Shown: piece after piece, positions 1 through 64,000 of the stretch
How the letters are laid out: the number at the start of each line of letters is the position of its first letter
How positions within the stretch are numbered: the stretch's first letter is position 1
Assembly (NCBI RefSeq): GCF_003206715.1
Contig: NZ_PZJU01000048.1
Location: forward strand, 1-64,000
Origin: Salinicola peritrichatus
GTDB lineage: Bacteria > Pseudomonadota > Gammaproteobacteria > Pseudomonadales > Halomonadaceae
DNA: 64,000 nt
Reading direction: 5' to 3'
Made by a program: the position numbers and the translations under genes
Notes under the pieces: model-generated
What the model was told of the DNA's origin: nothing
What the model saw: only the letters and a program-made list of their open reading frames with translations
Databases searched by the model: none

Positions 1-865
1 TCAGACAGAGCGTAGTCGGCTCTCAAGGCCTGGGTCCTGTACTGCACAGGGCTCAGGCCTTTTAGTGTCAGTTTGATGCGTTCGTGATTGTAGTAGTGGA
101 TATAGTGATCGATCCCTCGCTGCAGCTGCTCGAGCGTCTCGAACCGATTCAGGTGGAAGTACTCGGCCTTGAGGGTGCCGAAGAAACTCTCCATCGCCGC
201 GTTGTCCAGACAGTTGCCTTTCCGCGACATGCTCTGGACCAGGGATCTCTCCGCCAGCAAACGCCGGTAAGCGGGATGTTGATAATGCCATCCTTGATCG
301 GAGTGCAGCTGCGGCTTGTCCGCTGGATTCAGTCGAGCCAACGCCTTGTGCAGCATGCCACTCACCAGTGATAGGGCCGGCCGCTTGCCTGTCTGGTAGG
401 CCACGATCTCACCGTTATAGAGGTCCATGACCGGCGACAGATACAGTTTCTGGCCGTTGACGCTGAACTCCGTGATATCGGTGACCCACTTCTGGTTAGG
501 CCATTGTGCCTGGAACTGGCGGTCGAGCAGATTGGGCGCGATTCGCCCTACGGTTCCTCGATAGGAGCGGTATCGCTTTCGACGTACCAGGGACATCAGG
601 CCCAGTCTGTTCATCAGTCGCTGCACGGTCTTGTGATTGACCGTTTCGCCCGCCTGCTTCAAGACGGCCGTGATGCGACGGTAACCGTAACGTCCCCGGT
701 GGTGGTCGTAGATTTGGCGTATCCGCGTTTTCAGGGCCGCGTATTTGTCACCTGTGCTCTGAGCCTTACGCTGATAGTAGAACGTGCTGCGCGAAAGACC
801 AGCCGCCCGCAGCAGCAAGGCGAGGGGTTGCTCATGCCTTAATCCCTGGACGGTTTGCGCTTTTT
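1..865 (-). CDS. IS3-family transposase OrfB (DDE integrase), 3' end beyond window
   Basis: The frame lies -1 relative to OrfA and has no convincing start of its own, which fits production as an OrfAB fusion by programmed frameshifting near 860-866. Visible segments are HHRGRYGYRRITAVL (the HTH_21 region), VTDITEF (first catalytic Asp), LHSDQGWHY (second Asp) and NAAMESFFGTLKAE (catalytic Glu), that is the rve/DDE core. The C-terminus reads HERIKLTLKGLSPVQYRTQA and runs off the window before a stop. No internal stop or frameshift is seen, so the transposase may be active. Confidence 0.88.
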
Positions 866-1366
866 GCCTCGCGCCGCCGCCTGCTCTTCCCGGATCAAGG
901 CATCGAGCTTTTTTAGGTAGGCGTTCTCGGCACGCAGGTAAGCGAGCTCTTCGAGCAACTCCTTCTGAGAGCGCTCTTCATCGGGAGAGGGTGGTGAAGG
1001 CGGCTTCTTCGACATTGGGCGGCGTCCCTTACGCTTGGGTTCCAGGGCAGTCAGACCTCCACTATGGTATTGACGTTCCCATCTGCCAATAGCGCTGCGT
1101 TCGCGGATATCGAACAGGGCCGCCGTCTGTCGTTGGGACAGGCCATCCCGCCACATCCGCTCAAGCACCTCCTGCTTGAAGGTCGCACTGCGGTGACTGT
1201 ATTTTTTGCGCAATCCCGACATGCCATGCTGTCGGTAGGTTTCCAGCCATTGGTGTACGGTGGACTTATCCAGGCCATGCTGGCGAGCTATCTCCCCCGG
1301 ACTGACGTCCTCACGTAAACACTGCTGAACAACCCGCAGTTTGAAGCTCTCGTCGTATCTCGCCAT
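839..1366 (-). CDS. IS3-family transposase OrfA (helix-turn-helix protein)
   Basis: 175 residues from the ATG at 1366; an upstream TTG in frame at 1399 is less likely because it overlaps the terminal repeat. The protein has two helix-turn-helix units (around residues 20-45, with GEIARQHGLDKSTVHQW, and 75-105) that bind the element ends, and a C-terminal coiled/leucine-rich stretch (ELLEELAYLRAENAYLKKL) used for multimerisation in this family. Near the 3' end, minus-strand bases 866-860 read CAAAAAG within codons GGC AAA AAG, an A-rich slippery site. Beyond it the -1 frame is open directly into OrfB. OrfA is normally the regulator and DNA-binding half of the OrfAB transposase. Confidence 0.9.
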   Translation of the reverse strand: MARYDESFKLRVVQQCLREDVSPGEIARQHGLDKSTVHQWLETYRQHGMSGLRKKYSHRSATFKQEVLERMWRDGLSQRQTAALFDIRERSAIGRWERQYHSGGLTALEPKRKGRRPMSKKPPSPPSPDEERSQKELLEELAYLRAENAYLKKLDALIREEQAAARGKKRKPSRD

Positions 1367-1450
1367 CAAAAACACCCCGAAGGTTGGATGGGTGTCCAAC
1401 TTTAGGGGTGCAGTTCAAATCCCGTCGCCTCTTTTTTTGCGCGTGACCGG

Positions 1451-2935
1451 CTATTCGCCCAGCGTCGGCGGCAATCTCGCCAGATCGCCACTGGCCGCCT
1501 CGAAGGCGCGCGCCAGTTGCAGCACGCCCCAGTCGTCCCGGGGCCGGCCGATCAGTTGAAAGCCCATCGGCAGGCCGGCGTCGTTGAGTCCGGCCGGCAG
1601 GCTGATCGTCGGAGCGCCGAGCATCGAGGCGGGAATCACGACTTCCATCCAGCGGTGATAGGTATCCATCGTGCGCCCGGCGATCTCGCGCGGCCAGTGC
1701 GTCTCCACGTCGAACGGAAAGACCTGGGCGCTGGGCATGGCCAGGTAGTCGAAGCGCTCGAACAGCGCGCTCCAGGCTCGGTAGGCATCGCCACGCTGGA
1801 CGTTGGCCACGTGGATATCCTGCGCCGAGAGCGCCAGACCGCGTTCGACCTCCCACTGCGCTTCCGGCTTCAAGTGCTCTCGGGTGGCGGGGGCGACGTA
1901 GAGCGCCCCCAGGTTGCCGGCGACGGCCCAGTGGCGCAGCGTCGTCCAGCTTTCCCACAGCATCTCGGCGTCGAAGGGCAGATCGATCGCTTCCACCTCG
2001 CAGCCCAGCGGGGCGAAGCGGTCCAGCGCCGCTCTGCATTGCGAGAGCACGCCCGCTTCCATCGCCAGATGCCCCCGCCAGTCGCCGAGCCAGCCGATCC
2101 GCAACCCGTGAACGTCGCGGTCGAGCGCGCCGGAAACGCTGCTGCCGTCGGGAATCAGCGGCTCCCCCAGCGAGAGCGGGACGCGTGGATCGAAGCCGGA
2201 CTGCGTGTCGAGCAGGCGGGCCACGTCTTCGACGGTTCGCCCCATCGGGCCGTTGGTGGCGAGCTGTTGACCGAACGGGTCGGCGACGAGACCGGGCACG
2301 CGGCCAAACGAGGGGCGAAAGCCGATCACGTGATTGAAGGCGGCGGGGTTTCGCAACGAGCCCATCATGTCGCTGCCGTCGGCGACCGGCAGCATCCGCA
2401 TGGCTAGCGCTGCCGCCGCGCCACCGCTGGAGCCGCCGGCGGTACGCGAAAAATCGAAGGCGTTGCGAGTGGCGCCGAATACCGGGTTGTAGGATTGCGA
2501 GCCCAGGCCGAATTCCGGCGTATTGGTCTTGCCGATGAAGATCGCGCCGGCTGCACGCATGCGCTCGCTCATCAGGCTGTCCTGCTGGGCGATCTGGCCG
2601 GAGAACAGCGGAGAACCCTGGGTCGTCGGGAAGCCTTGGGCGTCGGAGAGATCCTTGATCGCCTGCGGGAAGCCATGCATCCAGCCGCGCGACTGCCCCG
2701 CAGCGAGTTCGCGATCGGCGAGCTCGGCCTCGGCGAGCAACGGGGCGCGCTCGCGGCGGGAGATGATGGCGTTGACGATAGGGTTCACGGCGTCGATATG
2801 ATCGAGGTAGGCGATCATGACCTCGCGACAGGAGACCGATCGGTCATGGATGCGCTGCGACAGCCTGGTCGCCTCCCAGGTGACGATCTCGTTCAGCGGC
2901 GGTCGGACAGGCGTGCGGTCGGAAGCGTTAGACAT
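1451..2935 (-). CDS. amidase (amidase-signature family)
   Basis: About 494 residues from the ATG at 2935; a TTG six codons upstream (2953) is possible, and neither has a strong Shine-Dalgarno. It is an amidase-signature hydrolase using a Ser-cisSer-Lys triad to cleave C-N amide bonds. Lys94 lies in QAIKDLSD, the Gly-Ser-rich motif TAGGSSGGAAAA at 166-177, and the nucleophile Ser193 in GSDMMGSLR. The family usually has a second Gly where Met191 sits here. Length is normal and there is no signal peptide. It stands alone next to the IS element, so the substrate cannot be named. Confidence 0.88.
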   Translation of the reverse strand: MSNASDRTPVRPPLNEIVTWEATRLSQRIHDRSVSCREVMIAYLDHIDAVNPIVNAIISRRERAPLLAEAELADRELAAGQSRGWMHGFPQAIKDLSDAQGFPTTQGSPLFSGQIAQQDSLMSERMRAAGAIFIGKTNTPEFGLGSQSYNPVFGATRNAFDFSRTAGGSSGGAAAALAMRMLPVADGSDMMGSLRNPAAFNHVIGFRPSFGRVPGLVADPFGQQLATNGPMGRTVEDVARLLDTQSGFDPRVPLSLGEPLIPDGSSVSGALDRDVHGLRIGWLGDWRGHLAMEAGVLSQCRAALDRFAPLGCEVEAIDLPFDAEMLWESWTTLRHWAVAGNLGALYVAPATREHLKPEAQWEVERGLALSAQDIHVANVQRGDAYRAWSALFERFDYLAMPSAQVFPFDVETHWPREIAGRTMDTYHRWMEVVIPASMLGAPTISLPAGLNDAGLPMGFQLIGRPRDDWGVLQLARAFEAASGDLARLPPTLGE

Positions 2936-2953
2936 CGGCAAAGATCCCGGCAA

Positions 2954-3265
2954 AAGAGGGTGTCGATCAGCATACCGCAGTCAGGTGACTGTCATGCCGC
3001 TACGGCACGTCAGGCAGTCTTCTCTCCGATCCGATCTTGATGCAACCGTTCGTCTGGGCGCTCGGATTCGGCCATGCAGCCCTGGGTGACGCCAGGTTCA
3101 GCAAAGACGAGACATGCACCCAGCAGAATCCATCGAAGGTCTAATGGCATTCTGGTATGATGTATGACAACATATCGATAGAATCCTGCTTCCGCTTGCG
3201 CCATTTTAGCGCGGCGGCAGTCGGCCGAATGTCTGCATACGTTAACCCATGATAAGGGGAATCAG
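2954..3265. promoter_or_regulatory. intergenic region upstream of the D-glucarate operon with a GntR-type half-palindrome
   Basis: No credible gene is seen in this stretch. Bases 3160-3170 read ATGTATGACAA, matching the TNGTNNNACNA core (GT-N3-AC) of FadR-subfamily GntR operators at all but the first fixed base. Such regulators commonly control hexarate and hexuronate genes. It lies about 95 bases before the GTG of kdgD. No GntR gene is present in the window, so this is a candidate only. Confidence 0.4.
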
Positions 3266-4183
3266 GTGAATTTTTCCAAAGAAGCGGTCGTTACCTCTAT
3301 CACCGACGGTTTGCTGTCGTTCCCGGTGACCGATTTCGATGCCAACGGCAAGTTCGATGTCGAAAGCTACCGTCGCCGTCTGCTGTGGCTGAAGGAGTAT
3401 GAAGTTTCCGCCCTTTTCGTGGCTGGCGGCACTGGCGAATTCTTCAACATCACCATCGATGAATATCGTGAAATCGTCAAAGTCGCCGTGGAAACCATCG
3501 GTGGGCACGTGCCGGTCATCGCCAGCGCCGGCCAGAGTGCCGAACTCGCCAAGGCGCACGCCAAGGCCGCCCAGGAAGCGGGCGCCGATGGCATTCTGCT
3601 GATGCCGCCGTACCTGACCGAGTGCCCGGAATCCGGCATCGTCGAGTACGCCGCCAGCGTCTGCGATTCCACCGACCTCAACGTGATCTACTACAACCGT
3701 GCCAACGGCTATCTCACCGTCAATGCCGTTCAGGCATTGGCCGATCGCTGCCCGAACCTGGTCGGCCTGAAAGACGGCAAGGGCGACATGCAGGCGCTCA
3801 ACATCATCATCAAGACGCTGGGCGATCGCCTCGCCTACGTTGGTGGCGTGCCGACGGCCGAGATCATTGCCGAAGCCTATCTGGCCATTGGCGTCAGCAC
3901 CTATTCTTCCGCGGTGTTCAACTTCGTGCCGGACATGGCCGTGAAGTTCTACAAGGAGCTGCGCAAGGGCAATAGCGAGTTCGTGCGTCAGGCGACTCGC
4001 GAGTTCTTCATTCCGTTCGTCACTATGCGCGATACCCAGAAAGGCTATGCCGTCAGTCTGATCAAGGCCGGTGCCGACCTGGTCGGTTATCCGGGTGGCG
4101 ACGTGCGTGCGCCGCTGACCATGCCCAACGAGAAAGAGCGGGCCACGCTCAAGCAGTTGATCGAAAAAGCCAACGCGCTCTGA
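3266..4183 (+). CDS. kdgD: 5-dehydro-4-deoxyglucarate dehydratase
   Basis: 305 residues starting at GTG 3266, with AAGGGGA at 3254-3260 as ribosome-binding site. It is a member of the DHDPS/N-acetylneuraminate lyase TIM-barrel family that dehydrates and decarboxylates 5-keto-4-deoxy-D-glucarate to 2,5-dioxopentanoate (alpha-ketoglutarate semialdehyde) in the cytoplasm. Visible motifs are AGGTGEFF at 53-60 (carboxylate-binding loop), a Tyr in VIYYN at 140-144 and the Schiff-base Lys169 in NLVGLKDGKGD. The next two genes supply its substrate and consume its product, which separates it from other family members. Confidence 0.93.
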   Translation: MNFSKEAVVTSITDGLLSFPVTDFDANGKFDVESYRRRLLWLKEYEVSALFVAGGTGEFFNITIDEYREIVKVAVETIGGHVPVIASAGQSAELAKAHAKAAQEAGADGILLMPPYLTECPESGIVEYAASVCDSTDLNVIYYNRANGYLTVNAVQALADRCPNLVGLKDGKGDMQALNIIIKTLGDRLAYVGGVPTAEIIAEAYLAIGVSTYSSAVFNFVPDMAVKFYKELRKGNSEFVRQATREFFIPFVTMRDTQKGYAVSLIKAGADLVGYPGGDVRAPLTMPNEKERATLKQLIEKANAL

Positions 4184-4211
4184 GCCGATTGATGCGCTGA
4201 TTGACAAGACG

Positions 4212-4231
4212 GGGCGGTCTCGAGACCGCCC
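4212..4231. other. 20-bp perfect palindrome between kdgD and gudD
   Basis: GGGCGGTCTC is followed directly by its reverse complement GAGACCGCCC. No T-run follows, so this is not a clear terminator. It could form an mRNA stem that adjusts expression or stability of the downstream gudD message. Confidence 0.5.
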
Positions 4232-4297
4232 TGGTTATCTCTGGGCGCTGGGCCTCGACTGTGCAGCGCGCGCCCGTATTGCCGACGGAGGAGTTCA

Positions 4298-5653
4298 ATG
4301 CCGAGTCATGGCACGCCTACCATCACCGATATGCAGGTCATTCCGGTCGCCGGTCGCGACAGCATGTTGCTCAATATCGGTGGTGCACATTCGCCTTACT
4401 TCACCCGCAACCTGATCCTCCTCGAAGACAGTGCCGGTAATGTCGGCGTGGGCGAAGCGCCGGGTGGCGAGACGATCCAGCGCTCTCTGGAGCAGGCGCG
4501 CCCACTGGTAATCGGTCAGCCCATCGGCAAGCTGCGCTCGATGGTGGCATCGCTGCACTCCGCCGGTCGTGGCGCCGATTTCGAGGATTTCGGCAAGGGT
4601 TCCTGGACCTTCGAGCTGCGTGTCAATGCGGTGGCGGCGCTCGAAGCCGCTCTGCTCGATCTGTTCGGCAAGTTCCTCGACGTGCCGGTGGCCGAGTTGC
4701 TGGGCGACGGCAAGCAGCGCGATAGCGTCGAGGTGCTGGGCTATCTGTTCTTCATCGGCGATGGTCACGCCACCCCGCTGGGCTATCGTCGTGGTACTGA
4801 GCGTCGCGGAACCGAGGACGCCAGCCACGACTGGTACCGCCTGCGCGACGAAGCGGCAATGACGCCGCAGCGTATTGTCGAGCTGGCCGAGGCGGCCCAC
4901 GATCGCTACGGTTTCAGGGATTTCAAGCTCAAGGGCGGCGCGCTGCCGGGCGAGCAGGAAATCGAAGCGGTCACGGCGTTGCACAATGCGTTTCCCGAGG
5001 CGCGAGTGACGATCGATCCCAACGGCGCGTGGTCGTTGCAGGAGGCGATCCGCCTTTGCAAGAACCTGCACGGCGTCATCGCCTATGCCGAGGATCCTTG
5101 CGGGGCGGAGCAGGGCTTCTCCGGTCGCGAGATCCTGGCCGAGTTCCGCCATGCCACCGGATTGCCGGTCGCCACCAACATGGTGGCTACCAACTGGCGC
5201 GAGATGGCTCATGCACTGATGCTGCGTTCGGTCGACATTCCGCTGGCCGATCCGCACTTCTGGACGCTTTCCGGCGCGGTGCGTGTCTCCCAGCTGTGCC
5301 AGGACCATGGCATGACCTGGGGCTCGCACTCCAACAATCACTTCGATATCTCGCTGGCGATGTTCGCCCAGGTCGGGGCGGCGGCCGTCGGCCGCACCAC
5401 CGCACTGGATACCCACTGGATCTGGCAGGAGGGCGATGCCCGGCTGACCCGTGAGTCGCCGCAGATCGTCGATGGCAAGGTTGCCGTCACCGACGCTCCC
5501 GGGCTGGGTATCGAGGTCGACATGGAACAGATCGAGCAGGCCAACGCGCTCTATCGCAGCCTGCCTGCCGGCGGGCGCAACGACGCCATGGCGATGCAAT
5601 ATCTGATCGATGGCTGGCAGTTCGATCCCAAGCGTCCGGCGCTGGTACGTTGA
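4298..5653 (+). CDS. gudD: glucarate dehydratase
   Basis: 451 residues; ATG preceded by GGAGG (4289-4293), a strong ribosome-binding site. Enolase-superfamily enzyme converting D-glucarate to 5-keto-4-deoxy-D-glucarate. The catalytic pattern is complete: KxK at Lys210/Lys212 (DFKLKGG), metal ligands Asp240 (TIDPNGAW), Glu265 (AEDP) and Asn294 (ATNM), and the general base His344 in WGSHSNNH. Length matches the GudD group. It is the first step of the pathway finished by kdgD and the aldehyde dehydrogenase at 5814. No glucarate transporter is seen nearby. Confidence 0.94.
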
Positions 5654-5813
5654 AATGGCCGTGCGGTGGACGCATGTAGTCAGGATTGCCCGGCGGGAAC
5701 GACCCCGCTCGGTCACGATGTCGAGACACGATGCCAAGGCGGGTGAAAGACAAGTTGCATCCGGCCTAATGCCGGAAGATGAATGAGTATCCACCATCAC
5801 TGCAGGAGGCAAC

Positions 5814-7391
5814 ATGAATCTGACAGGTGAAATGCTGATCGGTCAGCAGGCCGTCAAGGGTAGTCGCGATCCGATCCAGGCGATCAATCCGGCGACCAAC
5901 GAGCGCTTGGATCCGAGCTATCCCGGTGGCACTCAGACCGAAGTCGATCGCGCCTGCGAACTGGCGTGGAGTGCCTTCGACAGCTATCGCGAAACCTCGC
6001 TGGAGGAGCGCGCCACGTTTCTGGAAACCGTTGCCGACGAGATCGAAGCGATCGGTGATGACCTGATCGAGCGTGCCGTGGCCGAGTCCGGTCTGCCGCA
6101 GGGTCGTATCCAGGGCGAGCGGGGTCGTACCTGCGGTCAGTTGCGGCTGTTCGCGCGGGTGGTGCGCGACGGCGAATGGCTCGACGTGCGCGTCGACCCG
6201 GCGCTGCCGGATCGCCAGCCGCTGCCGCGCAACGACCTGCGTCAGCGCCAGATCGCCCTCGGTCCGGTGGTGGTATTCGGCGCCAGCAACTTCCCGCTGG
6301 CGTTCTCCGTCGCCGGCGGCGACACCGCCTCCGCGCTGGCCGCCGGCTGTCCGGTGATCGTCAAGGCGCACTCCGCGCATCCCGGCACCAGCGAACTGGT
6401 CGGCCGCGCGATCCAGGCGGCGGTCAAGAAGTGTGGGCTGCCGGAAGGCGTGTTCTCGCTGATGTTCGGTTCCGGGCGCGAAGTCGGCCAGGCGCTGGTC
6501 ACCGATCCGCGCATCAAGGCCGCCGGCTTCACCGGTTCGCGCAGCGGCGGCCTGGCGCTGTGGAAAGCCGCGCAGTCGCGCCCCGAGCCGATCCCGTTCT
6601 ATGCCGAGATGAGTTCGATCAACCCGGTGTTCCCGCTGCCGGCGGCGCTCAAGGCGCGTGGCCAGGAGATGGGCAAGGCGTTCGTCGGCTCGCTCAACAT
6701 GGGTGCCGGCCAGTTCTGCACCAATCCGGGGCTGGTGATCGCGATCAAAGGGCCGGAACTGGATGCCTTCGTCGCCGCCGCCGGTGACGCGGTCAAGGCC
6801 AGCGCTGCCCAGACCATGCTCACGCCGGGAATCTTCGAAGCCTACGAAAGTGGCGTCAAAGGCCTGGCCGGCAGCGGCAAGGCGCGCGAAGTCGCGCGTG
6901 GCCAGAAGGGCGAGGGGCCGAACCAGTGCCAGACCGGCCTGTTCGTGACCTCGGCGCAGGATTTCCTCGGTAACGAAGCGCTGCAGGCGGAAATCTTCGG
7001 CTCCACCTCGCTGGTGGTCGAGTGCGCCGACGCGGCCGAACTCAAGCAGGTCGCCGAGCATCTGGAAGGCCAGCTGACCGCCACGCTGCAGATGGACGAT
7101 GCCGACATCGACGCCGCCAAGGCGCTGCTGCCGACGCTGGAACGCAAGGCAGGCCGTATTCTGGTCAATGGCTGGCCGACCGGGGTCGAGGTGTGCGACG
7201 CCATGGTCCACGGCGGGCCGTTCCCGGCGACCTCAGATTCGCGTACCACCTCCGTGGGCACCGCGGCGATCTTCCGCTTCCTGCGTCCGGTCTGCTACCA
7301 GGACCTGCCGGACGCGCTGTTGCCGGCGGCGCTCAAGCACGACAATCCGCTCAAGCTGCGGCGGCTGGTCGACGGCAAGCGCGAGGGCTGA
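5814..7391 (+). CDS. alpha-ketoglutarate semialdehyde dehydrogenase (2,5-dioxovalerate dehydrogenase)
   Basis: 525 residues; ATG with GCAGGAGG upstream. NAD(P)-dependent aldehyde dehydrogenase of the long KGSADH group, oxidising 2,5-dioxopentanoate to 2-oxoglutarate. Visible are Asn159 in FGASNFP, Lys184 in [11 protein letters not shown], Glu265 (YAEMSSINP) and the nucleophile Cys302 in [10 protein letters not shown]. The C-terminal part, with [10 protein letters not shown] and RTTSVG, is characteristic of this clade. It completes the hexarate route and delivers carbon to the TCA cycle. A strong terminator follows the gene. Confidence 0.92.
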
Positions 7392-7440
7392 TTCGCCCAA
7401 TCATCGCGGCGACATCGTCGCGTCGTAGGCTGATCTAGCG

Positions 7441-7470
7441 AAGGCCACTCCTCACGGGGTGGCCTTTTTC
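7441..7470 (+). terminator. rho-independent terminator after the glucarate operon
   Basis: The stem AAGGCCACTCC pairs with GGGGTGGCCTT (10 of 11 positions), followed by a five-T run at 7465-7469. It closes the kdgD-gudD-dehydrogenase transcript. Confidence 0.9.
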
Positions 7471-7651
7471 ATGAATGGCTGGCGTGCTGGCCGGCGAATC
7501 ATCCGCTATTTCGCCGGCCTTCCGGCCATCGTGAAGCCTCGCCGGCTTTTCAGACAGAACGTGGGCATAGGTCGCTGGCGAGGTGCGGGATATGGCATAA
7601 CATGAGCAATCGATAACCGTACAAAGACAACGAATCACGGGTAGGTTGCCA

Positions 7652-9073
7652 ATGGCCGAACATACGATCGACATCGGAAGCCGGCGCTATCGCTTCGACA
7701 GCCTCGGGGCGCTGATGGCCGCCGCCACGCCCCGGCGTTCCGGCGACGAATTGGCGGGCATCGCCGCCGCCAGCGCCGAGGAGCGCGCCGCTGCCCAGAT
7801 GGCGCTGGCCGAACTGCCATTGAGGCGGTTTCTGGAAGAGCCGCTGATCCCCTACGAGGAAGACGAAATCACCCGGCTGATCCTCGACCGCCATGACCGC
7901 GGCGCCTTCGCCCCGGTCGCCGGCCTGAGCGTCGGCGAGTTCCGCAACTGGCTGCTCTCCGAGCGCGCCGATGGCGAATCGCTGGCCCGGCTGGCGCCCG
8001 GGCTGACGCCGGAGATGGTGGCGGCGGTATCCAAGCTGATGCGGGTTCAGGATCTGGTGCTGGCGGCGCGCAAGTGCCGGGTGGTGACGCGCTTTCGCAA
8101 TACCATCGGCCTGCCCGGACGGCTGTCGACCCGGCTGCAGCCCAACCATCCCACCGACGATGCCAGCGGCATCGCCGCCAGCATTCTCGATGGCCTGCTC
8201 TACGCCAGCGGCGACGCGGTGATCGGCATCAATCCGGCCGGCGACAACACCGGCACGGTGGTGACACTGTTGAAGATGCTCGACGAGATCATCGCTCGCT
8301 ACGAGATCCCCACCCAGAGCTGCGTGCTGACCCATGTCACCACCGCGATCGAAGCGATCGAACGTGGCGCGCCCACCGATCTGGTATTCCAGTCGATCGC
8401 CGGCACCGAGGCGGCCAATCGCGGTTTCGGCATCGATCTGGCGCTGCTGCGGGAAGGCCGCGAGGCGGCGTTGTCGCTGCATCGGGGCACGCTGGGCAAC
8501 AACGTGATGTACTTCGAGACCGGCCAGGGCAGCGCGCTCTCCGCCGACGCCCATCACGGCCTCGACCAGCAGACGCTGGAGGCGCGCGCCTACGCCGTGG
8601 CCCGCGAGTTCGAGCCGCTGCTGGTCAATACCGTGGTCGGCTTCATCGGCCCCGAATACCTGTTCGACGGCAAGCAGATCATCCGCGCCGGGCTGGAGGA
8701 TCACTTCTGCGGCAAGCTGCTCGGGGTGCCGATGGGTTGCGACATCTGCTACACCAACCACGCCGAAGCCGACCAGGACGACATGGACATGCTGCTGACG
8801 CTGCTCGGCGCCGCCGGCTGCCATTACATCATGGGCATTCCCGGCTCCGACGACATCATGCTCAACTACCAGACCACCTCGTTCCACGACGCGCTCTACC
8901 TGCGTCAGGTGCTCGGCCTGCGTCCGGCACCGGAGTTCGAAGAGTGGCTCGAGACCAGCGGCATCTATCGCCACGGCCACGGCATCGCCTTCGAGCGCGA
9001 GCTGCCGGCGCGCTTCCAGGCGGTGCTGGGGCAGGCGCAAGCGGACGCCACCGGCGAGGAGGCGGCGCCATGA
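7652..9073 (+). CDS. eutB: ethanolamine ammonia-lyase large (catalytic) subunit
   Basis: 473 residues from the ATG at 7652; a TTG two codons upstream is in frame. Adenosylcobalamin-dependent TIM-barrel enzyme splitting ethanolamine to acetaldehyde and ammonia. Recognisable stretches are LSTRLQPNHPTDD, INPAGDNTGTVV, VFQSIAGTEAAN, MGCDICYTNHAEADQDDMD and MGIPGSDDIMLNYQTTS. The start of eutC overlaps its stop (ATGA). No microcompartment shell, EutA reactivase or EutR is in the window, so this is the two-gene, non-compartmentalised form. No B12 riboswitch was recognised in the 180 bases upstream. Confidence 0.95.
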   Translation: MAEHTIDIGSRRYRFDSLGALMAAATPRRSGDELAGIAAASAEERAAAQMALAELPLRRFLEEPLIPYEEDEITRLILDRHDRGAFAPVAGLSVGEFRNWLLSERADGESLARLAPGLTPEMVAAVSKLMRVQDLVLAARKCRVVTRFRNTIGLPGRLSTRLQPNHPTDDASGIAASILDGLLYASGDAVIGINPAGDNTGTVVTLLKMLDEIIARYEIPTQSCVLTHVTTAIEAIERGAPTDLVFQSIAGTEAANRGFGIDLALLREGREAALSLHRGTLGNNVMYFETGQGSALSADAHHGLDQQTLEARAYAVAREFEPLLVNTVVGFIGPEYLFDGKQIIRAGLEDHFCGKLLGVPMGCDICYTNHAEADQDDMDMLLTLLGAAGCHYIMGIPGSDDIMLNYQTTSFHDALYLRQVLGLRPAPEFEEWLETSGIYRHGHGIAFERELPARFQAVLGQAQADATGEEAAP

Positions 9074-9894
9074 GCGGGGATGATGGGCAGCGCGAAATCA
9101 CCGTCGACAACCCCTGGCAGCGGCTGCGCGAGTTAACCGACGCGCGGATCGGCCTGGGGCGCGTCGGCGGCAGCCTGCCCACGGCGGCGCAACTGGCGTT
9201 CCAGATGGATCACGCCCGTGCCCGCGACGCGGTGCACATGGCGCTGGATACCGAACGCCTGATGCCGGAGCTGGATGAGCGCTTCGCGCTGGCGCTGCGG
9301 TTGCACAGCCAGGCCGCCGACCGCAGCGAGTACCTGCGCCGGCCGGACCTCGGGCGGCGCTTGAGCGAAGCCTCGCGGCAGGAACTGGCGCGCCTGCCGG
9401 CCGGGAGTTGCGACGTCTCGATCTGCGTGGTCGATGGGCTTTCCGCGCGGGCGATCCACGAGCAGGCGATCCCGTTCCTGGATGCCGCGCTGCCGGAGAT
9501 CGAACGGCTGGGGCTGTCGCCGGGGCCGGTGGCACTGGTCGAGCAGGGGCGGGTGGCGATCGGCGACCCGATCGGCGAGGCGCTCGGTGCGCGCATGAGC
9601 GTGGTGCTGATCGGCGAGCGCCCCGGGCTCAGCTCGCCGGACAGCCTGGGGCTCTACTTCACCTGGGCGCCGAGAGCCGGGCGCCGCGACAGCGAGCGCA
9701 ACTGTATCTCCAACATCCGCCCGCGCGGCTTGAGTTATGCCAATGCCGCCAGGCTGCTCGCCTACCTGATGCGCCAGGCCCAGGCACTGGGCGCCTCCGG
9801 CGTGGTGCTCAAGGATGACAGCGAGGTCGATTCACGACTGGGCGATGGGCGAACCGGCAATTTCCTGTTGCCGCCCGTGACCGGGGCGCCTTGA
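9070..9894 (+). CDS. eutC: ethanolamine ammonia-lyase small subunit
   Basis: 274 residues; the ATG overlaps the eutB stop by 4 bases, indicating translational coupling. EutC forms the cobalamin-holding partner of EutB. Family signatures seen are GRVGGSLPT, LDFALAHARARDAV-like QMDHARARDAVH, CVVDGLSARAIHEQA, GRVAIGDPIGE and LIGERPGLSSPDSLGLYFTWAP. Length is usual. The acetaldehyde and ammonia formed would feed central metabolism, but no acetaldehyde dehydrogenase sits next to it. Confidence 0.95.
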   Translation: MSGDDGQREITVDNPWQRLRELTDARIGLGRVGGSLPTAAQLAFQMDHARARDAVHMALDTERLMPELDERFALALRLHSQAADRSEYLRRPDLGRRLSEASRQELARLPAGSCDVSICVVDGLSARAIHEQAIPFLDAALPEIERLGLSPGPVALVEQGRVAIGDPIGEALGARMSVVLIGERPGLSSPDSLGLYFTWAPRAGRRDSERNCISNIRPRGLSYANAARLLAYLMRQAQALGASGVVLKDDSEVDSRLGDGRTGNFLLPPVTGAP

Positions 9895-9931
9895 CTCTCG
9901 GGGCCGGCAGCAGGCTTAGATGAACTTGGCC

Positions 9932-9960
9932 TTAGGCGCAAAATAGATCGTTTGCGCTAA
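9932..9960. promoter_or_regulatory. inverted repeat upstream of choline sulfatase, operator candidate
   Basis: TTAGGCGCAAA at 9932-9942 pairs with TTTGCGCTAA at 9951-9960, differing only by one extra G on the left. The arms end about 70 bases before the betC ATG. The interrupted dyad with T and A ends resembles LysR-type sites, but no regulator gene is adjacent. Confidence 0.45.
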
Positions 9961-10028
9961 TCCATCCTTCGCGCGCAAGCTGGGCCTCGATCCGCACAGG
10001 CAACAATTCAACGACGCGGGAGAGAACC

Positions 10029-11543
10029 ATGAAACGCCCCAATGTTTTGATACTGATGGCCGATCAGGTCAACGGTACGCTATTCGACGATGGTCCGGCC
10101 GACTTCCTGCACATGCCGCATCTGAAGGCGCTGGCGGAGCGCTCGGTGCGTTTTCGTAATGCCTACACCCCGAGTCCGCTGTGCGCGCCGGGCCGGGCGG
10201 CCTTCATGTCGGGCCAGTTGCCTTCGCGCACCGGCGTCTACGACAACGCCGCCGAATTCCCTTCCAGCATCCCGACCTGGGCGCACCATCTGCGGCGCAG
10301 CGGCTACCACACCTGCCTGTCGGGCAAGATGCACTTCGTCGGTCCGGATCAGCTGCATGGTTTCGAACAGCGCCTGACCACCGACGTCTATCCGGCCGAC
10401 TTCGGCTGGACGCCGGACTATCGCAAGCCGGGCGAGCGCATCGACTGGTGGTATCACAACCTGGGTTCGGTCACCGGCGCCGGGGTGGCCGAGATCTCCA
10501 ACCAGATGGAGTACGACGACGAAGTCGCCTTCCTCGCCGAACAGAAGCTCTACGATCTGGCGCGCGGTCATGACCTCCGGCCCTGGGCGATGTGCGTGAG
10601 TTTCACCCATCCCCACGACCCCTACGTGGCGCGGCGCCAGTTCTGGGAGCTCTACGAAGACTGCGAGCATCTCGAGCCGACACTGGGCACGGTGCCCTAC
10701 GAGGAACAGGACCCGCATTCCCAGCGGCTCTATGTCGCCAACGACTATACGAAGTTCGATATCCAGCCCGAGCATGTGCGGCGCGCCCGGCGCGGCTACT
10801 TCGCCAATCTCTCCTACGTCGACGACAAGGTCGGCGGCATTCTCGACGTGCTCGAACGCACGCGGATGCTCGACGACACCATCGTGCTGTTCGTCTCCGA
10901 CCATGGCGACATGCTCGGCGAGCGCGGGCTATGGTTCAAGATGAGCCCGTTCGAAGGCTCGTCGCGGGTACCGCTGATGATCGCCGCGCCCGGCGTCGAG
11001 CCTCGCGGAGTGGACGATCCGGTCTCGTCGCTCGACGTCAACGCCACCCTGGCCGATCTGGTCGGCATCGACCTTTCCGACATCGAGCCCTGGACCGACG
11101 GCGAGTCGCTGCTGCCGCTGATGCATGGCGCGAAACGCGAAACCCCGGTCTACATGGAGTATGCCGCCGAGGGCACCAACGCACCGCTGGTGACGATTCG
11201 CCAGGGCCGCTACAAGTTCAACCACTGCGAGCTCGATCCGCCGCAACTGTTCGACCTCGAGGCCGATCCGCTGGAGCAGCGCAACCTGGCCGACGATCCG
11301 GAGCATGCCGGCATCTTCGCCGACCTGCAGCGCCAATGCCGCGAGCGCTGGGACATGACCCAATTCGACGCCGAGGTACGCGAGAGCCAGGCGCGGCGGC
11401 TGATCGTCTACGAGGCATTGCGCAACGGCGCCTACTATCCGTGGGATCACCAGCCGCTACGCGTGGCCTCCGAGCGCTACATGCGCAATCACATGGACCT
11501 CAACATATTGGAAGAGTCCCAGCGCTTCCCGCGCGGGGAGTAG
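10029..11543 (+). CDS. betC: choline sulfatase
   Basis: 504 residues; ATG with GGGAGAG 8 bases upstream. Type I sulfatase hydrolysing choline-O-sulfate to choline and sulfate. Cys52 in PLCAPGRAAF is the residue converted to formylglycine (CxPxR with Arg56); Asp12 in MADQ and the FVSDHGDMLGE segment hold the metal. The C-terminal region with RNGAYYPWDHQP is characteristic of the choline-specific group. Choline would feed glycine-betaine synthesis, a typical halophile osmoprotectant route, but betIBA are not in the window. Confidence 0.93.
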   Translation: MKRPNVLILMADQVNGTLFDDGPADFLHMPHLKALAERSVRFRNAYTPSPLCAPGRAAFMSGQLPSRTGVYDNAAEFPSSIPTWAHHLRRSGYHTCLSGKMHFVGPDQLHGFEQRLTTDVYPADFGWTPDYRKPGERIDWWYHNLGSVTGAGVAEISNQMEYDDEVAFLAEQKLYDLARGHDLRPWAMCVSFTHPHDPYVARRQFWELYEDCEHLEPTLGTVPYEEQDPHSQRLYVANDYTKFDIQPEHVRRARRGYFANLSYVDDKVGGILDVLERTRMLDDTIVLFVSDHGDMLGERGLWFKMSPFEGSSRVPLMIAAPGVEPRGVDDPVSSLDVNATLADLVGIDLSDIEPWTDGESLLPLMHGAKRETPVYMEYAAEGTNAPLVTIRQGRYKFNHCELDPPQLFDLEADPLEQRNLADDPEHAGIFADLQRQCRERWDMTQFDAEVRESQARRLIVYEALRNGAYYPWDHQPLRVASERYMRNHMDLNILEESQRFPRGE

Positions 11544-11678
11544 ATCACGGGGTAGCGGCTTCATGGGAAACGACGTGGAACACCCTCATGACGAGGTGTG
11601 CGTCGACCGCGTACAATGGGGTTTCGACTTTGGTCGATCGTCGCTCCATCCACGCCGTTTCCCGCGAGACCCACCGCT

Positions 11679-13268
<1,590 letters not shown>

Positions 13269-13308
13269 GATGGTCAGAAATATCCGAGCTGGCCCTAGGT
13301 GCTGACCT

Positions 13309-13719
13309 ATGCAAACAGAGATCGATCGAGCGGCAGTCGTGCGAACTTTACGCCATGAGCTGGATGAGCGGTTGCTGGCGATCTATGCCTTCGGTAGCCG
13401 GATAGCGGGCCAGGCGCGGCAGGATAGCGATCTGGACCTCGCCGTGCTGCTCGCCGGCAAGGCCGATCCGGTCGCGCTGTGGAACCTCGCTCAGGCGCTG
13501 GCGGTAACGCTTGACCTCGATGTCGACCTCATCGATCTGCGCGATGCCTCTACCGTCATGCAGTATCGCGTCATCACCAGCGGGGAGCGCTGGTGGACGC
13601 GCGATACGCAAGCCGACCTGTTCGAAGCGTTCGTGCTCAACGACAAGATGGCACTGGACGAAGCGCGGGCGCCGCTACTGGCGGACATCGAGCGGGAGGG
13701 TCACGTGCATGGCCGATGA
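13309..13719 (+). CDS. mntA: MntA-type antitoxin nucleotidyltransferase (type VII TA system)
   Basis: 136 residues. Minimal nucleotidyltransferase with the exact motif GSX10DXD: Gly29-Ser30 then Asp41 and Asp43 in GSRIAGQARQDSDLDLAV. In studied HepT/MntA systems this enzyme adds AMP groups to the partner HEPN toxin and silences it. The stop overlaps the start of the toxin gene by 11 bases, the common antitoxin-first arrangement. The gene follows the ABC-F gene with about 40 bases between. The DNA-polymerase-beta-like fold is inferred from the motif. Confidence 0.88.
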   Translation: MQTEIDRAAVVRTLRHELDERLLAIYAFGSRIAGQARQDSDLDLAVLLAGKADPVALWNLAQALAVTLDLDVDLIDLRDASTVMQYRVITSGERWWTRDTQADLFEAFVLNDKMALDEARAPLLADIEREGHVHGR

Positions 13720-14116
13720 TGTTTTGATCAACAAGGCGGCGACGATCGAGCGCTGTATCGCTCGCGCCCGCGAAGAGTACGCCAAGGATCCCGCCACCTT
13801 CGTTGCCGATTTCACCCGCCAGGATGCTGCCATCCTCAATATCCAGCGGGCCTGCGAGGCGGCGTTGGACATGGGGCATTACCTAATTCGGCGCGAACGC
13901 CTGGGCGTGCCGCAGAGTTCCCGCGATGTGTTCACGCTGCTGGCGCGGGCGGCCTGGATCGACGCTGAAACGGCGGACGTGATGCGTCGGATGGTGGGGT
14001 TTCGCAATATCGCCGTGCACGACTATCAGAAGCTTCAGTCGGCCATCACCGTGGCAATCGTCGAAAGGCATCTGCATGACTTCCTGCGCTATACGGAGCA
14101 GTTGCTGACCCACTAA
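13709..14116 (+). CDS. hepT: HepT-type HEPN ribonuclease toxin (type VII TA system)
   Basis: 135 residues from the ATG at 13709, inside the end of mntA. All-helical HEPN protein of the DUF86 family with the catalytic and AMP-acceptor motif RX4HXY: Arg99, His104 and Tyr106 in RNIAVHDY. The Tyr is the residue modified by MntA in characterised systems. HepT cleaves RNA (tRNA in the studied case) when unmodified. All motif residues are present, so the pair looks functional. Confidence 0.88.
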   Translation: MADDVLINKAATIERCIARAREEYAKDPATFVADFTRQDAAILNIQRACEAALDMGHYLIRRERLGVPQSSRDVFTLLARAAWIDAETADVMRRMVGFRNIAVHDYQKLQSAITVAIVERHLHDFLRYTEQLLTH

Positions 14117-14229
14117 TCGGAGAGTCTCGACCTCGCCCGCAGGATTTTGGGGTATGCTTGAATGTCGATCGGCACACTGACGCGCCGGCCTTTCCCGCAT
14201 CAGGGGACTCGACGAAGGAGCGACGAGAG

Positions 14230-15579
14230 ATGACATCACGGATGCGATTTGCCTCCCTATTGCTGGGCGCCGCGCTGGCGGCAATAGCGTCTACCGCCAA
14301 GGCGCTGCCCTCCAGCTTCGCCACTGGCACCACCTATTACGATCCCGAGCGTGCCTACAACGGCTTCGTGCTGTTTCCCGGCGGCGATCGCAAGACCCAC
14401 CTGATCGACATGAACGGCAACGAGGTGCATCGCTGGGATTACGAGAGCTTCCCGCCGGTGCCGCTGACCGCCGACCAGGCGAATGGCGAGAAAGGCCATC
14501 TGCTGGTGCAACTGGCACGCGCCGAGAAACTGCCCGACCACGCCAGCCCCGGTAACGGCCTGACCAACGCCTCCGTCGCCGAAGTCGACTGGGACGGCAA
14601 GGTGCAGTGGCAGTGGGGCGGCCAGCAGAATCCGGTCTATCAGCACCACGACATGCGCCGCCTTGCCAACGGCAACAATCTGGTGATGACCGCCGAGATA
14701 CGCGAGCTCAACGGTTTCGACTATCCGATCATCGATAACGGGGTCGAAGAGGTCAATGCCGACGGCAAGGTCGTGTGGGAATGGAAAGCCGGCGATCATC
14801 TCGACGAGATGGGCTTCTCCGACAGGCGGATGCGCGCGCTCAAGGACTCCGAGGATCCCGATTTCCTGCACCTCAACACCGCCGTGCCGGTGGGACCGAA
14901 CCACTGGTTCGACGAAGGCGACGCGCGCTTCGCGCCGGACAATATCCTGGTCAATTCGCGCAACGCCAACGTGACGTTCATCGTCGACAAGAACAGTGGC
15001 GACATCGTCTGGCGCGTCGGGCCCGACTTCCCCGCGCTGCAGCTCACTGGCAAGCTCGGCCGGCCGATAGACCAGACGGTGGGTTCCCACGACGTGCATA
15101 TCATTCCCGAGGGACTGCCCGGCGCCGGCAATCTGCTGATTTTCGACAATCAGGGCAACGCCGGCTTCCCGCCCGCCAAGCAGGGCTTCTTCTCGTCGTC
15201 CCGGGTGATCGAGGTCGACCCGAGCAGCCAGAAGATCGTCTGGCAGTACACCGGCAATCAGTCCGGCCGCTCGCCGTACACCTTCTACAGCTCGTTCATC
15301 AGCAGTGCGCGACGTTTGCCCAACGGCAATACGCTGATCGACGAAGGCCAGAACGGGCGCCTGTTCCAGGTGACGCCGGATGGCGAGATCGTGTGGGAGT
15401 ACGTCAGTCCCTACTTCGGCAAATCGATGCCGGAGGACGACTACGTCACCAACCAGGTCTACCGCGCGCAACTGGTCGACTACGCCTGGGCGCCGGACGG
15501 CATGCCGCACGAAGAGACGGCGGTCAAGCCGGATTGCGACCATTACGTGGCAGCGCCCGGTTGCCATCCGGGCGAGTGA
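14230..15579 (+). CDS. secreted arylsulfotransferase-family (ASST-like) protein
   Basis: 449 residues from ATG 14230, with GGAG/GAGAG upstream; the frame is open 24 codons further but would bury the signal peptide. Residues 1-25 form a signal peptide ending AKA before LPSS. The rest shows repeated Trp/Asp-rich blades (VDWDGKVQWQW, NADGKVVWEWKAGDH, NSGDIVWRVGPDF, DPSSQKIVWQY, TPDGEIVWEYVSP) typical of arylsulfotransferase beta-propellers. A His-rich patch YQHHDMRR and GSHDVHIIPEG fits the active-site region. It probably acts in the periplasm; the acceptor and donor are unknown. The role of the Cys residues at the C-terminus (PDCDHYVAAPGC) is also unclear. Confidence 0.75.
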   Translation: MTSRMRFASLLLGAALAAIASTAKALPSSFATGTTYYDPERAYNGFVLFPGGDRKTHLIDMNGNEVHRWDYESFPPVPLTADQANGEKGHLLVQLARAEKLPDHASPGNGLTNASVAEVDWDGKVQWQWGGQQNPVYQHHDMRRLANGNNLVMTAEIRELNGFDYPIIDNGVEEVNADGKVVWEWKAGDHLDEMGFSDRRMRALKDSEDPDFLHLNTAVPVGPNHWFDEGDARFAPDNILVNSRNANVTFIVDKNSGDIVWRVGPDFPALQLTGKLGRPIDQTVGSHDVHIIPEGLPGAGNLLIFDNQGNAGFPPAKQGFFSSSRVIEVDPSSQKIVWQYTGNQSGRSPYTFYSSFISSARRLPNGNTLIDEGQNGRLFQVTPDGEIVWEYVSPYFGKSMPEDDYVTNQVYRAQLVDYAWAPDGMPHEETAVKPDCDHYVAAPGCHPGE

Positions 15580-15686
15580 GACCTGCCCCGCCGGCGTGAC
15601 GACACCCTGTCGCACGCCGGCGGGATGCAGGCGGCGCGGTCTCTGCGTACACTGCCGTGACCCTTTCCCGCGCGAATTTTCATCTC

Positions 15687-17138
15687 ATGCCTAGTGAAGC
15701 CCCATGCTCCCCGACAGCCCAGAACCCCCGGTGCGATGCCCCGCTCGATGCCCCGCTCGATGTGCTGATCGTGGGAGGCGGGGCGACGGGACTGGCGGCG
15801 GCCTGGGCGCTGGCCAAGCGCGGGCAGCGGGTGACGCTGCTCGAACGTGAGCCCCGCACCGGCGGCAACATTCGCAGCGAGCGCGACGGCGAGTGGCAGA
15901 TCGAACATGGCCCCAACACCGTGATCATGAAGCCGCCGCTCTATGCCCTGCTCGAGGAACTCGAGCTGCTCGCCGAAGCGCAGCCGGCCAACACCACCAG
16001 TCGCAAACGCTACGTGGCGCTCGACGGCCGGCCGCAGGCGTTGCCGATGGGACCGCTGGATGCGTTGCGCTCGCCGCTGATCGGTTGGCATGGTTGGGCC
16101 CGTCTGCTGCGGGAACCCTTCGTCAAACCCGCCGATACCGGCGAAGCCGACACCAATAATGAAGAGAGCCTGGCGAGCTTCGTCCAGCGTCGGCTCGGCC
16201 CACGCATTCTCGAGCGCATGGTCGATCCCTTCGTTTCCGGCGTCTATGCCGGCGACCCGTCGAGGCTCTCGGTGCGGGCGGCGATGCCGCGCCTGGCGGC
16301 GCTGGAATGCGATCACGGCTCGTTGCTGCGGGGCGGCCTGGCGCACCTGCGGCAGCGGCGTCGCGAACCGCCCGGCGTTCCCGCCGAATGGCGCGGCAAG
16401 CTGGTCAGCTTCCCCCAGGGTCTGCAGCGGCTGGCCGGGCGTCTGGCGGAACGGATTGCCGCCCAGCCGACGTCGACCATCGCCTGCGAACGGGAGATCG
16501 TCGGCGTGCGCCGCGAGGGGGAAAATTGGGTGGCCTGGGCGCGTGAAGGACGGGAATGGCGCGCCAGGCATCTGGTTCTGGCGGTGCCGGCGCTGGCGGC
16601 GGCCCGGCTGCTGGCGCCGCTGGACGCGGCCCTGGCGCAGCCGCTCGAGGCGATCGACTATCCGCCGGTCAACGCCATCGCGCTGGGCTTTCGCGAGGGG
16701 GACATCGGTCATCCGCTGGATGGCTTCGGCGTACTGATTCCGCGCAGCGAAGGCCGGCGCACGCTGGGGGCGTTGTTCGCCTCGACGCTGTTTCCCGGGC
16801 GCGCGCCGGCGGGCCACAAGCTGATCAACGCCTTCATCGGCGGGCAGCGGGACCCGGCCGCGGCGGAAGGCGACGACGATACCCAGGTCGCGCGAGTCCT
16901 CGCCGATCTGAGCGATCTGCTGGACATTCGCGGCGAGCCGGTGTGGCGCAGGGTCAGCCGTTGGCCACGGGCGATACCGCAATATGAGCTGGGACATCTG
17001 GCACGCATCGAGGCGCTGGATGCCGCCCTGGAGCGCCATCCCGGTCTTACACTGGCAGGCAACTGGCGCGGCGGCATCGCGGTGGGGGACTGTCTGGAGA
17101 ATGGGCGATTGGTGGGCGAGAGCCTGGCGTTTCCCTAG
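15687..17138 (+). CDS. hemG: protoporphyrinogen/coproporphyrinogen oxidase
   Basis: About 483 residues from ATG 15687; a GTG at 15657 is an alternative, and neither has a clear ribosome-binding site. FAD-dependent oxidase of the HemY/PPOX fold forming protoporphyrin IX in heme synthesis. The Rossmann motif is VLIVGGGATGLAAAW at 26-40; an acidic-Arg stretch LEREPRTGGNIRSERDG follows, and the C-terminal FAD motif is TLAGNWRGGIAVGDCLENGRLVGE. The N-terminus holds two 12-base direct repeats (15734-15757) that duplicate the DAPL unit. The stop TAG is also the 3-bp flank of the repeat element at 17139. The symbol follows family naming; hemY is equally used. Confidence 0.85.
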   Translation: MPSEAPCSPTAQNPRCDAPLDAPLDVLIVGGGATGLAAAWALAKRGQRVTLLEREPRTGGNIRSERDGEWQIEHGPNTVIMKPPLYALLEELELLAEAQPANTTSRKRYVALDGRPQALPMGPLDALRSPLIGWHGWARLLREPFVKPADTGEADTNNEESLASFVQRRLGPRILERMVDPFVSGVYAGDPSRLSVRAAMPRLAALECDHGSLLRGGLAHLRQRRREPPGVPAEWRGKLVSFPQGLQRLAGRLAERIAAQPTSTIACEREIVGVRREGENWVAWAREGREWRARHLVLAVPALAAARLLAPLDAALAQPLEAIDYPPVNAIALGFREGDIGHPLDGFGVLIPRSEGRRTLGALFASTLFPGRAPAGHKLINAFIGGQRDPAAAEGDDDTQVARVLADLSDLLDIRGEPVWRRVSRWPRAIPQYELGHLARIEALDAALERHPGLTLAGNWRGGIAVGDCLENGRLVGESLAFP

Positions 17139-17355
17139 GAGCCTGTTCACAATCTGCTGCGCGTCGGCCAAACGTTGTTGAGCCGGAGCGCAGCGGAGAC
17201 AACAGCCGAAGGCTGGCCCGTAGGGCGAGCGGAGCGAGTTCAAACGACTTCGGAATACTCATTTACCCCTAATGTAAACTCGTACGCGAGCCCGGTCCTT
17301 TCCTCAGTCGTTTTCGCCTAGTTTGATCCTAGCTCGCGAGATCGTGAACGGGCCC
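17139..17355 (+). repeat. MITE-like element, copy A (217 bp) between convergent genes
   Basis: The ends are imperfect inverted repeats: GAGCCTGTTCACAATCT on the left and, reading inward from the right, GGGCCCGTTCACGATCT. Each end is flanked by TAG (17136-17138 and 17356-17358). Bases 17175-17231 are identical to the reverse complement of 39112-39168. Internal short hairpins are CAGCC-GAA-GGCTG and GCCC-GTA-GGGC. There is no coding capacity. The flanking TAGs serve as the stop codon of the upstream oxidase and, on the other strand, overlap the stop of the RES toxin. Confidence 0.8.
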
Positions 17356-17831
17356 TAGACGCCCTGGAAGACTCTCGGATTGTAGATCGCCTGCTGAGTG
17401 GCATCGACCAAACCGACTTCGCTCATGCGGGGGTGCCTGGGATTGATGACAGCGATATTTTCCAGCCCACCGGGTACAGCGCAGCTGGGCACCAGCAGTA
17501 CAAGGTTGCGATTGCTGCGTAACCATTCGCTGCCCATCGCCCGCGTGGATCCAGGATGCGGATACAGGTTCCAATCATCCGCCAGGTCGTCCAAAGTCCA
17601 GGTATCCACTGCATCGTCGGGAACATCGAAGATGCCGACTCGATAGCTGGCGGGCACCAGCCGAGGCGAAGGTAGGTAATTCCCCATCTCGAGCATGGCA
17701 ACGCTCACCGATGTACCCAGGTATAGGACCGGATCTCCCGGCTCATTCCAGCGGCCGCCATTCTCAAAGCTCCCGCCGCGTCCATTGAGCACCGGCAACC
17801 ACCGCGCGGGACCAATCCGGTAAAGCCGCAT
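17355..17831 (-). CDS. RES-domain toxin (NAD+-degrading)
   Basis: 158 residues from ATG 17831, whose ATG shares one base with the antitoxin stop (TGATG). RES-domain toxins deplete cellular NAD+ by phosphorolysis or hydrolysis. Conserved polar residues are in place: Arg5 (LYRIGPARW), Arg27 (GGRWNEPGDPVLYL) with Tyr37, and Glu48 (SVAMLEMGNY). The C-terminus NPRHPRMSEV and the last residues NPRVFQGV end exactly where repeat copy A begins, so the original 3' end may have been altered. The antitoxin-first order is typical. Confidence 0.85.
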   Translation of the reverse strand: MRLYRIGPARWLPVLNGRGGSFENGGRWNEPGDPVLYLGTSVSVAMLEMGNYLPSPRLVPASYRVGIFDVPDDAVDTWTLDDLADDWNLYPHPGSTRAMGSEWLRSNRNLVLLVPSCAVPGGLENIAVINPRHPRMSEVGLVDATQQAIYNPRVFQGV

Positions 17832-18268
17832 CAACTGAACTCGCCACACTCGATCGCGCGAAGGGCACCACGAACCAGCTGACGACCATGAAACGTATCG
17901 CAAAGCGCCACCGGAGTTTCACCGGCAAGCGCCGTGACCGGGGTTCGCAGCCACTCGAGCGCCATTTCGCGATCTCCGAATACTCGCTGGGCATAATTGA
18001 TTAGGCCAAGCAGATCAAGCACTTCCTCGGATTGCGTGCGCGAAAGTGCCGGCCGTTGATAGGCCCTGTGAAGGTTGCCCGACGTCGTCTCCAGCAGGTT
18101 CACGAAGAGCAGGCGGAAGTCGGGATGATCGCCCAGGATGGTGATGGCATCGCGAACCAGGTGGCCCGGAACGCCACGCCGGGCCGTTCGGATCACCGCC
18201 GCTGGTTCCTCGGCGATGCCTTCGAAAAAAGGTCGGTCGAAGGCTGCGGGGCTTTCTTGCACTTCCAT
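17831..18268 (-). CDS. Xre/MbcA/ParS-family antitoxin of the RES toxin
   Basis: 145 residues from ATG 18268 (GGGAG 6 bases upstream); a TTG at 18295 is an alternative. The C-terminal half (LLGLINYAQRVFGDREMALEWLRTPVTALAGETPVALCDTFHG) is the MbcA/ParS toxin-binding (DUF2384) domain: the segment with W-L followed by L-x-G-x-x-P. The N-terminal half has helical content matching an Xre-like DNA-binding region. It is directly upstream of and coupled to the RES gene. It probably also represses the operon, as known for this family. Confidence 0.85.
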   Translation of the reverse strand: MEVQESPAAFDRPFFEGIAEEPAAVIRTARRGVPGHLVRDAITILGDHPDFRLLFVNLLETTSGNLHRAYQRPALSRTQSEEVLDLLGLINYAQRVFGDREMALEWLRTPVTALAGETPVALCDTFHGRQLVRGALRAIECGEFS

Positions 18269-18370
18269 GGTTGCTCCCGGGACGCAGAGTGACAACTTCT
18301 ATTTGATGTAATCTTAGCATCATTTTGATGAATTCATGCAAGTTCCAAGCCCCGACCGACTACCGGCATT

Positions 18371-19165
18371 TTACTTCTCGACCAGCTCGGCAACCGACTT
18401 CAACACTTCCTTGGGCCGGAACGGGTAGCGCTCGATCTCGGTCTGATCGGCGATGCCGCTCAGCACCAGCACCGTATGCATGCCCGCCTCGATGCCGGCG
18501 ACGATATCGGTATCCATGCGGTCGCCGATCATGCCGGTGCCGTCGGAATGCACGCCGAGCTTGTTCAGCGCCGAGCGGAACATCATCGGATTGGGCTTGC
18601 CGACCACGTAGGGCGTGCGCCCGGTGGCACGGGTGATCAGCGCGGCTACCGCCCCCGTCGCGGGTAGTGCGCCCTCGGCGCTGGGGCCGGTGGCATCCGG
18701 GTTGGTGGCGATGAAGCGCGCGCCCTTGTTGATCAGCCGGATCGCCTTGGTGATCGCCTCGAACGAGTAGGAACGGGTCTCGCCCAGCACCACGTAGTCA
18801 GGGGCGGTATCGGTCATGATGAAACCGGCTTCGTGAATCGCGGTGGTCAGCCCCGCCTCGCCGATGACGAACGCCGAACCCCCCGGCGCCTGGTCGCGCA
18901 GAAAAGCGGCGGTGGCCAGCGCCGAGGTCCAGATCTTGTCCTCGGGAACTTCCAGGCCGCTGTGGTGCAGGCGAGCGCTCAGATCTCGAGGTGTGAAGAT
19001 CGAGTTGTTGGTCAGCACCAGAAACGGAATCTCCCGCTCCCGCCACTGCTGGATCAGCTCCGCCGCGCCGGGCAGTGCCTTGTCTTCATGGACCAGCACG
19101 CCGTCCATGTCGGTCAGCCAAGATTTGATGTTGCGTTTGCTCACGCGCCTGCGTCTCCTAGCCAT
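18371..19165 (-). CDS. HAD-superfamily (subclass IIA, NagD-like) phosphatase
   Basis: 264 residues from ATG 19165 (AAGGGA 4 bases upstream); a GTG at 19144 with AGGAG upstream is an equally credible start and would remove the unusual RRRRR leader. Motif I DMDG (Asp19, Asp21), motif II LTNN, Lys in VGKPNP (motif III) and motif IV GDRMDTDIVAG are all present, with a C2-type cap between II and III. NagD-like enzymes hydrolyse nucleotide or sugar phosphates; the substrate is not predictable here. Confidence 0.87.
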   Translation of the reverse strand: MARRRRRVSKRNIKSWLTDMDGVLVHEDKALPGAAELIQQWREREIPFLVLTNNSIFTPRDLSARLHHSGLEVPEDKIWTSALATAAFLRDQAPGGSAFVIGEAGLTTAIHEAGFIMTDTAPDYVVLGETRSYSFEAITKAIRLINKGARFIATNPDATGPSAEGALPATGAVAALITRATGRTPYVVGKPNPMMFRSALNKLGVHSDGTGMIGDRMDTDIVAGIEAGMHTVLVLSGIADQTEIERYPFRPKEVLKSVAELVEK

Positions 19166-19293
19166 GGAATCCCTTGAAGTCTTGCGGCGCTTGGGCGTAA
19201 TGACTCAACGCGCCGGGTCGCATGGCCAGTGTAGCAAGTTGTGGTCGCCGACTCTCGGAGACGATGGTTAATGGAGCAGCTTCTCGTCGCGTC

Positions 19294-20661
19294 TCAAATC
19301 ACGTTCGGAGCCCAACGTCGATGCCAATCGGTCTCCTGCTGATAACGGTGGCCGACATGAATCAGACGTTGTTCCTCCAGGCTGGGAGCGATCAACTGCA
19401 TCCCGACCGGAAGCTGCGTGTCGGTGCTCAGACCTACCGGGAGGACGAGTGTCGGCACGCCCAGATTGGTGAACGGCAGATTGAAGGCTGGTGACCCGGT
19501 CGCATGCAGTCCCAGAGGCGCCGTCGTGGGTGCGGCTGGGGTCATCAGCAGATCGATTTCGTCGTATAAGCTGGCGAAGACCTGGCGATACTGCTGGCGG
19601 ACGCGCTGGGCCCGCAGGTAGTCGTTGGCGGATATAGTGAGCCCCTCGGAGATGAATGCCTGCAGGTATTCGCCGTAGCGCTGCGGGTGCTGATGGTAGC
19701 GATCTGCATGGAAATTGGTCGTTTCGGCCTGCATGACGATCTGCTGTGCTGCAACAGCGTCCTCGAACCCTGGCGGCGGCGCAATATCGATACAGCGTAC
19801 GCCCAGCGTTTCCAGCGTTCGCCGGGCGTCATCGAGCGCCGCAACGACATCGCCGTCCTCGGTGGCGAAGTGCGGATGCTGCAGCCAGCCGATGGTTTGA
19901 CCCGCGATCTCGCCCTGCAGCGACAACGATTGAGCGGGCAGCGTCCAGGTGGTCTCGTCACGCGGATCCGGCCCTGCTAGCGCCTGATAAACCAGCAGGC
20001 TGTCCTCGACGCTGCGGGTAAAGGCGCCGACGTGGTCCAGGCTCCAACTGGCGGGGATCACTCCGGCCTTGCTGATTCGCCCATAACTGGCCTTTAGCAC
20101 GGTCAGTCCATTGTAGGCGGCGGGGCGCGATAGCGACCCAGCAGTCTGCGTGCCGAGCGCGGTCATGACCATGCCGGCGGCGACCGCGGCTGCCGAACCG
20201 CTACTGGAGCCGCCCGGTGTATGGCCGTCACGCCAGGGGTTGACGGTGGGCGGGGGCGTGCCCCAGTTGGCGAATTCGGTGGTCGTCGTCTTGCCGATTA
20301 GGATTGCATCCTGGGCCGCCAGGCGCTCCACCGCGGTGGCGTCGTCTTCGCTGCGAAAGCCCTGCAGTACCCGGGAGCCGGCTTCGGTCGGAAAGTCCCG
20401 GGTATGGAAAATGTCCTTGGCTCCATAAGGAATCGCGAACAGGGGCGGCAATTCCTGTGTACGCGACAGGCGTGCGTCCAGCGCCAGCGCCTGGCGGCGG
20501 GCGCTCTCGATATCGTAAGTTACCCAGGCGTGAACATGAGGCTCCAGACGTGTCAGTCGGGTGAGAGACTCCTCGAGCAGTTCGCTGGGACTGATCTCGC
20601 GCCGACACAGCAGGCGGTGGGCCTCGACGATGGAACGTGGTTCAGGCACATGATCATTCAT
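19294..20661 (-). CDS. amidase-signature hydrolase linked to an ABC importer
   Basis: 455 residues from ATG 20661 with AGGAAG 9 bases upstream. Amidase-signature triad: Lys82 (IPYGAKDIF), the Ser-rich motif PGGSSSGSAAAVAAG at 149-163, and nucleophile Ser176 (GTQTAGSLSRPA). The family members closest in layout include AtzF/allophanate- and indoleacetamide-type hydrolases, but no specific substrate is evident. It is the last gene of a minus-strand run: ATPase, permease, binding protein, amidase. It probably hydrolyses what the importer brings in. Confidence 0.87.
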   Translation of the reverse strand: MNDHVPEPRSIVEAHRLLCRREISPSELLEESLTRLTRLEPHVHAWVTYDIESARRQALALDARLSRTQELPPLFAIPYGAKDIFHTRDFPTEAGSRVLQGFRSEDDATAVERLAAQDAILIGKTTTTEFANWGTPPPTVNPWRDGHTPGGSSSGSAAAVAAGMVMTALGTQTAGSLSRPAAYNGLTVLKASYGRISKAGVIPASWSLDHVGAFTRSVEDSLLVYQALAGPDPRDETTWTLPAQSLSLQGEIAGQTIGWLQHPHFATEDGDVVAALDDARRTLETLGVRCIDIAPPPGFEDAVAAQQIVMQAETTNFHADRYHQHPQRYGEYLQAFISEGLTISANDYLRAQRVRQQYRQVFASLYDEIDLLMTPAAPTTAPLGLHATGSPAFNLPFTNLGVPTLVLPVGLSTDTQLPVGMQLIAPSLEEQRLIHVGHRYQQETDWHRRWAPNVI

Positions 20662-20769
20662 GATGTTGGGCTTCCTGGTCGGTGGGGCAGGCTCCCTTGG
20701 GACCGAACAGCGGTACGGTGGCCGCGTCGATGGACGCGGCCCGGACTTGGGCAATGGCCTCTGCAAGGG

Positions 20770-21765
20770 TCACTGGGCGTTCTCCTCAAGAGCGGTCTCG
20801 GCGAAACTGGGATCGACGATGTCGTCATAGACCATGTCGCCGGTGATATTGCCGACGAACTTCTGCATGTCGATGGCATTATCGAAGGCTTGCTGAGTGA
20901 TCGTGACGTTGGGGGGGTAGACATTGCGATCGATCATGCGTTGCACGGCGTCATCGACAGTATCCCCGTCCAGACTGGCGAACTCTTCTCGGGCGACCGC
21001 CATGGCTGTTTCCGGATCGTCGTGGATCAAGTGCAGGGATTCGTTGATCGAACTGACAAAGCGTTGGACCAGACCAGGATCATCATCGATCAGCGACTGC
21101 GAGGTGTTGATGGTCGAGAAGGCATACTCGGGATAATCCTGGGTGTAGTCATGAATGATCTTCAGGCCCTGGGAGATGCCCTGCTCGGCCTGTGGCTGAT
21201 AGACCACGGCGACATCGGCACGCCCCGCCAGCACCGGCCCGAGCTCCGAACCGTTCTGCACTTCGGAGACATGTACATCACCTTGATAGGTCAGGTCGTT
21301 GTCGGCCAGCAGGCGCTTCAGCAGCGTGTTGGAGGTCCCCGGGGCCAGACCGACGGCCACCGTCTTGCCTTTCAGATCGGCTGGGCCGTCGTACTCGAAT
21401 TCGGGCTTGGCCAGCGCCCACACCGGAGCGCTGTTGGCGACGGCGCTGACGGCCTTGGCATGACCGCCTTTTTCCTGAGCGAAGCCGACATGCTCTGGGC
21501 CATGAACCGAGAACTGCGCCTCGCCGGCCAACACCGAGGCCAGTGCGGTGGGACCCGATCCCGCCGAGCGCACTACTGGTACATCGATGCCGTGGGCGGC
21601 GAAAATACCTTCGTGACGGGCCACATAGACCGGCAAGTAGAGCAGACTGTGGAAGGCCTCGGTGACCAGGATGGTATCCGGATCGCCATCAGCGGCTTGG
21701 GTGGCAGGCAGCCAGCTCAAGCTGCAGAGCAGCAGGGGTAGGGCGAGGAGACGAGACGCTTTCAT
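20770..21765 (-). CDS. ABC transporter substrate-binding protein (NMT1/SsuA-like)
   Basis: 331 residues. Signal peptide 1-24 (MKASRLLALPLLLCSLSWLPATQA). The mature part shows the NMT1/THI5/nitrate-sulfonate-taurine binding fold: ILVTEAFHSLLYLPVYVARHEGIFAAHG, then GSGPTALASVLAGEAQFSVHGPEH and DLKGKTVAVGLAPGTSNTLLKRLL. Family members bind sulfonates, thiamin pyrimidines, nitrate, riboflavin or other small N/S compounds; the ligand is not known here. It is followed downstream by the amidase, suggesting an amide ligand (inference). Confidence 0.86.
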   Translation of the reverse strand: MKASRLLALPLLLCSLSWLPATQAADGDPDTILVTEAFHSLLYLPVYVARHEGIFAAHGIDVPVVRSAGSGPTALASVLAGEAQFSVHGPEHVGFAQEKGGHAKAVSAVANSAPVWALAKPEFEYDGPADLKGKTVAVGLAPGTSNTLLKRLLADNDLTYQGDVHVSEVQNGSELGPVLAGRADVAVVYQPQAEQGISQGLKIIHDYTQDYPEYAFSTINTSQSLIDDDPGLVQRFVSSINESLHLIHDDPETAMAVAREEFASLDGDTVDDAVQRMIDRNVYPPNVTITQQAFDNAIDMQKFVGNITGDMVYDDIVDPSFAETALEENAQ

Positions 21766-21836
21766 AGTTCACTTCCTTTGTTGGACTTGTGGAGGAGATT
21801 GTTCGGCGCGGGATACACGGTGAAGTCGATAACGGA

Positions 21837-22667
21837 TCAGCGACTCTCCCAAGGCAGCAGGTGTCTTTCGATCCTGGATACCACGAGATAGAGTGCAATG
21901 GCGACGAGCATCAGGGTCAGCACGCCAACCCATACCGCGTTCAGGTTGAACAGGTTGCCGGCAACGAATATCGAGCGGCCGAGCCCCTTGTCCGAGGCGA
22001 TGAACTCGCCGCCGATCTCGGCGATCAGGGCAAAGCCGATGTTGAGGCGGAAGGCGGAGATGATCCACGGCAGGGTCGCGGGGACAACTACCTTGAGGAA
22101 GATCTGACGCTTGGTGGCGCCCAATGAGCGCATCAGGTTGACCAGGTTGGCATCGATCTGGTGAGTACCTTGGTAGGCGCTCAGCAACGCGACGATGAAG
22201 GTGGCGATGAACGCCAGTGCCACCTTGGACAGCATGCCCGAGCCGAACCAGATAATGATCATCGGTGCCAGCGAGATCTTGGGCAGCCCGTTGAGGGCGA
22301 CCACGAAGGGATCGATGATGCGGGCGACATGGCGCGAATACCACAGCAGCAGGCCGGCCATCGAGCCGCCGATACTACCCAGCAGGAAACCGACGATGGT
22401 GGCGTAGAGCGTGGTCCAGGTGTCGCTGAGTAATTGCCCGCTTTGCAACTGGCGCCAAGCTTCGATGGCAATGCCTCCGGGCGAGCCCATCAGGAAGGCG
22501 TTGACCCAGCCGAAGTCGACCGCGAACTGCCAGGCGACGATCAGTACCGCGACGATGGCCAGCCGCCATAGGTTCTCCTTCCATAGATGATGATCCTGGT
22601 GCTTCCTGGGTTTGGTCTCGTCGGCCGAAACTTCGATACGCCTGGTATAGAGCGATGCCGTGCTCAC
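21837..22667 (-). CDS. ABC transporter permease (SsuC/TauC type)
   Basis: 276 residues, about six membrane helices beginning at LWRLAIVAVLIVAWQFAVDF. It has the binding-protein-dependent transport EAA loop SLGATKRQIFLKVVVPATLPWIISAFRLNIG (Gly in the expected place), which contacts the ATPase. A hydrophilic N-terminus of about 33 residues is usual. Its ATG overlaps the stop of the upstream ATPase gene by 4 bases. It forms the channel of the importer with 20770 and 22664. Confidence 0.88.
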   Translation of the reverse strand: MSTASLYTRRIEVSADETKPRKHQDHHLWKENLWRLAIVAVLIVAWQFAVDFGWVNAFLMGSPGGIAIEAWRQLQSGQLLSDTWTTLYATIVGFLLGSIGGSMAGLLLWYSRHVARIIDPFVVALNGLPKISLAPMIIIWFGSGMLSKVALAFIATFIVALLSAYQGTHQIDANLVNLMRSLGATKRQIFLKVVVPATLPWIISAFRLNIGFALIAEIGGEFIASDKGLGRSIFVAGNLFNLNAVWVGVLTLMLVAIALYLVVSRIERHLLPWESR

Positions 22668-23503
22668 GATGCCGGCCCTCCCATCTGAATGTCGAGATCG
22701 GCCCAGATCTGGTCGAACAGAGTCTGGTATCGGGGATCGCTGCGGGCCTTGAGACAGGAGCCCAGTCGGCGCGACAGGCCGACCTCGTAGAGTCGCTTGA
22801 CTGAGGTCGGACGCTGGGTCATGACCGCGACGCGATCCGACATTGCGATTGCCTCGCCAATGTCGTGGGTGATCAGCACCACCGTCTTGTCGAACGACTT
22901 GAGGATTGACAGGATCTCCTCTTCCAGCACCAGTCGGGTCTGGTAGTCGAGCGCCGAGAACGGTTCGTCGAGCAGGATCACATCGGGATCGGTGATCAGG
23001 GTGCGAATCAGCGCCACCCGTTGGCGCATGCCGCCGGACAGCGTATGTGGGTAGGCGTCGGCGAAATCCGCCAGGTTGTAGCGCTCCAGATGCTCGCGGG
23101 ACATCGCCAGACGTCTGGCGCGGGGAACACCGGCCACCTCGAGTCCGAGAGCGACGTTCTCCAGTATGGTCCTCCAGGGGAACAGCAGATCGCGCTGCAG
23201 CATGTAGCCGATGTGGGCGCCACGGATCGGGTGGCTGCCGCGCAGGGTGATGCTGCCGGCGCTGGGTTCGAGCAGGTTGGCGATGATGTTGAACATCGTG
23301 CTCTTGCCGCAGCCGCTGGGCCCGACGATGCTGATGAACTCGTGCTCCCGAATATCCAGGGTAATGTCACGGATCACCGGGATCGGATTGCCCTGCTTGT
23401 CCTCGAAGTGCTTTTCGACATGATCCAGGGCGATCGCGACGTCAGCGCCGACGCTGGGTATCGCCGCGGTTTCGCGCAGTGGCGTGGAGAGGGTCATTGC
23501 CAT
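22664..23503 (-). CDS. ABC transporter ATP-binding protein (SsuB/TauB type)
   Basis: 279 residues. Walker A GPSGCGKST, Q-loop YMLQRDLLFPWRT, signature LSGGMRQRVALIRTL, Walker B VILLDEPFSALD, and switch His in VLITHDIGEA. The sequence type (PWRT after the Q-loop, LDYQTR) matches nitrate/sulfonate/taurine importers. It is the first gene of the minus-strand transport operon; the region in front (23504-23695) holds operator-like TGGTA/TACCA repeats. Confidence 0.9.
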   Translation of the reverse strand: MAMTLSTPLRETAAIPSVGADVAIALDHVEKHFEDKQGNPIPVIRDITLDIREHEFISIVGPSGCGKSTMFNIIANLLEPSAGSITLRGSHPIRGAHIGYMLQRDLLFPWRTILENVALGLEVAGVPRARRLAMSREHLERYNLADFADAYPHTLSGGMRQRVALIRTLITDPDVILLDEPFSALDYQTRLVLEEEILSILKSFDKTVVLITHDIGEAIAMSDRVAVMTQRPTSVKRLYEVGLSRRLGSCLKARSDPRYQTLFDQIWADLDIQMGGPAS

Positions 23504-23626
23504 GGCTCCTGACGGTTTGTGTTTGTTCGTCTTGTCGGAGTTCTGGCTGGCGTAGGCTCATGGCCGCGATCTTATGTGACCGTCCTGTGGGAGCGATCGT
23601 GAGATTGTCGCGGTTCGATGCGCGTC

Positions 23627-23650
23627 TGGTAAAACCTACCAAACTTACCA
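23627..23650. promoter_or_regulatory. TGGTA/TACCA repeats upstream of the ABC importer operon
   Basis: TGGTA at 23627-23631 and TACCA at 23637-23641 form a perfect dyad with 5 bases between. A third unit TACCA lies at 23646-23650, so ACCTACCAA and ACTTACCAA are near-tandem. It lies in the only free space between the importer operon and the MerR-fusion gene, the natural place for the operator of that regulator. The link is inferred from position. Confidence 0.5.
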
Positions 23651-23695
23651 AGCGTTATTATCATTACGCCTTTCCTCAGGCGGCTGTCAACCGCT

Positions 23696-24463
23696 TTACG
23701 CTAATTCGGCCAGCGTGCGAGAGAGCGTGGTGACTTCGGCGTAACGAGAATTGAGGTCAAGCAAGGTGAAGTCCTGCAGCGGCCGTGTGCGGTCGGCGAC
23801 GGCCTCGCTGGGAATTACCGTCCGGCGGCCGCTCTGGAACAGGTCGATGGCATTGGTGCGTATGCTGCCGCTGGTGGTAACTCCCGCCAGGACCACGGTG
23901 TCGATCCGATTTCGGTCCAGAAATGCTTCCAGCTTGGATGCCTTCAGATCCGAGACGTAGTAAGTACTGAGTTCCAGGTCGTAGGCGTAGTTCGCGAGGG
24001 CGTCATGCTTCCGGGTCCAGTGTGACTCCGCCTCAAGGATGCGCATGGCCGGAAATTTCTCGCCCCAGAGTGCCGAAAAGGCGTGGGCGGGGTCGTAGAT
24101 CGTGCGGCTGAATATCACCGGATGGCCGTGGGCGGCGAAGGTTTCGATCAGGGTGCGGGTCGCGGCAAGTTGATCGTCGAGTTGGACGCATAGCTGGCTT
24201 TCGGCGGCGCAGAAGCCTATGGTCAAGTCGCGAATCAGCAGCGCTGGCCTCCGGCCAAAAGCGAGCGGTGCCGAGAAGCCCTGCTGGGAATATAGGCGGC
24301 GCGTGGGATTGAACAGATATCGACGCTGTCCCCCAGGTGTGTAGATTACCGTCAGGCCGTAGCGGGTGAGCCCCCCTTCCACTTCCATACGACGCAGCGT
24401 GCTGGGTGACAAACCAAGTATTTTCGCGACTTCCGAGATCGTGGCGGGCTTGTTGTCATGCAT
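23696..24463 (-). CDS. MerR-type DNA-binding domain fused to an isochorismatase-like domain lacking catalytic residues
   Basis: 255 residues from ATG 24463; the frame is open to 24550. Residues 5-50 are a MerR-type winged helix (ATISEVAKILGLSPSTLRRMEVEGGL, then YTPGGQRRYL). Residues 72-245 match the isochorismatase/cysteine-hydrolase fold: PALLIRDLTIGF (Asp79 in the usual acid position), an ALWGEKFPAM region, and TVVLAGVTTSGSIRTNAIDL. In active members the last motif reads G-C-V/I-R; here Ser200 replaces the nucleophile Cys. The usual catalytic Lys, expected near 167, also appears to be absent (Thr by hand alignment). A ligand-sensing role instead of catalysis is inferred. It is placed beside the amidase/ABC importer operon. 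Confidence 0.82.
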   Translation of the reverse strand: MHDNKPATISEVAKILGLSPSTLRRMEVEGGLTRYGLTVIYTPGGQRRYLFNPTRRLYSQQGFSAPLAFGRRPALLIRDLTIGFCAAESQLCVQLDDQLAATRTLIETFAAHGHPVIFSRTIYDPAHAFSALWGEKFPAMRILEAESHWTRKHDALANYAYDLELSTYYVSDLKASKLEAFLDRNRIDTVVLAGVTTSGSIRTNAIDLFQSGRRTVIPSEAVADRTRPLQDFTLLDLNSRYAEVTTLSRTLAELA

Positions 24464-24585
24464 GAGGTGTCCGGTGAGTCGATGGTCATTGGCCTGATGA
24501 TGCCTCGCATAGTGCCATGGGACGATTGAAAACGTACGACTAATTGGCACGCCGAGCTGAAGGCGTCATCGCAGCGGACGATAGG

Positions 24586-25518
24586 CTAGTAGCCCCGCTC
24601 GGTGTCGGCCAGGTCGTCGACCGTGCCGGTGGCCTCGAAGCGCTCGATGTTGGCGGCGACGATGCGGCTGCCGGTGGCGGGATCGATCAGCGAGGCGATG
24701 TGCGGTGTCACCGTGATGCGTGGATGCGACCAGAACGGATGCTCGGCCGGCAGCGGCTCGATGTGGAACACGTCCAGCGTGGCATGACTCAATTGACCGC
24801 TTTCCAGCGCGGCGAGCAGGTCGTCGTCATTCAGATGCGGGCCGCGACCGGCGTTGATCAGACTGGCGCCACGCGGCAGCCTGGCGAACAGCCCGGCGTC
24901 GAGGATGCCCGTGGTGGCCGGAGTCAGCGGCAACAGACAGACCAGGATCTCGCAGCGGCCGAGGAAGGCGTCGAGTTCGTCATCGCCGGCGTAGGTGGCA
25001 ACGCCTTCGATCCGATGTTTCGTGCGCGACCAGCCGAGCGTCTCGAAGCCGAGCGCGGCGAGCGTCGCCGCCGCCATGCCGCCGAGATTGCCCAGCCCCA
25101 TCACGCCGACGCGGCGTTGGGTCGCCGGCGGCTGCACCAACGGCTTCCACATGCGTTCGCGCTGGTTGGCGGCGATGGTCGGCATGTCGCGATGGTGGCG
25201 CAGCACGTGCAGCGCCACGTACTCGCGCATGCGCTGGGTCAGATCCGTACCCACGGTGCGAATGATCGGCACTTGCCTGGGCAGCCGGCGGTCGGCGAGA
25301 ACGTGATCGATGCCGGCGCCGAGCGAGACGATTGCCTTGAGGTTGGGAAACGGCAGAAAGGCGCCCGTGGCCGGCCGCCAGACCACGGCATAGGCGACTT
25401 CCAGCGGATCGCCGGGATCGTCGATGGAGCGGATCGTCCAGCCGGGCAACAGCGGTTGGAGCTGCTCGATCCACCACTGGGTCTTGCGGGCATCGGGAAT
25501 GGAAACGACGATGGTCAT
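24586..25518 (-). CDS. glyoxylate/hydroxypyruvate reductase A-like 2-hydroxyacid dehydrogenase
   Basis: 310 residues from ATG 25518 with a strong ribosome-binding site (AGGAGGG). D-isomer-specific 2-hydroxyacid dehydrogenase of the GhrA branch: NAD(P) motif GVMGLGNLGGMAA, then SLGAGIDHV, the Arg in NAGRGPHL, Glu in IEPLPAEHPFW and catalytic His in VTPHIASL. It reduces glyoxylate, hydroxypyruvate or similar 2-oxoacids in the cytoplasm. It lies between the MerR fusion gene and a gamma-glutamyltransferase gene on the same strand, so it could be read with either group. Confidence 0.87.
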   Translation of the reverse strand: MTIVVSIPDARKTQWWIEQLQPLLPGWTIRSIDDPGDPLEVAYAVVWRPATGAFLPFPNLKAIVSLGAGIDHVLADRRLPRQVPIIRTVGTDLTQRMREYVALHVLRHHRDMPTIAANQRERMWKPLVQPPATQRRVGVMGLGNLGGMAAATLAALGFETLGWSRTKHRIEGVATYAGDDELDAFLGRCEILVCLLPLTPATTGILDAGLFARLPRGASLINAGRGPHLNDDDLLAALESGQLSHATLDVFHIEPLPAEHPFWSHPRITVTPHIASLIDPATGSRIVAANIERFEATGTVDDLADTERGY

Positions 25519-25552
25519 GAATGCCCTCCTGAGGCCATTTTCTCGCCTCTGG

Positions 25553-27166
25553 TCAAGGGCGAACGATCGCTGTGTCGCCGCCGAGCCGGCTCGCCTGGAA
25601 CGGTGCTGGCGCGGCGCCACCGCCGATCGGCTGGGTCGGGTCGTTGAGGCCGACACACTCACCCGTTTCGGGATTTCGCGAGACTGCCGACACGCAGGCG
25701 TAGAGTTTGGGAAACACCATCTGCTGGGCGATCTCGAGTTCGAATCGCTCTCCCAGCTTGGCGATCACTGTCTCGCCGAGTCGCGGGTCGACCCGCACCG
25801 AGCCCCGGTAACTGGCATCGATGCGGGGATGGTGCACGGCTTCCTCGATGCTCATGCCGAAATCCATCATCAACGCCGCTACCTGGGTCACCGCCGGCAT
25901 GATCAGGTTGCCGCCGGAAGCGCCGACCGAGAAACGCGCCTCACCATCCTTGACGCCCACGGTGGGGCACATGTTGGACGAGTTGATGCGCTTGCCGCCG
26001 GCCATGGTGGTGGGGTAGCCGGGGCGCGGGTCGAAGTAGCTGACGCTGTCGTTCATCAGCATCCCGGTGGAAGGCAGCGTGACCCCGGAGCCGAAGCGGT
26101 TGAGCAGCGTATGGGTGAGCGCGACCATGTTGCCCTCGGCGTCGACGGCGGACATCGACGAGGTGCAGGCGCCCTGTTCCGCCCCGGGGATCACGCCGTT
26201 GCGCATCTTGTGGCGTTTCCAGCAGTGCTCCAGCGCTTCGGCGTAGGCCAGCCAGGTTTCCGGCGTCGGTCGTTGCGGGGGAATCGGCATCGTCTCCCGG
26301 GTGTGCTCGAGCATCTCGCGCTGGCGCAGGCCGCCCGAGGTCTCGCCTGGAGTGTACAGCGTGAAGCCACGATGTCCGGCAGCCATCGGCGTGGTTTCGA
26401 ACACCTCATAGGCGGCGAGATCGCCGCGGGAAATCCGCGAACCGCCGGCCTGGAGATCGGCGACGATCTTCTCGGCCAGTTCTCCGCGGTAAAAGGTCTC
26501 GGCGCCGCCTGCGGCGATCTCGCGCAGGGTGGCGGCCTGTTGCGGGATGCGCAGCCGGCTTTCCGGCGTGGCGGGATAGCCACCGGGCAGATAGATCGAA
26601 CTCGAGACCGGATCGCGCGCCAGCACGCGGGCGCAGACACCGATCTGCAGGCTGGTGAACCAGTCGACGAACAGGCCGCGTTCGGCCAGGGCGATCGCCG
26701 GTGCCATCACTTCGGCGCGCGGTTTCGAACCGAAGCGCGACAACGCGTGTTCCAGCCCGGCGACGCTGCCGGGCACGGCAATCGAGGGGTAGCCTTCGGT
26801 GTTGGCATTGTCGATGACGCCGGGAAAGCCCATCGGCGTCATGGGCAGCTTCGGATCGGCAGGATAGTCCGCGAGCCGGGTATCGCCGGCCAGCACGCCC
26901 TGGAAGTCGAGCGCCACGGCACGCCGTTCCCTGGCCAGCCAGATCACCATGAAGCCGGCGCCGCCGAGTCCGCTCATCCACGGCTCGACGGCGTTGAGCG
27001 CATAGGCGGTGGCGACGATGGCATCGATGGCATTACCGCCAGCGTCCAGTTGCGCCGCGCCGGCCCGGGCGGCCAGGCGGTGCTGGGCGGCGACCACGCC
27101 CCGCGTCGAGCGGGCGGCCGGCGTGGTCAGGGTCCATTGCTCGATATCACGATTGGGGTGTGTCAT
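25553..27166 (-). CDS. gamma-glutamyltransferase-family Ntn hydrolase
   Basis: 537 residues. Gamma-glutamyltranspeptidase fold: the N-terminal part DAGGNAIDAIVATAYALNAVEPWMSGLGGAGF, and the autoprocessing site with candidate nucleophile Thr335 in GACTSSMSAVDAEGN. The Gly-rich oxyanion segment follows (VGASGGNLIMPAVTQ). No signal peptide is seen, unlike secreted GGT enzymes, so it may act in the cytoplasm on an amide or gamma-glutamyl compound. The TSSMS sequence differs from the TTHYS of classical GGT and suggests another substrate. The start overlaps the preceding hydrolase gene by 20 bases. Confidence 0.83.
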   Translation of the reverse strand: MTHPNRDIEQWTLTTPAARSTRGVVAAQHRLAARAGAAQLDAGGNAIDAIVATAYALNAVEPWMSGLGGAGFMVIWLARERRAVALDFQGVLAGDTRLADYPADPKLPMTPMGFPGVIDNANTEGYPSIAVPGSVAGLEHALSRFGSKPRAEVMAPAIALAERGLFVDWFTSLQIGVCARVLARDPVSSSIYLPGGYPATPESRLRIPQQAATLREIAAGGAETFYRGELAEKIVADLQAGGSRISRGDLAAYEVFETTPMAAGHRGFTLYTPGETSGGLRQREMLEHTRETMPIPPQRPTPETWLAYAEALEHCWKRHKMRNGVIPGAEQGACTSSMSAVDAEGNMVALTHTLLNRFGSGVTLPSTGMLMNDSVSYFDPRPGYPTTMAGGKRINSSNMCPTVGVKDGEARFSVGASGGNLIMPAVTQVAALMMDFGMSIEEAVHHPRIDASYRGSVRVDPRLGETVIAKLGERFELEIAQQMVFPKLYACVSAVSRNPETGECVGLNDPTQPIGGGAAPAPFQASRLGGDTAIVRP

Positions 27167-28235
27167 GGGTCTGCGTCCCGCTGTCTGCGTGGTTCGTCGA
27201 TGTGGCCTCGATCAATTCGACGACCAGCGCCTCGACATCGTCAAGATAGCGGCTGCCATGGGAAGGTGGTGTCGGGTCCGAGGTCATCACCACCGTCATC
27301 GCGCGGGATGGCACCACGTAGAGTAATTGTCCTCCGTATCCCCAGCCGTAGTAGACCGGCTCGCCGGCCAGCTCCGTGACGAACCAGCCGTAAGCGTAGT
27401 CGTTGCCATTGAAGAACGAGCGTGTGCGCGGCTGCCAGGAGGTCTCGATCCACGCGGAAGAGAGTATCTCCCGGCCATCGAGGCGCCCGCGCTGACGGTA
27501 GAGTTCGCCGAAGCGCAGCAACGCTCGTGGCGTCAGTCCCATCTCGTTGCCGCCGAAGTAGATGCCTTGCGGGTCCCGGGTCCAGGGCGGAATGGCGATG
27601 CCGAGTGGATCGCCCAGCCAGTCGCGCGCCAGCGCCAGCGTAGTGCGCCCGGTGGCCTCGGTCAGCGCAGCCGAGAGCAGGTGGCTGTTGCCGGTGGAGT
27701 AGAGCATGCGACCGCCCGGCTCGGCGACGAATGGGCGCTCCAGGGCGTCACGGACCCAGTCGTTGCTGGCGACCCAGGCGCCATAGTTGGCGCCGGAGGT
27801 GCGTTCCAGCCCGGCCTGCATCGACAGCAGGTTGCCGACGGTGATCCGGTTCACGCGGGGATCGATATCGCTGGGGACGCGATCGCCGAGTAGCTCGACC
27901 ACCGGCTGATCGGCGCTCGCGATGATGCCGCGGTCGATCGCGGCACCAACCAGCGCCGAAATCAGGGTCTTGGAGAGCGACTTGATGTTGGCCGTGGCGT
28001 CCGTCGAATGTCCGCGAAATCCTTCGTCGATCACCGTTTCGCCATCGATCGCGACCATCAGCGTGTGGCTGCGGGTCAGTTCGCGGGCGCGTTCGATGAC
28101 CTCGTCGCGCGTCGCATCCGGAAGCGAAGCGGCCGGCGCGACCAGCGGTATCGCCAATAGCAGTCCGGCACAGACTCGCCGCCAGACGGAGCCGGCGGCG
28201 AATGTCGAGAGGGAAGTGCTGGAGGAAATTGGCAT
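27147..28235 (-). CDS. periplasmic beta-lactamase-fold serine hydrolase
   Basis: 362 residues with a signal peptide (1-37, hydrophobic VCAGLLLAIPLVAPAAS). Class C beta-lactamase/esterase fold: SxxK motif SLSK in ANIKSLSKTLISALV, Tyr motif in MLYSTGNSHLLSAAL, and WGYGGQLLYV in place of the KTG/HxG motif. Such proteins are esterases, D-amino-acid peptidases or amide hydrolases rather than true beta-lactamases. It overlaps the gamma-glutamyltransferase gene and is probably co-transcribed, suggesting sequential breakdown of an amide or peptide compound. Confidence 0.82.
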   Translation of the reverse strand: MPISSSTSLSTFAAGSVWRRVCAGLLLAIPLVAPAASLPDATRDEVIERARELTRSHTLMVAIDGETVIDEGFRGHSTDATANIKSLSKTLISALVGAAIDRGIIASADQPVVELLGDRVPSDIDPRVNRITVGNLLSMQAGLERTSGANYGAWVASNDWVRDALERPFVAEPGGRMLYSTGNSHLLSAALTEATGRTTLALARDWLGDPLGIAIPPWTRDPQGIYFGGNEMGLTPRALLRFGELYRQRGRLDGREILSSAWIETSWQPRTRSFFNGNDYAYGWFVTELAGEPVYYGWGYGGQLLYVVPSRAMTVVMTSDPTPPSHGSRYLDDVEALVVELIEATSTNHADSGTQTHDTPQS

Positions 28236-28292
28236 GGGCTTCAGTGTGAGCCATGCCGCGGGATTCTTCCAAGCCGTGCCGAGGGCTCGACG

Positions 28293-29273
28293 TCAGGCCG
28301 CGCGCATCGGTTCCATCCCGCGCCAGGCATGAAGGTAGAAGCCGAGGTAGCGCAAGGCGACGTAGCCGACGATGACGCTGGCGACGATCACTTCGAACGT
28401 TGCCAGGCCGTGGACGATGGCGATGTCGTGCGGCCGGAAGCCTTGGGTCTGCATCCAGACGGCGGTCTTCGCCAGTGCCGTGGCGCCGATCACCATCGGG
28501 AAGGTGAAGGCGGCGTAGCCCGGACTGTAGGGCAGCCGCAGCAGCTTGAAGAAGGCCAGGTAGATGATCAGCGTCATCAGCACCGCGATGCCGCCCAGCA
28601 GGGCCACCAGCAGCGGTGACGGCTCGGCCACCACGCTGAGATAGCCGGCGAGCGACAGGCTGGCCGGGGCCGCCATGATGGCGATGGTCGGCTTGGCCGG
28701 ATCGGGGATCTCGGGTGCGAAGATCAGCCGGTAGATCATCACCGGCAGCAGCACGGCGTAGAGCAGCATGCCGAAGTAGAGCAGGCCGATGGCCAGCGAA
28801 TGCAGGGAAGCCACGCCCGGGAAGGCGACGTCGGCGACGATGATGCCCACGGGTGGCACGAACCATGCCGGCACCATGTGGTGAAGCTCGAACTTGCGAA
28901 TGCGGTGGATGACGAACGCGGTGAGAAAGACCAGGTGCAGCGCCACCGCCGCCAGCCACAGCGCAATGCCGAAGTTCATCGAGAGCCATTCGCCCACTGC
29001 CTTGGAGACCACCATGCTGGCCATGGCGAAGGTCGGCACCACGCTGCCGACCACCGGGTGCGCCAGGTCGGCCCACAGCAGACGCGGGTGAAGCAGGAAC
29101 TTGGCGCACAGAATCAGCAGCAGTGCGCCACCCAGGGCGGCTCCGGTGAGCTGGGCAAGACCGCCGAGCGGGGCGAAGCTTTCCCAACACCAGCCCAGGC
29201 TGGAAATGCCCAGCGCCAACCCGGCCATGGGTGTCGGAGCGTGCTGCAATCGCTGGAACAAGGTGGTGGCCAT
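28293..29273 (-). CDS. TDT-family (TehA/SLAC1-like) membrane transporter
   Basis: 326 residues with about ten membrane helices (for example LALGISSLGWCWESFAPLGG and FLTAFVIHRIRKFELHHMVPAWFVPPVGIIVA). The segment with HHMVPAWFVPPVG matches the tellurite-resistance/dicarboxylate transporter family; members export sulfite, malate or anions. A divergently oriented LysR gene starts 120 bases away, and the regulator probably controls this exporter. The substrate is not determinable from sequence. Confidence 0.84.
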   Translation of the reverse strand: MATTLFQRLQHAPTPMAGLALGISSLGWCWESFAPLGGLAQLTGAALGGALLLILCAKFLLHPRLLWADLAHPVVGSVVPTFAMASMVVSKAVGEWLSMNFGIALWLAAVALHLVFLTAFVIHRIRKFELHHMVPAWFVPPVGIIVADVAFPGVASLHSLAIGLLYFGMLLYAVLLPVMIYRLIFAPEIPDPAKPTIAIMAAPASLSLAGYLSVVAEPSPLLVALLGGIAVLMTLIIYLAFFKLLRLPYSPGYAAFTFPMVIGATALAKTAVWMQTQGFRPHDIAIVHGLATFEVIVASVIVGYVALRYLGFYLHAWRGMEPMRAA

Positions 29274-29394
29274 GGATATGCCCTCTGACGGAGTGGCTTT
29301 ACCTTATGGCATTTTGCGCTATCGTTATATTTTAACTTTTTTCACATTTAGTTTTATTATATTTAACGATTCATTGATGAGGTGCCGGAAGCCG
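29274..29394. promoter_or_regulatory. AT-rich divergent promoter region between transporter and LysR gene
   Basis: About 75 bases in the middle are strikingly AT-rich (29310-29375), with several T/A runs, in contrast to the GC-rich neighbours. It is the only spacer for two divergent promoters. LysR family members usually bind T-N11-A dyads in such spacers; no single site stands out. Confidence 0.5.
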
Positions 29395-30303
29395 ATGCCG
29401 AGATCCGTGACGTTCCGCCAACTCGAAGTTTTCGTCGCCGTCGCCCGCGAACGCACCTTGACCACGGCGGCGCAGCGCCTGTTCCTGAGCAAACCCGCGG
29501 TGAGCATCGCCCTGGGCGAGCTGGAGAAGCAGTGCGGCCATGCCCTGTTCGATCGCCACCGCAACCGTCTCTATCTCAACGACCACGGCCGGCGCCTGTT
29601 GCCGCTGGCGGATGAACTGCTGGCGCGGGGCGACGTCATCTCGCAACTGTTCGACGATGCGGCACTGGGCGGCCATCTGCATATCGGCGCCAGTTACACC
29701 ATTGGTCATCAACTACTGCCCTGGCTGCTACGGGCCTTTCGCGAGCAGACCGGACACCGCCAGCAACAGGTCACCATTGCCAACAGCGCGGCTATCTGCC
29801 ATGCGCTGGAATCGTTCGATCTCGACCTGGGAATGATCGAAGGGCGTGTCGCCGACGAGCGGTTTCACGTCATTCCCTGGCGTCACGACCGCATGCTGGT
29901 GGCCGCTTCGGCGGATCACCCACTGGCGGGCCGCCAGGCCGTCGAGATCGACGAACTGGCCGAGCACGAATGGTTGCTGCGCGAGCCGGGCTCGGGCACA
30001 CGCGAGCAGTTCATGCGCTTCATCGCGCCGCGACTGCCGCAGTGGCGACTGGGACTGGAGATCAATTCCGCCGAGGCGATCATCAATGCCGCGGCGGTGG
30101 GGTTGGGGTTGACCTGCTTGTCCGAGCTCGAAGCGCGCCATGCCTTGCGCGACGGCCGCCTGGTCGAGATCGGCCTGGGTTGGGAGATGACGCGCGAGTT
30201 CAGCCTGGTGCTGCACCGTGACAAGTATCGCAGCCCGCTGATCGAGCGCTTTCTCGAGTTCTGCCGGCAGTACGACGACGCCCGGCCGATCGGCGCGGCC
30301 TGA
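29395..30303 (+). CDS. LysR-family transcriptional regulator
   Basis: 302 residues from ATG 29395 (GGAAG upstream); ATG 29376 is an alternative. N-terminal winged helix-turn-helix FRQLEVFVAVARERTLTTAAQRLFLSKPAVSIALGELEKQCGHALFDR (residues 5-55). The C-terminal ligand domain belongs to the CysB-like/substrate-binding type, with LDLGMIEGRV and GLGLTCLSE. It is divergent from the TDT transporter. The inducer is unknown. Confidence 0.88.
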   Translation: MPRSVTFRQLEVFVAVARERTLTTAAQRLFLSKPAVSIALGELEKQCGHALFDRHRNRLYLNDHGRRLLPLADELLARGDVISQLFDDAALGGHLHIGASYTIGHQLLPWLLRAFREQTGHRQQQVTIANSAAICHALESFDLDLGMIEGRVADERFHVIPWRHDRMLVAASADHPLAGRQAVEIDELAEHEWLLREPGSGTREQFMRFIAPRLPQWRLGLEINSAEAIINAAAVGLGLTCLSELEARHALRDGRLVEIGLGWEMTREFSLVLHRDKYRSPLIERFLEFCRQYDDARPIGAA

Positions 30304-30372
30304 GGGAGTGGTGGGCAATGGCCTGACGACCGCCCTATGCTGGATAGTATCTGCATCCGACAGGAGCCGAGC

Positions 30373-30885
30373 ATGACGGACAAGCCCCAGCGCCCCGAGC
30401 CGGACGAGGAGACCATCCGCCTGGCCACGGAGGTCTTCAATGCCGCGCGCCACGGCGACAGCGAGCGCCTGCGCCAACTGCTGGCCCACGGGCTGACGCC
30501 CAACCTGCGCAATCACAACGGCGACAGTCTGGTGATGCTGGCCAGTTATCACGAACATCTGGAGACCGCGCGGGTGCTGCTCGAGTACGGTGCCGACCCC
30601 GAACTCCACAACGATCGCGGTCAGAGTCCGTTGGCCGGCGCCGCCTTCAAGGGCAATCTGGCAATGGTCAAGCTGCTGTTGGAGAACGGCGCGGGCATCA
30701 ACGCCGCCTCGCCGGACGGCAAGACGGGATTGATGTTCGCGGCGATGTTCGACAACGTCGAGATCGTCGAATACCTGCTGGCCCAGGGGGCCGATCCCAC
30801 GCTCAGAGACAGTCGCGGCATGACCGCCGGAGACCTGGCGACGATGATGGGAGCCGAGCGGGCGTCGAAGTTGCTGGCGGGATGA
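30373..30885 (+). CDS. ankyrin-repeat protein
   Basis: 170 residues from ATG 30373 with AGGAG upstream. Four ankyrin units, each with the helix-turn-helix pattern: DSERLRQLLAHGLTPNLRN, HLETARVLLEYGADPELHN, NLAMVKLLLENGAGINAAS and NVEIVEYLLAQGADPTLRD. There is no signal peptide. Small stand-alone proteins of this kind are common in gammaproteobacteria, sometimes next to catalase; the partner here is unknown. Confidence 0.85.
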   Translation: MTDKPQRPEPDEETIRLATEVFNAARHGDSERLRQLLAHGLTPNLRNHNGDSLVMLASYHEHLETARVLLEYGADPELHNDRGQSPLAGAAFKGNLAMVKLLLENGAGINAASPDGKTGLMFAAMFDNVEIVEYLLAQGADPTLRDSRGMTAGDLATMMGAERASKLLAG

Positions 30886-30944
30886 TCTGGTGTCGGCCCG
30901 GCGTTCATGGCCGTGGGGCGCCGCAATCTCCGGGCCGCGCAGAC

Positions 30945-31409
30945 CTAGCCGCCGAGGAACGAGGACGCGGCACGATCGGCGATCGCACCGCAGACGCGCT
31001 CGCCCACTTGATCCTTGAGATTGCTCAGGTTGAAGGTCTGGCCGTCATCGCCCTGGAGCAGACCGCTAAGACCCTGTTGATAGCCCTGACTCTGTTCGGC
31101 CTGGCTCTCGCCACCGAGCTTTTCCATCAGCTGTTCCTTGACCTGGTCGGTGGCGCTGGCGGTGTAGCCCTGCTCCTGGCAATAGCCCAGCACGCCGGCC
31201 ACGTTCTGCAGGCTGCCGAGATCGAACGAGCCCGAGCCTAGCGAACTGAGCAAAGAGGTGCCGCTGGCCGAGCTGGTACCTTGCGCGGATTGCCCGGAGA
31301 GCATGTCGCCGGCGCTTTTCTTGACGCTGTCGAAGCTCAACGCCACGGCCAGGGGCGAGATGACGATGGAGGCCGCGACGAGGGTGGCGGAGAGAAGTCG
31401 AAGTTTCAT
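30945..31409 (-). CDS. DUF2501 (YjjA-like) secreted protein
   Basis: 154 residues from ATG 31409 (AAGGA 6 bases upstream); the frame runs further upstream but the signal peptide sets the start. Signal peptide 1-23 ending AVALS. The mature part is Ser/Gly-rich (SAQGTSSASGTSLLSSLGSGSFDLGSLQ), followed by a helical region GYCQEQGYTASATDQVKEQLMEKL and a C-terminal Gly-Gly. The family is uncharacterised. It is probably periplasmic. Confidence 0.8.
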   Translation of the reverse strand: MKLRLLSATLVAASIVISPLAVALSFDSVKKSAGDMLSGQSAQGTSSASGTSLLSSLGSGSFDLGSLQNVAGVLGYCQEQGYTASATDQVKEQLMEKLGGESQAEQSQGYQQGLSGLLQGDDGQTFNLSNLKDQVGERVCGAIADRAASSFLGG

Positions 31410-31571
31410 GGGCATTCCTTGGCTGGATGAAGGGAAGCGGAGCTTCCGATGCAGCATGCAAAACGGTGCGCTGAAACGGCAACAGACCCTAATCAAAAGT
31501 GCGAATGTTGTCCAAGGAATCGTCTCCAGCGAACCCGCTGGCGCCCAGTATGGTCTAGGCTGAATCGGAGA

Positions 31572-31584
31572 TTACGGTCCGTAA
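31572..31584. promoter_or_regulatory. 13-bp palindrome before a small gene
   Basis: TTACGGTCCGTAA reads the same on both strands and ends 18 bases before the ATG at 31603. It could be an operator. No repeat of it was noticed at other promoters in the window. Confidence 0.35.
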
Positions 31585-31602
31585 GCGTATAAAGGAGACG
31601 TT

Positions 31603-31791
31603 ATGATCATCACCGTAGGCGATTTCAAGCGTATGCTCGACGAATTCGACGACCAACTCGAGTTGAGTTTCAGCGGTCTCGAGTATCATCGGATCTCGCA
31701 AACCGGCGACAAGCTCGTGCAGGTCGAGTTCGAAGAGAAGGTTTTCAAGGACAAGACCGGGCATATCCAGGTGCACTCCGAGAAGCACTGA
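31603..31791 (+). CDS. small acidic conserved protein, function unknown
   Basis: 62 residues; ATG preceded by AAAGGAG, a strong ribosome-binding site. The protein is acidic and amphipathic (VGDFKRMLDEFDDQLELSFSGLEYHRI), with no signal peptide, membrane helix or cysteine. Its N-terminus TVGDFKRMLDEFDD resembles short proteins annotated as hypothetical in related bacteria. A terminator follows. Confidence 0.65.
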   Translation: MIITVGDFKRMLDEFDDQLELSFSGLEYHRISQTGDKLVQVEFEEKVFKDKTGHIQVHSEKH

Positions 31792-31870
31792 AGCTTTTCT
31801 CTTCCTGGCTCATGGCGCTATGCGTGCGCGGTAATGAAGGCGGCGCCAACCGGGGCGCCGTCGTCGTCTG

Positions 31871-31904
31871 GCCGGTCGCTGGCATTTCGCCGACCGGCGC
31901 TTTT
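31871..31904 (+). terminator. rho-independent terminator after the 62-residue gene
   Basis: GCCGGTCG (31871-31878) pairs with CGACCGGC (31891-31898), followed by GC and TTTT (31901-31904). A second short GGCGCC dyad lies just upstream. Confidence 0.7.
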
Positions 31905-31942
31905 CCGTTACCGTTGTGGTCCATTTGGCAGGGACGGCAGAC

Positions 31943-33166
31943 ATGCAGGATCCAAATCCCATCACTCAGGTCCCCATCATTCAGATTGATGTGGCCATCG
32001 TTGGAGCGGGGCCGATCGGACTCTGCTTCGCCAACGCGCTGTCGCGCCGGGGCGTGAGTTCGGTGCTGATCGATCGGCAGTCGCGTTCCAGCCTCGAGAC
32101 CCCGGGCAATGACGGTCGCGAGATCGCGCTGACCCGGGCGTCGCAGCAGATTCTCGACAAGCTCGACGTGTGGCCGCGGGTCGATCCCGTCGAACGGGCG
32201 CGGATGCGCGCCGCCAAGGTTTTCGATGGGCAGTCGCTCTTCGCCATGCAGATTGCGCCCGCCGCTTCCCGCGACGAGCCGCTGGGCTGCCTGGTGCCCA
32301 ACCAGGTGATCCGGCGCGCGGCCTATGCGGCAGTAAGCGCTTCCGGACCGGGGCGGGCCGAGGTGCTGTGGCGGAATGAGAGCGAAATCGAGGCTTTTCA
32401 GGCCGACGACGCGCAAGTCGAGATCCGGCTGCGCGGTGGCGAGAGGCTGCACGCCGCGCTGCTCGTGGCCGCGGATGGGCGGTTTTCCGCAACCCGCCGC
32501 GCCATCGGCGTTCCCGCTCATATCTACCAGCACGGCCAGCATATGCTGGTCTGTCGCATGCGGCACGAACAGGCTCATGATCAAACCGCCTGGGAATGGT
32601 TCGGTCACGGTCAGACACTGGCGCTGTTGCCGGTCGATACGCACTGCTCCTCGGTGGTGCTGACGCTGCCGCCGGCGGAAATGGAGGCGCAGCTGGCAAT
32701 GCCGCAGGCGGCGTTCGAGGCCGATATCACCCGCCGTTTCGACGGTCGCCTCGGTGAGATGCACCAGGCCGGCGAAGCGCATCGCTATCCTTTGGCGAGC
32801 GTCTATGCCGAGCGTTTCGTGGATCGGCGGCAGGCACTGATCGGCGATGCGGCCGTCGGCATGCATCCGGTGACCGCCCATGGCTTCAACCTGGGGCTGG
32901 AAGGATTGTGGCGGCTGGCGACGCTGATCGGCGACGCGCGAAGCGAAGGACGTGATATCGCTTCGCGCCCGCTGCTGGCGCGCTATCAGCGGGAACAGCG
33001 GCTTGCCACCGGGCCGCTGTTCGCCGCGACGCTGGCAATCGTCGGCCTCTATACCGATGATCGCAAGCCGGCGCGCTGGCTACGCAAGGCGGTGCTGCGG
33101 GCAGGAGACGCGGCCTGGCCGGTGCGCCGCCTGATCGCCGGCCACCTGATGCGCTCCGCTGGTTGA
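31943..33166 (+). CDS. UbiH/UbiF/UbiM-family FAD monooxygenase (ubiquinone hydroxylase)
   Basis: 407 residues from ATG 31943. FAD motif VAIVGAGPIGLCFANAL near residue 18, a central LVAADGRFSATRRAIG (DG motif), and the second FAD motif ALIGDAAVGMHPVTAHGFNLGLEGLWRL. These are the hallmarks of the ubiquinone-biosynthesis hydroxylase family. Which ring position it hydroxylates (UbiF-, UbiM- or UbiH-like) cannot be decided by eye. It stands alone, with no ubi genes adjacent. Confidence 0.83.
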   Translation: MQDPNPITQVPIIQIDVAIVGAGPIGLCFANALSRRGVSSVLIDRQSRSSLETPGNDGREIALTRASQQILDKLDVWPRVDPVERARMRAAKVFDGQSLFAMQIAPAASRDEPLGCLVPNQVIRRAAYAAVSASGPGRAEVLWRNESEIEAFQADDAQVEIRLRGGERLHAALLVAADGRFSATRRAIGVPAHIYQHGQHMLVCRMRHEQAHDQTAWEWFGHGQTLALLPVDTHCSSVVLTLPPAEMEAQLAMPQAAFEADITRRFDGRLGEMHQAGEAHRYPLASVYAERFVDRRQALIGDAAVGMHPVTAHGFNLGLEGLWRLATLIGDARSEGRDIASRPLLARYQREQRLATGPLFAATLAIVGLYTDDRKPARWLRKAVLRAGDAAWPVRRLIAGHLMRSAG

Positions 33167-33371
33167 GCCGGGCGGCGGGCGGCCGCCGATGCGCGGCTGG
33201 CCCTTGTGCCTGGCATCGTGGGCGCTACCATGGGCTCCGATCGGTCGCTGTCGGCCTGGCGCCCGGTTTTCCGGTATCATTCAGGCTTTGTCGTCCCGGT
33301 CATCGCGGTCGGTATCGAGAACGACAGGATCAAGAATCGAAGGCGACGCCATTCTCTTCAGAGGAATTCAC

Positions 33372-34274
33372 ATGGATCTCGCAATGGTAGGTCTGGGGCG
33401 CATGGGCGCCAACATGGCCGAGCGGTTGGTGCGCGACGGGCACCGTGTGGTGGGTTACGACCCGAGCAAGGAAGCGGTCGCCAAGGCGGCGGAAAAGGGC
33501 ATCGAGTCGGCGGCATCGCTGGCGGCCGCCGTCGAGGCGTTGCCGTCGCCCAAAATCGTTTGGTTGATGGTCCCGGCCGGCCCGCCGGTGGACAAGTTGA
33601 TTGCCGAACTGGAACCGCTGTTGACGACCGATGACATCCTCATCGACGGCGGCAACTCCATGTACAAGGACACCGTGCGTCGCGCCGAATACCTGCGCGA
33701 GCGACACATCCACAGCATCGACGTGGGCACCAGCGGCGGCGTGTGGGGGCTACAGGAAGGCTACAGCATGATGGTCGGCGGCGAAGCGTCCATCGTCGAT
33801 TCGCTCAGGCCGTTGTTCGAGAGCCTGGCGCCGGCCGCCGACAAGGGCTGGGGGCATGTCGGGCCCAATGGTGCCGGTCACTTCACCAAGATGGTTCACA
33901 ACGGTATCGAGTACGGCATGATGCAGGCCTTCGCCGAGGGCTTCGCGATCATGGAGCGCAAGGATTTCGATCTCGATCTGCATCAGGTCGCCGAGATCTG
34001 GCGCCACGGCAGCGTGGTGCGTTCCTGGCTGCTCGATCTGACCGCCAACGCGCTGGACAAGAACCCGTCGCTGGCCGGGATTGCGCCGTTCGTCTCCGAC
34101 TCCGGCGAGGGGCGCTGGACCGTAGCCGAGGCGATCGAACTCGATGTCAGCGCGCCGGTCATTACCCTGTCGCTGCTCGAACGCTTGCGCTCGCGCGAAA
34201 AGGACTCGTATGGTGACAAGCTGCTCTCGGCCATGCGTAACGAGTTCGGGGGCCACGCGATCAAGAAAGGATGA
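33372..34274 (+). CDS. 6-phosphogluconate dehydrogenase, short (decarboxylating) form
   Basis: 300 residues from ATG 33372 with GAGGAA upstream. N-terminal NAD(P) motif MVGLGRMGANMAERL, then VWLMVPAG, DGGNSMYKDT, the catalytic Lys in GAGHFTKMVHNGIEYGMMQAFAEG and SDSGEGRW. Length of about 300 marks the GndA/YqeC-type short enzyme rather than the 470-residue Gnd. It oxidises 6-phosphogluconate to ribulose 5-phosphate in the pentose phosphate pathway. Confidence 0.9.
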   Translation: MDLAMVGLGRMGANMAERLVRDGHRVVGYDPSKEAVAKAAEKGIESAASLAAAVEALPSPKIVWLMVPAGPPVDKLIAELEPLLTTDDILIDGGNSMYKDTVRRAEYLRERHIHSIDVGTSGGVWGLQEGYSMMVGGEASIVDSLRPLFESLAPAADKGWGHVGPNGAGHFTKMVHNGIEYGMMQAFAEGFAIMERKDFDLDLHQVAEIWRHGSVVRSWLLDLTANALDKNPSLAGIAPFVSDSGEGRWTVAEAIELDVSAPVITLSLLERLRSREKDSYGDKLLSAMRNEFGGHAIKKG

Positions 34275-34285
34275 GCCACTGACGC

Positions 34286-34314
34286 TCGTGGTGCGATCCG
34301 TCTTCGCACCACGA
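34286..34314. terminator. hairpin between convergent genes
   Basis: TCGTGGTGCGA (34286-34296) and TCGCACCACGA (34304-34314) form a perfect 11-bp stem with a 7-base loop. It is centred in the 52 bases between the gnd-like gene and the TctC gene, so it can serve both strands. No T-run follows, so efficiency is uncertain. Confidence 0.65.
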
Positions 34315-34326
34315 ACGCCAGGGTCG

Positions 34327-35334
34327 TTACATCAGGCCAATCTGCTGCGACAGATCGCGAATCTCGGCGATTTGCTCATCCAGGAACGTCTTGAACTCGT
34401 CACCGGAAAGATGGAACGGCATCAGTCCGTTGGCCTCCATGATCGCCTTCCACGAGTCGCTGTCGTAGATGGTGTTCAGCGCGTCCTCCCAATAGGCCTG
34501 AGCCTCTTTCGATGCCCCTTTCGGTATGTAGAATCCGCGCCAATTGGGGCCGATGACATCGAAGCCCTGCTCCTTGGCGGTGGGGATCTCGGCATAGTCA
34601 CCGTCGAGTCTTTCGGGCGACAGCACCGCCAGTACGCGCAGATCCCCCGATTCGATGAACCCTTTGGCTTCTGAAATATCCCCCGAGTAGGCCTCGACAT
34701 GACCGCCGATGACTTGGGTGATCGAGGTGCTTCCCCCGTTGCTGGCCAACCAGGGAATGGCTGACAGGTCCTTGATGCCGGCGGATTTCGCCAGCATCAG
34801 AACCTTGAGATGATCCCAACCTCCCGCCCCGCTGCCACCGGTGAACTTGATCGCCTTGGGATCGTCCTGAATTGCCTTCATCAGCGCTGGCAGGTCTTGA
34901 ATGGGAGAGTCCTTCTTGACCGCGATGACGCCGTAATCGCTGCCCAGTGTCCCAATCCACTTCACGCTATCCTGATCGGCGGGGTAGCGCCCCTGGGCCA
35001 GTTGACTGGCCATCGCCGTCGAACTGGCGACCAGTAGATTGTCATCGCTATTGCGTTTGCTGAGCACATGGGAGAAAGCGACGGCGCCCGATGCGCCCGG
35101 CATGTTCACCGTTTGCACACCGGCGGGCACCAGGTCGAGCGCCACCAGTTCGTTGGCTACCTGGCGGCAGGTGAAGTCCCACCCGCCACCGGGCGTGCTG
35201 GGTGCCAGGCATTCGACGTTGCGGCCGGGATCGAAGGCAGAGGCCTGGGTGGTGGCCAGCCAGGCGCAGGCTGCCATCAGACAGAGCTTGGGAACGACTT
35301 TCGAACGGCGCTGGGGATGAGACGGCTGATTCAT
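34327..35334 (-). CDS. TctC/Bug-family tripartite tricarboxylate transporter receptor
   Basis: 335 residues. A signal peptide with an extended N-region ends near ATTQASA. The Bug fold shows VECLAPSTPGGGWDFTCRQVANEL, NMPGASGAVAF, then TGGSGAGGWDHLKVLML and PNWRGFYIPKGA. It is a periplasmic receptor for carboxylates such as citrate or tartrate-like acids. The membrane subunits TctA and TctB are not in the window. The LysR gene and dehydrogenase beside it suggest a 2-hydroxyacid or aldol substrate. Confidence 0.87.
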   Translation of the reverse strand: MNQPSHPQRRSKVVPKLCLMAACAWLATTQASAFDPGRNVECLAPSTPGGGWDFTCRQVANELVALDLVPAGVQTVNMPGASGAVAFSHVLSKRNSDDNLLVASSTAMASQLAQGRYPADQDSVKWIGTLGSDYGVIAVKKDSPIQDLPALMKAIQDDPKAIKFTGGSGAGGWDHLKVLMLAKSAGIKDLSAIPWLASNGGSTSITQVIGGHVEAYSGDISEAKGFIESGDLRVLAVLSPERLDGDYAEIPTAKEQGFDVIGPNWRGFYIPKGASKEAQAYWEDALNTIYDSDSWKAIMEANGLMPFHLSGDEFKTFLDEQIAEIRDLSQQIGLM

Positions 35335-35489
35335 GGACGCTTCCCTATGAAGGCTTGTTATGGTCGCTTCGCCTAGACCAGGGCCATGCCATGGTCGGCG
35401 CTAGCGAGGGGTGCCTGTCAGCGTAGGGAGCGCGATAGTCGTCAGCTATAGGACGTTAATCGATAATGGCGGGTATATTTTTTTATGAA

Positions 35490-36398
35490 TCAATAACTCT
35501 TGGTTTCCCTGAAAATCTCGGATCCTTTCTCCTTGAGCAGCGAGATGAGTTCTTCGCAGGCAGGGGGAAGGTAGCCATTCTTGCGTGTCAGTAAGCCAAA
35601 GTGTCGATGCAGGGTCGTCTCCTTGAACGGAATTTCGACGAGAGGCGACGCTTCCTTGTACGCCGATAGATTGCGGCGAGAGACGAAGCTCAGAAGCTGG
35701 GTGCGAGCAAGCAGACGCGGCAGCAGAGCCAAGGAGTTGGTCTCGATCTGAATGGCGGGGGCGGGGAGGCCCAGCTCCTCGAAAGTGTGCTCGAGCCATT
35801 TCCGGGTCGCGACGCTTTTAGCGGGAAGCGCCCACTGGAAATGACGAAGCTGATCGATTTTCGTGACCTGATTGGCGAGCGCATGGTGTCGGCTGGCAAC
35901 CACCACGACCTGATCTTCGACGATGGGGACGCAGTCCAGATCGGCACTCTCCGTCGCGGGCCCAATGACCATATCCAGGTCGTCTCGGCGTAATCCTTCC
36001 AGCAGCACATCACTCATGCCGATGCTCAGCGACAGGCTGACGCCGGGGGTCGACTCGATCAACCGGCTCAGCGCTTCCGGCAACAGGAACTCGGTGATGG
36101 TGGCGGCCGCGCCCAGGCGCATATGGCCGACGAGGCCCTTGGCGTAGTCGGTGATCTCGCGTTGGGTTTCGTCGATGGACTGCATGATGTGCCTGGCGCG
36201 CCTGGCCAGAATCTGGCCGGCCGGCGTCACGATGACCTGCCGCCCTCTGCGCTCGAAGAGCTGGGTCTCCAGCTGCGACTCCAGACGGTCTATGCACTTG
36301 GTCAGAGCGGGCTGGGAAATATGCAGGCGTTCCGACGCGCGACGCAAACTGCCGAGTTGGACGATGGCGGAAAAGTAGCGAAGATCTCGTTCGTTCAT
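35490..36398 (-). CDS. LysR-family regulator of the carboxylate module
   Basis: 302 residues. Helix-turn-helix LRYFSAIVQLGSLRRASERLHISQPALTKCIDRLESQLETQLFERRGR (5-53) with a C-terminal substrate-binding-like domain. It faces away from the dehydrogenase at 36510, with a 111-base AT-rich spacer, and shares strand with tctC. The arrangement suggests it activates the divergent catabolic genes. Confidence 0.88.
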   Translation of the reverse strand: MNERDLRYFSAIVQLGSLRRASERLHISQPALTKCIDRLESQLETQLFERRGRQVIVTPAGQILARRARHIMQSIDETQREITDYAKGLVGHMRLGAAATITEFLLPEALSRLIESTPGVSLSLSIGMSDVLLEGLRRDDLDMVIGPATESADLDCVPIVEDQVVVVASRHHALANQVTKIDQLRHFQWALPAKSVATRKWLEHTFEELGLPAPAIQIETNSLALLPRLLARTQLLSFVSRRNLSAYKEASPLVEIPFKETTLHRHFGLLTRKNGYLPPACEELISLLKEKGSEIFRETKSY

Positions 36399-36509
36399 GA
36401 AAACTAAAAGTTATCAGATGGGTAATAAAAGAGAATAGAAGATATGTTTTTGCCGTTCAATAATGGGCGGAAATCGGCGTCGGCGCCTCGGCAATCCCTC
36501 AGGTGACTC

Positions 36510-37544
36510 ATGAACTATCACGTACTGGTTACGGCTCCCTCTCTCGCGGACGCGGGTCTCAAGCGGCTGCTGGATCGGCAGTGCCAGGTCCATTTCGTGG
36601 ATGACATCGGCAATAGCGAGAGTGTCCGGTGCCTGTTGCAGGAGCATCCCATTGACGCCGTGATCTCTCGCACCATGATGCTGACGGCCGAGATGATGGA
36701 CGCCTGCCCGACCCTGGGCGTGATCGCCAAGCATGGTGTCGGCGTGAGCAACATCGATGTGGAGGCGGCGACGAAGCGCGGTATTGCGGTTTTTTCCACG
36801 CCCGGCGCCAATACCCGCGCGGTGATCGAGTTCACGGTGGGGCTGATGTTCGCCAGTGCGAGGCGCCTGCCGCGTTTCGACCGTTCGGTGCGAGGGGGAC
36901 AGTGGTCTCGTGCTGGGGATGGGCTGCAGCTCGAAGGGCGAAGGGTCGGGATCGTCGGGTTCGGTCAGATCGGTCGGGGCGTGGCAACGCTGGCCACGGC
37001 CCTGGGCATGGAGGTCATGGTCTACGACCCCATGGTAGAGGCCAGCGTGATCCAAGGGCAGGGCTTTGTTCCCATGCCGTCGCTGGAATCACTGCTGGCT
37101 CAGAGTCAGATTCTGAGCCTGCACTGTCCGGCGCGCCTGGGTGCACCACCCATGCTCGACGCCGCGGCGCTGGCACTACTGCCTGAGGGGGCGCTGGTCG
37201 TGAACACCGCACGTGGCGAGCTGATCGATGAACCGGCGCTGGCCGTGGCGTTGGCCGAAGGGCGGCTGGGTGGCGCCGCGCTGGACACCTTTGTGCGCGA
37301 GCCCTTGCCCGTCGACAGCCCATTGATGGGGCTGGACAACGTGATCCTGACGCCCCACGTGGCCGGGTCGACGCCTCAAGCACTCGCGAACATGGCGAGC
37401 GGCGCCGTCGAGTGCGCACTGGCTTATCTGGACTGGCGGGCAGGGCTCAAGGCAGATGACCGCGCTGACAATGGCGAGCCCATGAATATCGAGCGGCTGG
37501 CGTCGCTATGTATCAACGACGTCATGCGTCGCTTTGCCGGATAG
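36510..37544 (+). CDS. D-2-hydroxyacid dehydrogenase (SerA-like)
   Basis: 344 residues. NAD motif VGIVGFGQIGRGVATLA, catalytic Arg in VVNTARGELID, Glu in FVREPLP and His in LTPHVAGSTPQALANMA, all in family positions. The protein lacks the ACT domain of full phosphoglycerate dehydrogenases. In cluster with RraA-like aldolase, LysR and TctC it probably oxidises a hydroxyacid taken up from outside. Confidence 0.87.
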   Translation: MNYHVLVTAPSLADAGLKRLLDRQCQVHFVDDIGNSESVRCLLQEHPIDAVISRTMMLTAEMMDACPTLGVIAKHGVGVSNIDVEAATKRGIAVFSTPGANTRAVIEFTVGLMFASARRLPRFDRSVRGGQWSRAGDGLQLEGRRVGIVGFGQIGRGVATLATALGMEVMVYDPMVEASVIQGQGFVPMPSLESLLAQSQILSLHCPARLGAPPMLDAAALALLPEGALVVNTARGELIDEPALAVALAEGRLGGAALDTFVREPLPVDSPLMGLDNVILTPHVAGSTPQALANMASGAVECALAYLDWRAGLKADDRADNGEPMNIERLASLCINDVMRRFAG

Positions 37545-37674
37545 CTTTTGTCTGAGATCAATCGGGGACACCGCTTTGCATCCGCGTGTCGGTAGCGAAT
37601 TGGCTTGCCCGGCCAAGGTTGTCTTACCAACACCGTCTAATCAATACAGTCTTATCCACACAGGACCACCGCCC

Positions 37675-38364
37675 ATGATAGATCCGCAATGGCCCAAGGG
37701 GTTTGCCATCCATCCACGTCAGACGTCCATCGATCGGGCGCTGATCGATGCCTTCAGAACCGTGCCTGCGGCACACGTGAGTGATTGCCTGGGTAGGCTC
37801 ATCGGCGGTATTGGGCTGCACGCCTATCACGGCGACATCGGTGCAACGATGTGCGGTACGGCGTTCACCGTGCGCGTGCGCCCCGGTGACAACCTGATGA
37901 TCCACAAGGCGCTGTTGATGGCCGAGCCCGGCGATGTGATTGTCGTCGACGGCGCGGGTGACCTGACACAGGCCGTCGTCGGCGGGCTGATGCGCACGTC
38001 CGCGATCGCCAGAAAGTTGGGAGGCCTCGTCATCAACGGTGCGGTGAGAGACGTCGCGGAGTGGGCCGAAGGCGGCATGCCGATCTACGCCCTGGGCCAC
38101 ACGCATCGTGGACCCACGAAAAATGGCCCGGGAGAGATCAATGTACCGGTGGTGTGTGCGGGTATGGTCGTGGCGCCAGGGGATCTCGTCATCGGGGACG
38201 CCGATGGTGTCGTGAGCGTCGGAAGAGATCAGCTCGAGTCGTTGTTGCCGCTGGTCAAGGCTCATGCCGCCAACGAGGATCGAATCCGGCAGGTCAACGC
38301 CGAGCGAGGCGGTGACGAAAATCGCATCGATGACCTGCTGAGATCATTGGGCTGTCCGGTCTAG
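37675..38364 (+). CDS. RraA-family protein, likely 4-hydroxy-4-methyl-2-oxoglutarate/oxaloacetate aldolase
   Basis: 229 residues from ATG 37675 with AGGA upstream. RraA/HMG-aldolase fold: HVSDCLGRLIGG, GTAFTVRVRPGDNLMIHKAL, GDVIVVDGAGDLTQAVVGGL, and GGLVINGAVRDVAEW, with the Arg-Asp pair (R-D) that marks aldolase activity. The long C-terminal tail (HAANEDRIRQVNAERGG) is typical of catabolic members rather than the RNase E inhibitor RraA. It acts with the dehydrogenase at 36510 in breakdown of a hydroxy-dicarboxylate (inferred). Confidence 0.82.
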   Translation: MIDPQWPKGFAIHPRQTSIDRALIDAFRTVPAAHVSDCLGRLIGGIGLHAYHGDIGATMCGTAFTVRVRPGDNLMIHKALLMAEPGDVIVVDGAGDLTQAVVGGLMRTSAIARKLGGLVINGAVRDVAEWAEGGMPIYALGHTHRGPTKNGPGEINVPVVCAGMVVAPGDLVIGDADGVVSVGRDQLESLLPLVKAHAANEDRIRQVNAERGGDENRIDDLLRSLGCPV

Positions 38365-38400
38365 CGGATCGGCCGGTTCGGCGGGATCCTTCGGCAAGGT

Positions 38401-38440
38401 GTCGTGGATCGCCGATACTAGTCGTGGATCGCCGATACTA
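38401..38440. repeat. 20-bp perfect tandem duplication upstream of the nrd genes
   Basis: Bases 38401-38420 are repeated exactly at 38421-38440. The second copy runs directly into the first NrdR box, so the left half of that box (GATACTA) is also duplicated at 38414-38420. Confidence 0.9.
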
Positions 38441-38450
38441 TATGTAGTGT
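38435..38450. promoter_or_regulatory. NrdR box 1 (candidate)
   Basis: ATACTATATGTAGTGT resembles the NrdR consensus ACACTATATNTAGTGT at nearly all positions. NrdR is the repressor of ribonucleotide reductase genes. It sits 297 bases before nrdH and upstream of a terminator-like hairpin, an odd position for repression of nrdH alone. Confidence 0.7.
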
Positions 38451-38457
38451 GAAAGCG

Positions 38458-38487
38458 CGCCGAGTGACACAAGTCGCTCGGCGTTTT
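38458..38487 (+). terminator. terminator-like hairpin in the nrd leader
   Basis: CGCCGAGTGAC pairs with GTCGCTCGGCG across an ACAA loop, with only one G-T pair, and TTTT follows (38484-38487). It probably ends the dehydrogenase-RraA transcript. It would also attenuate any transcript starting at NrdR box 1. Confidence 0.75.
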
Positions 38488-38605
38488 GCGTTGGATGAGA
38501 TGAGGATTTCTTTCCTTGACAGGGCGGGAGGCCCGCAACGATGCGGGCTACAGGAAGACGCTATTTTGTCCACAGGAATATCACAGAAAAAGACCACATC
38601 TATGC

Positions 38606-38637
38606 TTGGAAAATGCGCTGCCTACCATATATAGTGT
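38606..38637 (+). promoter_or_regulatory. nrdHIEF promoter overlapping NrdR box 2
   Basis: A -35-like TTGGAA (38606-38611) is followed after 16 bases by TATATA (38628-38633). NrdR box 2, CTACCATATATAGTGT (38622-38637), covers the -10 and matches box 1 at most positions. Box overlap with the -10 fits repression by NrdR. Confidence 0.65.
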
Positions 38638-38734
38638 TTTTTCAGGGACGGTGGGGCCGGTGAAAAACCGTGTTTCTCGTGCCGTCAGAGCCCGCGCCAT
38701 CGGCTGTCGATGGACGTCTTTCCATGTCACGGAT

Positions 38735-38753
38735 GGTAGTGATTATCATGAGC
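38735..38753. promoter_or_regulatory. Fur-box-like sequence over the nrdH start codon
   Basis: The 19 bases match the GATAATGATAATCATTATC Fur consensus at 14 positions by hand count. nrdHIEF operons in enterobacteria are repressed by Fur with iron, since class Ib enzymes use manganese. The site lies on the ATG, not on a promoter, so the match may be chance. Confidence 0.4.
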
Positions 38754-38972
38754 ATCACGATCTATAGCAAACCCGCCTGCGTCCAGTGCAACGCCACTTA
38801 TCGTGCCTTGGACAAACAAGGGATCGACTATACCGTGGTCGATTTGACACAAGACGCTGACGCGATGCAGCGCGTTCAGGATTTGGGTTATCGCCAGGTA
38901 CCGGTGGTGGTCGCGGGCGATGACCATTGGGCCGGATTCCGTCCGGACAAGATCAGCACGCTGGTTGCCTGA
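38748..38972 (+). CDS. nrdH: glutaredoxin-like NrdH-redoxin
   Basis: 74 residues from ATG 38748; the frame is open 26 codons upstream but that part is unlike the family. Active-site CVQC (Cys11, Cys14) in SKPACVQCNATYRALD, then QVPVVVAGDDHWAGFRPDKI, as in NrdH proteins. It supplies electrons to the NrdEF ribonucleotide reductase. The distance to nrdI (263 bases) is large because repeat copy B is inserted. Confidence 0.92.
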   Translation: MSITIYSKPACVQCNATYRALDKQGIDYTVVDLTQDADAMQRVQDLGYRQVPVVVAGDDHWAGFRPDKISTLVA

Positions 38973-39004
38973 TCTGGCGCTTCATACGATTTCGCTGTTG
39001 TTAA

Positions 39005-39204
39005 GAATCTGTTTACGATCTCGCGAGCTAGAGCCAAACGAGGCGAAAGCACTTAAGGAAGCGGAATTTACATGGGGTTAAATGAGCATTCCGAAAGTGT
39101 TTGACTCACTTCGCTCGCCCTACGGGCCAGCCTTCGGCTGTTGTCTCCGCTGCGCTCCGGCTCAACAAAGTTTGGCCGACGCGCAGCAGATCGTAGGCAG
39201 GTTC
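39005..39204 (-). repeat. MITE-like element, copy B (200 bp) between nrdH and nrdI
   Basis: Inverted ends GAATCTGTTTACGATCT (left) and, read inward from the right, GAACCTGCCTACGATCT match at 14 of 17 positions. Both ends are flanked by TAA (39002-39004, 39205-39207). It is inverted relative to copy A, sharing an identical 57-base core (39112-39168). It splits the nrd operon without a reading frame of its own. Confidence 0.8.
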
Positions 39205-39235
39205 TAAAACCGCGCGGGGGCGCAGGAGATTCGTC

Positions 39236-39640
39236 ATGGCTGGGCTGGTCTATTTTTCGACCAAATCAGGCAATACGCGGCGCTTCGTGGAGAAACTGGG
39301 TCTACCGGCCAAGCGCATTCCGCTGAGCCGTGACGATCAGCCCCTGCGGGTCGACGAGCCCTACATTCTCGTCGTACCGACTTATGGAGACGGTGACCCG
39401 CGCACTTCGGTGCCGGCGCCCGTCATTCGTTTTCTGAATGATGAACATAATCGGTCCCTGATCCGTGGCGTGATCGCCGGTGGCAACACCAACTTCGGTT
39501 CGGCCTTCGGCCTGGCCGGGCGAGTCGTCGCGCGGAAATGTCAGGTACCGCTTCTCTACCGTTTCGAACTGATGGGCACCGCAGAGGATGTCCATCGTGT
39601 CCTAGCAGGGGTGAACGAATTTTGGAAACGCTCAGCCTAG
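39236..39640 (+). CDS. nrdI: flavodoxin-like NrdI protein
   Basis: 134 residues with CAGGAG upstream. NrdI fold: [19 protein letters not shown] (FMN phosphate loop), [26 protein letters not shown] and [14 protein letters not shown]. It provides the oxidant that builds the Mn2-tyrosyl radical cofactor of NrdF. Its stop overlaps the start of nrdE by 19 bases. Confidence 0.93.
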
Positions 39641-41799
39641 AAAAAGAGCCGACAGCGCGGCCCGCCGCTGGCGCCGGCCATAACGCCAAGGCGCTCGACT
39701 ATCACGCCCTCAATGCCATGTTGAATCTGTACGACGCCAATGGCCGTCTGCAGCTCGACAAGGACCGCGAAGCGGCGCGTCAGTATTTCCTGCAGCACGT
39801 GAATCAGAACACCGTGTTCTTCCACTCGCTGAAGGAAAAGCTCGACTACCTGGTGGAAGAGGGCTACTACGAGCAGGAAGTGCTCGACCAGTACGACTTT
39901 GCCTTCGTCACCGCGCTGTTCGATCAGGCTTATGCGGTGAAATTCCGCTTCCAGAGCTTTCTGGGCGCGTTCAAGTACTACACCAGCTACACGCTGAAGA
40001 CCTTCGACGGCAAGCGTTACCTTGAGCGTTTCGAGGATCGCGTGTGCATGGTCGCGCTGAGCCTGGCGCGGGGCGACGAAACGCTCGCCAGGCAACTGGT
40101 CGACGAGATCATTCATGGCCGTTTCCAGCCGGCGACCCCGACCTTCCTCAACTGCGGCAAGAAGCAGCGCGGTGAGTTGGTATCGTGCTTCCTGCTGCGC
40201 ATCGAGGACAACATGGAGTCGATCGGCCGCTCCATCAACTCGGCGCTGCAGCTCTCCAAGCGCGGCGGCGGGGTGGCGTTCTCGCTGTCCAACGTGCGTG
40301 AAGCCGGCGCCCCGATCAAGCGCATCGAGAACCAGTCCTCCGGCATCATTCCGATCATGAAGATGCTCGAGGACGCCTTCTCCTACGCCAATCAGCTGGG
40401 TGCGCGACAGGGCGCCGGGGCGGTCTATCTCAACGCCCACCATCCGGACATCCTGCGCTTCCTCGACACCAAGCGCGAGAACGCCGACGAGAAGATCCGC
40501 ATCAAGACGCTATCGCTGGGCATCGTGATGCCGGATATCACCTTCGAACTGGCCAAGCGCAACGAGGACATGTACCTGTTCTCGCCCTACGACGTGGAGC
40601 GCATCTACGGCGTGCCGTTCGGTGATATCAGCGTCACCGAGAAGTACGAGGAGATGGTCGCCGACGGGCGTATTCGCAAGAAGAAGATCAACGCCCGCGA
40701 ACTGTTCCAGACCATTGCCGAGCTGCAGTTCGAGTCTGGCTATCCGTACCTGATGTTCGAGGACACGGTCAATCGCGCCAACCCGATCCACGGCCGGATC
40801 AACATGTCGAACCTCTGCTCGGAGATCCTGCAGGTCAATACGCCGACCGAGTACGACGACGATCTCGGCTACCGTCGCATCGGCGAGGACATCTCCTGCA
40901 ACCTGGGCTCGCTCAACATCGCCAAGACCATGGATTCGCCGGATTTCGGCGCCACGGTCGAGACCGCCATTCGTGGCCTGACCGCAGTCTCCGAAATGAG
41001 CAACATCACCTCGGTGCCGTCGATCGCCGAAGGCAACGCCAAGTCCCACGCCATCGGCCTGGGGCAGATGAACCTGCATGGTTATCTGGCGCGTGAGCAT
41101 ATTCATTACGGTAGTGAGGAAGGGCTGGATTTCACCAACATCTACTTCTATACCGTGGCATTTCATGCCATCCGCGCCTCCAATCGTATTGCGATCGAAC
41201 GCAATCAGCGCTTCGCCGGCTTCGAGAAATCCACCTACGCCAGCGGTGAGTACTTCGACAAGTACACCGAGCGCGAGTGGCTGCCAAAGACCGAGAAGGT
41301 ACGCGAGCTGTTCGAGAAGAGCGGGATCCAGATCCCGACGCAGGACGACTGGCGCGAGTTGAAGGCCTCGGTGATGGAACATGGCCTGTTCAACCGTAAC
41401 TTGCAGGCGATCCCGCCGACCGGCTCGATTTCCTACATCAACAACTCCACCTCGAGCATCCACCCGGTCACGGCGAAGGTCGAGATCCGCAAGGAGGGCA
41501 AGCTGGGTCGGGTCTATTACCCGGCGCCGTACCTGACCGACGAGAACCAGGAGTACTATCAGGACGCCTACGAACTCGGCCCGGAGAAGATCATCGATAC
41601 CTACGCCGAGGCGACCCAGCACGTCGACCAGGGCCTGTCGCTGACGTTGTTCTTCCGCGATACGGCGACGACCCGCGATGTCAATAAGGCGCAGATCTAT
41701 GCCTGGCGCAAGGGCATCAAGACGATCTACTACATCCGTCTGCGTCAGGCCGCGTTGGAAGGGACCGAGGTAGAAGGTTGCGTCTCCTGCACGTTGTGA
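39622..41799 (+). CDS. nrdE: class Ib ribonucleotide reductase, alpha subunit
   Basis: 725 residues from TTG 39622 (AGGGG about 10 bases upstream, within nrdI), which matches the usual 715-730 length; the frame is open further but overlaps nrdI. There is no ATP-cone at the N-terminus, as expected for class Ib. Redox cysteines are in [18 protein letters not shown] (first) and the radical-bearing NLCSEILQ (N-x-C-x-E). The C-terminal pair CVSC in EGCVSCTL shuttles electrons from NrdH. It makes deoxyribonucleotides. Confidence 0.94.
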
Positions 41800-41802
41800 T
41801 GG

Positions 41803-41940
41803 CGCCAAATGGCTGCGCTCGGCCATGCTGTGTTGAAAGTCGGCTGGTACGCCAGCCCGGTCGAAATGCTCATTTACACCCGTAAACTCCGCGTTCTCGC
41901 CGACTTTCGCCTTGCCTGACCATCGCTCGCCGATTTGGCG
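41803..41940 (+). repeat. MITE-like element, diverged copy C between nrdE and nrdF
   Basis: 138 bases beginning 3 bases after the nrdE stop. Ends CGCCAAAT (41803-41810) and ATTTGGCG (41933-41940) are inverted repeats. It keeps CTGCGC-TCGGCCA near the left, GAAATGCTCATTTAC and GTAAACTCCGC in the middle and TTTCGCCT near the right, in the same order as copy A. The flanks show no clear duplication. Relationship to copies A and B is probable, not certain. Confidence 0.55.
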
Positions 41941-41977
41941 AGTGGTGATGTCATAGTCGATTGCCGCGTAGTTTTGA

Positions 41978-43021
<1,044 letters not shown>

Positions 43022-43593
43022 GACACCTTGCCGAACCGGAAATGCTGGCAAGGTCGACCAGGCTGGTTTTGCCACCCTAATGACGTCTTCCAGGCGGCGC
43101 TGGACGACGATCGTCCGTGCCGGGTCTTGCGTCATGGGTGAGGCGATTCTGGCATCTGAGTGATGCCAGAATCGCCGAACGGATTGGCCATGAATGGCCA
43201 ACCCCGGCCCTGCAAGCGGGACAGGATGTTTTAGCGCAGCAGGACGCAAGAGGCGCGTTGGGCAGGGATGCCCTTTCGCGCCGACCCGAGCGCGGGCGAT
43301 TGGCGTTCAGGGTTTCGCCGTCTGTGGCGTCAAAAAGGGGAGCGCGAGGGGCTTGCCCCTCGCATTTACGAGCAAGAGGATAGTTAAGACTCGGTCAGTG
43401 GTAAGCTGATGCAGCGTGAATTCGTTGCTTTGGCGAACAGCCGCTCTTTCACTGTCCGCGCAGGCGGTTCCATTTCCCATCTTTTGCCGATTTCGTGATT
43501 CGAGCTTCCACGCTCGCTGCACACTGCGTGCAAGAAACAGGACGATAGTGATCGTGCACCGCGTCTCGGTGCGCAACCTGGAGCGTGAAAATC
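43022..43593. other. gene-free region of about 570 bases with strong hairpins
   Basis: No protein-coding frame with support is seen. GGCGATTCTGGCAT (43142-43155) and ATGCCAGAATCGCC (43163-43176) form a perfect 14-bp stem with a 7-base loop. TTGGCCAT/ATGGCCAA follows (43184-43201). GCGAGGGGC (43344-43352) pairs perfectly with GCCCCTCGC (43355-43363) over a TT loop. The last 200 bases are less structured and should contain the promoter of the gene at 43594. Confidence 0.65.
43142..43176. other. 14-bp perfect stem-loop downstream of nrdF
   Basis: Two identical-complement arms with loop CTGAGTG. No T-run follows on either side, so it is not a standard terminator. It may protect the nrd transcript 3' end or be a REP-like palindrome. 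Confidence 0.7.
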
Positions 43594-44328
43594 ATGAAGG
43601 TATTCAAGAAAAGTCTACTGGCGCTGGCCGTTGCCGCTTCCACTTTGTCACCGCTCGCGATGGCCGCCGCGACCCCCGAACAATCGCAGCCGTCCGTCTC
43701 CGAGGACACGCGGCATCATCGCGGCAATCCGCTCAAGGAGGCCGTCGTTGCCAGCTGGAACCTCAGCGATGACCAACTGGCAAGTCTCGCGCAGGCAGAC
43801 AGTGACTTCCATGCCGGGCTGCGGCAACTGCATGGCGATGATGTCAAGGCATCGCCGGATCAGCGGCGTGCCGCCCTGGAGTCGTTACTCGAAAAACAGC
43901 GCGATCAGTTGAGCGGCGTTCTCAGCGACGAACAGCTACATGCCTATCAGATGATGGAGCGTCCCCGCGCGTTGATGATGCGCCACCACGAGCATGGGCC
44001 GCGTCCTGATCCTGAACAGATGGCCGAGCGCTGGGCGCAGCGTTTCGAGCCGCTGTTCGCCAGTTGGAACCTGAGCGAGCAGCAGAGCGCCGAGGTCAGA
44101 AACGCCGAGCGCACTTTCTTCGACGGCCTGCATCAGCTCAAGCGCCCGGATGTCGCGGCCCCGGATGCCCGCGGCGCGCAGTTCAAGCAACTGCTGGAAC
44201 AGCGGCATGCCGCGCTCTCCGAAGCGCTCGACGACGAACAGCTCTCCGCCTACGAAGCGCTGACCAAGCCGCCACGTGGTCCTCATCACGGTCCGCGTTA
44301 CGAGTTGCAGTCGCCCAAAGCTGGCTAA
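43594..44328 (+). CDS. periplasmic two-repeat protein, Spy/CpxP-like or unknown
   Basis: 244 residues from ATG 43594 (GGAG upstream). Signal peptide 1-24 ending PLAMA. Two internal copies of about 75 residues: one starts SWNLSDDQLASLAQ and ends LSDEQLHAYQMMERP, the other starts SWNLSEQQSAEVRN and ends LDDEQLSAYEALTKP. The His-rich linker (MMRHHEHGP) and tail (RGPHHGPR) could bind metal. The LTxxQ-like LSDDQL/LSEQQS pieces recall CpxP/Spy chaperones, but this is not firm. Function is unknown. Confidence 0.72.
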   Translation: MKVFKKSLLALAVAASTLSPLAMAAATPEQSQPSVSEDTRHHRGNPLKEAVVASWNLSDDQLASLAQADSDFHAGLRQLHGDDVKASPDQRRAALESLLEKQRDQLSGVLSDEQLHAYQMMERPRALMMRHHEHGPRPDPEQMAERWAQRFEPLFASWNLSEQQSAEVRNAERTFFDGLHQLKRPDVAAPDARGAQFKQLLEQRHAALSEALDDEQLSAYEALTKPPRGPHHGPRYELQSPKAG

Positions 44329-44374
44329 TTGTGCCAGACTGACGGACCCTTCTCCGCAAGGGCCTCAGTAGTCA

Positions 44375-44393
44375 GAGCGCCCTGCGGGGCGCT
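44375..44393. terminator. GC-rich hairpin between convergent genes
   Basis: GAGCGCCC pairs with GGGCGCTC (44375-44382, 44386-44393) over a short loop, followed downstream by GCCGTTT. It lies between the periplasmic protein gene and the MFS gene on the opposite strand. Confidence 0.6.
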
Positions 44394-44459
44394 CGCCGTT
44401 TATCACCATCACATCGCGGTATCATCGACCGGGCATGGAGACAGCTCCCAGGCCCCGTT

Positions 44460-45656
44460 CTATGCGTCGTGGGGCACTCGTCGCCCATACGCACTCCACA
44501 GCACACAGGCCGTCAGCGCCATGGCGAGGCCGAGCCCGACCACCCCCGACCAGCCAAAACGGTCGAACAGTGCCGCCGAGGATACGGAACCAAGAGCTCC
44601 GCCCAGGAAGTAGCTGGTCATGTAGCCGGCGTTCAAGCGATTGCGCGCTCCGCTGTCGAGGCTATAAATCAGATGCATATTGGTGACATGCACGGCCTGT
44701 GACGCCAGATCGAGCAGCACGATACCGACGAGCAGCACGACGACTTGATACGGCGCGGCCCCCAGTAGTCCCCAGGCCACCACCAGGATCGTCAGTCCGA
44801 GCCACGTGGTCAGACGTGACTGGCCAAGATCGGCCAGCTTGCCGGCCTGGCGCGTGGCCAACGCGCCCACGGCCCCGGCCAGGCTGAACAGACCGATCGT
44901 GGCATCGGAGAAGCCGAAAGGTGGCGCCGAAAGCAGGAAGGCGATCGATGTCCAGAAGGCGCTGAACATGCCGAAGGACAAGAATCCCAGCGCGGTGCGC
45001 AAGCGATATAGTGGATAACGTACGAAGAGTTCAGCGATGGAGATCAGCAGGCGTGCATAGGAGAGGCCCGCCGAACGTCGATGGGACGGCAACGCTCGGT
45101 ACAGGACGATGGCATTGACCAGCATCAGCATCGCCGCGACCCAATAAACCGTGCGCCAGTTGCCCAGCGTCGACAGCGCGCCGGCCACTGCCCGGGCCAG
45201 CAGGATGCCCAGCAACAGACCGCTCATCACCGTGCCCACGACCTTGCCCCGCTCCTCCGGCGTGGCCATCGTCGCCGCGAACGGGACCAGCACCTGTGCC
45301 ACCACCGAGAACGTGCCGGTGATCGCCGTGCCCACCAGCAGCATCGGCAAACCGACAGCATTGGCGCTGATCAGCAGACCTATCGCCGTCAGCAGCATCA
45401 TGATCAAGATCATCCGCCGCTGCTCGAACAGATCGCCCAACGGCACCAGAAACAGCAGGCCTAACGCGAACCCCATCTGCGCGACCGTGACGATGATCCC
45501 CGCCTGCGCGAAGGACGATAGATCGAGGCTTTCGGCAATGGTATGTAATAGCGGTTGGGCATAATAGTTACTCGCCACCGCGAGGCCGGTCGTGATCGCC
45601 ATCAACAAGACCAACCAACGACTGAGGGGAGGATGTGACGGAGACGCCTCCTGCAT
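44460..45656 (-). CDS. MFS transporter
   Basis: 398 residues from ATG 45656 (AGGAAA upstream). About twelve membrane helices. MFS loop motif GDLFEQRRMILIM between helices 2 and 3, NYYAQPLLHTIAESL in helix 1-2, and the PVL-type segment GKVVGTVMSGLLLGILLARAVAGAL. These features match the YnfM/sugar-efflux-like MFS branch. It is a probable drug or metabolite exporter with an unknown substrate. No regulator is adjacent. Confidence 0.86.
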   Translation of the reverse strand: MQEASPSHPPLSRWLVLLMAITTGLAVASNYYAQPLLHTIAESLDLSSFAQAGIIVTVAQMGFALGLLFLVPLGDLFEQRRMILIMMLLTAIGLLISANAVGLPMLLVGTAITGTFSVVAQVLVPFAATMATPEERGKVVGTVMSGLLLGILLARAVAGALSTLGNWRTVYWVAAMLMLVNAIVLYRALPSHRRSAGLSYARLLISIAELFVRYPLYRLRTALGFLSFGMFSAFWTSIAFLLSAPPFGFSDATIGLFSLAGAVGALATRQAGKLADLGQSRLTTWLGLTILVVAWGLLGAAPYQVVVLLVGIVLLDLASQAVHVTNMHLIYSLDSGARNRLNAGYMTSYFLGGALGSVSSAALFDRFGWSGVVGLGLAMALTACVLWSAYGRRVPHDA

Positions 45657-45841
45657 GGGCGGATTTCCTGTGCCGGATTTGCGAGAAGCCAGAAGTATAA
45701 CATCGGTGCCGATCGGCCCACTCGGCAGCTCTTTGAGGAAAGGCGACATGGAACGGGGTTTTCGCGTTTTCTGAATCAGGACGCCTGACGTATCGGTATC
45801 GGCTTGTTAGTCTTTAGGCGAATCCCCGATCGGAATGCCTC

Positions 45842-46462
45842 ATGGAAGATCAATGGCTGACCTGGGCCAAGCGGCTCTCGGCCTTGGCCGATACCGGCCT
45901 GCACTACTGCCGCGACAAGTTCGATCGCGAGCGCTATGAAGAGATAGCCGAACTGTCGCGGTCGATGATGGCGGCGCTGGGAACGGTGCCGCTCGAGCGG
46001 ATCGCTGCGGCATTGGGGGAACGCGACGGGCACGTCACGCCCAAGATCGATGTGCGCGCGGCGATCATCGACGATGGCAGGATTCTGTTGGTGAAGGAGA
46101 AGATGGATGGCCGTTGGACAATGCCCGGCGGTTATGCCGAAGTTGGCGTATCGGCAGCCGACAACACGGTCAAGGAAGTGTGGGAAGAGGCCGGGATCAA
46201 GGTCGCGGTTTCGCGGCTCTACGCGCTTCGCCACAAGGCGCGGCACGCCTATCCGCCGGACGTGCTCGACTTCTATAAACTGTTCTTTCTGTGCGAGAGG
46301 CTGGACGATGCTCCGCTCGAGCCGGGGCATGAGGTCCACGATGCCGCCTATTTTCCTGCCGACGACTTGCCGCCCCTCTCCGAGCCGCGCGTCATTGCGC
46401 GGGACATTGCCGATGCCTTCGCCTTCCATGCCGATCCCGCTCGGGCGGCGCTGATCGACTGA
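45842..46462 (+). CDS. Nudix hydrolase with N-terminal NUDIX_N_2 domain
   Basis: 206 residues. The N-terminal helical domain (about 1-62, WLTWAKRLSALADTGLHYC) is that of the YjhB-type ADP-ribose/nucleoside-diphosphate hydrolases. The Nudix box runs from Gly97: GYAEVGVSAADNTVKEVWEEAGI. The catalytic EExG is present (Glu115, Glu116, Gly118). The first conserved Glu of the box is Val103 and the Arg is Lys111. The loss of that Glu may lower activity. It is transcribed toward the chemoreceptor gene. Confidence 0.85.
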   Translation: MEDQWLTWAKRLSALADTGLHYCRDKFDRERYEEIAELSRSMMAALGTVPLERIAAALGERDGHVTPKIDVRAAIIDDGRILLVKEKMDGRWTMPGGYAEVGVSAADNTVKEVWEEAGIKVAVSRLYALRHKARHAYPPDVLDFYKLFFLCERLDDAPLEPGHEVHDAAYFPADDLPPLSEPRVIARDIADAFAFHADPARAALID

Positions 46463-46483
46463 GGGCCGCGCCTTCGACGGCGC

Positions 46484-47740
46484 CTAGAAAGATTCCCACT
46501 CCTCGACCGGTTCGCGCACGGTCTCGGCGGTCGGTTTACCTGGCATGGGCAACCGATTCGTCGCGGGCGTGGGCGTTCGTGCCGGGGTGCGTTCGTCGAT
46601 CGATGCCAGACGAAACACCGCGACCGCCGATTGCAGTGCCTCTGCTTCCTGTTCCAGAGCCCGCGAGGCGCTGGCCGCCTGCTGAACCAGCGTGGCATTC
46701 TGCTGGGTGACCTCATCCATCTGCGTGACCGCCTGATCGACCTGACTGATACCGTGGCTCTGTTCCTCGGAGGCGGCGGCGATCTCGCGCATGATCTCGT
46801 TGACCCGTGTGATCGCATTGACCACGTCGCCCATGGTCGCGCCGGCCTTGTCGGCCAGCTCGGCGCCGCTGTCGACGTGTTCGGCAGCGCTTTGAATCAG
46901 CTCGCGGATCGCCTTGGCGGCATCCGCCGAGCGCTTCGCCAATGTCTGCACCTCGTTGGCGACCACGGCGAAACCGCGACCCTGCTCCCCCGCGCGAGCG
47001 GCCTCGACCGAGGCGTTGAGGGCGAGGATGTTGGTCTGGAACGCCACCGAATCGATGGCGTCGAGCAATTCGACCGCTTGTCGGGACTGCTGACTGATCT
47101 CATGCATCGTCTTCACGACGCTGCCCACCACTTCCCCGCCTCGGTGAGCGACGCCGGTGGCGTCGTCGGCGAGATGGCTGGCCCGAGTGGCGTTGTCGGC
47201 ATTCTGGCGTACCGTCGAGGTCAACTCCTCCATGCTGGCGGCCGTCTGTTCGAGCGAAGCGGCCTGCTGCTCGGTGCGCGAAGAGAGGTCAGTATTGCCG
47301 CGGGCGATGTCGGCGGCGCCGTCGTGAACGTTATTGCAGGCGCGGCGGACGTTGCCGACAGTGTTGGAAAGATGCGACTGCGTCTGCCCCAATGCCGCGA
47401 ACAGGCGGCCGATCTCGTTGTTGCCGCGGCGCTCGACGGCGTGCGAGAGATCGCCCTCGGCCAGCCGCTCGCAGTGAATCACCAGCCGCTTCAGGGGGCG
47501 GATGACGTTGACAGTGACGCCCCACAGCACGATGCCGGCGAGCACGAGCGTGACGACGACCCCCGCCAGGATTCCGGTGTTGAGCCAGTCGACGCGCGTC
47601 GCGCCCTCGCCGGACAAGGATTGTCCGCCGCCATTCACCGCATAGGTGGCCAGGCCAGCCATACCCAGCACCAATGCCGTGAAAGTGATCAGTACGAGCA
47701 ACCAGCTGGTTTTTACGGTCAAGTCGTCGATTCGTTTCAT
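46484..47740 (-). CDS. methyl-accepting chemotaxis protein with a minimal periplasmic part
   Basis: 418 residues. Two membrane helices (about 12-34 and 55-77) enclose only about 20 residues, too few for a ligand domain. A HAMP domain follows (IRPLKRLVIHCERLAEGDLSHAV), then a long coiled coil with the signalling hairpin tip ILALNASVEAARAGEQGRGFAVVANEVQTLAKRSADAAK. The protein ends EWESF, resembling the CheR/CheB-binding pentapeptide. It may sense an internal signal or act with another receptor. It is an isolated gene, not in a che operon. Confidence 0.88.
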   Translation of the reverse strand: MKRIDDLTVKTSWLLVLITFTALVLGMAGLATYAVNGGGQSLSGEGATRVDWLNTGILAGVVVTLVLAGIVLWGVTVNVIRPLKRLVIHCERLAEGDLSHAVERRGNNEIGRLFAALGQTQSHLSNTVGNVRRACNNVHDGAADIARGNTDLSSRTEQQAASLEQTAASMEELTSTVRQNADNATRASHLADDATGVAHRGGEVVGSVVKTMHEISQQSRQAVELLDAIDSVAFQTNILALNASVEAARAGEQGRGFAVVANEVQTLAKRSADAAKAIRELIQSAAEHVDSGAELADKAGATMGDVVNAITRVNEIMREIAAASEEQSHGISQVDQAVTQMDEVTQQNATLVQQAASASRALEQEAEALQSAVAVFRLASIDERTPARTPTPATNRLPMPGKPTAETVREPVEEWESF

Positions 47741-47971
47741 GCTTGGATCACCTACCCTTGGGATCGGAACGCAGGCGGCGCCTGTGCTAGGCCAAAGTGA
47801 CGCCTTTGCGTGGGCGCCGAGTCGAGACTATCGGCAATAAAACGCTGGGCTTGAACGAAATCCGGCATGGTGAGGCAACCTGCCGCACCTTCTGTGGTCA
47901 CAGAACGGAGAGTTCGAGGATGCGGTCAGAGGGGTGGCATCGATCAATCGAAGCGGAAGGGAGCAGGCATC

Positions 47972-48616
47972 GTGAACGCACACAAGATACTCTCGCAACT
48001 CATGAAACAAGCTGGCAGTGATCGAAAATGGATGCCCGGTGGCGGCGGATTCGACGTCAAGTCCCTGCTTGGCGGTGGTGCCCTGGGTATGCTGATCGGC
48101 AGCAAGCGTGGCCGCAGCCTGGGCGGCAAGGCGATCAAGTATGGCGCGCTGGCGGAGATCGGCGCCTTGGCGTGGAAGGCCTGGCAGGCCCACAAGGGCC
48201 AAGCAACCACATCGGAGGTCGAGGAAGGAAAACCACTGGAAACGCTCGACACCGGTGATCAGGAAGCCCGTAGCCGAGTCATTTTATGGGCAATGATCGC
48301 TGCCGCGCGTGCCGATGGCCACATCGACGCCGAGGAGCGTGCGGCGCTGGCCGAGCAGATCGATGCGCTCGGTGCCGATGACGAACTGCATGTCTGGGTC
48401 GAGCAGCAGATGTCGGCGCCGCTGGATGCCGAGGCGATCGCGCACGACGTCGATTCGCCCCAGGCCGCGCGGGAAGTCTATCTGGCCAGCGTAGCGATCA
48501 TCGATGATCGGAATCCGATGGAACGCGCCTGGCTCGACCAATTGGCCAGTGCCCTCGAATTGGAGGATGGCCCGCGCCGGGAGCTGGAGCGCCAGGCACT
48601 GCAAACGCCGGCTTAG
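47972..48616 (+). CDS. DUF533/TerB-like inner-membrane-associated protein
   Basis: 214 residues from GTG 47972 (GGGAG upstream). The N-terminus is Gly-rich (GGGGFDVKSLLGGGALGMLIG) with one hydrophobic stretch (KYGALAEIGALAWKAW). The C-terminal half is a TerB-like helical domain (ILWAMIAAARADGHIDAEERAALAEQIDAL), with an acidic loop that resembles metal-binding TerB members. It belongs to the YebE family. Function is not established. Confidence 0.82.
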   Translation: MNAHKILSQLMKQAGSDRKWMPGGGGFDVKSLLGGGALGMLIGSKRGRSLGGKAIKYGALAEIGALAWKAWQAHKGQATTSEVEEGKPLETLDTGDQEARSRVILWAMIAAARADGHIDAEERAALAEQIDALGADDELHVWVEQQMSAPLDAEAIAHDVDSPQAAREVYLASVAIIDDRNPMERAWLDQLASALELEDGPRRELERQALQTPA

Positions 48617-48659
48617 GAACGTCTGTCAAAGGTGTTGTTGTCCGGTTCCGTTACGCATA

Positions 48660-49895
48660 TCAAGTAGGGTTCTGACACCGAGCCTGGAACTTGTCCCTGC
48701 TCGGACGTTGAGTCAGGGTTCCCAGGAAGGCGGCCAGCGACAGCAGGGCCACCAGGCTGCCGTAAACATAAGTGGTCGGTATCAATCCCAGGTACTGCGT
48801 CGCGATGCCACCACACAGTGCCAGGGTACTGGCGGACAAGTAGCAGATGACATAGAAGGCTGCCATCAATGCCGAGCGTTCGGTGGGCGGTGCCAACGGC
48901 ATGACGATTCGCATGGCACCCATGAAGGCGGCGCCGAATCCGACACCGGCGATGGCGGTTCCCGCCAGCAGCACGCTGACCGCCGTCTGATAGACGCCGA
49001 GCAATAGCCCGAGCATGCCGACCATCAGGCAGGTGGTACCGATCAGCACGGTCCTTCGCGGCGGTCCGGTGCGCAGGATCAACACGCTGATACCCCCGAT
49101 GAACGGCAGCAGGAAGGTGATCAGGCAACCGATCAGCGGATTGTGAACTCCGCTGATGCTTTCCACCAGAATGGGACCCAACGATAGCGCAAAGCCGCCC
49201 AATGCCCAGGAAGAAACGACGGCCGGAATGACACGAAACAATGGGCCGCGCACGGAGGGGGGAATGTGCGCGCGTGGCCGCAGTGACGCCAGCGCGCCCG
49301 GTCGGGGCGTCACGCTTTCCGGGATGCGCTTGAGCCATAGGCCGAGTACCACCAATAGCACGATCAATACGATGTAAACCAAGCGCATCGGCGCCGGTGC
49401 ATAGGTCACCAGCGCCCCGGCGAAGAGCGCGCCGATACCCATGCCCGACAGCGGTGCGATACTGGCCATCACCGGGCCTCGCGTATGATCGCTGTCGAGC
49501 ATTGCCGCAGCCAGGGCGCTGGTCACCACTCCCGTCGCGATGCCCTGGAGGATGCGCGCCGCCAGCAGCCATTCGAGTCCATCGGCCGCCCAGAACAGTC
49601 CCAGCGAGAGCAACTCTCCCACGATCGCGCCAGCCACGACCGGACGTCGTCCGACATGATCCGACAGCGAACCGGTAACCAACAGGGTGACGAGCAGTGC
49701 GAACACATAACTGGCGAAGACCAGCGTCAGCCACGTGGTCGAAAAATGCCAGTGTGCCTGATAGAGACGATATAGCGGCGTTGGCGCGCTCGACGCCGCC
49801 AGGAAGGTCACCATGAGAACGGCGTAATAGACCAGCGAGCCAAGCCGTGGAGAGGGGTAGACATTGGTCGATTGGGAAGTCGAGGGCGGTGACAT
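48660..49895 (-). CDS. MFS transporter under TetR control
   Basis: 411 residues, twelve helices. MFS motif GSLSDHVGRRPVV and the helix 5 motif LQGIATGVVTSALAAAML typical of drug/proton antiporters. The gene is divergent from the TetR gene at 50005. An inverted repeat at 49908-49928 lies just ahead of its start. It is probably an efflux carrier; substrate unknown. Confidence 0.87.
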   Translation of the reverse strand: MSPPSTSQSTNVYPSPRLGSLVYYAVLMVTFLAASSAPTPLYRLYQAHWHFSTTWLTLVFASYVFALLVTLLVTGSLSDHVGRRPVVAGAIVGELLSLGLFWAADGLEWLLAARILQGIATGVVTSALAAAMLDSDHTRGPVMASIAPLSGMGIGALFAGALVTYAPAPMRLVYIVLIVLLVVLGLWLKRIPESVTPRPGALASLRPRAHIPPSVRGPLFRVIPAVVSSWALGGFALSLGPILVESISGVHNPLIGCLITFLLPFIGGISVLILRTGPPRRTVLIGTTCLMVGMLGLLLGVYQTAVSVLLAGTAIAGVGFGAAFMGAMRIVMPLAPPTERSALMAAFYVICYLSASTLALCGGIATQYLGLIPTTYVYGSLVALLSLAAFLGTLTQRPSRDKFQARCQNPT

Positions 49896-49907
49896 GAGAC
49901 AACCTGT

Positions 49908-49928
49908 TAATGCTAAAATTTAGCGTTA
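49908..49928. promoter_or_regulatory. palindromic operator between the MFS and TetR genes
   Basis: TAATGCTAAA and TTTAGCGTTA are complementary at 9 of 10 positions around a central A. The dyad begins 13 bases before the MFS start on the other strand, matching the footprint of a TetR dimer. It probably controls the MFS gene and perhaps the regulator. Confidence 0.7.
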
Positions 49929-49975
49929 GCAGAGTCTGAACTGGGTAGATTCATAAAGCAAACATTTTGCGTTTG

Positions 49976-50003
49976 GTCGTTTGGGATGAGTCGTTTGGGA
50001 TGA
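49976..50003. repeat. 14-bp tandem repeat at the TetR gene start
   Basis: GTCGTTTGGGATGA occurs twice in a row (49976-49989 and 49990-50003). It ends 2 bases before the ATG at 50005, so the repeat creates two ATG-adjacent Shine-Dalgarno-like GGGAT units. It could be a slippage-prone spot affecting translation. Confidence 0.85.
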
Positions 50004-50004
50004 A

Positions 50005-50571
50005 ATGGTCATGGCGATGAGAGAAGGCGTTCGTTCCGGCGGGCGCAGCGCCCGAGTCCAGGAGGCCGTGCATCAGGCGGTCAAGGAACTGGAACAACTC
50101 AAGACACGCGAGGAACTGACCGTGCCGCAGGTCGCGTCGCGGGCGGGTGTGACGCCGTCGACCATCTATCGTCGCTGGGGCAATCTGGCCGAGTTGCTGG
50201 CGGACGTTTCGCTCGAGCGACTACGGCCGGACGGAGAGCCTCCGGATACCGGCTCGCTCGCCGGCGACCTGCAGGCATGGGGCGAGCAGTATCTCGAGGA
50301 AATGACGTCTGCGCCGGGGCTGCGTGGCCTCAATGACGTCATGGCGAGCGCCGACAGTGAACGGCGCGAGTGTTGCTACCGTTACAGTGAGTCGATCATG
50401 GCCACGCTGTGTGCCCGTGCCCACGCGCGTGGTGAACCGGCGCCATCGGTCGATGCCCTGGTCGATGGCATCATAGCCCCGATGACCTATCGGCTGCTCT
50501 ACGATCGCGAAACGGCAACGTCCGCACGGTTGAGTGAATGGATTGCACGAACGTTGGTTGCCATTGATTAG
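50005..50571 (+). CDS. TetR-family regulator
   Basis: 188 residues from ATG 50005; ATG 50011 is also possible. N-terminal helix-turn-helix ELTVPQVASRAGVTPSTIYRRWGNLAELLADVS (residues 37-70) and a C-terminal dimer/ligand domain of the TetR_C_16-like type (SLAGDLQAWGEQYLEEM). It is divergent from the MFS gene and is the probable repressor at the palindrome 49908-49928. Confidence 0.88.
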   Translation: MVMAMREGVRSGGRSARVQEAVHQAVKELEQLKTREELTVPQVASRAGVTPSTIYRRWGNLAELLADVSLERLRPDGEPPDTGSLAGDLQAWGEQYLEEMTSAPGLRGLNDVMASADSERRECCYRYSESIMATLCARAHARGEPAPSVDALVDGIIAPMTYRLLYDRETATSARLSEWIARTLVAID

Positions 50572-50698
50572 CCAGTCATTATTGGAACGGGTATCCACTT
50601 TCCAACCTCGATAGTAAAACTCAACCTTCGTCAACTTGATTAACATCGACGACATGAATTAACCTTGGTGAATTTTTCCCTTTAAATTCAATAATTTA

Positions 50699-50727
50699 TT
50701 GCCGGTCTTCGGATGAGGGGGTATAGT
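50699..50727 (+). promoter_or_regulatory. sigma-70-type promoter of mntP
   Basis: TTGCCG (50699-50704), a 17-base spacer, and TATAGT (50722-50727). The expected start near 50734 falls at the front edge of the riboswitch below. Confidence 0.7.
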
Positions 50728-50736
50728 CTCACTCTC

Positions 50737-50902
50737 CTTGGGGAGTAGCCGGTCGCCATTGTGAATGGCGATGTCCGTGTCAACACACTCGGCAGCAGCC
50801 GTGGCACGGACACCGATAGCGGTTGGCGAGACCATGGACACCATCGACGCAAGGTCGGGCGGTCCGGTGGTGTCGTGGCTTACGAACCGGCTGGATAGTG
50901 CC
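50737..50902 (+). ncRNA. yybP-ykoY (manganese) riboswitch upstream of mntP
   Basis: The conserved core pieces are visible in order: TTGGGGAGTAGCC at 50738-50750, and GTTGGCGAGACC at 50822-50833. Between them are a GC-rich helix (TCCGTGT.../...ACGGACA) and flanking stems. In this class the two L1/L3 loops bind Mn2+ and turn on exporter genes. The expression platform would be the stretch to the mntP ATG at 50903. No Rho-independent terminator was recognised, so translational control is likely. Confidence 0.88.
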
Positions 50903-51487
50903 ATGAATCCCGCATCCCTCATGTTGTTGGCTTTCGCCATGTCGACCGACGCCTTCGCCGCGTCCATCGGCAAAGGCGCTGCTCTCAAACGCACACGCTT
51001 TCCCGAAGCGCTACGTATCGGTGTCATATTCGGTACGGTCGAGGCGATCACGCCAGTGATCGGCTGGACGATCGGGTTGGCCGCGACACGTTTCGTTTCC
51101 GAATGGGATCATTGGATCGCCTTCGCTCTCCTGGGCGGTCTCGGGGCGCATATGATCTGGGAGGGGCTCAAGCCCGTCGCCAAGCACTCGGACGGTAACC
51201 AGACGCCAGCCCAGCGTAAGTCGGTCTGGCTGCTGGCGGCCATGGCGCTGGCTACCAGTATCGACGCCATGGCCGTGGGCGTGACGTTGGCGTTCGCCGA
51301 CATCAATATCATGATTGCCGCGTTGGCGATCGGTTTGGTGACCATGCTCATGGTTACCGCCGGCATCATGCTGGGCCGCGTGATCGGCTCGCTGATCGGC
51401 AAGCGTGCCGAAATCGCCGGTGGCCTGGTACTGATCGCCATTGGCACCATGGTGCTCTACGAGCACCTGTTTGCTCATATGGGTTGA
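50903..51487 (+). CDS. mntP: manganese efflux pump MntP
   Basis: 194 residues from ATG 50903; a longer reading through the riboswitch (from 50765) is open but not real. Six helices with the MntP pattern: [22 protein letters not shown] and its second-half equivalent [25 protein letters not shown], each with a Asp in a membrane helix. It exports Mn2+ from the cytoplasm. The upstream riboswitch fits this role. Confidence 0.93.
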
Positions 51488-51584
51488 ACCGCCGCCTCCC
51501 GACCCATACCTTTCCTGCCGCGACCGTGCACCATGCGGTCGTTTCGTGTTTGATTCTTCGACATGCAGATATTCAGGAGCCAAT

Positions 51585-51737
51585 ATGAAATCGCATCCCA
51601 TTCGGGACAACGCGCTCAAGGCCGCGTTGCGCTCGCCTCAGTTTCGTCAGCAGCAGCAAAAACCCAAGAAAGGTAAAGGTAGCTATACGCGCAAGGGACG
51701 TGCTCCCCAGGGGAGGCACTATCGCCAAGCGGCCTGA
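51585..51737 (+). CDS. arfA: alternative ribosome-rescue factor ArfA
   Basis: 50 residues; ATG preceded by AGGAG. The protein reads IRDNALKAALRSPQFRQ then KKGKGSYTRKGR, the ArfA core (DNA-binding-like basic tail KGKGSYxRKG). ArfA recruits RF2 to ribosomes stalled without a stop codon and is normally a backup to tmRNA. In E. coli the mRNA is cut in the coding part by RNase III; here the reading frame is short with its own stop, similar to the truncated active form. It is too short for many gene finders. Confidence 0.85.
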   Translation: MKSHPIRDNALKAALRSPQFRQQQQKPKKGKGSYTRKGRAPQGRHYRQAA

Positions 51738-51881
51738 GGAGCGTTTCGCCCTGACTGCTTCGCCATGGTGCCTTCCCGCCCGATACGCTCGCCAAGACAT
51801 GTATTCACGGCATTGCTGAATGCCGCTCCCCGCCGTTTCGATGACGTCTATGCTGAGTCGTAATCACGTCAGGAAGCTCCC

Positions 51882-52484
51882 ATGTCTACCTCATCCTCGC
51901 TGTGGCGATGCTCGCTCGCCGATTTTCAACACGCTGTCGAGACGCGCTCGACGCCGGGATGCGGAGCCGCTGCCGCGCTCAGCGCTTGCCTGGGCCTGTC
52001 GCTGATTCTCAAGGGAGTGCGACTGTCCGGCAGCGACAACGACCCGGAAAAGCGCGATCTACTCGTTCGCGGCGACGAACTGCATCGGACGCTGGCCGCC
52101 GCTGTCGATGATGATGCCGAGGCGTTTGCGGCCTGGCTCGAGGCGGGACGCTTGCCGGAAACGACCGACGCGGAGCATCGCCATCGGGCCGGCGCACTGG
52201 CACGGGCGAGGGCGGCTGCCGTGCGGATTCCTCTGGACGCGGCCGAGCGCTGCCACGACGTTCTGACCTTGGCGCTCGAAGCGATCGGCCCGACCGCGCC
52301 GGCGTTGAAGAGCGACACGCTATCCGGCGCGGCGATGGCCAGGGCGGCGCTGAAGGCGTTACTGATCGGCGTCGAGGCCAATCTCGACTCCTGCCCGGAC
52401 CCGCGCGAACGCGACGCTATCGAGGCGCGTTGCCGGGATCTGCGGGCAACAGCCGAGCAGTGCTGCCAACGGCTGGGCATCTGA
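51882..52484 (+). CDS. FchA-like cyclodeaminase/cyclohydrolase family protein
   Basis: 200 residues. The fold of formimidoyltetrahydrofolate cyclodeaminase/methenyl-THF cyclohydrolase: STPGCGAAAALSACLGLSLI near residue 23, and SDTLSGAAMARAALKALLIGVEANL near the C-terminus. The acidic residue of the SDT motif and the Gly-rich first motif are in place. It may process one-carbon folate intermediates. No fhs or fold gene is adjacent. Confidence 0.8.
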   Translation: MSTSSSLWRCSLADFQHAVETRSTPGCGAAAALSACLGLSLILKGVRLSGSDNDPEKRDLLVRGDELHRTLAAAVDDDAEAFAAWLEAGRLPETTDAEHRHRAGALARARAAAVRIPLDAAERCHDVLTLALEAIGPTAPALKSDTLSGAAMARAALKALLIGVEANLDSCPDPRERDAIEARCRDLRATAEQCCQRLGI

Positions 52485-52578
52485 CGGGCCCGCAAGCGGG
52501 ACAATCCGTTGCCGGGGGGCTATCTTCGTTGGGTACCCACCTTGGAGCCAGCATCCTTGCTGCCGGGAGCGCCGAGAC

Positions 52579-53415
52579 ATGAGTAGCCAACTGCCACCGC
52601 GCGAACTCTCCTCCTCGCGCGATTGCCCGATCGTCGATGGCAAGCGCGCCATCCAGCACGTCTCGCCGCGTGGCGCCGAGGTCGGCGGCATTCCGATTCA
52701 CCGCGTGTTGCCGTCGCGCCAGCGCCGCTTGATCGGCGCCTGGTGCTTTCTCGATCATGCCGGGCCGTCGATCTTCCGGGGCGACTCGCGCGGCATGCAG
52801 GTCGGCCCGCATCCACACACCTGCCTGCAGACTTTCACCTGGATGATCGAGGGCGAAGTGCTGCACCGCGACAGCCTCGGCAGCGAACCGGTGGTCCGGC
52901 CGGGGCAGGTCAACCTGATGACCGCCGGTTACGGCATCAGCCACACCGAACAGAGCGTCGAGGGCAGTGACTATCTGCACGCCGCCCAGCTATGGATCGC
53001 GCTACCCAAGGCCGAGCGTCACACGACACCACGTTTCGATCACTATCCGGACTTGCCGCGTTGGCGTCAGGGAAATGTCGAACTGACCCTGCTGACTGGA
53101 GAGTTCGGCGGCCGCCGTGCGCCGACGCTGGCGTTCACGCCGTTGGTGGACGTCGATCTGGCGGTGAAAGAGGCGGTCGTGGTCGCGAGTCGTTGACGCT
53201 TTCGTTGGCCGCCGGCGCGCGGGCGATTCTGATCGGCGGCGAGCCGCTGGAAGGCGAGATTCTGATGTGGTGGAACTTCGTGGGCGATAAGCAAGGCCGA
53301 GATCGCCGAGGCGCAAGCGGATTGGGAGGCTGGAAGTGAGCGTTTCGGCGAGATTCCCGCCTGGCCGAGCGAGCGACTCATGCCGCTTCCGCTACCATGG
53401 AAACTGCGCGATTGA
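52579..53415 (+). pseudogene. pirin-family protein, broken by a deletion and a frameshift
   Basis: The first part (52579-53193) reads as a pirin-like cupin: HPHTCLQTFTWMIEGEVLHRDSLG, RPGQVNLMTAGYGISHTEQS, LWIALPKAERHTTP, with the usual metal His residues. After TPLVDVDLAVKEA it stops at 53194-53196. In a second frame ESLTLSLAAGARAILIGGEP then MWWNFVGDK follow directly, so about 40 residues normally in between are missing. A surplus base near 53292 shifts to a third frame with KAEIAEAQADWEAGSERFG, ending at 53415. The protein product would be truncated. Confidence 0.85.
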
Positions 53416-53434
53416 AGCGGCATGCTCCGGCTTA

Positions 53435-54034
53435 TTACGGTGCCAGCACGCTCCACCAGGCCACCAGCAACAGCAATAGTGCCAGTGTGCGGTTGAACCA
53501 TTGCCACTGTCGCGGCGTACGGAACCACTGGGCGACGCCGCTTCCCATCAGCCCCCAGAGAGTGAGGCAAGGTATCGCTACGACTCCGAATGTCAGTGCC
53601 AGGACGGCTATTTCTGTTGCGCTCGATTCCGCGCCGGTGAATACGCCGACGACCGACAGTGCCATCATCCAGGTCTTGGGGTTCACCAGTTGCAGTCCGG
53701 CAGACTGGCGGGCGCTGAAGTTCGCTGATCGTTCGGTGCTGCCTTCCATCGGTGGTGGCGGGCTATGGTAAAGCCGCCACACCAGCCAGCTCAGCCAGAC
53801 GACACCGGTCGCCGCCATCAGTCGGCGAATGATGGGGTCAGCCAGTAGTGTGTTCGTCAGCCCCCAGCCAACCGCCAAAACGATCGCCGCCGCTGCCGAG
53901 CTGGCGCCGAATACCGCAGCTAGCGCGCTTTTCCAGCCATGGCGCGTCCCCTGCGCCAGAATCAATAGATTGGTCGACCCAGGGGTGATCGAGGCGACGA
54001 AGGCAAAAAGAGTGAACGGCAGCCAGGAAGACAT
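53435..54034 (-). CDS. LysE/RhtB-family amino acid exporter
   Basis: 199 residues from ATG 54034 (CGGAG upstream), six helices. LysE family start WLPFTLFAFVASITPGSTNLLILAQGTRHGWKSALAAVFG, with the PGP-like loop changed to PGST. VNPKTWMMALSVVGVF is the second family motif. It exports amino acids or derivatives; the substrate is unknown. A divergent or convergent regulator of its own is not evident. Confidence 0.86.
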   Translation of the reverse strand: MSSWLPFTLFAFVASITPGSTNLLILAQGTRHGWKSALAAVFGASSAAAAIVLAVGWGLTNTLLADPIIRRLMAATGVVWLSWLVWRLYHSPPPPMEGSTERSANFSARQSAGLQLVNPKTWMMALSVVGVFTGAESSATEIAVLALTFGVVAIPCLTLWGLMGSGVAQWFRTPRQWQWFNRTLALLLLLVAWWSVLAP

Positions 54035-54140
54035 GAGCAACTCCGAGAAAGGCTTGGAGAACCACTATGGCGCTGGTCACTGTCCGGGTCTGGAAGGTTT
54101 GAGCACTCATCTGATTCAGATTTCGTGGTGCAGCCCACCG

Positions 54141-55064
54141 CTAGAGCCAATAAAGGCAAGCGGAGAGCGTCAACACCGAGCCGATCGTCGACAGCAGCAC
54201 CGTGCGCGAAACCACCGCGGCTTCCCGGCGATAGAACTCCGCCAGCATGAATGGGCCGGTGCCGGTCGGCAGCGCGCTCATCAGCAGCGCGGACTTCGCC
54301 CATAGCGGCGGCAGCGCGAAGAGATGAAACGCCAGGTACCAGGTGATCAGCGGATGAAGCAGCAGCTTGATCCCGACCAGTCCCCAGGCGCCCTGGGCCG
54401 AGCCGCTCTGCTTCTGAGCCAGAAAGAGCCCCAGCGAGACCAGCGCGCAGGGGGTGGTGGCATCGCCCAGCAGTTCGAGGAATTCATCCAGCGGGCCAGG
54501 CAGCGTGGCGCCGCTCGAGGCCCAGCAGGCACCGAGGATCGGCGATACCACCAGCGGATTCTTCGCCAGCGCCTTCACGACCTTGGCGATAGCGTGGAGA
54601 TGAGACTGCTCGGCCTGCAGGCCGATCTCGATGCACACCACGGCGATGGCGAACAGCACGCAGACCACGATCAAGGTGGCGATCAGGGCCGGTTCCAGGC
54701 CGGCCTCGCCCAGCACCAGCAGGCTCAATGGAATGCCCACGTAACCGGTATTGGCGTAGGCGGCACCGAGCCCGTCGATACTGGCATCGACCAAGTGGCG
54801 CTGACCGCGCAGCCGATAACCTAGCGTGATCGTGAAGATCAGTAGGGTGGGAATCGTCATGGCGGCGATAAAACCGGGATGCCATATCTCTACCCAACTG
54901 GCGGTCGCCGTCGTACGAAACAGCAGCGCGGGCAGGCAGAGCCAGACCACGAAGCGATTGAGCTCGGAGGCGGCCGTTTCGCCCAATCTCCCCGTTCGTC
55001 GGCATAGATAACCCACCAGAATCAGACCGAAGATGGGCAATACGACACTGATGACCGACGACAT
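54141..55064 (-). CDS. AEC-family transporter (auxin efflux carrier fold)
   Basis: 307 residues with about ten helices. LPIFGLILVGYLCRRTGRL at the start, ANTGYVGIPLSLLVLGEAG in the middle and LMSALPTGTGPFMLAEFY near the end are the family landmarks (the N-P/G crossover regions). Bacterial members transport malonate, malate or similar acids. It starts about 110 bases from the divergent LysR gene at 55175, which is probably its regulator. Confidence 0.87.
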   Translation of the reverse strand: MSSVISVVLPIFGLILVGYLCRRTGRLGETAASELNRFVVWLCLPALLFRTTATASWVEIWHPGFIAAMTIPTLLIFTITLGYRLRGQRHLVDASIDGLGAAYANTGYVGIPLSLLVLGEAGLEPALIATLIVVCVLFAIAVVCIEIGLQAEQSHLHAIAKVVKALAKNPLVVSPILGACWASSGATLPGPLDEFLELLGDATTPCALVSLGLFLAQKQSGSAQGAWGLVGIKLLLHPLITWYLAFHLFALPPLWAKSALLMSALPTGTGPFMLAEFYRREAAVVSRTVLLSTIGSVLTLSACLYWL

Positions 55065-55174
55065 GGATTGGCGGCTCCCGAGCGAGTAAAAAAAAGAGAC
55101 GCCAGCCTAAGCGGGTTTATCGATACCGTCTAATGCTGTTTAATCTTGGATTCAATGCTTAAAAAGTATCGATC

Positions 55175-56059
55175 TTGGATATCAGGCAACTGCGCTACTT
55201 CGTGACGCTGGCGGAGACGCTGCACTTCGGACGTGCCGCCGAGCGTTTGCACATCACCCAGCCGCCACTGAGCCGCCAGATAGCGGCATTGGAAGCGACG
55301 CTCGGCACGCCGTTGTTCGAGCGCCACTCGCGCGCGGTCACGTTGACGCCCGCCGGGGAACATTTTCTGGCACACGCCAGGCGGCTGCTTTCGGACCTGG
55401 AACTGGCGGTCCACGCCACGCGCAGCGCCGCCAACACCCGACGGCGCGAACTGCGCATCGGCTTCACCATGTACGCCGCCTGGAACCTGCTGCCGGGGCT
55501 GGTACGGGCCTACAGCGATGCCTATCCGGACGACACCTTGATGCTGGACGAGACGCTACCGCGTGATCTGCAGCAGGCGCTGATGAACGGCGAAGCCGAT
55601 GTCGGCGTGAGTTTCCCCCTGCTGGTGGGCAGTTCGTTGCAATACCGTCCACTTTATCGCGAACCGCTGTGCGCGGTGCTGCCATGCGACCATCCCAGGG
55701 GCCGGGATGCCAGGATCGCCGTGGCCTCGCTGGCGGAAGAGGCCTTCGTGACGTTTCCCGAGGCGACAGCCCCGGCGCTGTACGAAGCTGTCATGAGCTG
55801 CTGTCGCCGCGCGCGTTTCGAGCCTCGGATCCGGCTGCAGACGCATCTGCAGCAGACCATCGTCAATCTGGTCGCGGAGGGGCTCGGCGTGGCGCTGGTG
55901 CCAGGCTCGATGCGGCGGATTCGACTGCCGGGGGCGGTCTTTCTTCCACTCGACGAGTCGCCGGTGATCGAGCAAGGCATCTATTGGCACCCGCGTAATA
56001 CCAATCCCGCGCTGGCGGCGCTGCTCGAGCGTGCCGAATCCCGTTTTCCGGGAGCATGA
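55175..56059 (+). CDS. LysR-family regulator
   Basis: 294 residues from a TTG start at 55175 (MDIRQLRYFVTLAE is the exact family beginning). Helix-turn-helix LHFGRAAERLHITQPPLSRQIAALEATLGTPLFERHSR (17-53). The C-terminal domain is of the BenM/CatM type, with LRIGFTMYAAWNLLPGLV. It probably regulates the divergent AEC transporter. Confidence 0.87.
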   Translation: MDIRQLRYFVTLAETLHFGRAAERLHITQPPLSRQIAALEATLGTPLFERHSRAVTLTPAGEHFLAHARRLLSDLELAVHATRSAANTRRRELRIGFTMYAAWNLLPGLVRAYSDAYPDDTLMLDETLPRDLQQALMNGEADVGVSFPLLVGSSLQYRPLYREPLCAVLPCDHPRGRDARIAVASLAEEAFVTFPEATAPALYEAVMSCCRRARFEPRIRLQTHLQQTIVNLVAEGLGVALVPGSMRRIRLPGAVFLPLDESPVIEQGIYWHPRNTNPALAALLERAESRFPGA

Positions 56060-56067
56060 ATGTGGGC

Positions 56068-56679
56068 TCAGGCCGGTCGTTGGCACTGGCGTCGATAGTC
56101 GGCCGGCGTCATCCCGTAGGCGCGTCGGAACCAGCGACCCAGATGGCTCTGGTCGGCGAAACCGAACTGGCCGGCCACGTCGACCGGAGTTTCCCCTGCG
56201 GCCAGCCAAGTGGGGCAGCAACCGTTGCAACAATTCATCGAGCACGTCGTCGCGCTCGAGCCGCCAGGTTGGTTGACGCAATACCGCGAAGGCGCGTGCG
56301 ACGCATGCGGTCAAGCGCGGGTCGCGACGAGGGTCGTGGCGAACCCGGGCTCGCCGAAGGCGGGTCCGGCTTCCGCCAGTTGGCGCAACCCGCGCTGCAG
56401 CCAGCCTGCGTCGAGATAGAGCATGGTGTAGGTGAAACCACCATGCGCCGGCGCATGGCCGTCGTGGATCTCTCCGGGCTCGACGAAGAAGAGTTGCCCT
56501 GGCGTGCTGTCGTGCCGGGAACGGCGATAGTGAAACTGCTGCAAGCCCTGTTCGGTGAAGCCGACCAGATAGCTGTCGTGCCAGTGGGGGTCGTAGGCGT
56601 GTCCCTCGAAGTGGGCGCGGATCGTCTCGATCCCCGTGTCGCCATCCTGCTGCAGATCGATCCAGTTCGTCGATACCAT
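56068..56679 (-). pseudogene. AraC-family regulator with one frameshift and loss of its first helix-turn-helix
   Basis: The N-terminal cupin-like sensor domain is intact from ATG 56679 (IRAHFEGHAYDPHWHDSYLVGFTEQG) until a stop at 56311. A one-base loss near 56321-56328 moves the frame, after which DPRLTACVARAFAVLRQPTW and ELLQRLLPHLA follow. At about 56200 the sequence jumps to LAAGETPVDVAGQFGFADQSHLGRWFRRAYGMTPADYRR in another frame. That is the second AraC helix-turn-helix, so the 45 or so residues with the first one are deleted. It precedes the EamA transporter gene, its likely former target. Confidence 0.85.
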
Positions 56680-56791
56680 GCTACCTCCAGCCTCGGTATG
56701 CTCGTCGATTCGCCGAGACGCAATGGTCGTTTCAGCATGCCAGAGTGGGATGCTTCTGTCTGGAACGTTTGTGCAGAGTTCGGGCCTGGTT

Positions 56792-57685
56792 TCAGTCCGG
56801 TATCGGCGCTTCGAAGGTGTCTCGTCGGCGCACCGTTAGCGTGGTGCCAATGGAAGCAACGATGATCAACCCGATCGCGAGCCACTGCAATCCACCGAGA
56901 TGCTGGCTCAGCAACAGCAGCCCGGAGAGCGCACCGATCGCCGGTTCCAGACTCATCAGCGTACCGAAGGTCTGCGTCGGCAAGCGCGGTAGCGCGATCA
57001 TTTCCAGCGTGTAGGGCAGGGCCGTGGAGAGAATCGCGACCGCCAAGGCGAACGGCAGCACTTCCGGGGCAAAGATTGCCGGGCCGACATCGATCAGCCC
57101 AACCGGGGCGATCACTACCGCGGCAATGGTGATACCGAGCGTGGCACTCTGGGCGCCATTGACCGCCCCCGCCTTCTGTCCGAACAGAATATAAAGTGCC
57201 CAGCATACGCCGGCGCCCAGTGCGCAGGCAGCGCCGTAGGGATCGACGGGGCCATTGCGGTCGTCGCCAAGCAGCAGCAGTAGAATCAGGCCGAGCACGG
57301 CGAACGCCACCCAGAGCAGATCCAGCCAACGCCGGGAGGAGAGCATCGCCACCGCCAGTGGCCCGGTGAATTCCAATGCCACGGCGATGCCCAGAGGTAC
57401 CGTGGAGAGCGCCTGGTAGAACAGCAGATTCATCACCCCCAGGGCGACGCCGTAAATGACGGTCGATTTCCAGGCGCGACGACTGAGTCGTTGGCGCCAC
57501 GGGCGCATCACGATCAATAGCAGTGACGCGGCGAGAATCAGGCGAATCGAGGTCGTGCCGGTGACGCCGATGACCGGAAACAGCGACTTGGCGATGGAGG
57601 CGCCGCTCTGGATCGAGCACATTGCCACCAGCAGCATGACGACCGGCCAGAGCTTGGCAACGAGTTCTCGAACGGCGACTGACAT
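56792..57685 (-). CDS. EamA/RhtA-like amino acid exporter
   Basis: 297 residues from ATG 57685 with a very strong ribosome-binding site (AGGAGGTG). Ten helices in two EamA repeats: SIQSGASIAKSLFPVIGVTGTTSIRLILAA and ALGAGVCWALYILFGQKAGAVNG. Both the length and LEFTGPLAVAMLSSRRWLD match the RhtA threonine/homoserine exporter group. Lies between the broken AraC gene and the divergent XRE-cupin regulator at 57952. Confidence 0.86.
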   Translation of the reverse strand: MSVAVRELVAKLWPVVMLLVAMCSIQSGASIAKSLFPVIGVTGTTSIRLILAASLLLIVMRPWRQRLSRRAWKSTVIYGVALGVMNLLFYQALSTVPLGIAVALEFTGPLAVAMLSSRRWLDLLWVAFAVLGLILLLLLGDDRNGPVDPYGAACALGAGVCWALYILFGQKAGAVNGAQSATLGITIAAVVIAPVGLIDVGPAIFAPEVLPFALAVAILSTALPYTLEMIALPRLPTQTFGTLMSLEPAIGALSGLLLLSQHLGGLQWLAIGLIIVASIGTTLTVRRRDTFEAPIPD

Positions 57686-57951
57686 GACACCTCCTTTTGC
57701 CTGCGGCATGATGGCTTGCCAACAGAAACACAAGGGCCTGTGGATGCTCACCTCGATGCCAAGGGCTTGCTGGTAGCTAATCAACAGGCCCTAGAATGGC
57801 TTCGTGCGCGACCGTGGCGATCGGCGGTGTCGCGCGTCTCGCACTTCATCATGCTTACCGAGGCATGTAGCGTCTCCCGAGCGACGCTGCCGATCGTGTG
57901 AACGGCCGACGGTATTCGGCGAGAGTCGCGATTGTACGAATGGGCAATATA

Positions 57952-58512
57952 ATGCACAAGTCCAACGAGCGCCCCGATGTGCTGGTCCACGTCGCAGCCA
58001 ATGTCAGACGTCTGAGGCAGGCGGCCGCTTTGAGCCAGCAGGCACTGGCCGAGCGTGCCGGTGTCAGCCGGCGAATGCTGGTCAATATCGAAAAAGGCGA
58101 CGTCAACGTCAGCCTGGGGACTCTGGATCGCCTGGCCGAGGCGCTGGGCGTGCTGTTCTACGCGCTCGTGCAGCCGCCGGACAGCGGGGATTCATCGCGG
58201 ATCGATGAAATTGCCTGGGTAGGGAAGTCGCCCGACAGCCGGGCGCGGCTGCTGGCAAGCAAGCCGGCGCGGCAGGAGGTCGAACTGTGGTCCTGGTCGC
58301 TGGCCCCAGGGGAGAGCTACGCATCCGCGGCCGACAATGCCGGCTGGCATGAGATGCTGGTGGTGATCGAAGGCACGCTCACCCTGGTGCTGGGAGAGCG
58401 CGAAATCGTGATCGAAGCCGGCGACTTTCATGTCCGCCCCAGCGACCGGCCCTACCGCTATCGCAACGATGGCCCGGCGCTGCTGAGATTCATCCGCAAT
58501 GTGGTCTACTGA
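57952..58512 (+). CDS. XRE-family regulator with C-terminal cupin domain
   Basis: 186 residues from ATG 57952 (alternative 57940). Helix-turn-helix VRRLRQAAALSQQALAERAGVSRRMLVNIEKGDVNVSLGTLDRLAEALG (residues 15-63). Cupin domain about 110-180 (WSWSLAPGESYASAADNAGWHEMLVVIEGTLTLVLGEREIVIEAGDFHVRP). Regulators of this build usually control a neighbouring transporter or amino acid gene; here the divergent RhtA-like exporter, 266 bases away, is the natural target. Confidence 0.88.
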   Translation: MHKSNERPDVLVHVAANVRRLRQAAALSQQALAERAGVSRRMLVNIEKGDVNVSLGTLDRLAEALGVLFYALVQPPDSGDSSRIDEIAWVGKSPDSRARLLASKPARQEVELWSWSLAPGESYASAADNAGWHEMLVVIEGTLTLVLGEREIVIEAGDFHVRPSDRPYRYRNDGPALLRFIRNVVY

Positions 58513-58563
58513 ACTACAGGCTACGGAGGCCGGCTTTGGGGCGCTGTGGGCATCGGTTACGGG

Positions 58564-58911
58564 TTACGAGTATCGATATCGGTCGAGGCGGCCGCGATAG
58601 ACTTCTTCGATCCGCCGCAAGGCGTTCGAGCCGTAGACCTGGCGCTTGGGCGCAGGTGAAAGGTCGACGCTGTCGATCATCGCCCGGGCCACTTTGTCTC
58701 CGTTGCTGAAAATACCGAAATCCTCGACATTCTCATTGGCCAGCGCTTGGCGAATCTCACCTGCGGGCGTGTGGTCGTAAACTGCCATTGGCGGCGGGCT
58801 GATCAGGCCGGCGCCGAAATTGGTAGCGGTCGGGCCGGGCTCGGCCAGGGTGAATTCGATGCCGAACGGCGCCACTTCCTGGGCCACGGATTCGATGACG
58901 TTGCCCACACC
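58564..58911 (-). pseudogene. 3' remnant of a short-chain dehydrogenase
   Basis: Only the C-terminal part remains: GVGNVIESVAQEVAPFGIEFTLAEPGPTATNFGAGLI, then VYGSNALRRIEEVYRGRLDRY to the stop. The Rossmann N-terminus and the catalytic Ser-Tyr-Lys region are missing. The break at about 58900-58912 coincides with the start of a permease remnant on the other strand. Confidence 0.8.
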
Positions 58912-59220
58912 CTGGGAGCGGGGCGTCTGCAGACGCTGCGCCATGTCATGTTGCCACTGGTGGGGGGCGGTCTGGCGGCGGGTTTCTTTACCGGTTTTCT
59001 GCAGTCGTTCGAGGAGCTGACCGTGGCACTGTTCATCGGCGGCGGCATCAAGACGACCCTGCCGCGGCAGATGTGGGACAGCATTCTGCTCCAGGCGACA
59101 CCGATGATCGCTGCGGCCTCGGTGATCGTGTTGGCGATCGTGCTGGTGCTGTTTCTGTTGGTCGAACTGGTTCAGACGCGACGCGGCCGCGCCAAGGGAC
59201 AGCCGATGATGGCTGCCTGA
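58903..59220 (+). pseudogene. 3' remnant of a PotC-like ABC transporter permease
   Basis: The frame codes AHTLGAGRLQTLRHVMLPLVGGGLAAGFFTGFLQSFEELTVALFIGG then MWDSILLQATPMIAAAS and three further hydrophobic stretches, ending TRRGRAKGQPMMAA. This is the C-terminal third of spermidine/putrescine-type permeases, beginning at the EAA loop. There is no start and no upstream half. The joint with the dehydrogenase remnant is only about 12 bases. Confidence 0.8.
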
Positions 59221-59327
59221 ATTGGGGCCGGACCTGGCGTCGTACATGTCAGGCGACGCCCCGTGTAACGCGAACATCCGTGACGTCAGGCTCGCGCTTC
59301 CGCTGCTGGTATTATTGTGTACCCGCC

Positions 59328-60118
59328 TCACGCCACTCCCAGATAGATCATCAGGCAAGCGCCGGGCAGGTCGGGAATGCGTAGCGGCAGGTAATCGAAC
59401 TCCCGGCTGCTGCCATCCGGCAGGCGCATCGCCTTGCGCCCGCTGCTCAGGTCCAGTACGTCCTGTTCCGCCCACAGCTCGCGGAAGACGCTGCTGGCTT
59501 CGAGCAGGTCGTCTATCAATTGGCGCATGCGCGGGTCGTCGGTGTAGCGCGTGGCCTGGCTGCGGAAGATCGAGACCAGGGTACGGGCGGATTTCAACCA
59601 GTCGGCCTCTGGGTTTCCACGCGTTTATGCGTGAACATCCACCAGAGCTTGTTGCGGGGATGTCTGTCTCCTGGCCGCTCGATACTGAAAAGCCGTGCGG
59701 CGGCGGCGTTCCGGGCGACCACCTCCCAGTAGGCATCCATCACGTAAGCCGGATCTGGCTCCATCCTGTCCAGTAGGCGCTGCAGGATTGGATTGACCGG
59801 CGAGCCGTTATCGATGGCGCGAGGCGGTGCCGGTCGCCCGGCCAGGGCATAGAGATGTTCGCGCTCGGTCTCGTTCAGCAGCAGGGCACGGGCCAGGCAC
59901 GCCAGCGCCTGATCGGATGGTTGTACGTCGCGTCCCTGCTCCAGCGCGGTATACCAGGCCGCACCCATACTGGCGCGGGTGGCGACCTCCTCCCGGCGCA
60001 GCCCCGGCGTGCGCCGCCTCCGCCCGGGCGGGAGGTCCGCCATCTCGGGGGTGATGGCAGCGCGCTTGGCGCGCAGGAATTCGCCGAGCGAGGGCGATAC
60101 GGAGTCGGCTGTGCTCAT
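59328..60118 (-). pseudogene. helix-turn-helix regulator with MmyB-like domain, frameshifted
   Basis: From ATG 60118: LGEFLRAKRAAITPEMADLP and RTPGLRREEVATRASMGAAWYTALEQGRDVQPSDQALACLARAL (XRE-type helix-turn-helix), then the MmyB-like ligand domain with YVMDAYWEVVARNAAAARLF and NKLWWMFTHKRVET, ending prematurely at 59594. In a second frame DWLKSARTLVSIFRSQATRYTDDPRMRQLI continues the domain without a gap, to the stop at 59328. One base gained or lost near 59610 explains it. Such regulators often sit beside short-chain dehydrogenase genes, matching the remnant at 58564. Confidence 0.85.
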
Positions 60119-60246
60119 GCCTGGTTGCTTAGCCTGTGTTTGCCAAACGTAGGATAAATCCGAGGATTTTGTAGGATAGTGGAGAATACTAGGGTTTCCA
60201 GCAGTGGCGCCAGATGGCGATCCGCTTGACTCACCGGAGACTCTGC

Positions 60247-60855
60247 ATGAGGTCGAATCCGCGTATCTTTCTGATTCTCGGGCTCGACGGCGACGCGGAG
60301 TCGGGCTTCGTCCAGACTTTGGTGGAGGAAGCCGACACGTTGTTGCTGGAGACCCCGTTCGATACGAGCGCCGAGTCCGATGTCTACCTGGAAAAGGCTC
60401 GCTCGTACTTTGCCGGTGCTCCCGCCGTTCAGCCTCTACCGCTTGCGGGGCCCGGTGCCCTGCAGCGTGCGGTGGATGGTATCGCTGCCCGTTACGGGCG
60501 CCTCGACAATCTCATCCTCGGCAGCCGCGCATGTTTCGATGGCTTCCACGATGGATCTCCCTGGCAGCGATTCACGCAGCCTTATCGATTCGATCGACTG
60601 GCGCCGATCGTCGCCTGCCTGCCGCTGCTCACGAGCGCGTCGGCTCCCGGCATCATCGAATTGCAGCCGTATGGTAGCGATCGCGACGAACATGCCGATT
60701 CCGGGCTCTTCGCACTGCTGAGTGGGACTCCCATTCTCTATGAGCGTGTGCAGTTGGCGCCGGCTCCGGCGCGCCTGGGTGGCGAGGGCGAGGAGGGCGA
60801 TGCTTCCTGCTTGCGAACGTTGGCACGAGGCATGAAGAGGGCAACTACGCTTTAG
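60247..60855 (+). CDS. atypical short-chain-dehydrogenase-like protein without the catalytic tetrad
   Basis: 202 residues from ATG 60247 with GGAG upstream. LILGLDGDAESG at the start resembles a degenerate nucleotide loop, and GPGALQRAVDGIAARYGRLDNLILGSRA matches the SDR helix and GRLDxLV motif. The YxxxK active site is not found, and the substrate loop is replaced by PIVACLPLLTSASAPGIIELQPYGSD. It is next to the molybdenum enzyme genes. Function unknown; the SDR link is by partial motif only. Confidence 0.55.
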   Translation: MRSNPRIFLILGLDGDAESGFVQTLVEEADTLLLETPFDTSAESDVYLEKARSYFAGAPAVQPLPLAGPGALQRAVDGIAARYGRLDNLILGSRACFDGFHDGSPWQRFTQPYRFDRLAPIVACLPLLTSASAPGIIELQPYGSDRDEHADSGLFALLSGTPILYERVQLAPAPARLGGEGEEGDASCLRTLARGMKRATTL

Positions 60856-60909
60856 AAAGCGTGCGAAGACACGCCGCAACGACAATCCAACCGTGACCCG
60901 AGGCTTGAT

Positions 60910-61419
60910 ATGAAATGGACGATCAACGGCCATGTTCGGGAGGCCGAAGTGGATTTCCGGACATCACTGCTCGATCTTCTTCGCGAGCACTTTCAACTCA
61001 GCGGCACCAAGAAGGGCTGCAACCAGGGCGCTTGTGGCGCCTGTACCGTGCTGCTCGATGGCCAGCGCATCAACGCCTGCCTGGCGCTGGCGGTGCAGGT
61101 CCAGGGACGCGATATCATGACCGTGGAGGGACTCGCCGAGGGCGATGCGCTGCATCCGATCCAGGCGGCGTTCGTCGAGCACGACGGCTTCCAGTGCGGC
61201 TACTGCACGCCTGGACAGATCTGCTCGGCCGTCGGTTTGGCCGAGGAGTTCGAACGCGGCCTGCCGAGCGCCGTGACGAAGGATCTCGTGGCGTCGGACA
61301 TCGAGCCGAGCCACGACGAGCTGCGTGAACGCATGAGCGGCAACCTCTGTCGTTGCGGCGCCTACAACGGCATCGTCGCGGCGGTTGCCGACTCACTGGG
61401 ACGGGAGGTACGGCGATGA
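60910..61419 (+). CDS. 2Fe-2S subunit of a PaoABC-like aldehyde oxidoreductase
   Basis: 169 residues. Two [2Fe-2S] clusters: plant-type ferredoxin Cys37, Cys42, Cys45 and Cys57 (GCNQGACGACTVLLDGQRINAC), and the helical domain Cys96, Cys99, Cys147 and Cys149 (CGYCTPGQ, CRCG). No signal peptide or Tat leader is visible, so the enzyme appears cytoplasmic, unlike E. coli PaoA. ATGA overlap with the next gene shows a tight operon. Confidence 0.92.
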   Translation: MKWTINGHVREAEVDFRTSLLDLLREHFQLSGTKKGCNQGACGACTVLLDGQRINACLALAVQVQGRDIMTVEGLAEGDALHPIQAAFVEHDGFQCGYCTPGQICSAVGLAEEFERGLPSAVTKDLVASDIEPSHDELRERMSGNLCRCGAYNGIVAAVADSLGREVRR

Positions 61420-62429
61420 GAGCCTTCGATTATCACCAGGCCGTCGACAGCGGGCAGGCGGTCGAGCAAGCCGTGCGCCGTGACGGTGCCAAGTATCTCG
61501 GCGGCGGCACCAACCTGGTCGATCTGATGCGCGAGACCGTCGAGCGCCCCGAGATGCTGATCGACGTCACCGCGCTCTCTCGGGATATCGACGAGACCGA
61601 TGCCGGCGGGCTGATGATCGGCGCCGGCGTCACCAATGCCGCTGTGGCTGGCGATGCTCGCGTGCGCCTGCGCTATCCGCTGTTGTCGCGAGCGATATTG
61701 ACCGGTGCCAGTGCCCAGATCCGCAACATGGCGACCGTCGGCGGCAACCTGTTGCAGCGCACCCGTTGCGCCTACTTCTACGATGTCGCCGCTAGCTGCA
61801 ACAAGCGCGAACCGGGTGCCGGCTGTGATGCGCGCGAGGGGTTCAATCGTTACCACGCGATCCTAGGTGCCTCGTCATCCTGCGTCGCCACGCATCCATC
61901 GGACATGTGCGTGGCGCTGGCGGCGCTGGATGCCCGCGTGCATCTGCTCGGCCCCGAAGGCGAGCGTGAGCTGGCGTTCAACGACCTGCACCGCGAACCG
62001 GGCGAGCGCCCGGAACTCGAAACCGAACTGCGGCCGGAAGAGCTGATTACCGCCGTCGAGTTGCCGCCGCTGCCGATGGCGGTGCGTTCCGAGTATCGCA
62101 AGGTACGCGACCGTGCCAGTTACGCCTTCGCGCTGGTCTCGGTAGCCTCGATGGTCGAACTCGATAGCAATACGGAAGACGAGACGATCGCTGACGTGCG
62201 TCTGGCGCTGGGCGGTGTGGCGACTAAACCGTGGCGTGCCTGGCAGGCGGAGGCCGTCTTGCGTGGCCAACCGGCGACCGAGGAAACGCTCGCCGCCGCC
62301 GCCGATGCCGAGCTGGCGGTGGCCGAGCCGCTATCGGGTAACGCCTTCAAGATCGAACTGGCGCGGCGGGTGATGATCGCGGAGCTGTCGCAGCGCATCG
62401 TGGATGCCCGCAAGGGAGGTGAGTCATGA
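61416..62429 (+). CDS. FAD subunit of a PaoABC-like aldehyde oxidoreductase
   Basis: 337 residues. CO-dehydrogenase-type FAD domain: KYLGGGTNLVDLMRETVERPEMLIDV and ATVGGNLLQRTRC. The Cys118, Cys128 and Cys137 stretch (CAYFYDVAASCNKR, PGAGCDA) corresponds to the extra [4Fe-4S] cluster of the PaoB branch. It passes electrons from molybdopterin via iron-sulfur to the acceptor. It overlaps genes on both sides by 4 bases. Confidence 0.92.
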   Translation: MRAFDYHQAVDSGQAVEQAVRRDGAKYLGGGTNLVDLMRETVERPEMLIDVTALSRDIDETDAGGLMIGAGVTNAAVAGDARVRLRYPLLSRAILTGASAQIRNMATVGGNLLQRTRCAYFYDVAASCNKREPGAGCDAREGFNRYHAILGASSSCVATHPSDMCVALAALDARVHLLGPEGERELAFNDLHREPGERPELETELRPEELITAVELPPLPMAVRSEYRKVRDRASYAFALVSVASMVELDSNTEDETIADVRLALGGVATKPWRAWQAEAVLRGQPATEETLAAAADAELAVAEPLSGNAFKIELARRVMIAELSQRIVDARKGGES

Positions 62430-64000
62430 GTCCTTTCACAGGCAAGACGCTCGAAGACAAGCAACCGGGCGTGGCACTCTCCGGCGACTACTGGCGACCG
62501 GATGGCCGCCCGGACCCGCTTGGCGAGTCGGGCCGGCAAGGGATCGGTGCGCCGCTCTCTCGCATCGACGGTGCCCAGAAGGTCACCGGCGGCGCGCGTT
62601 TCGCCGGTGAGTTCCGCTTCGACGGCATGCTCTACGCTGCGCTGGCCTACAGCACCATCGCCAACGGCCGTATCGTCGGCATCGACACGCGCGTGGCCGA
62701 GTCGATGGAAGGCGTGGCGCTGGTGATGACCCACGAGAACGCACCGCGACTCAACACGCCGCCGGTCTTCCTGCGCTCGCCCGACGGCGCTGCCGGCGAC
62801 GATCACCCGGTGATGCAGAACGAGCGCGTGCACTGGAACGGCCAGCCGGTGGCGCTGGTGCTGGCCGAGACCCAGGAACAGGCCGACGCGGCTGCCGAAA
62901 GCATCCACGTGGCGTATGCGACCGAGTCGGCGATGACCGACTTCGAGATGGCGAAGACCCAGGCCCATGAGCCGGACAACGTGCTCGGCGGCCCGGCCGA
63001 GATCCGCGTGGGCGACGCCGATGCGGCATTCGAGACGGCGACGCACCGGATCGATGCGACCTACACCACACCTCGCCACAATCACAACGCCATCGAGCCC
63101 CACGCGGTGACGCTGGCGTGGGAAGGAGAGGGGGGCAACGAGACGTTGCGAATCCATGACGCCTCCCAGTGCGTCGATCTGGCCGTGGCATCGCTCGCCG
63201 AGGTGTTCGGCATCGACGCATCCCGGATTCACATCACCTCACCTTTCGTCGGCGGCGGCTTCGGCGGCAAGACGCTGTGGCAGCACCAGATACTGGCTGC
63301 TGCGGCGGCGAAGCTTGCGGGTCGCCCGGTGCGCATGTCGCTGACGCGCAAGGGTGTCTATCGCGTCGTCGGCGGGCGCGCCTGCACCGAGCAGCGGGTG
63401 GCGCTGGGGGCGGACGATCAGGGACGGCTCACCGCGCTGATCCACTCCGGTATCGCGGCGATGACGCGGCACAACAACTTGCCCGAGCCCTTCACCCAGG
63501 CGACCAAGTGTCTGTATGGCGCGGATAATATCCGGCTCGCGATCGAAGTGGCGGATATGCATATGCTCGCCAACACTTTCATGCGCGCACCGGGAGAATC
63601 CGTCGGCACCTTCGCGCTGGAGAGCGCGTTGGACGAACTGGCCGAGCAGCTTGGCATGGACCCGATCGAACTCAGAAAACGCAACGAACCCGAGCGCGAT
63701 CCCACCAGCGGACTGCCGTTTTCGTCCCGCCATCTGCTCGAAGCGGCTCGGGCCGGCGCGGAGCGTTTCGGCTGGAGCGAACGCGCGTCCCAACCGGGCA
63801 GCCGGCGAGAGGGCGAGTGGCGAATCGGCCTGGGCTGTGCCACCGCGACCTATCCTTACATGCGCATGCCCGGTGCGGCGGCGCGTATCACGCTCGACGC
63901 CGAAGGCGCGACGGTCGCCATCGCGGCCCACGAAATGGGTATGGGTACGGCGACGGTGCAGACGCAGGTTGCCGCCGCGAGGCTGGGGTTGCCGGTCGAG
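62426..64000 (+). CDS. molybdopterin-binding subunit of a PaoABC-like aldehyde oxidoreductase, 3' end beyond window
   Basis: 525 residues visible from ATG 62426, open at the window end. Xanthine-dehydrogenase-family large subunit: GAPLSRIDGAQKVTGGARFAGEF, RHNHNAIEPHAVTLAWEG, SPFVGGGFGGKTLWQHQ (cofactor binding) and FMRAPGESVGTFALESALDELAEQLGMDPIELRKRN. The Arg-Ala-Pro-Gly-Glu segment fits an aldehyde-oxidising enzyme of the PaoC group rather than xanthine dehydrogenase. The catalytic Glu near the C-terminus is outside the window. Confidence 0.92.
   Translation, partial: MSPFTGKTLEDKQPGVALSGDYWRPDGRPDPLGESGRQGIGAPLSRIDGAQKVTGGARFAGEFRFDGMLYAALAYSTIANGRIVGIDTRVAESMEGVALVMTHENAPRLNTPPVFLRSPDGAAGDDHPVMQNERVHWNGQPVALVLAETQEQADAAAESIHVAYATESAMTDFEMAKTQAHEPDNVLGGPAEIRVGDADAAFETATHRIDATYTTPRHNHNAIEPHAVTLAWEGEGGNETLRIHDASQCVDLAVASLAEVFGIDASRIHITSPFVGGGFGGKTLWQHQILAAAAAKLAGRPVRMSLTRKGVYRVVGGRACTEQRVALGADDQGRLTALIHSGIAAMTRHNNLPEPFTQATKCLYGADNIRLAIEVADMHMLANTFMRAPGESVGTFALESALDELAEQLGMDPIELRKRNEPERDPTSGLPFSSRHLLEAARAGAERFGWSERASQPGSRREGEWRIGLGCATATYPYMRMPGAAARITLDAEGATVAIAAHEMGMGTATVQTQVAAARLGLPVE

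Follow-up and report, generated by a model that had tools for sequence, protein, structure and literature searches.

The fusion encoded at 23696-24463 of the window, by which we mean the whole 64,000-nucleotide stretch of Salinicola peritrichatus DNA analyzed here, is very probably a dead enzyme put to use as a regulator. Its two-domain architecture, the conserved loss of catalytic residues, the fold, the linkage to operons and a recurring motif with a 9-bp period all come directly from computation. An earlier note, made from the sequence alone, had proposed that an amidohydrolase was here turned into a regulator, and this proposal gained support from catalytic losses conserved across phyla, from fold matches to maleamate amidohydrolases, from operon linkage and from a candidate operator within the stretch that the note had singled out.

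The fusion gene and its degenerate active site

The gene and the positions relevant to its active site are as follows.

23696-24463, minus strand: fusion regulator gene, 255 aa (ORF, Pfam, full-length homologues)
24317-24442, minus strand: MerR-type/BldC-like helix-turn-helix (HTH) core, residues 8-49 (Pfam PF00376, fold match)
23723-24244, minus strand: isochorismatase-like domain, residues 74-247, catalytically degenerate (PF00857, Foldseek)
24227-24229, minus strand: codon of Asp79, the catalytic Asp, which is kept (alignments)
23963-23965, minus strand: codon of Thr167, at the position of the catalytic Lys (alignments)
23864-23866, minus strand: codon of Ser200, at the position of the nucleophile Cys (alignments)

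The earlier note had placed a MerR domain and a cysteine-hydrolase fold in a single ORF at 23696-24463. The coordinates are right, with the gene on the minus strand, and the pairing was borne out by Pfam, where both domains score above their cut-offs (30.0 bits vs 28.2 for PF00376, MerR, over residues 8-49, and 78.9 bits vs 27 for PF00857, isochorismatase, over residues 74-247). The HTH domain extends to about residue 60 (24284). When aligned with solved relatives, namely N-carbamoylsarcosine amidohydrolase and the hydrolase 4l07/4l08 (maleamate amidase), Ser200 of the motif TTSGSIR falls in the column of the nucleophile Cys, Thr167 in that of the Lys and Asp79 in that of the Asp; we take these three columns to be the catalytic triad of the superfamily. 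The loss of Cys and Lys with retention of Asp79, noted earlier from the motif and, for Lys, from a hand alignment, is therefore correct, and it is conserved in the family described below.

The AlphaFold2 model of the fusion has a mean pLDDT of 88, with blocks of 57-82 across the first 70 residues. Its best Foldseek matches are NicF (3ot4/3uao) and maleamate amidase (4l08/4l07), with E-values from 6e-19 (NicF) to 8e-18 for 3ot4, 3uao and 4l08, and then N-carbamoylsarcosine amidohydrolase (1nba); TM-scores by target length reach 0.92. The overlay on 1nba suggested in the earlier note thus gave a match, ranked behind the maleamate amidohydrolases. Also listed are 6xjm, the Cys-to-Ser mutant C169S of a related biuret hydrolase in complex with its substrate, and 4l08 itself, a Cys-to-Ala mutant with maleate. 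Such mutants indicate that this fold can still bind a ligand once the nucleophile is gone.

The HTH, modelled alone with a pLDDT of 79, most resembles BldC (6ama/6amk), a weak match with E-values of 0.036-0.05 and an rmsd of 4.1; no match in this fold search fell below 0.001, and MarR-type folds came next (E 0.07). A profile search placed CarH (0.009) ahead of BldC (E 0.019-0.023). Between the HTH and the hydrolase domain, neither the alignment nor the model shows a coiled-coil dimerisation helix; the last helix there spans residues 53-60.

Extent and conservation of the family

The homology search for the two-domain architecture, likewise suggested in the earlier note, revealed a conserved fusion family in Gammaproteobacteria and Bacillota. 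A non-exhaustive scan of contigs with two HTH-derived peptide patterns gave at least 26 loci, 22 of which match both domains and four the HTH only. The 22 two-domain loci (L036-L057) belong to Salinicola corii, Biostraticola tofi and 20 Bacillota, including one with a broken frame (L055), and two Peribacillus plasmids bear one additional, identical fusion copy. Among 196 relatives, a full-length fusion was found only in the window's own genome and in one genome of the same genus (G008). At least five of 397 genomes from the order of Bacillus sp. OV166 and at least four of 198 from the family of Biostraticola carry it. The family comprises at least 29 loci. In the tree, all of the 27 fusions but L103 group in a single clade (100/99), and L103 sits outside it on a long branch.

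Several candidates were rejected. Three plasmid genes (H3, H4 and H7) are fusion-like by their coordinates and proved to be plain hydrolases with SGC, and in the Gemmatimonadota matches (L058-L061) similarity is confined to the HTH. Among the latter, L061 (173-445) encodes a 90 aa HTH protein with a similar wing, YGVKVYYTP, and is a clear short protein, unlike the inspected L058; it is possibly a free relative of the DNA-binding domain of the fusion. The Peribacillus plasmid copy (L031, 6983-7750) is annotated merely as an isochorismatase family protein, and its DNA-binding domain goes unmentioned.

Conservation was scored in an alignment (A2) whose fusion rows are the window and 21 loci; L055, with its broken frame, and the two plasmid copies from Peribacillus (L031/L035, identical to each other) were omitted. 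Ser occupies the nucleophile column in 22/22 fusions and the catalytic Asp is present in 22/22, and Lys is found at its column in 0/22, where 20 have Thr, one Ser and one Leu. Arg78, beside Asp79, is present in all 22 aligned fusions and in none of the 14 aligned HTH-less paralogues, which indicates that the pocket of the fusion has changed. Outside this alignment, L031/L035, L055 and the later-found L102-L106 likewise carry Ser, and none of them has Lys in the catalytic column. Two of these fusions diverge further: Glu replaces the catalytic Asp in L102, and L103 has a Lys one position after the usual column and no Arg78. All 17 HTH-less paralogues that adjoin Bacillota fusions have both Cys and Lys; 14 were scored in A2 (Cys, Lys and Asp) and three (L031, L053 and L055) were read directly (Cys and Lys).

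Gene neighbourhoods and a candidate operator

In the window, the fusion gene is followed on the same strand by the genes of an importer and an amidase.

22664-23503, minus strand: ABC importer ATPase (NitT/TauT type), the first gene past the candidate operator (Pfam; NCBIfam below cut-offs)
21837-22667, minus strand: ABC importer permease (PF00528)
20770-21765, minus strand: substrate-binding protein, NMT1/THI5-like (PF09084)
19294-20661, minus strand: amidase-signature amidase (PF01425)

This set of ATPase, permease, NMT1-type binding protein and amidase stands beside the fusion in all six gammaproteobacterial genomes found with it (the window, S. corii, Biostraticola and three others of the Biostraticola family). 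Among the nearest solved relatives of the window amidase, a GatA comes first and malonamidase E2 second, and the latter relationship may lend weak backing to maleamate as the ligand. In Bacillota, the main context found is the maleamate (nicotinate/pyridine) pathway. When 21 loci are counted, leaving out L102 and L103, NicE-, NicD- or NicX-like genes occur in 16 and an HTH-less isochorismatase in 17; L042, L044 and L047 have neither. The identities of these pathway genes rest on representatives from L037, which match a 2,5-dihydroxypyridine dioxygenase (E 3e-97), a maleate cis-trans isomerase (E 6e-91), N-carbamoylsarcosine amidohydrolase (E 2e-59) and maleamate amidase (E 3e-42). For the NicD-like protein the search showed no more than an alpha/beta hydrolase; the NicC-like one is an FAD monooxygenase nearest to 3-hydroxybenzoate 6-monooxygenase, below the cut-off; both names were given because of the neighbouring genes.

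The two divergent fusions have surroundings of their own. In L103 (4189-9127), the fusion lies with an isochorismatase that has SGC and Lys, an NMT1-type importer and a polysaccharide-deacetylase-like gene, so that this locus joins both contexts, an isochorismatase paralogue and an NMT1-type importer, beside one fusion. In L102 (9586-10380), the fusion stands opposite an operon of a luciferase-like monooxygenase and an alpha/beta hydrolase. The Salinicola genome itself holds, on another contig, a NicE/NicD/NicX/NicF-like cluster (L107, C15:40000-58000, at 5766-9100) whose NicF-like protein has Cys and Lys intact. The Biostraticola genome G201 has the fusion and gave no NicF-like match at E 1e-12, so that maleamate need not be the ligand everywhere. 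For the Bacillus niacini DSM 2923 cluster, the accessible text of the source names TetR and IclR regulators and not the fusion (PMC4256190).

A shared sequence, consisting of direct repeats, was spotted by eye in a listing of the gaps flanking fusion genes, the window among them. A matrix was then built from 14 of 22 Bacillota loci having GGTA(A/G)GTTT downstream of the fusion. The resulting site and two hexamers near it are listed here.

23632-23652, minus strand: candidate operator with the 9-bp direct repeats GGTAAGTTT GGTAGGTTT (matrix from 14 Bacillota sites)
23685-23690, minus strand: TTGACA, a possible -35 hexamer, weakly claimed (sequence)
23657-23662, minus strand: GATAAT, a possible -10 hexamer, 22 nt from TTGACA, weakly claimed (sequence)

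The site lies between the fusion and the importer genes, inside the stretch 23504-23695 that the earlier note had named for binding tests. It is the best matrix site in the 64 kb, with 30.3 bits against 10.8 for the next, and none of 100 dinucleotide shuffles reached its score (shuffle maximum 17.6). The training data of this test are independent of the window, but the test was not blind, as the motif had first been noticed by eye in a set that included the window. The operator pattern, which has one match in the window where 0.01 would be expected, was written after the site had been seen. In the four Enterobacterales loci the best site is immediately before the ATPase gene; of 50 dinucleotide shuffles each, none reached it in L104 and L106, five did in L054 and three in L105. 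The 9-bp period is evident from the self-match at lag 9, with z 10.7 for the 14 Bacillota sites and z 8.1 for four gammaproteobacterial sites (two near-copies dropped); lag 10 is likewise raised at the Bacillota sites (z 6.6).

In a leave-one-out test, where near-copies of a locus remained in training and only 10 block shuffles were used, the best site scored higher than any shuffle at 25 of the 29 loci with a fusion, the exceptions being L042, L102, L103 and L105. By this test, L102 and L103 have no operator of the common type. Eighteen further sites were picked from the same scan: 12 lie no more than 250 bp before HpaB, NicC-like, DctP, NicE-like or NicD-like genes or the fusion, and six do not; four of the 18 (both of L037, that of L050 at 6692 and that of L053 at 9929) score below their own shuffle maximum. 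The best sites of L044, L047 and L057 are not directly before a pathway gene. In L044 and L047 the operator-like sites lie upstream on the other strand, and no nic-type genes were found in the examined flanks.

Loci without the fusion served as controls. In three of the four fusion-less importer loci seen (L120-L122, from another genus of the window's family), the importer proteins are 69-77% identical and the amidase is a different one (36-37%); no site was found there, the best scores of 3.8-6.8 being within the shuffle range. The fusion-less isochorismatase loci L124 and L125 gave no site either, and as both are without other pathway genes this is a weak control. A degenerate pattern allowing up to three mismatches matched in five of 12 genomes, that is, in five of the ten with the fusion and neither of the two without it, in one place per matched genome and always beside the fusion. 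The reversed control pattern matched in three of the 12 genomes, and thus the number of matches proves little and it is their position that carries weight. Control by the fusion of the nic-like cluster on contig C15 of its own genome was rejected, as no operator of the common type was found in L107 (best 9.3 bits).

The promoter arrangement is clearer in Bacillota. In all 13 loci tested (the 14 training loci minus L048), TTGACA-N17-TAnnnT precedes the site, at a distance of 17 bp in 11 and of 26 bp, one repeat more, in two. Sites positioned just downstream of the -10 speak for repression. At the window site, a promoter scan with 16-18 nt spacing found no sigma-70-type promoter.

Proposed mechanism, alternatives and known systems

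We propose that the fusion acts as a one-component transcription regulator, in which a BldC-like MerR winged helix is joined to a dead domain of the maleamate-amidase type. When free of ligand, it would bind 9-bp direct repeats in tandem, which overlap the transcription start or lie just beyond it, and repress the operon, that of the importer and amidase in the window and that of the maleamate-pathway genes in Bacillota. A small amide or acid, at best guess maleamate or a close relative, would then fill the dead pocket, leading to release from the DNA and expression of the operon; the pocket, altered but kept, would hold this inducer much like a natural Cys-to-Ser substrate trap. We infer from the data described above that the fusion binds DNA, that it represses the operon and does not activate it, that it binds a ligand and what this ligand is; presumably it is the compound that the ancestor of the fusion hydrolysed. 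Maleamate is the leading candidate because of the fold and the operon. Considered as a whole, with DNA and ligand binding included, this explanation appears likely. Hydrolases of this superfamily form symmetric oligomers, with which head-to-tail DNA binding fits awkwardly, and this was counted against it.

The strongest competitor retains the protein and the operator and changes the ligand, which would be either the substrate of the importer or a pyridine compound from further up the pathway, recognized by a pocket of new specificity. That NicF is the closest fold and that maleamate-pathway-like genes occur in 16 of 21 Bacillota loci argues for maleamate. On the other side, gammaproteobacterial cassettes combine the importer with a different kind of amidase, G201 is without a NicF-like match, Arg78 distinguishes all 22 aligned fusions (L103 is without it) from the 14 paralogues, and L102, which lacks the Asp, adjoins a luciferase-like monooxygenase. 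We therefore give a ligand of this sort nearly, but not quite, an even chance. Activation of the MerR kind, by twisting a promoter with a long spacer, would suit the MerR-type HTH and the 22 nt between TTGACA and GATAAT in the window. It is nonetheless unlikely, as the 13 Bacillota loci tested have a normal 17 bp spacer with the site downstream of the -10, and no coiled-coil helix follows the HTH.

Retained activity must also be weighed. A serine-type or trigger enzyme that combines amide hydrolysis with DNA binding would fit the retention of both Ser and Asp throughout the 22 aligned fusions, but the same 22 lack Lys at its column and an HTH-less paralogue with Cys and Lys is present in 17 of 21 Bacillota loci, making this reading improbable. 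An ordinary enzyme with an alternative nucleophile was also rejected as the principal reading, since every fusion examined has Ser and is without Lys at its column. As for a decaying pseudogene or a chance fusion, the frame-broken L055 is the one case in its favor, whereas the other fusions, in Salinicola, Enterobacterales and Bacillota, share the same losses, the HTH wing and an open frame; this conservation refutes the pseudogene reading, to which we assign a negligible probability. In L055 itself (Neobacillus sp. PS3-12, 9983-10748), the fusion is split into two ORFs and the operator site and nic-type operon persist.

Returning to the repressor with a dead pocket, no isochorismatase-type regulator fused to a MerR/BldC domain was named among the literature matches listed (titles and abstract openings, with subscription journals mostly outside), nor did the same search find the fusion architecture, the operator or the link to maleamate catabolism. 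There is, in our view, a chance somewhat short of even that the family is a new class of one-component regulator, combining a direct-repeat binder of the BldC type with a maleamate amidase turned Cys-to-Ser trap that senses a maleamate-like amide, which spread between phyla together with its operator and serves pyridine catabolism in Bacillota and amide import in Gammaproteobacteria. Since 17 of 21 Bacillota loci contain both the dead fusion and a paralogue that retains its catalytic residues, they allow the route by which an enzyme became a sensor to be traced and tested. The fusion is a candidate regulator for the maleamate-pathway clusters of Bacillota and a candidate biosensor for maleamate-type amides, and it cautions that annotation as an isochorismatase family enzyme can conceal a regulator.

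Among known systems, NicF/Ami (3ot4, 3uao, 4l07 and 4l08) and 1nba have the same fold over residues of about 55-250 of the fusion and share with it the Asp, the TTSG loop and much of the core; the fusion differs from them in the changes of Cys to Ser and Lys to Thr, in the extra Arg78 and in its N-terminal HTH. Classical MerR regulators (CueR, SoxR and CarH) belong to the same HTH family and have their operator inside a long -35/-10 spacer, whereas the fusion is without a coiled coil and its promoter arrangement in Bacillota is different. NrtR, a Nudix-derived regulator, presumably works in the same manner, with an enzyme-fold sensor and a winged helix, in another fold and pathway. BldC, in the part of its description available to us, is a MerR-like protein of 68 residues with no effector domain, whose protomers sit head to tail on direct repeats of 9 bp (PMC5859096). 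The fusion resembles it in having a MerR-like winged helix without a coiled coil and, at its candidate sites, 9-bp direct repeats, and differs in being a two-domain protein of 255 aa with weak similarity. In BzdR, as far as the accessible text of the source goes, a DNA-binding domain is joined to a degenerate enzyme domain that is the effector sensor of a catabolic operon (PMC3602430), and as this is a precedent of an enzyme turned regulator, the kind is already known. The sensor of BzdR derives, by the same text, from shikimate kinase, a fold other than that of the fusion, and the two are alike in joining a degenerate enzyme domain to a DNA-binding domain.
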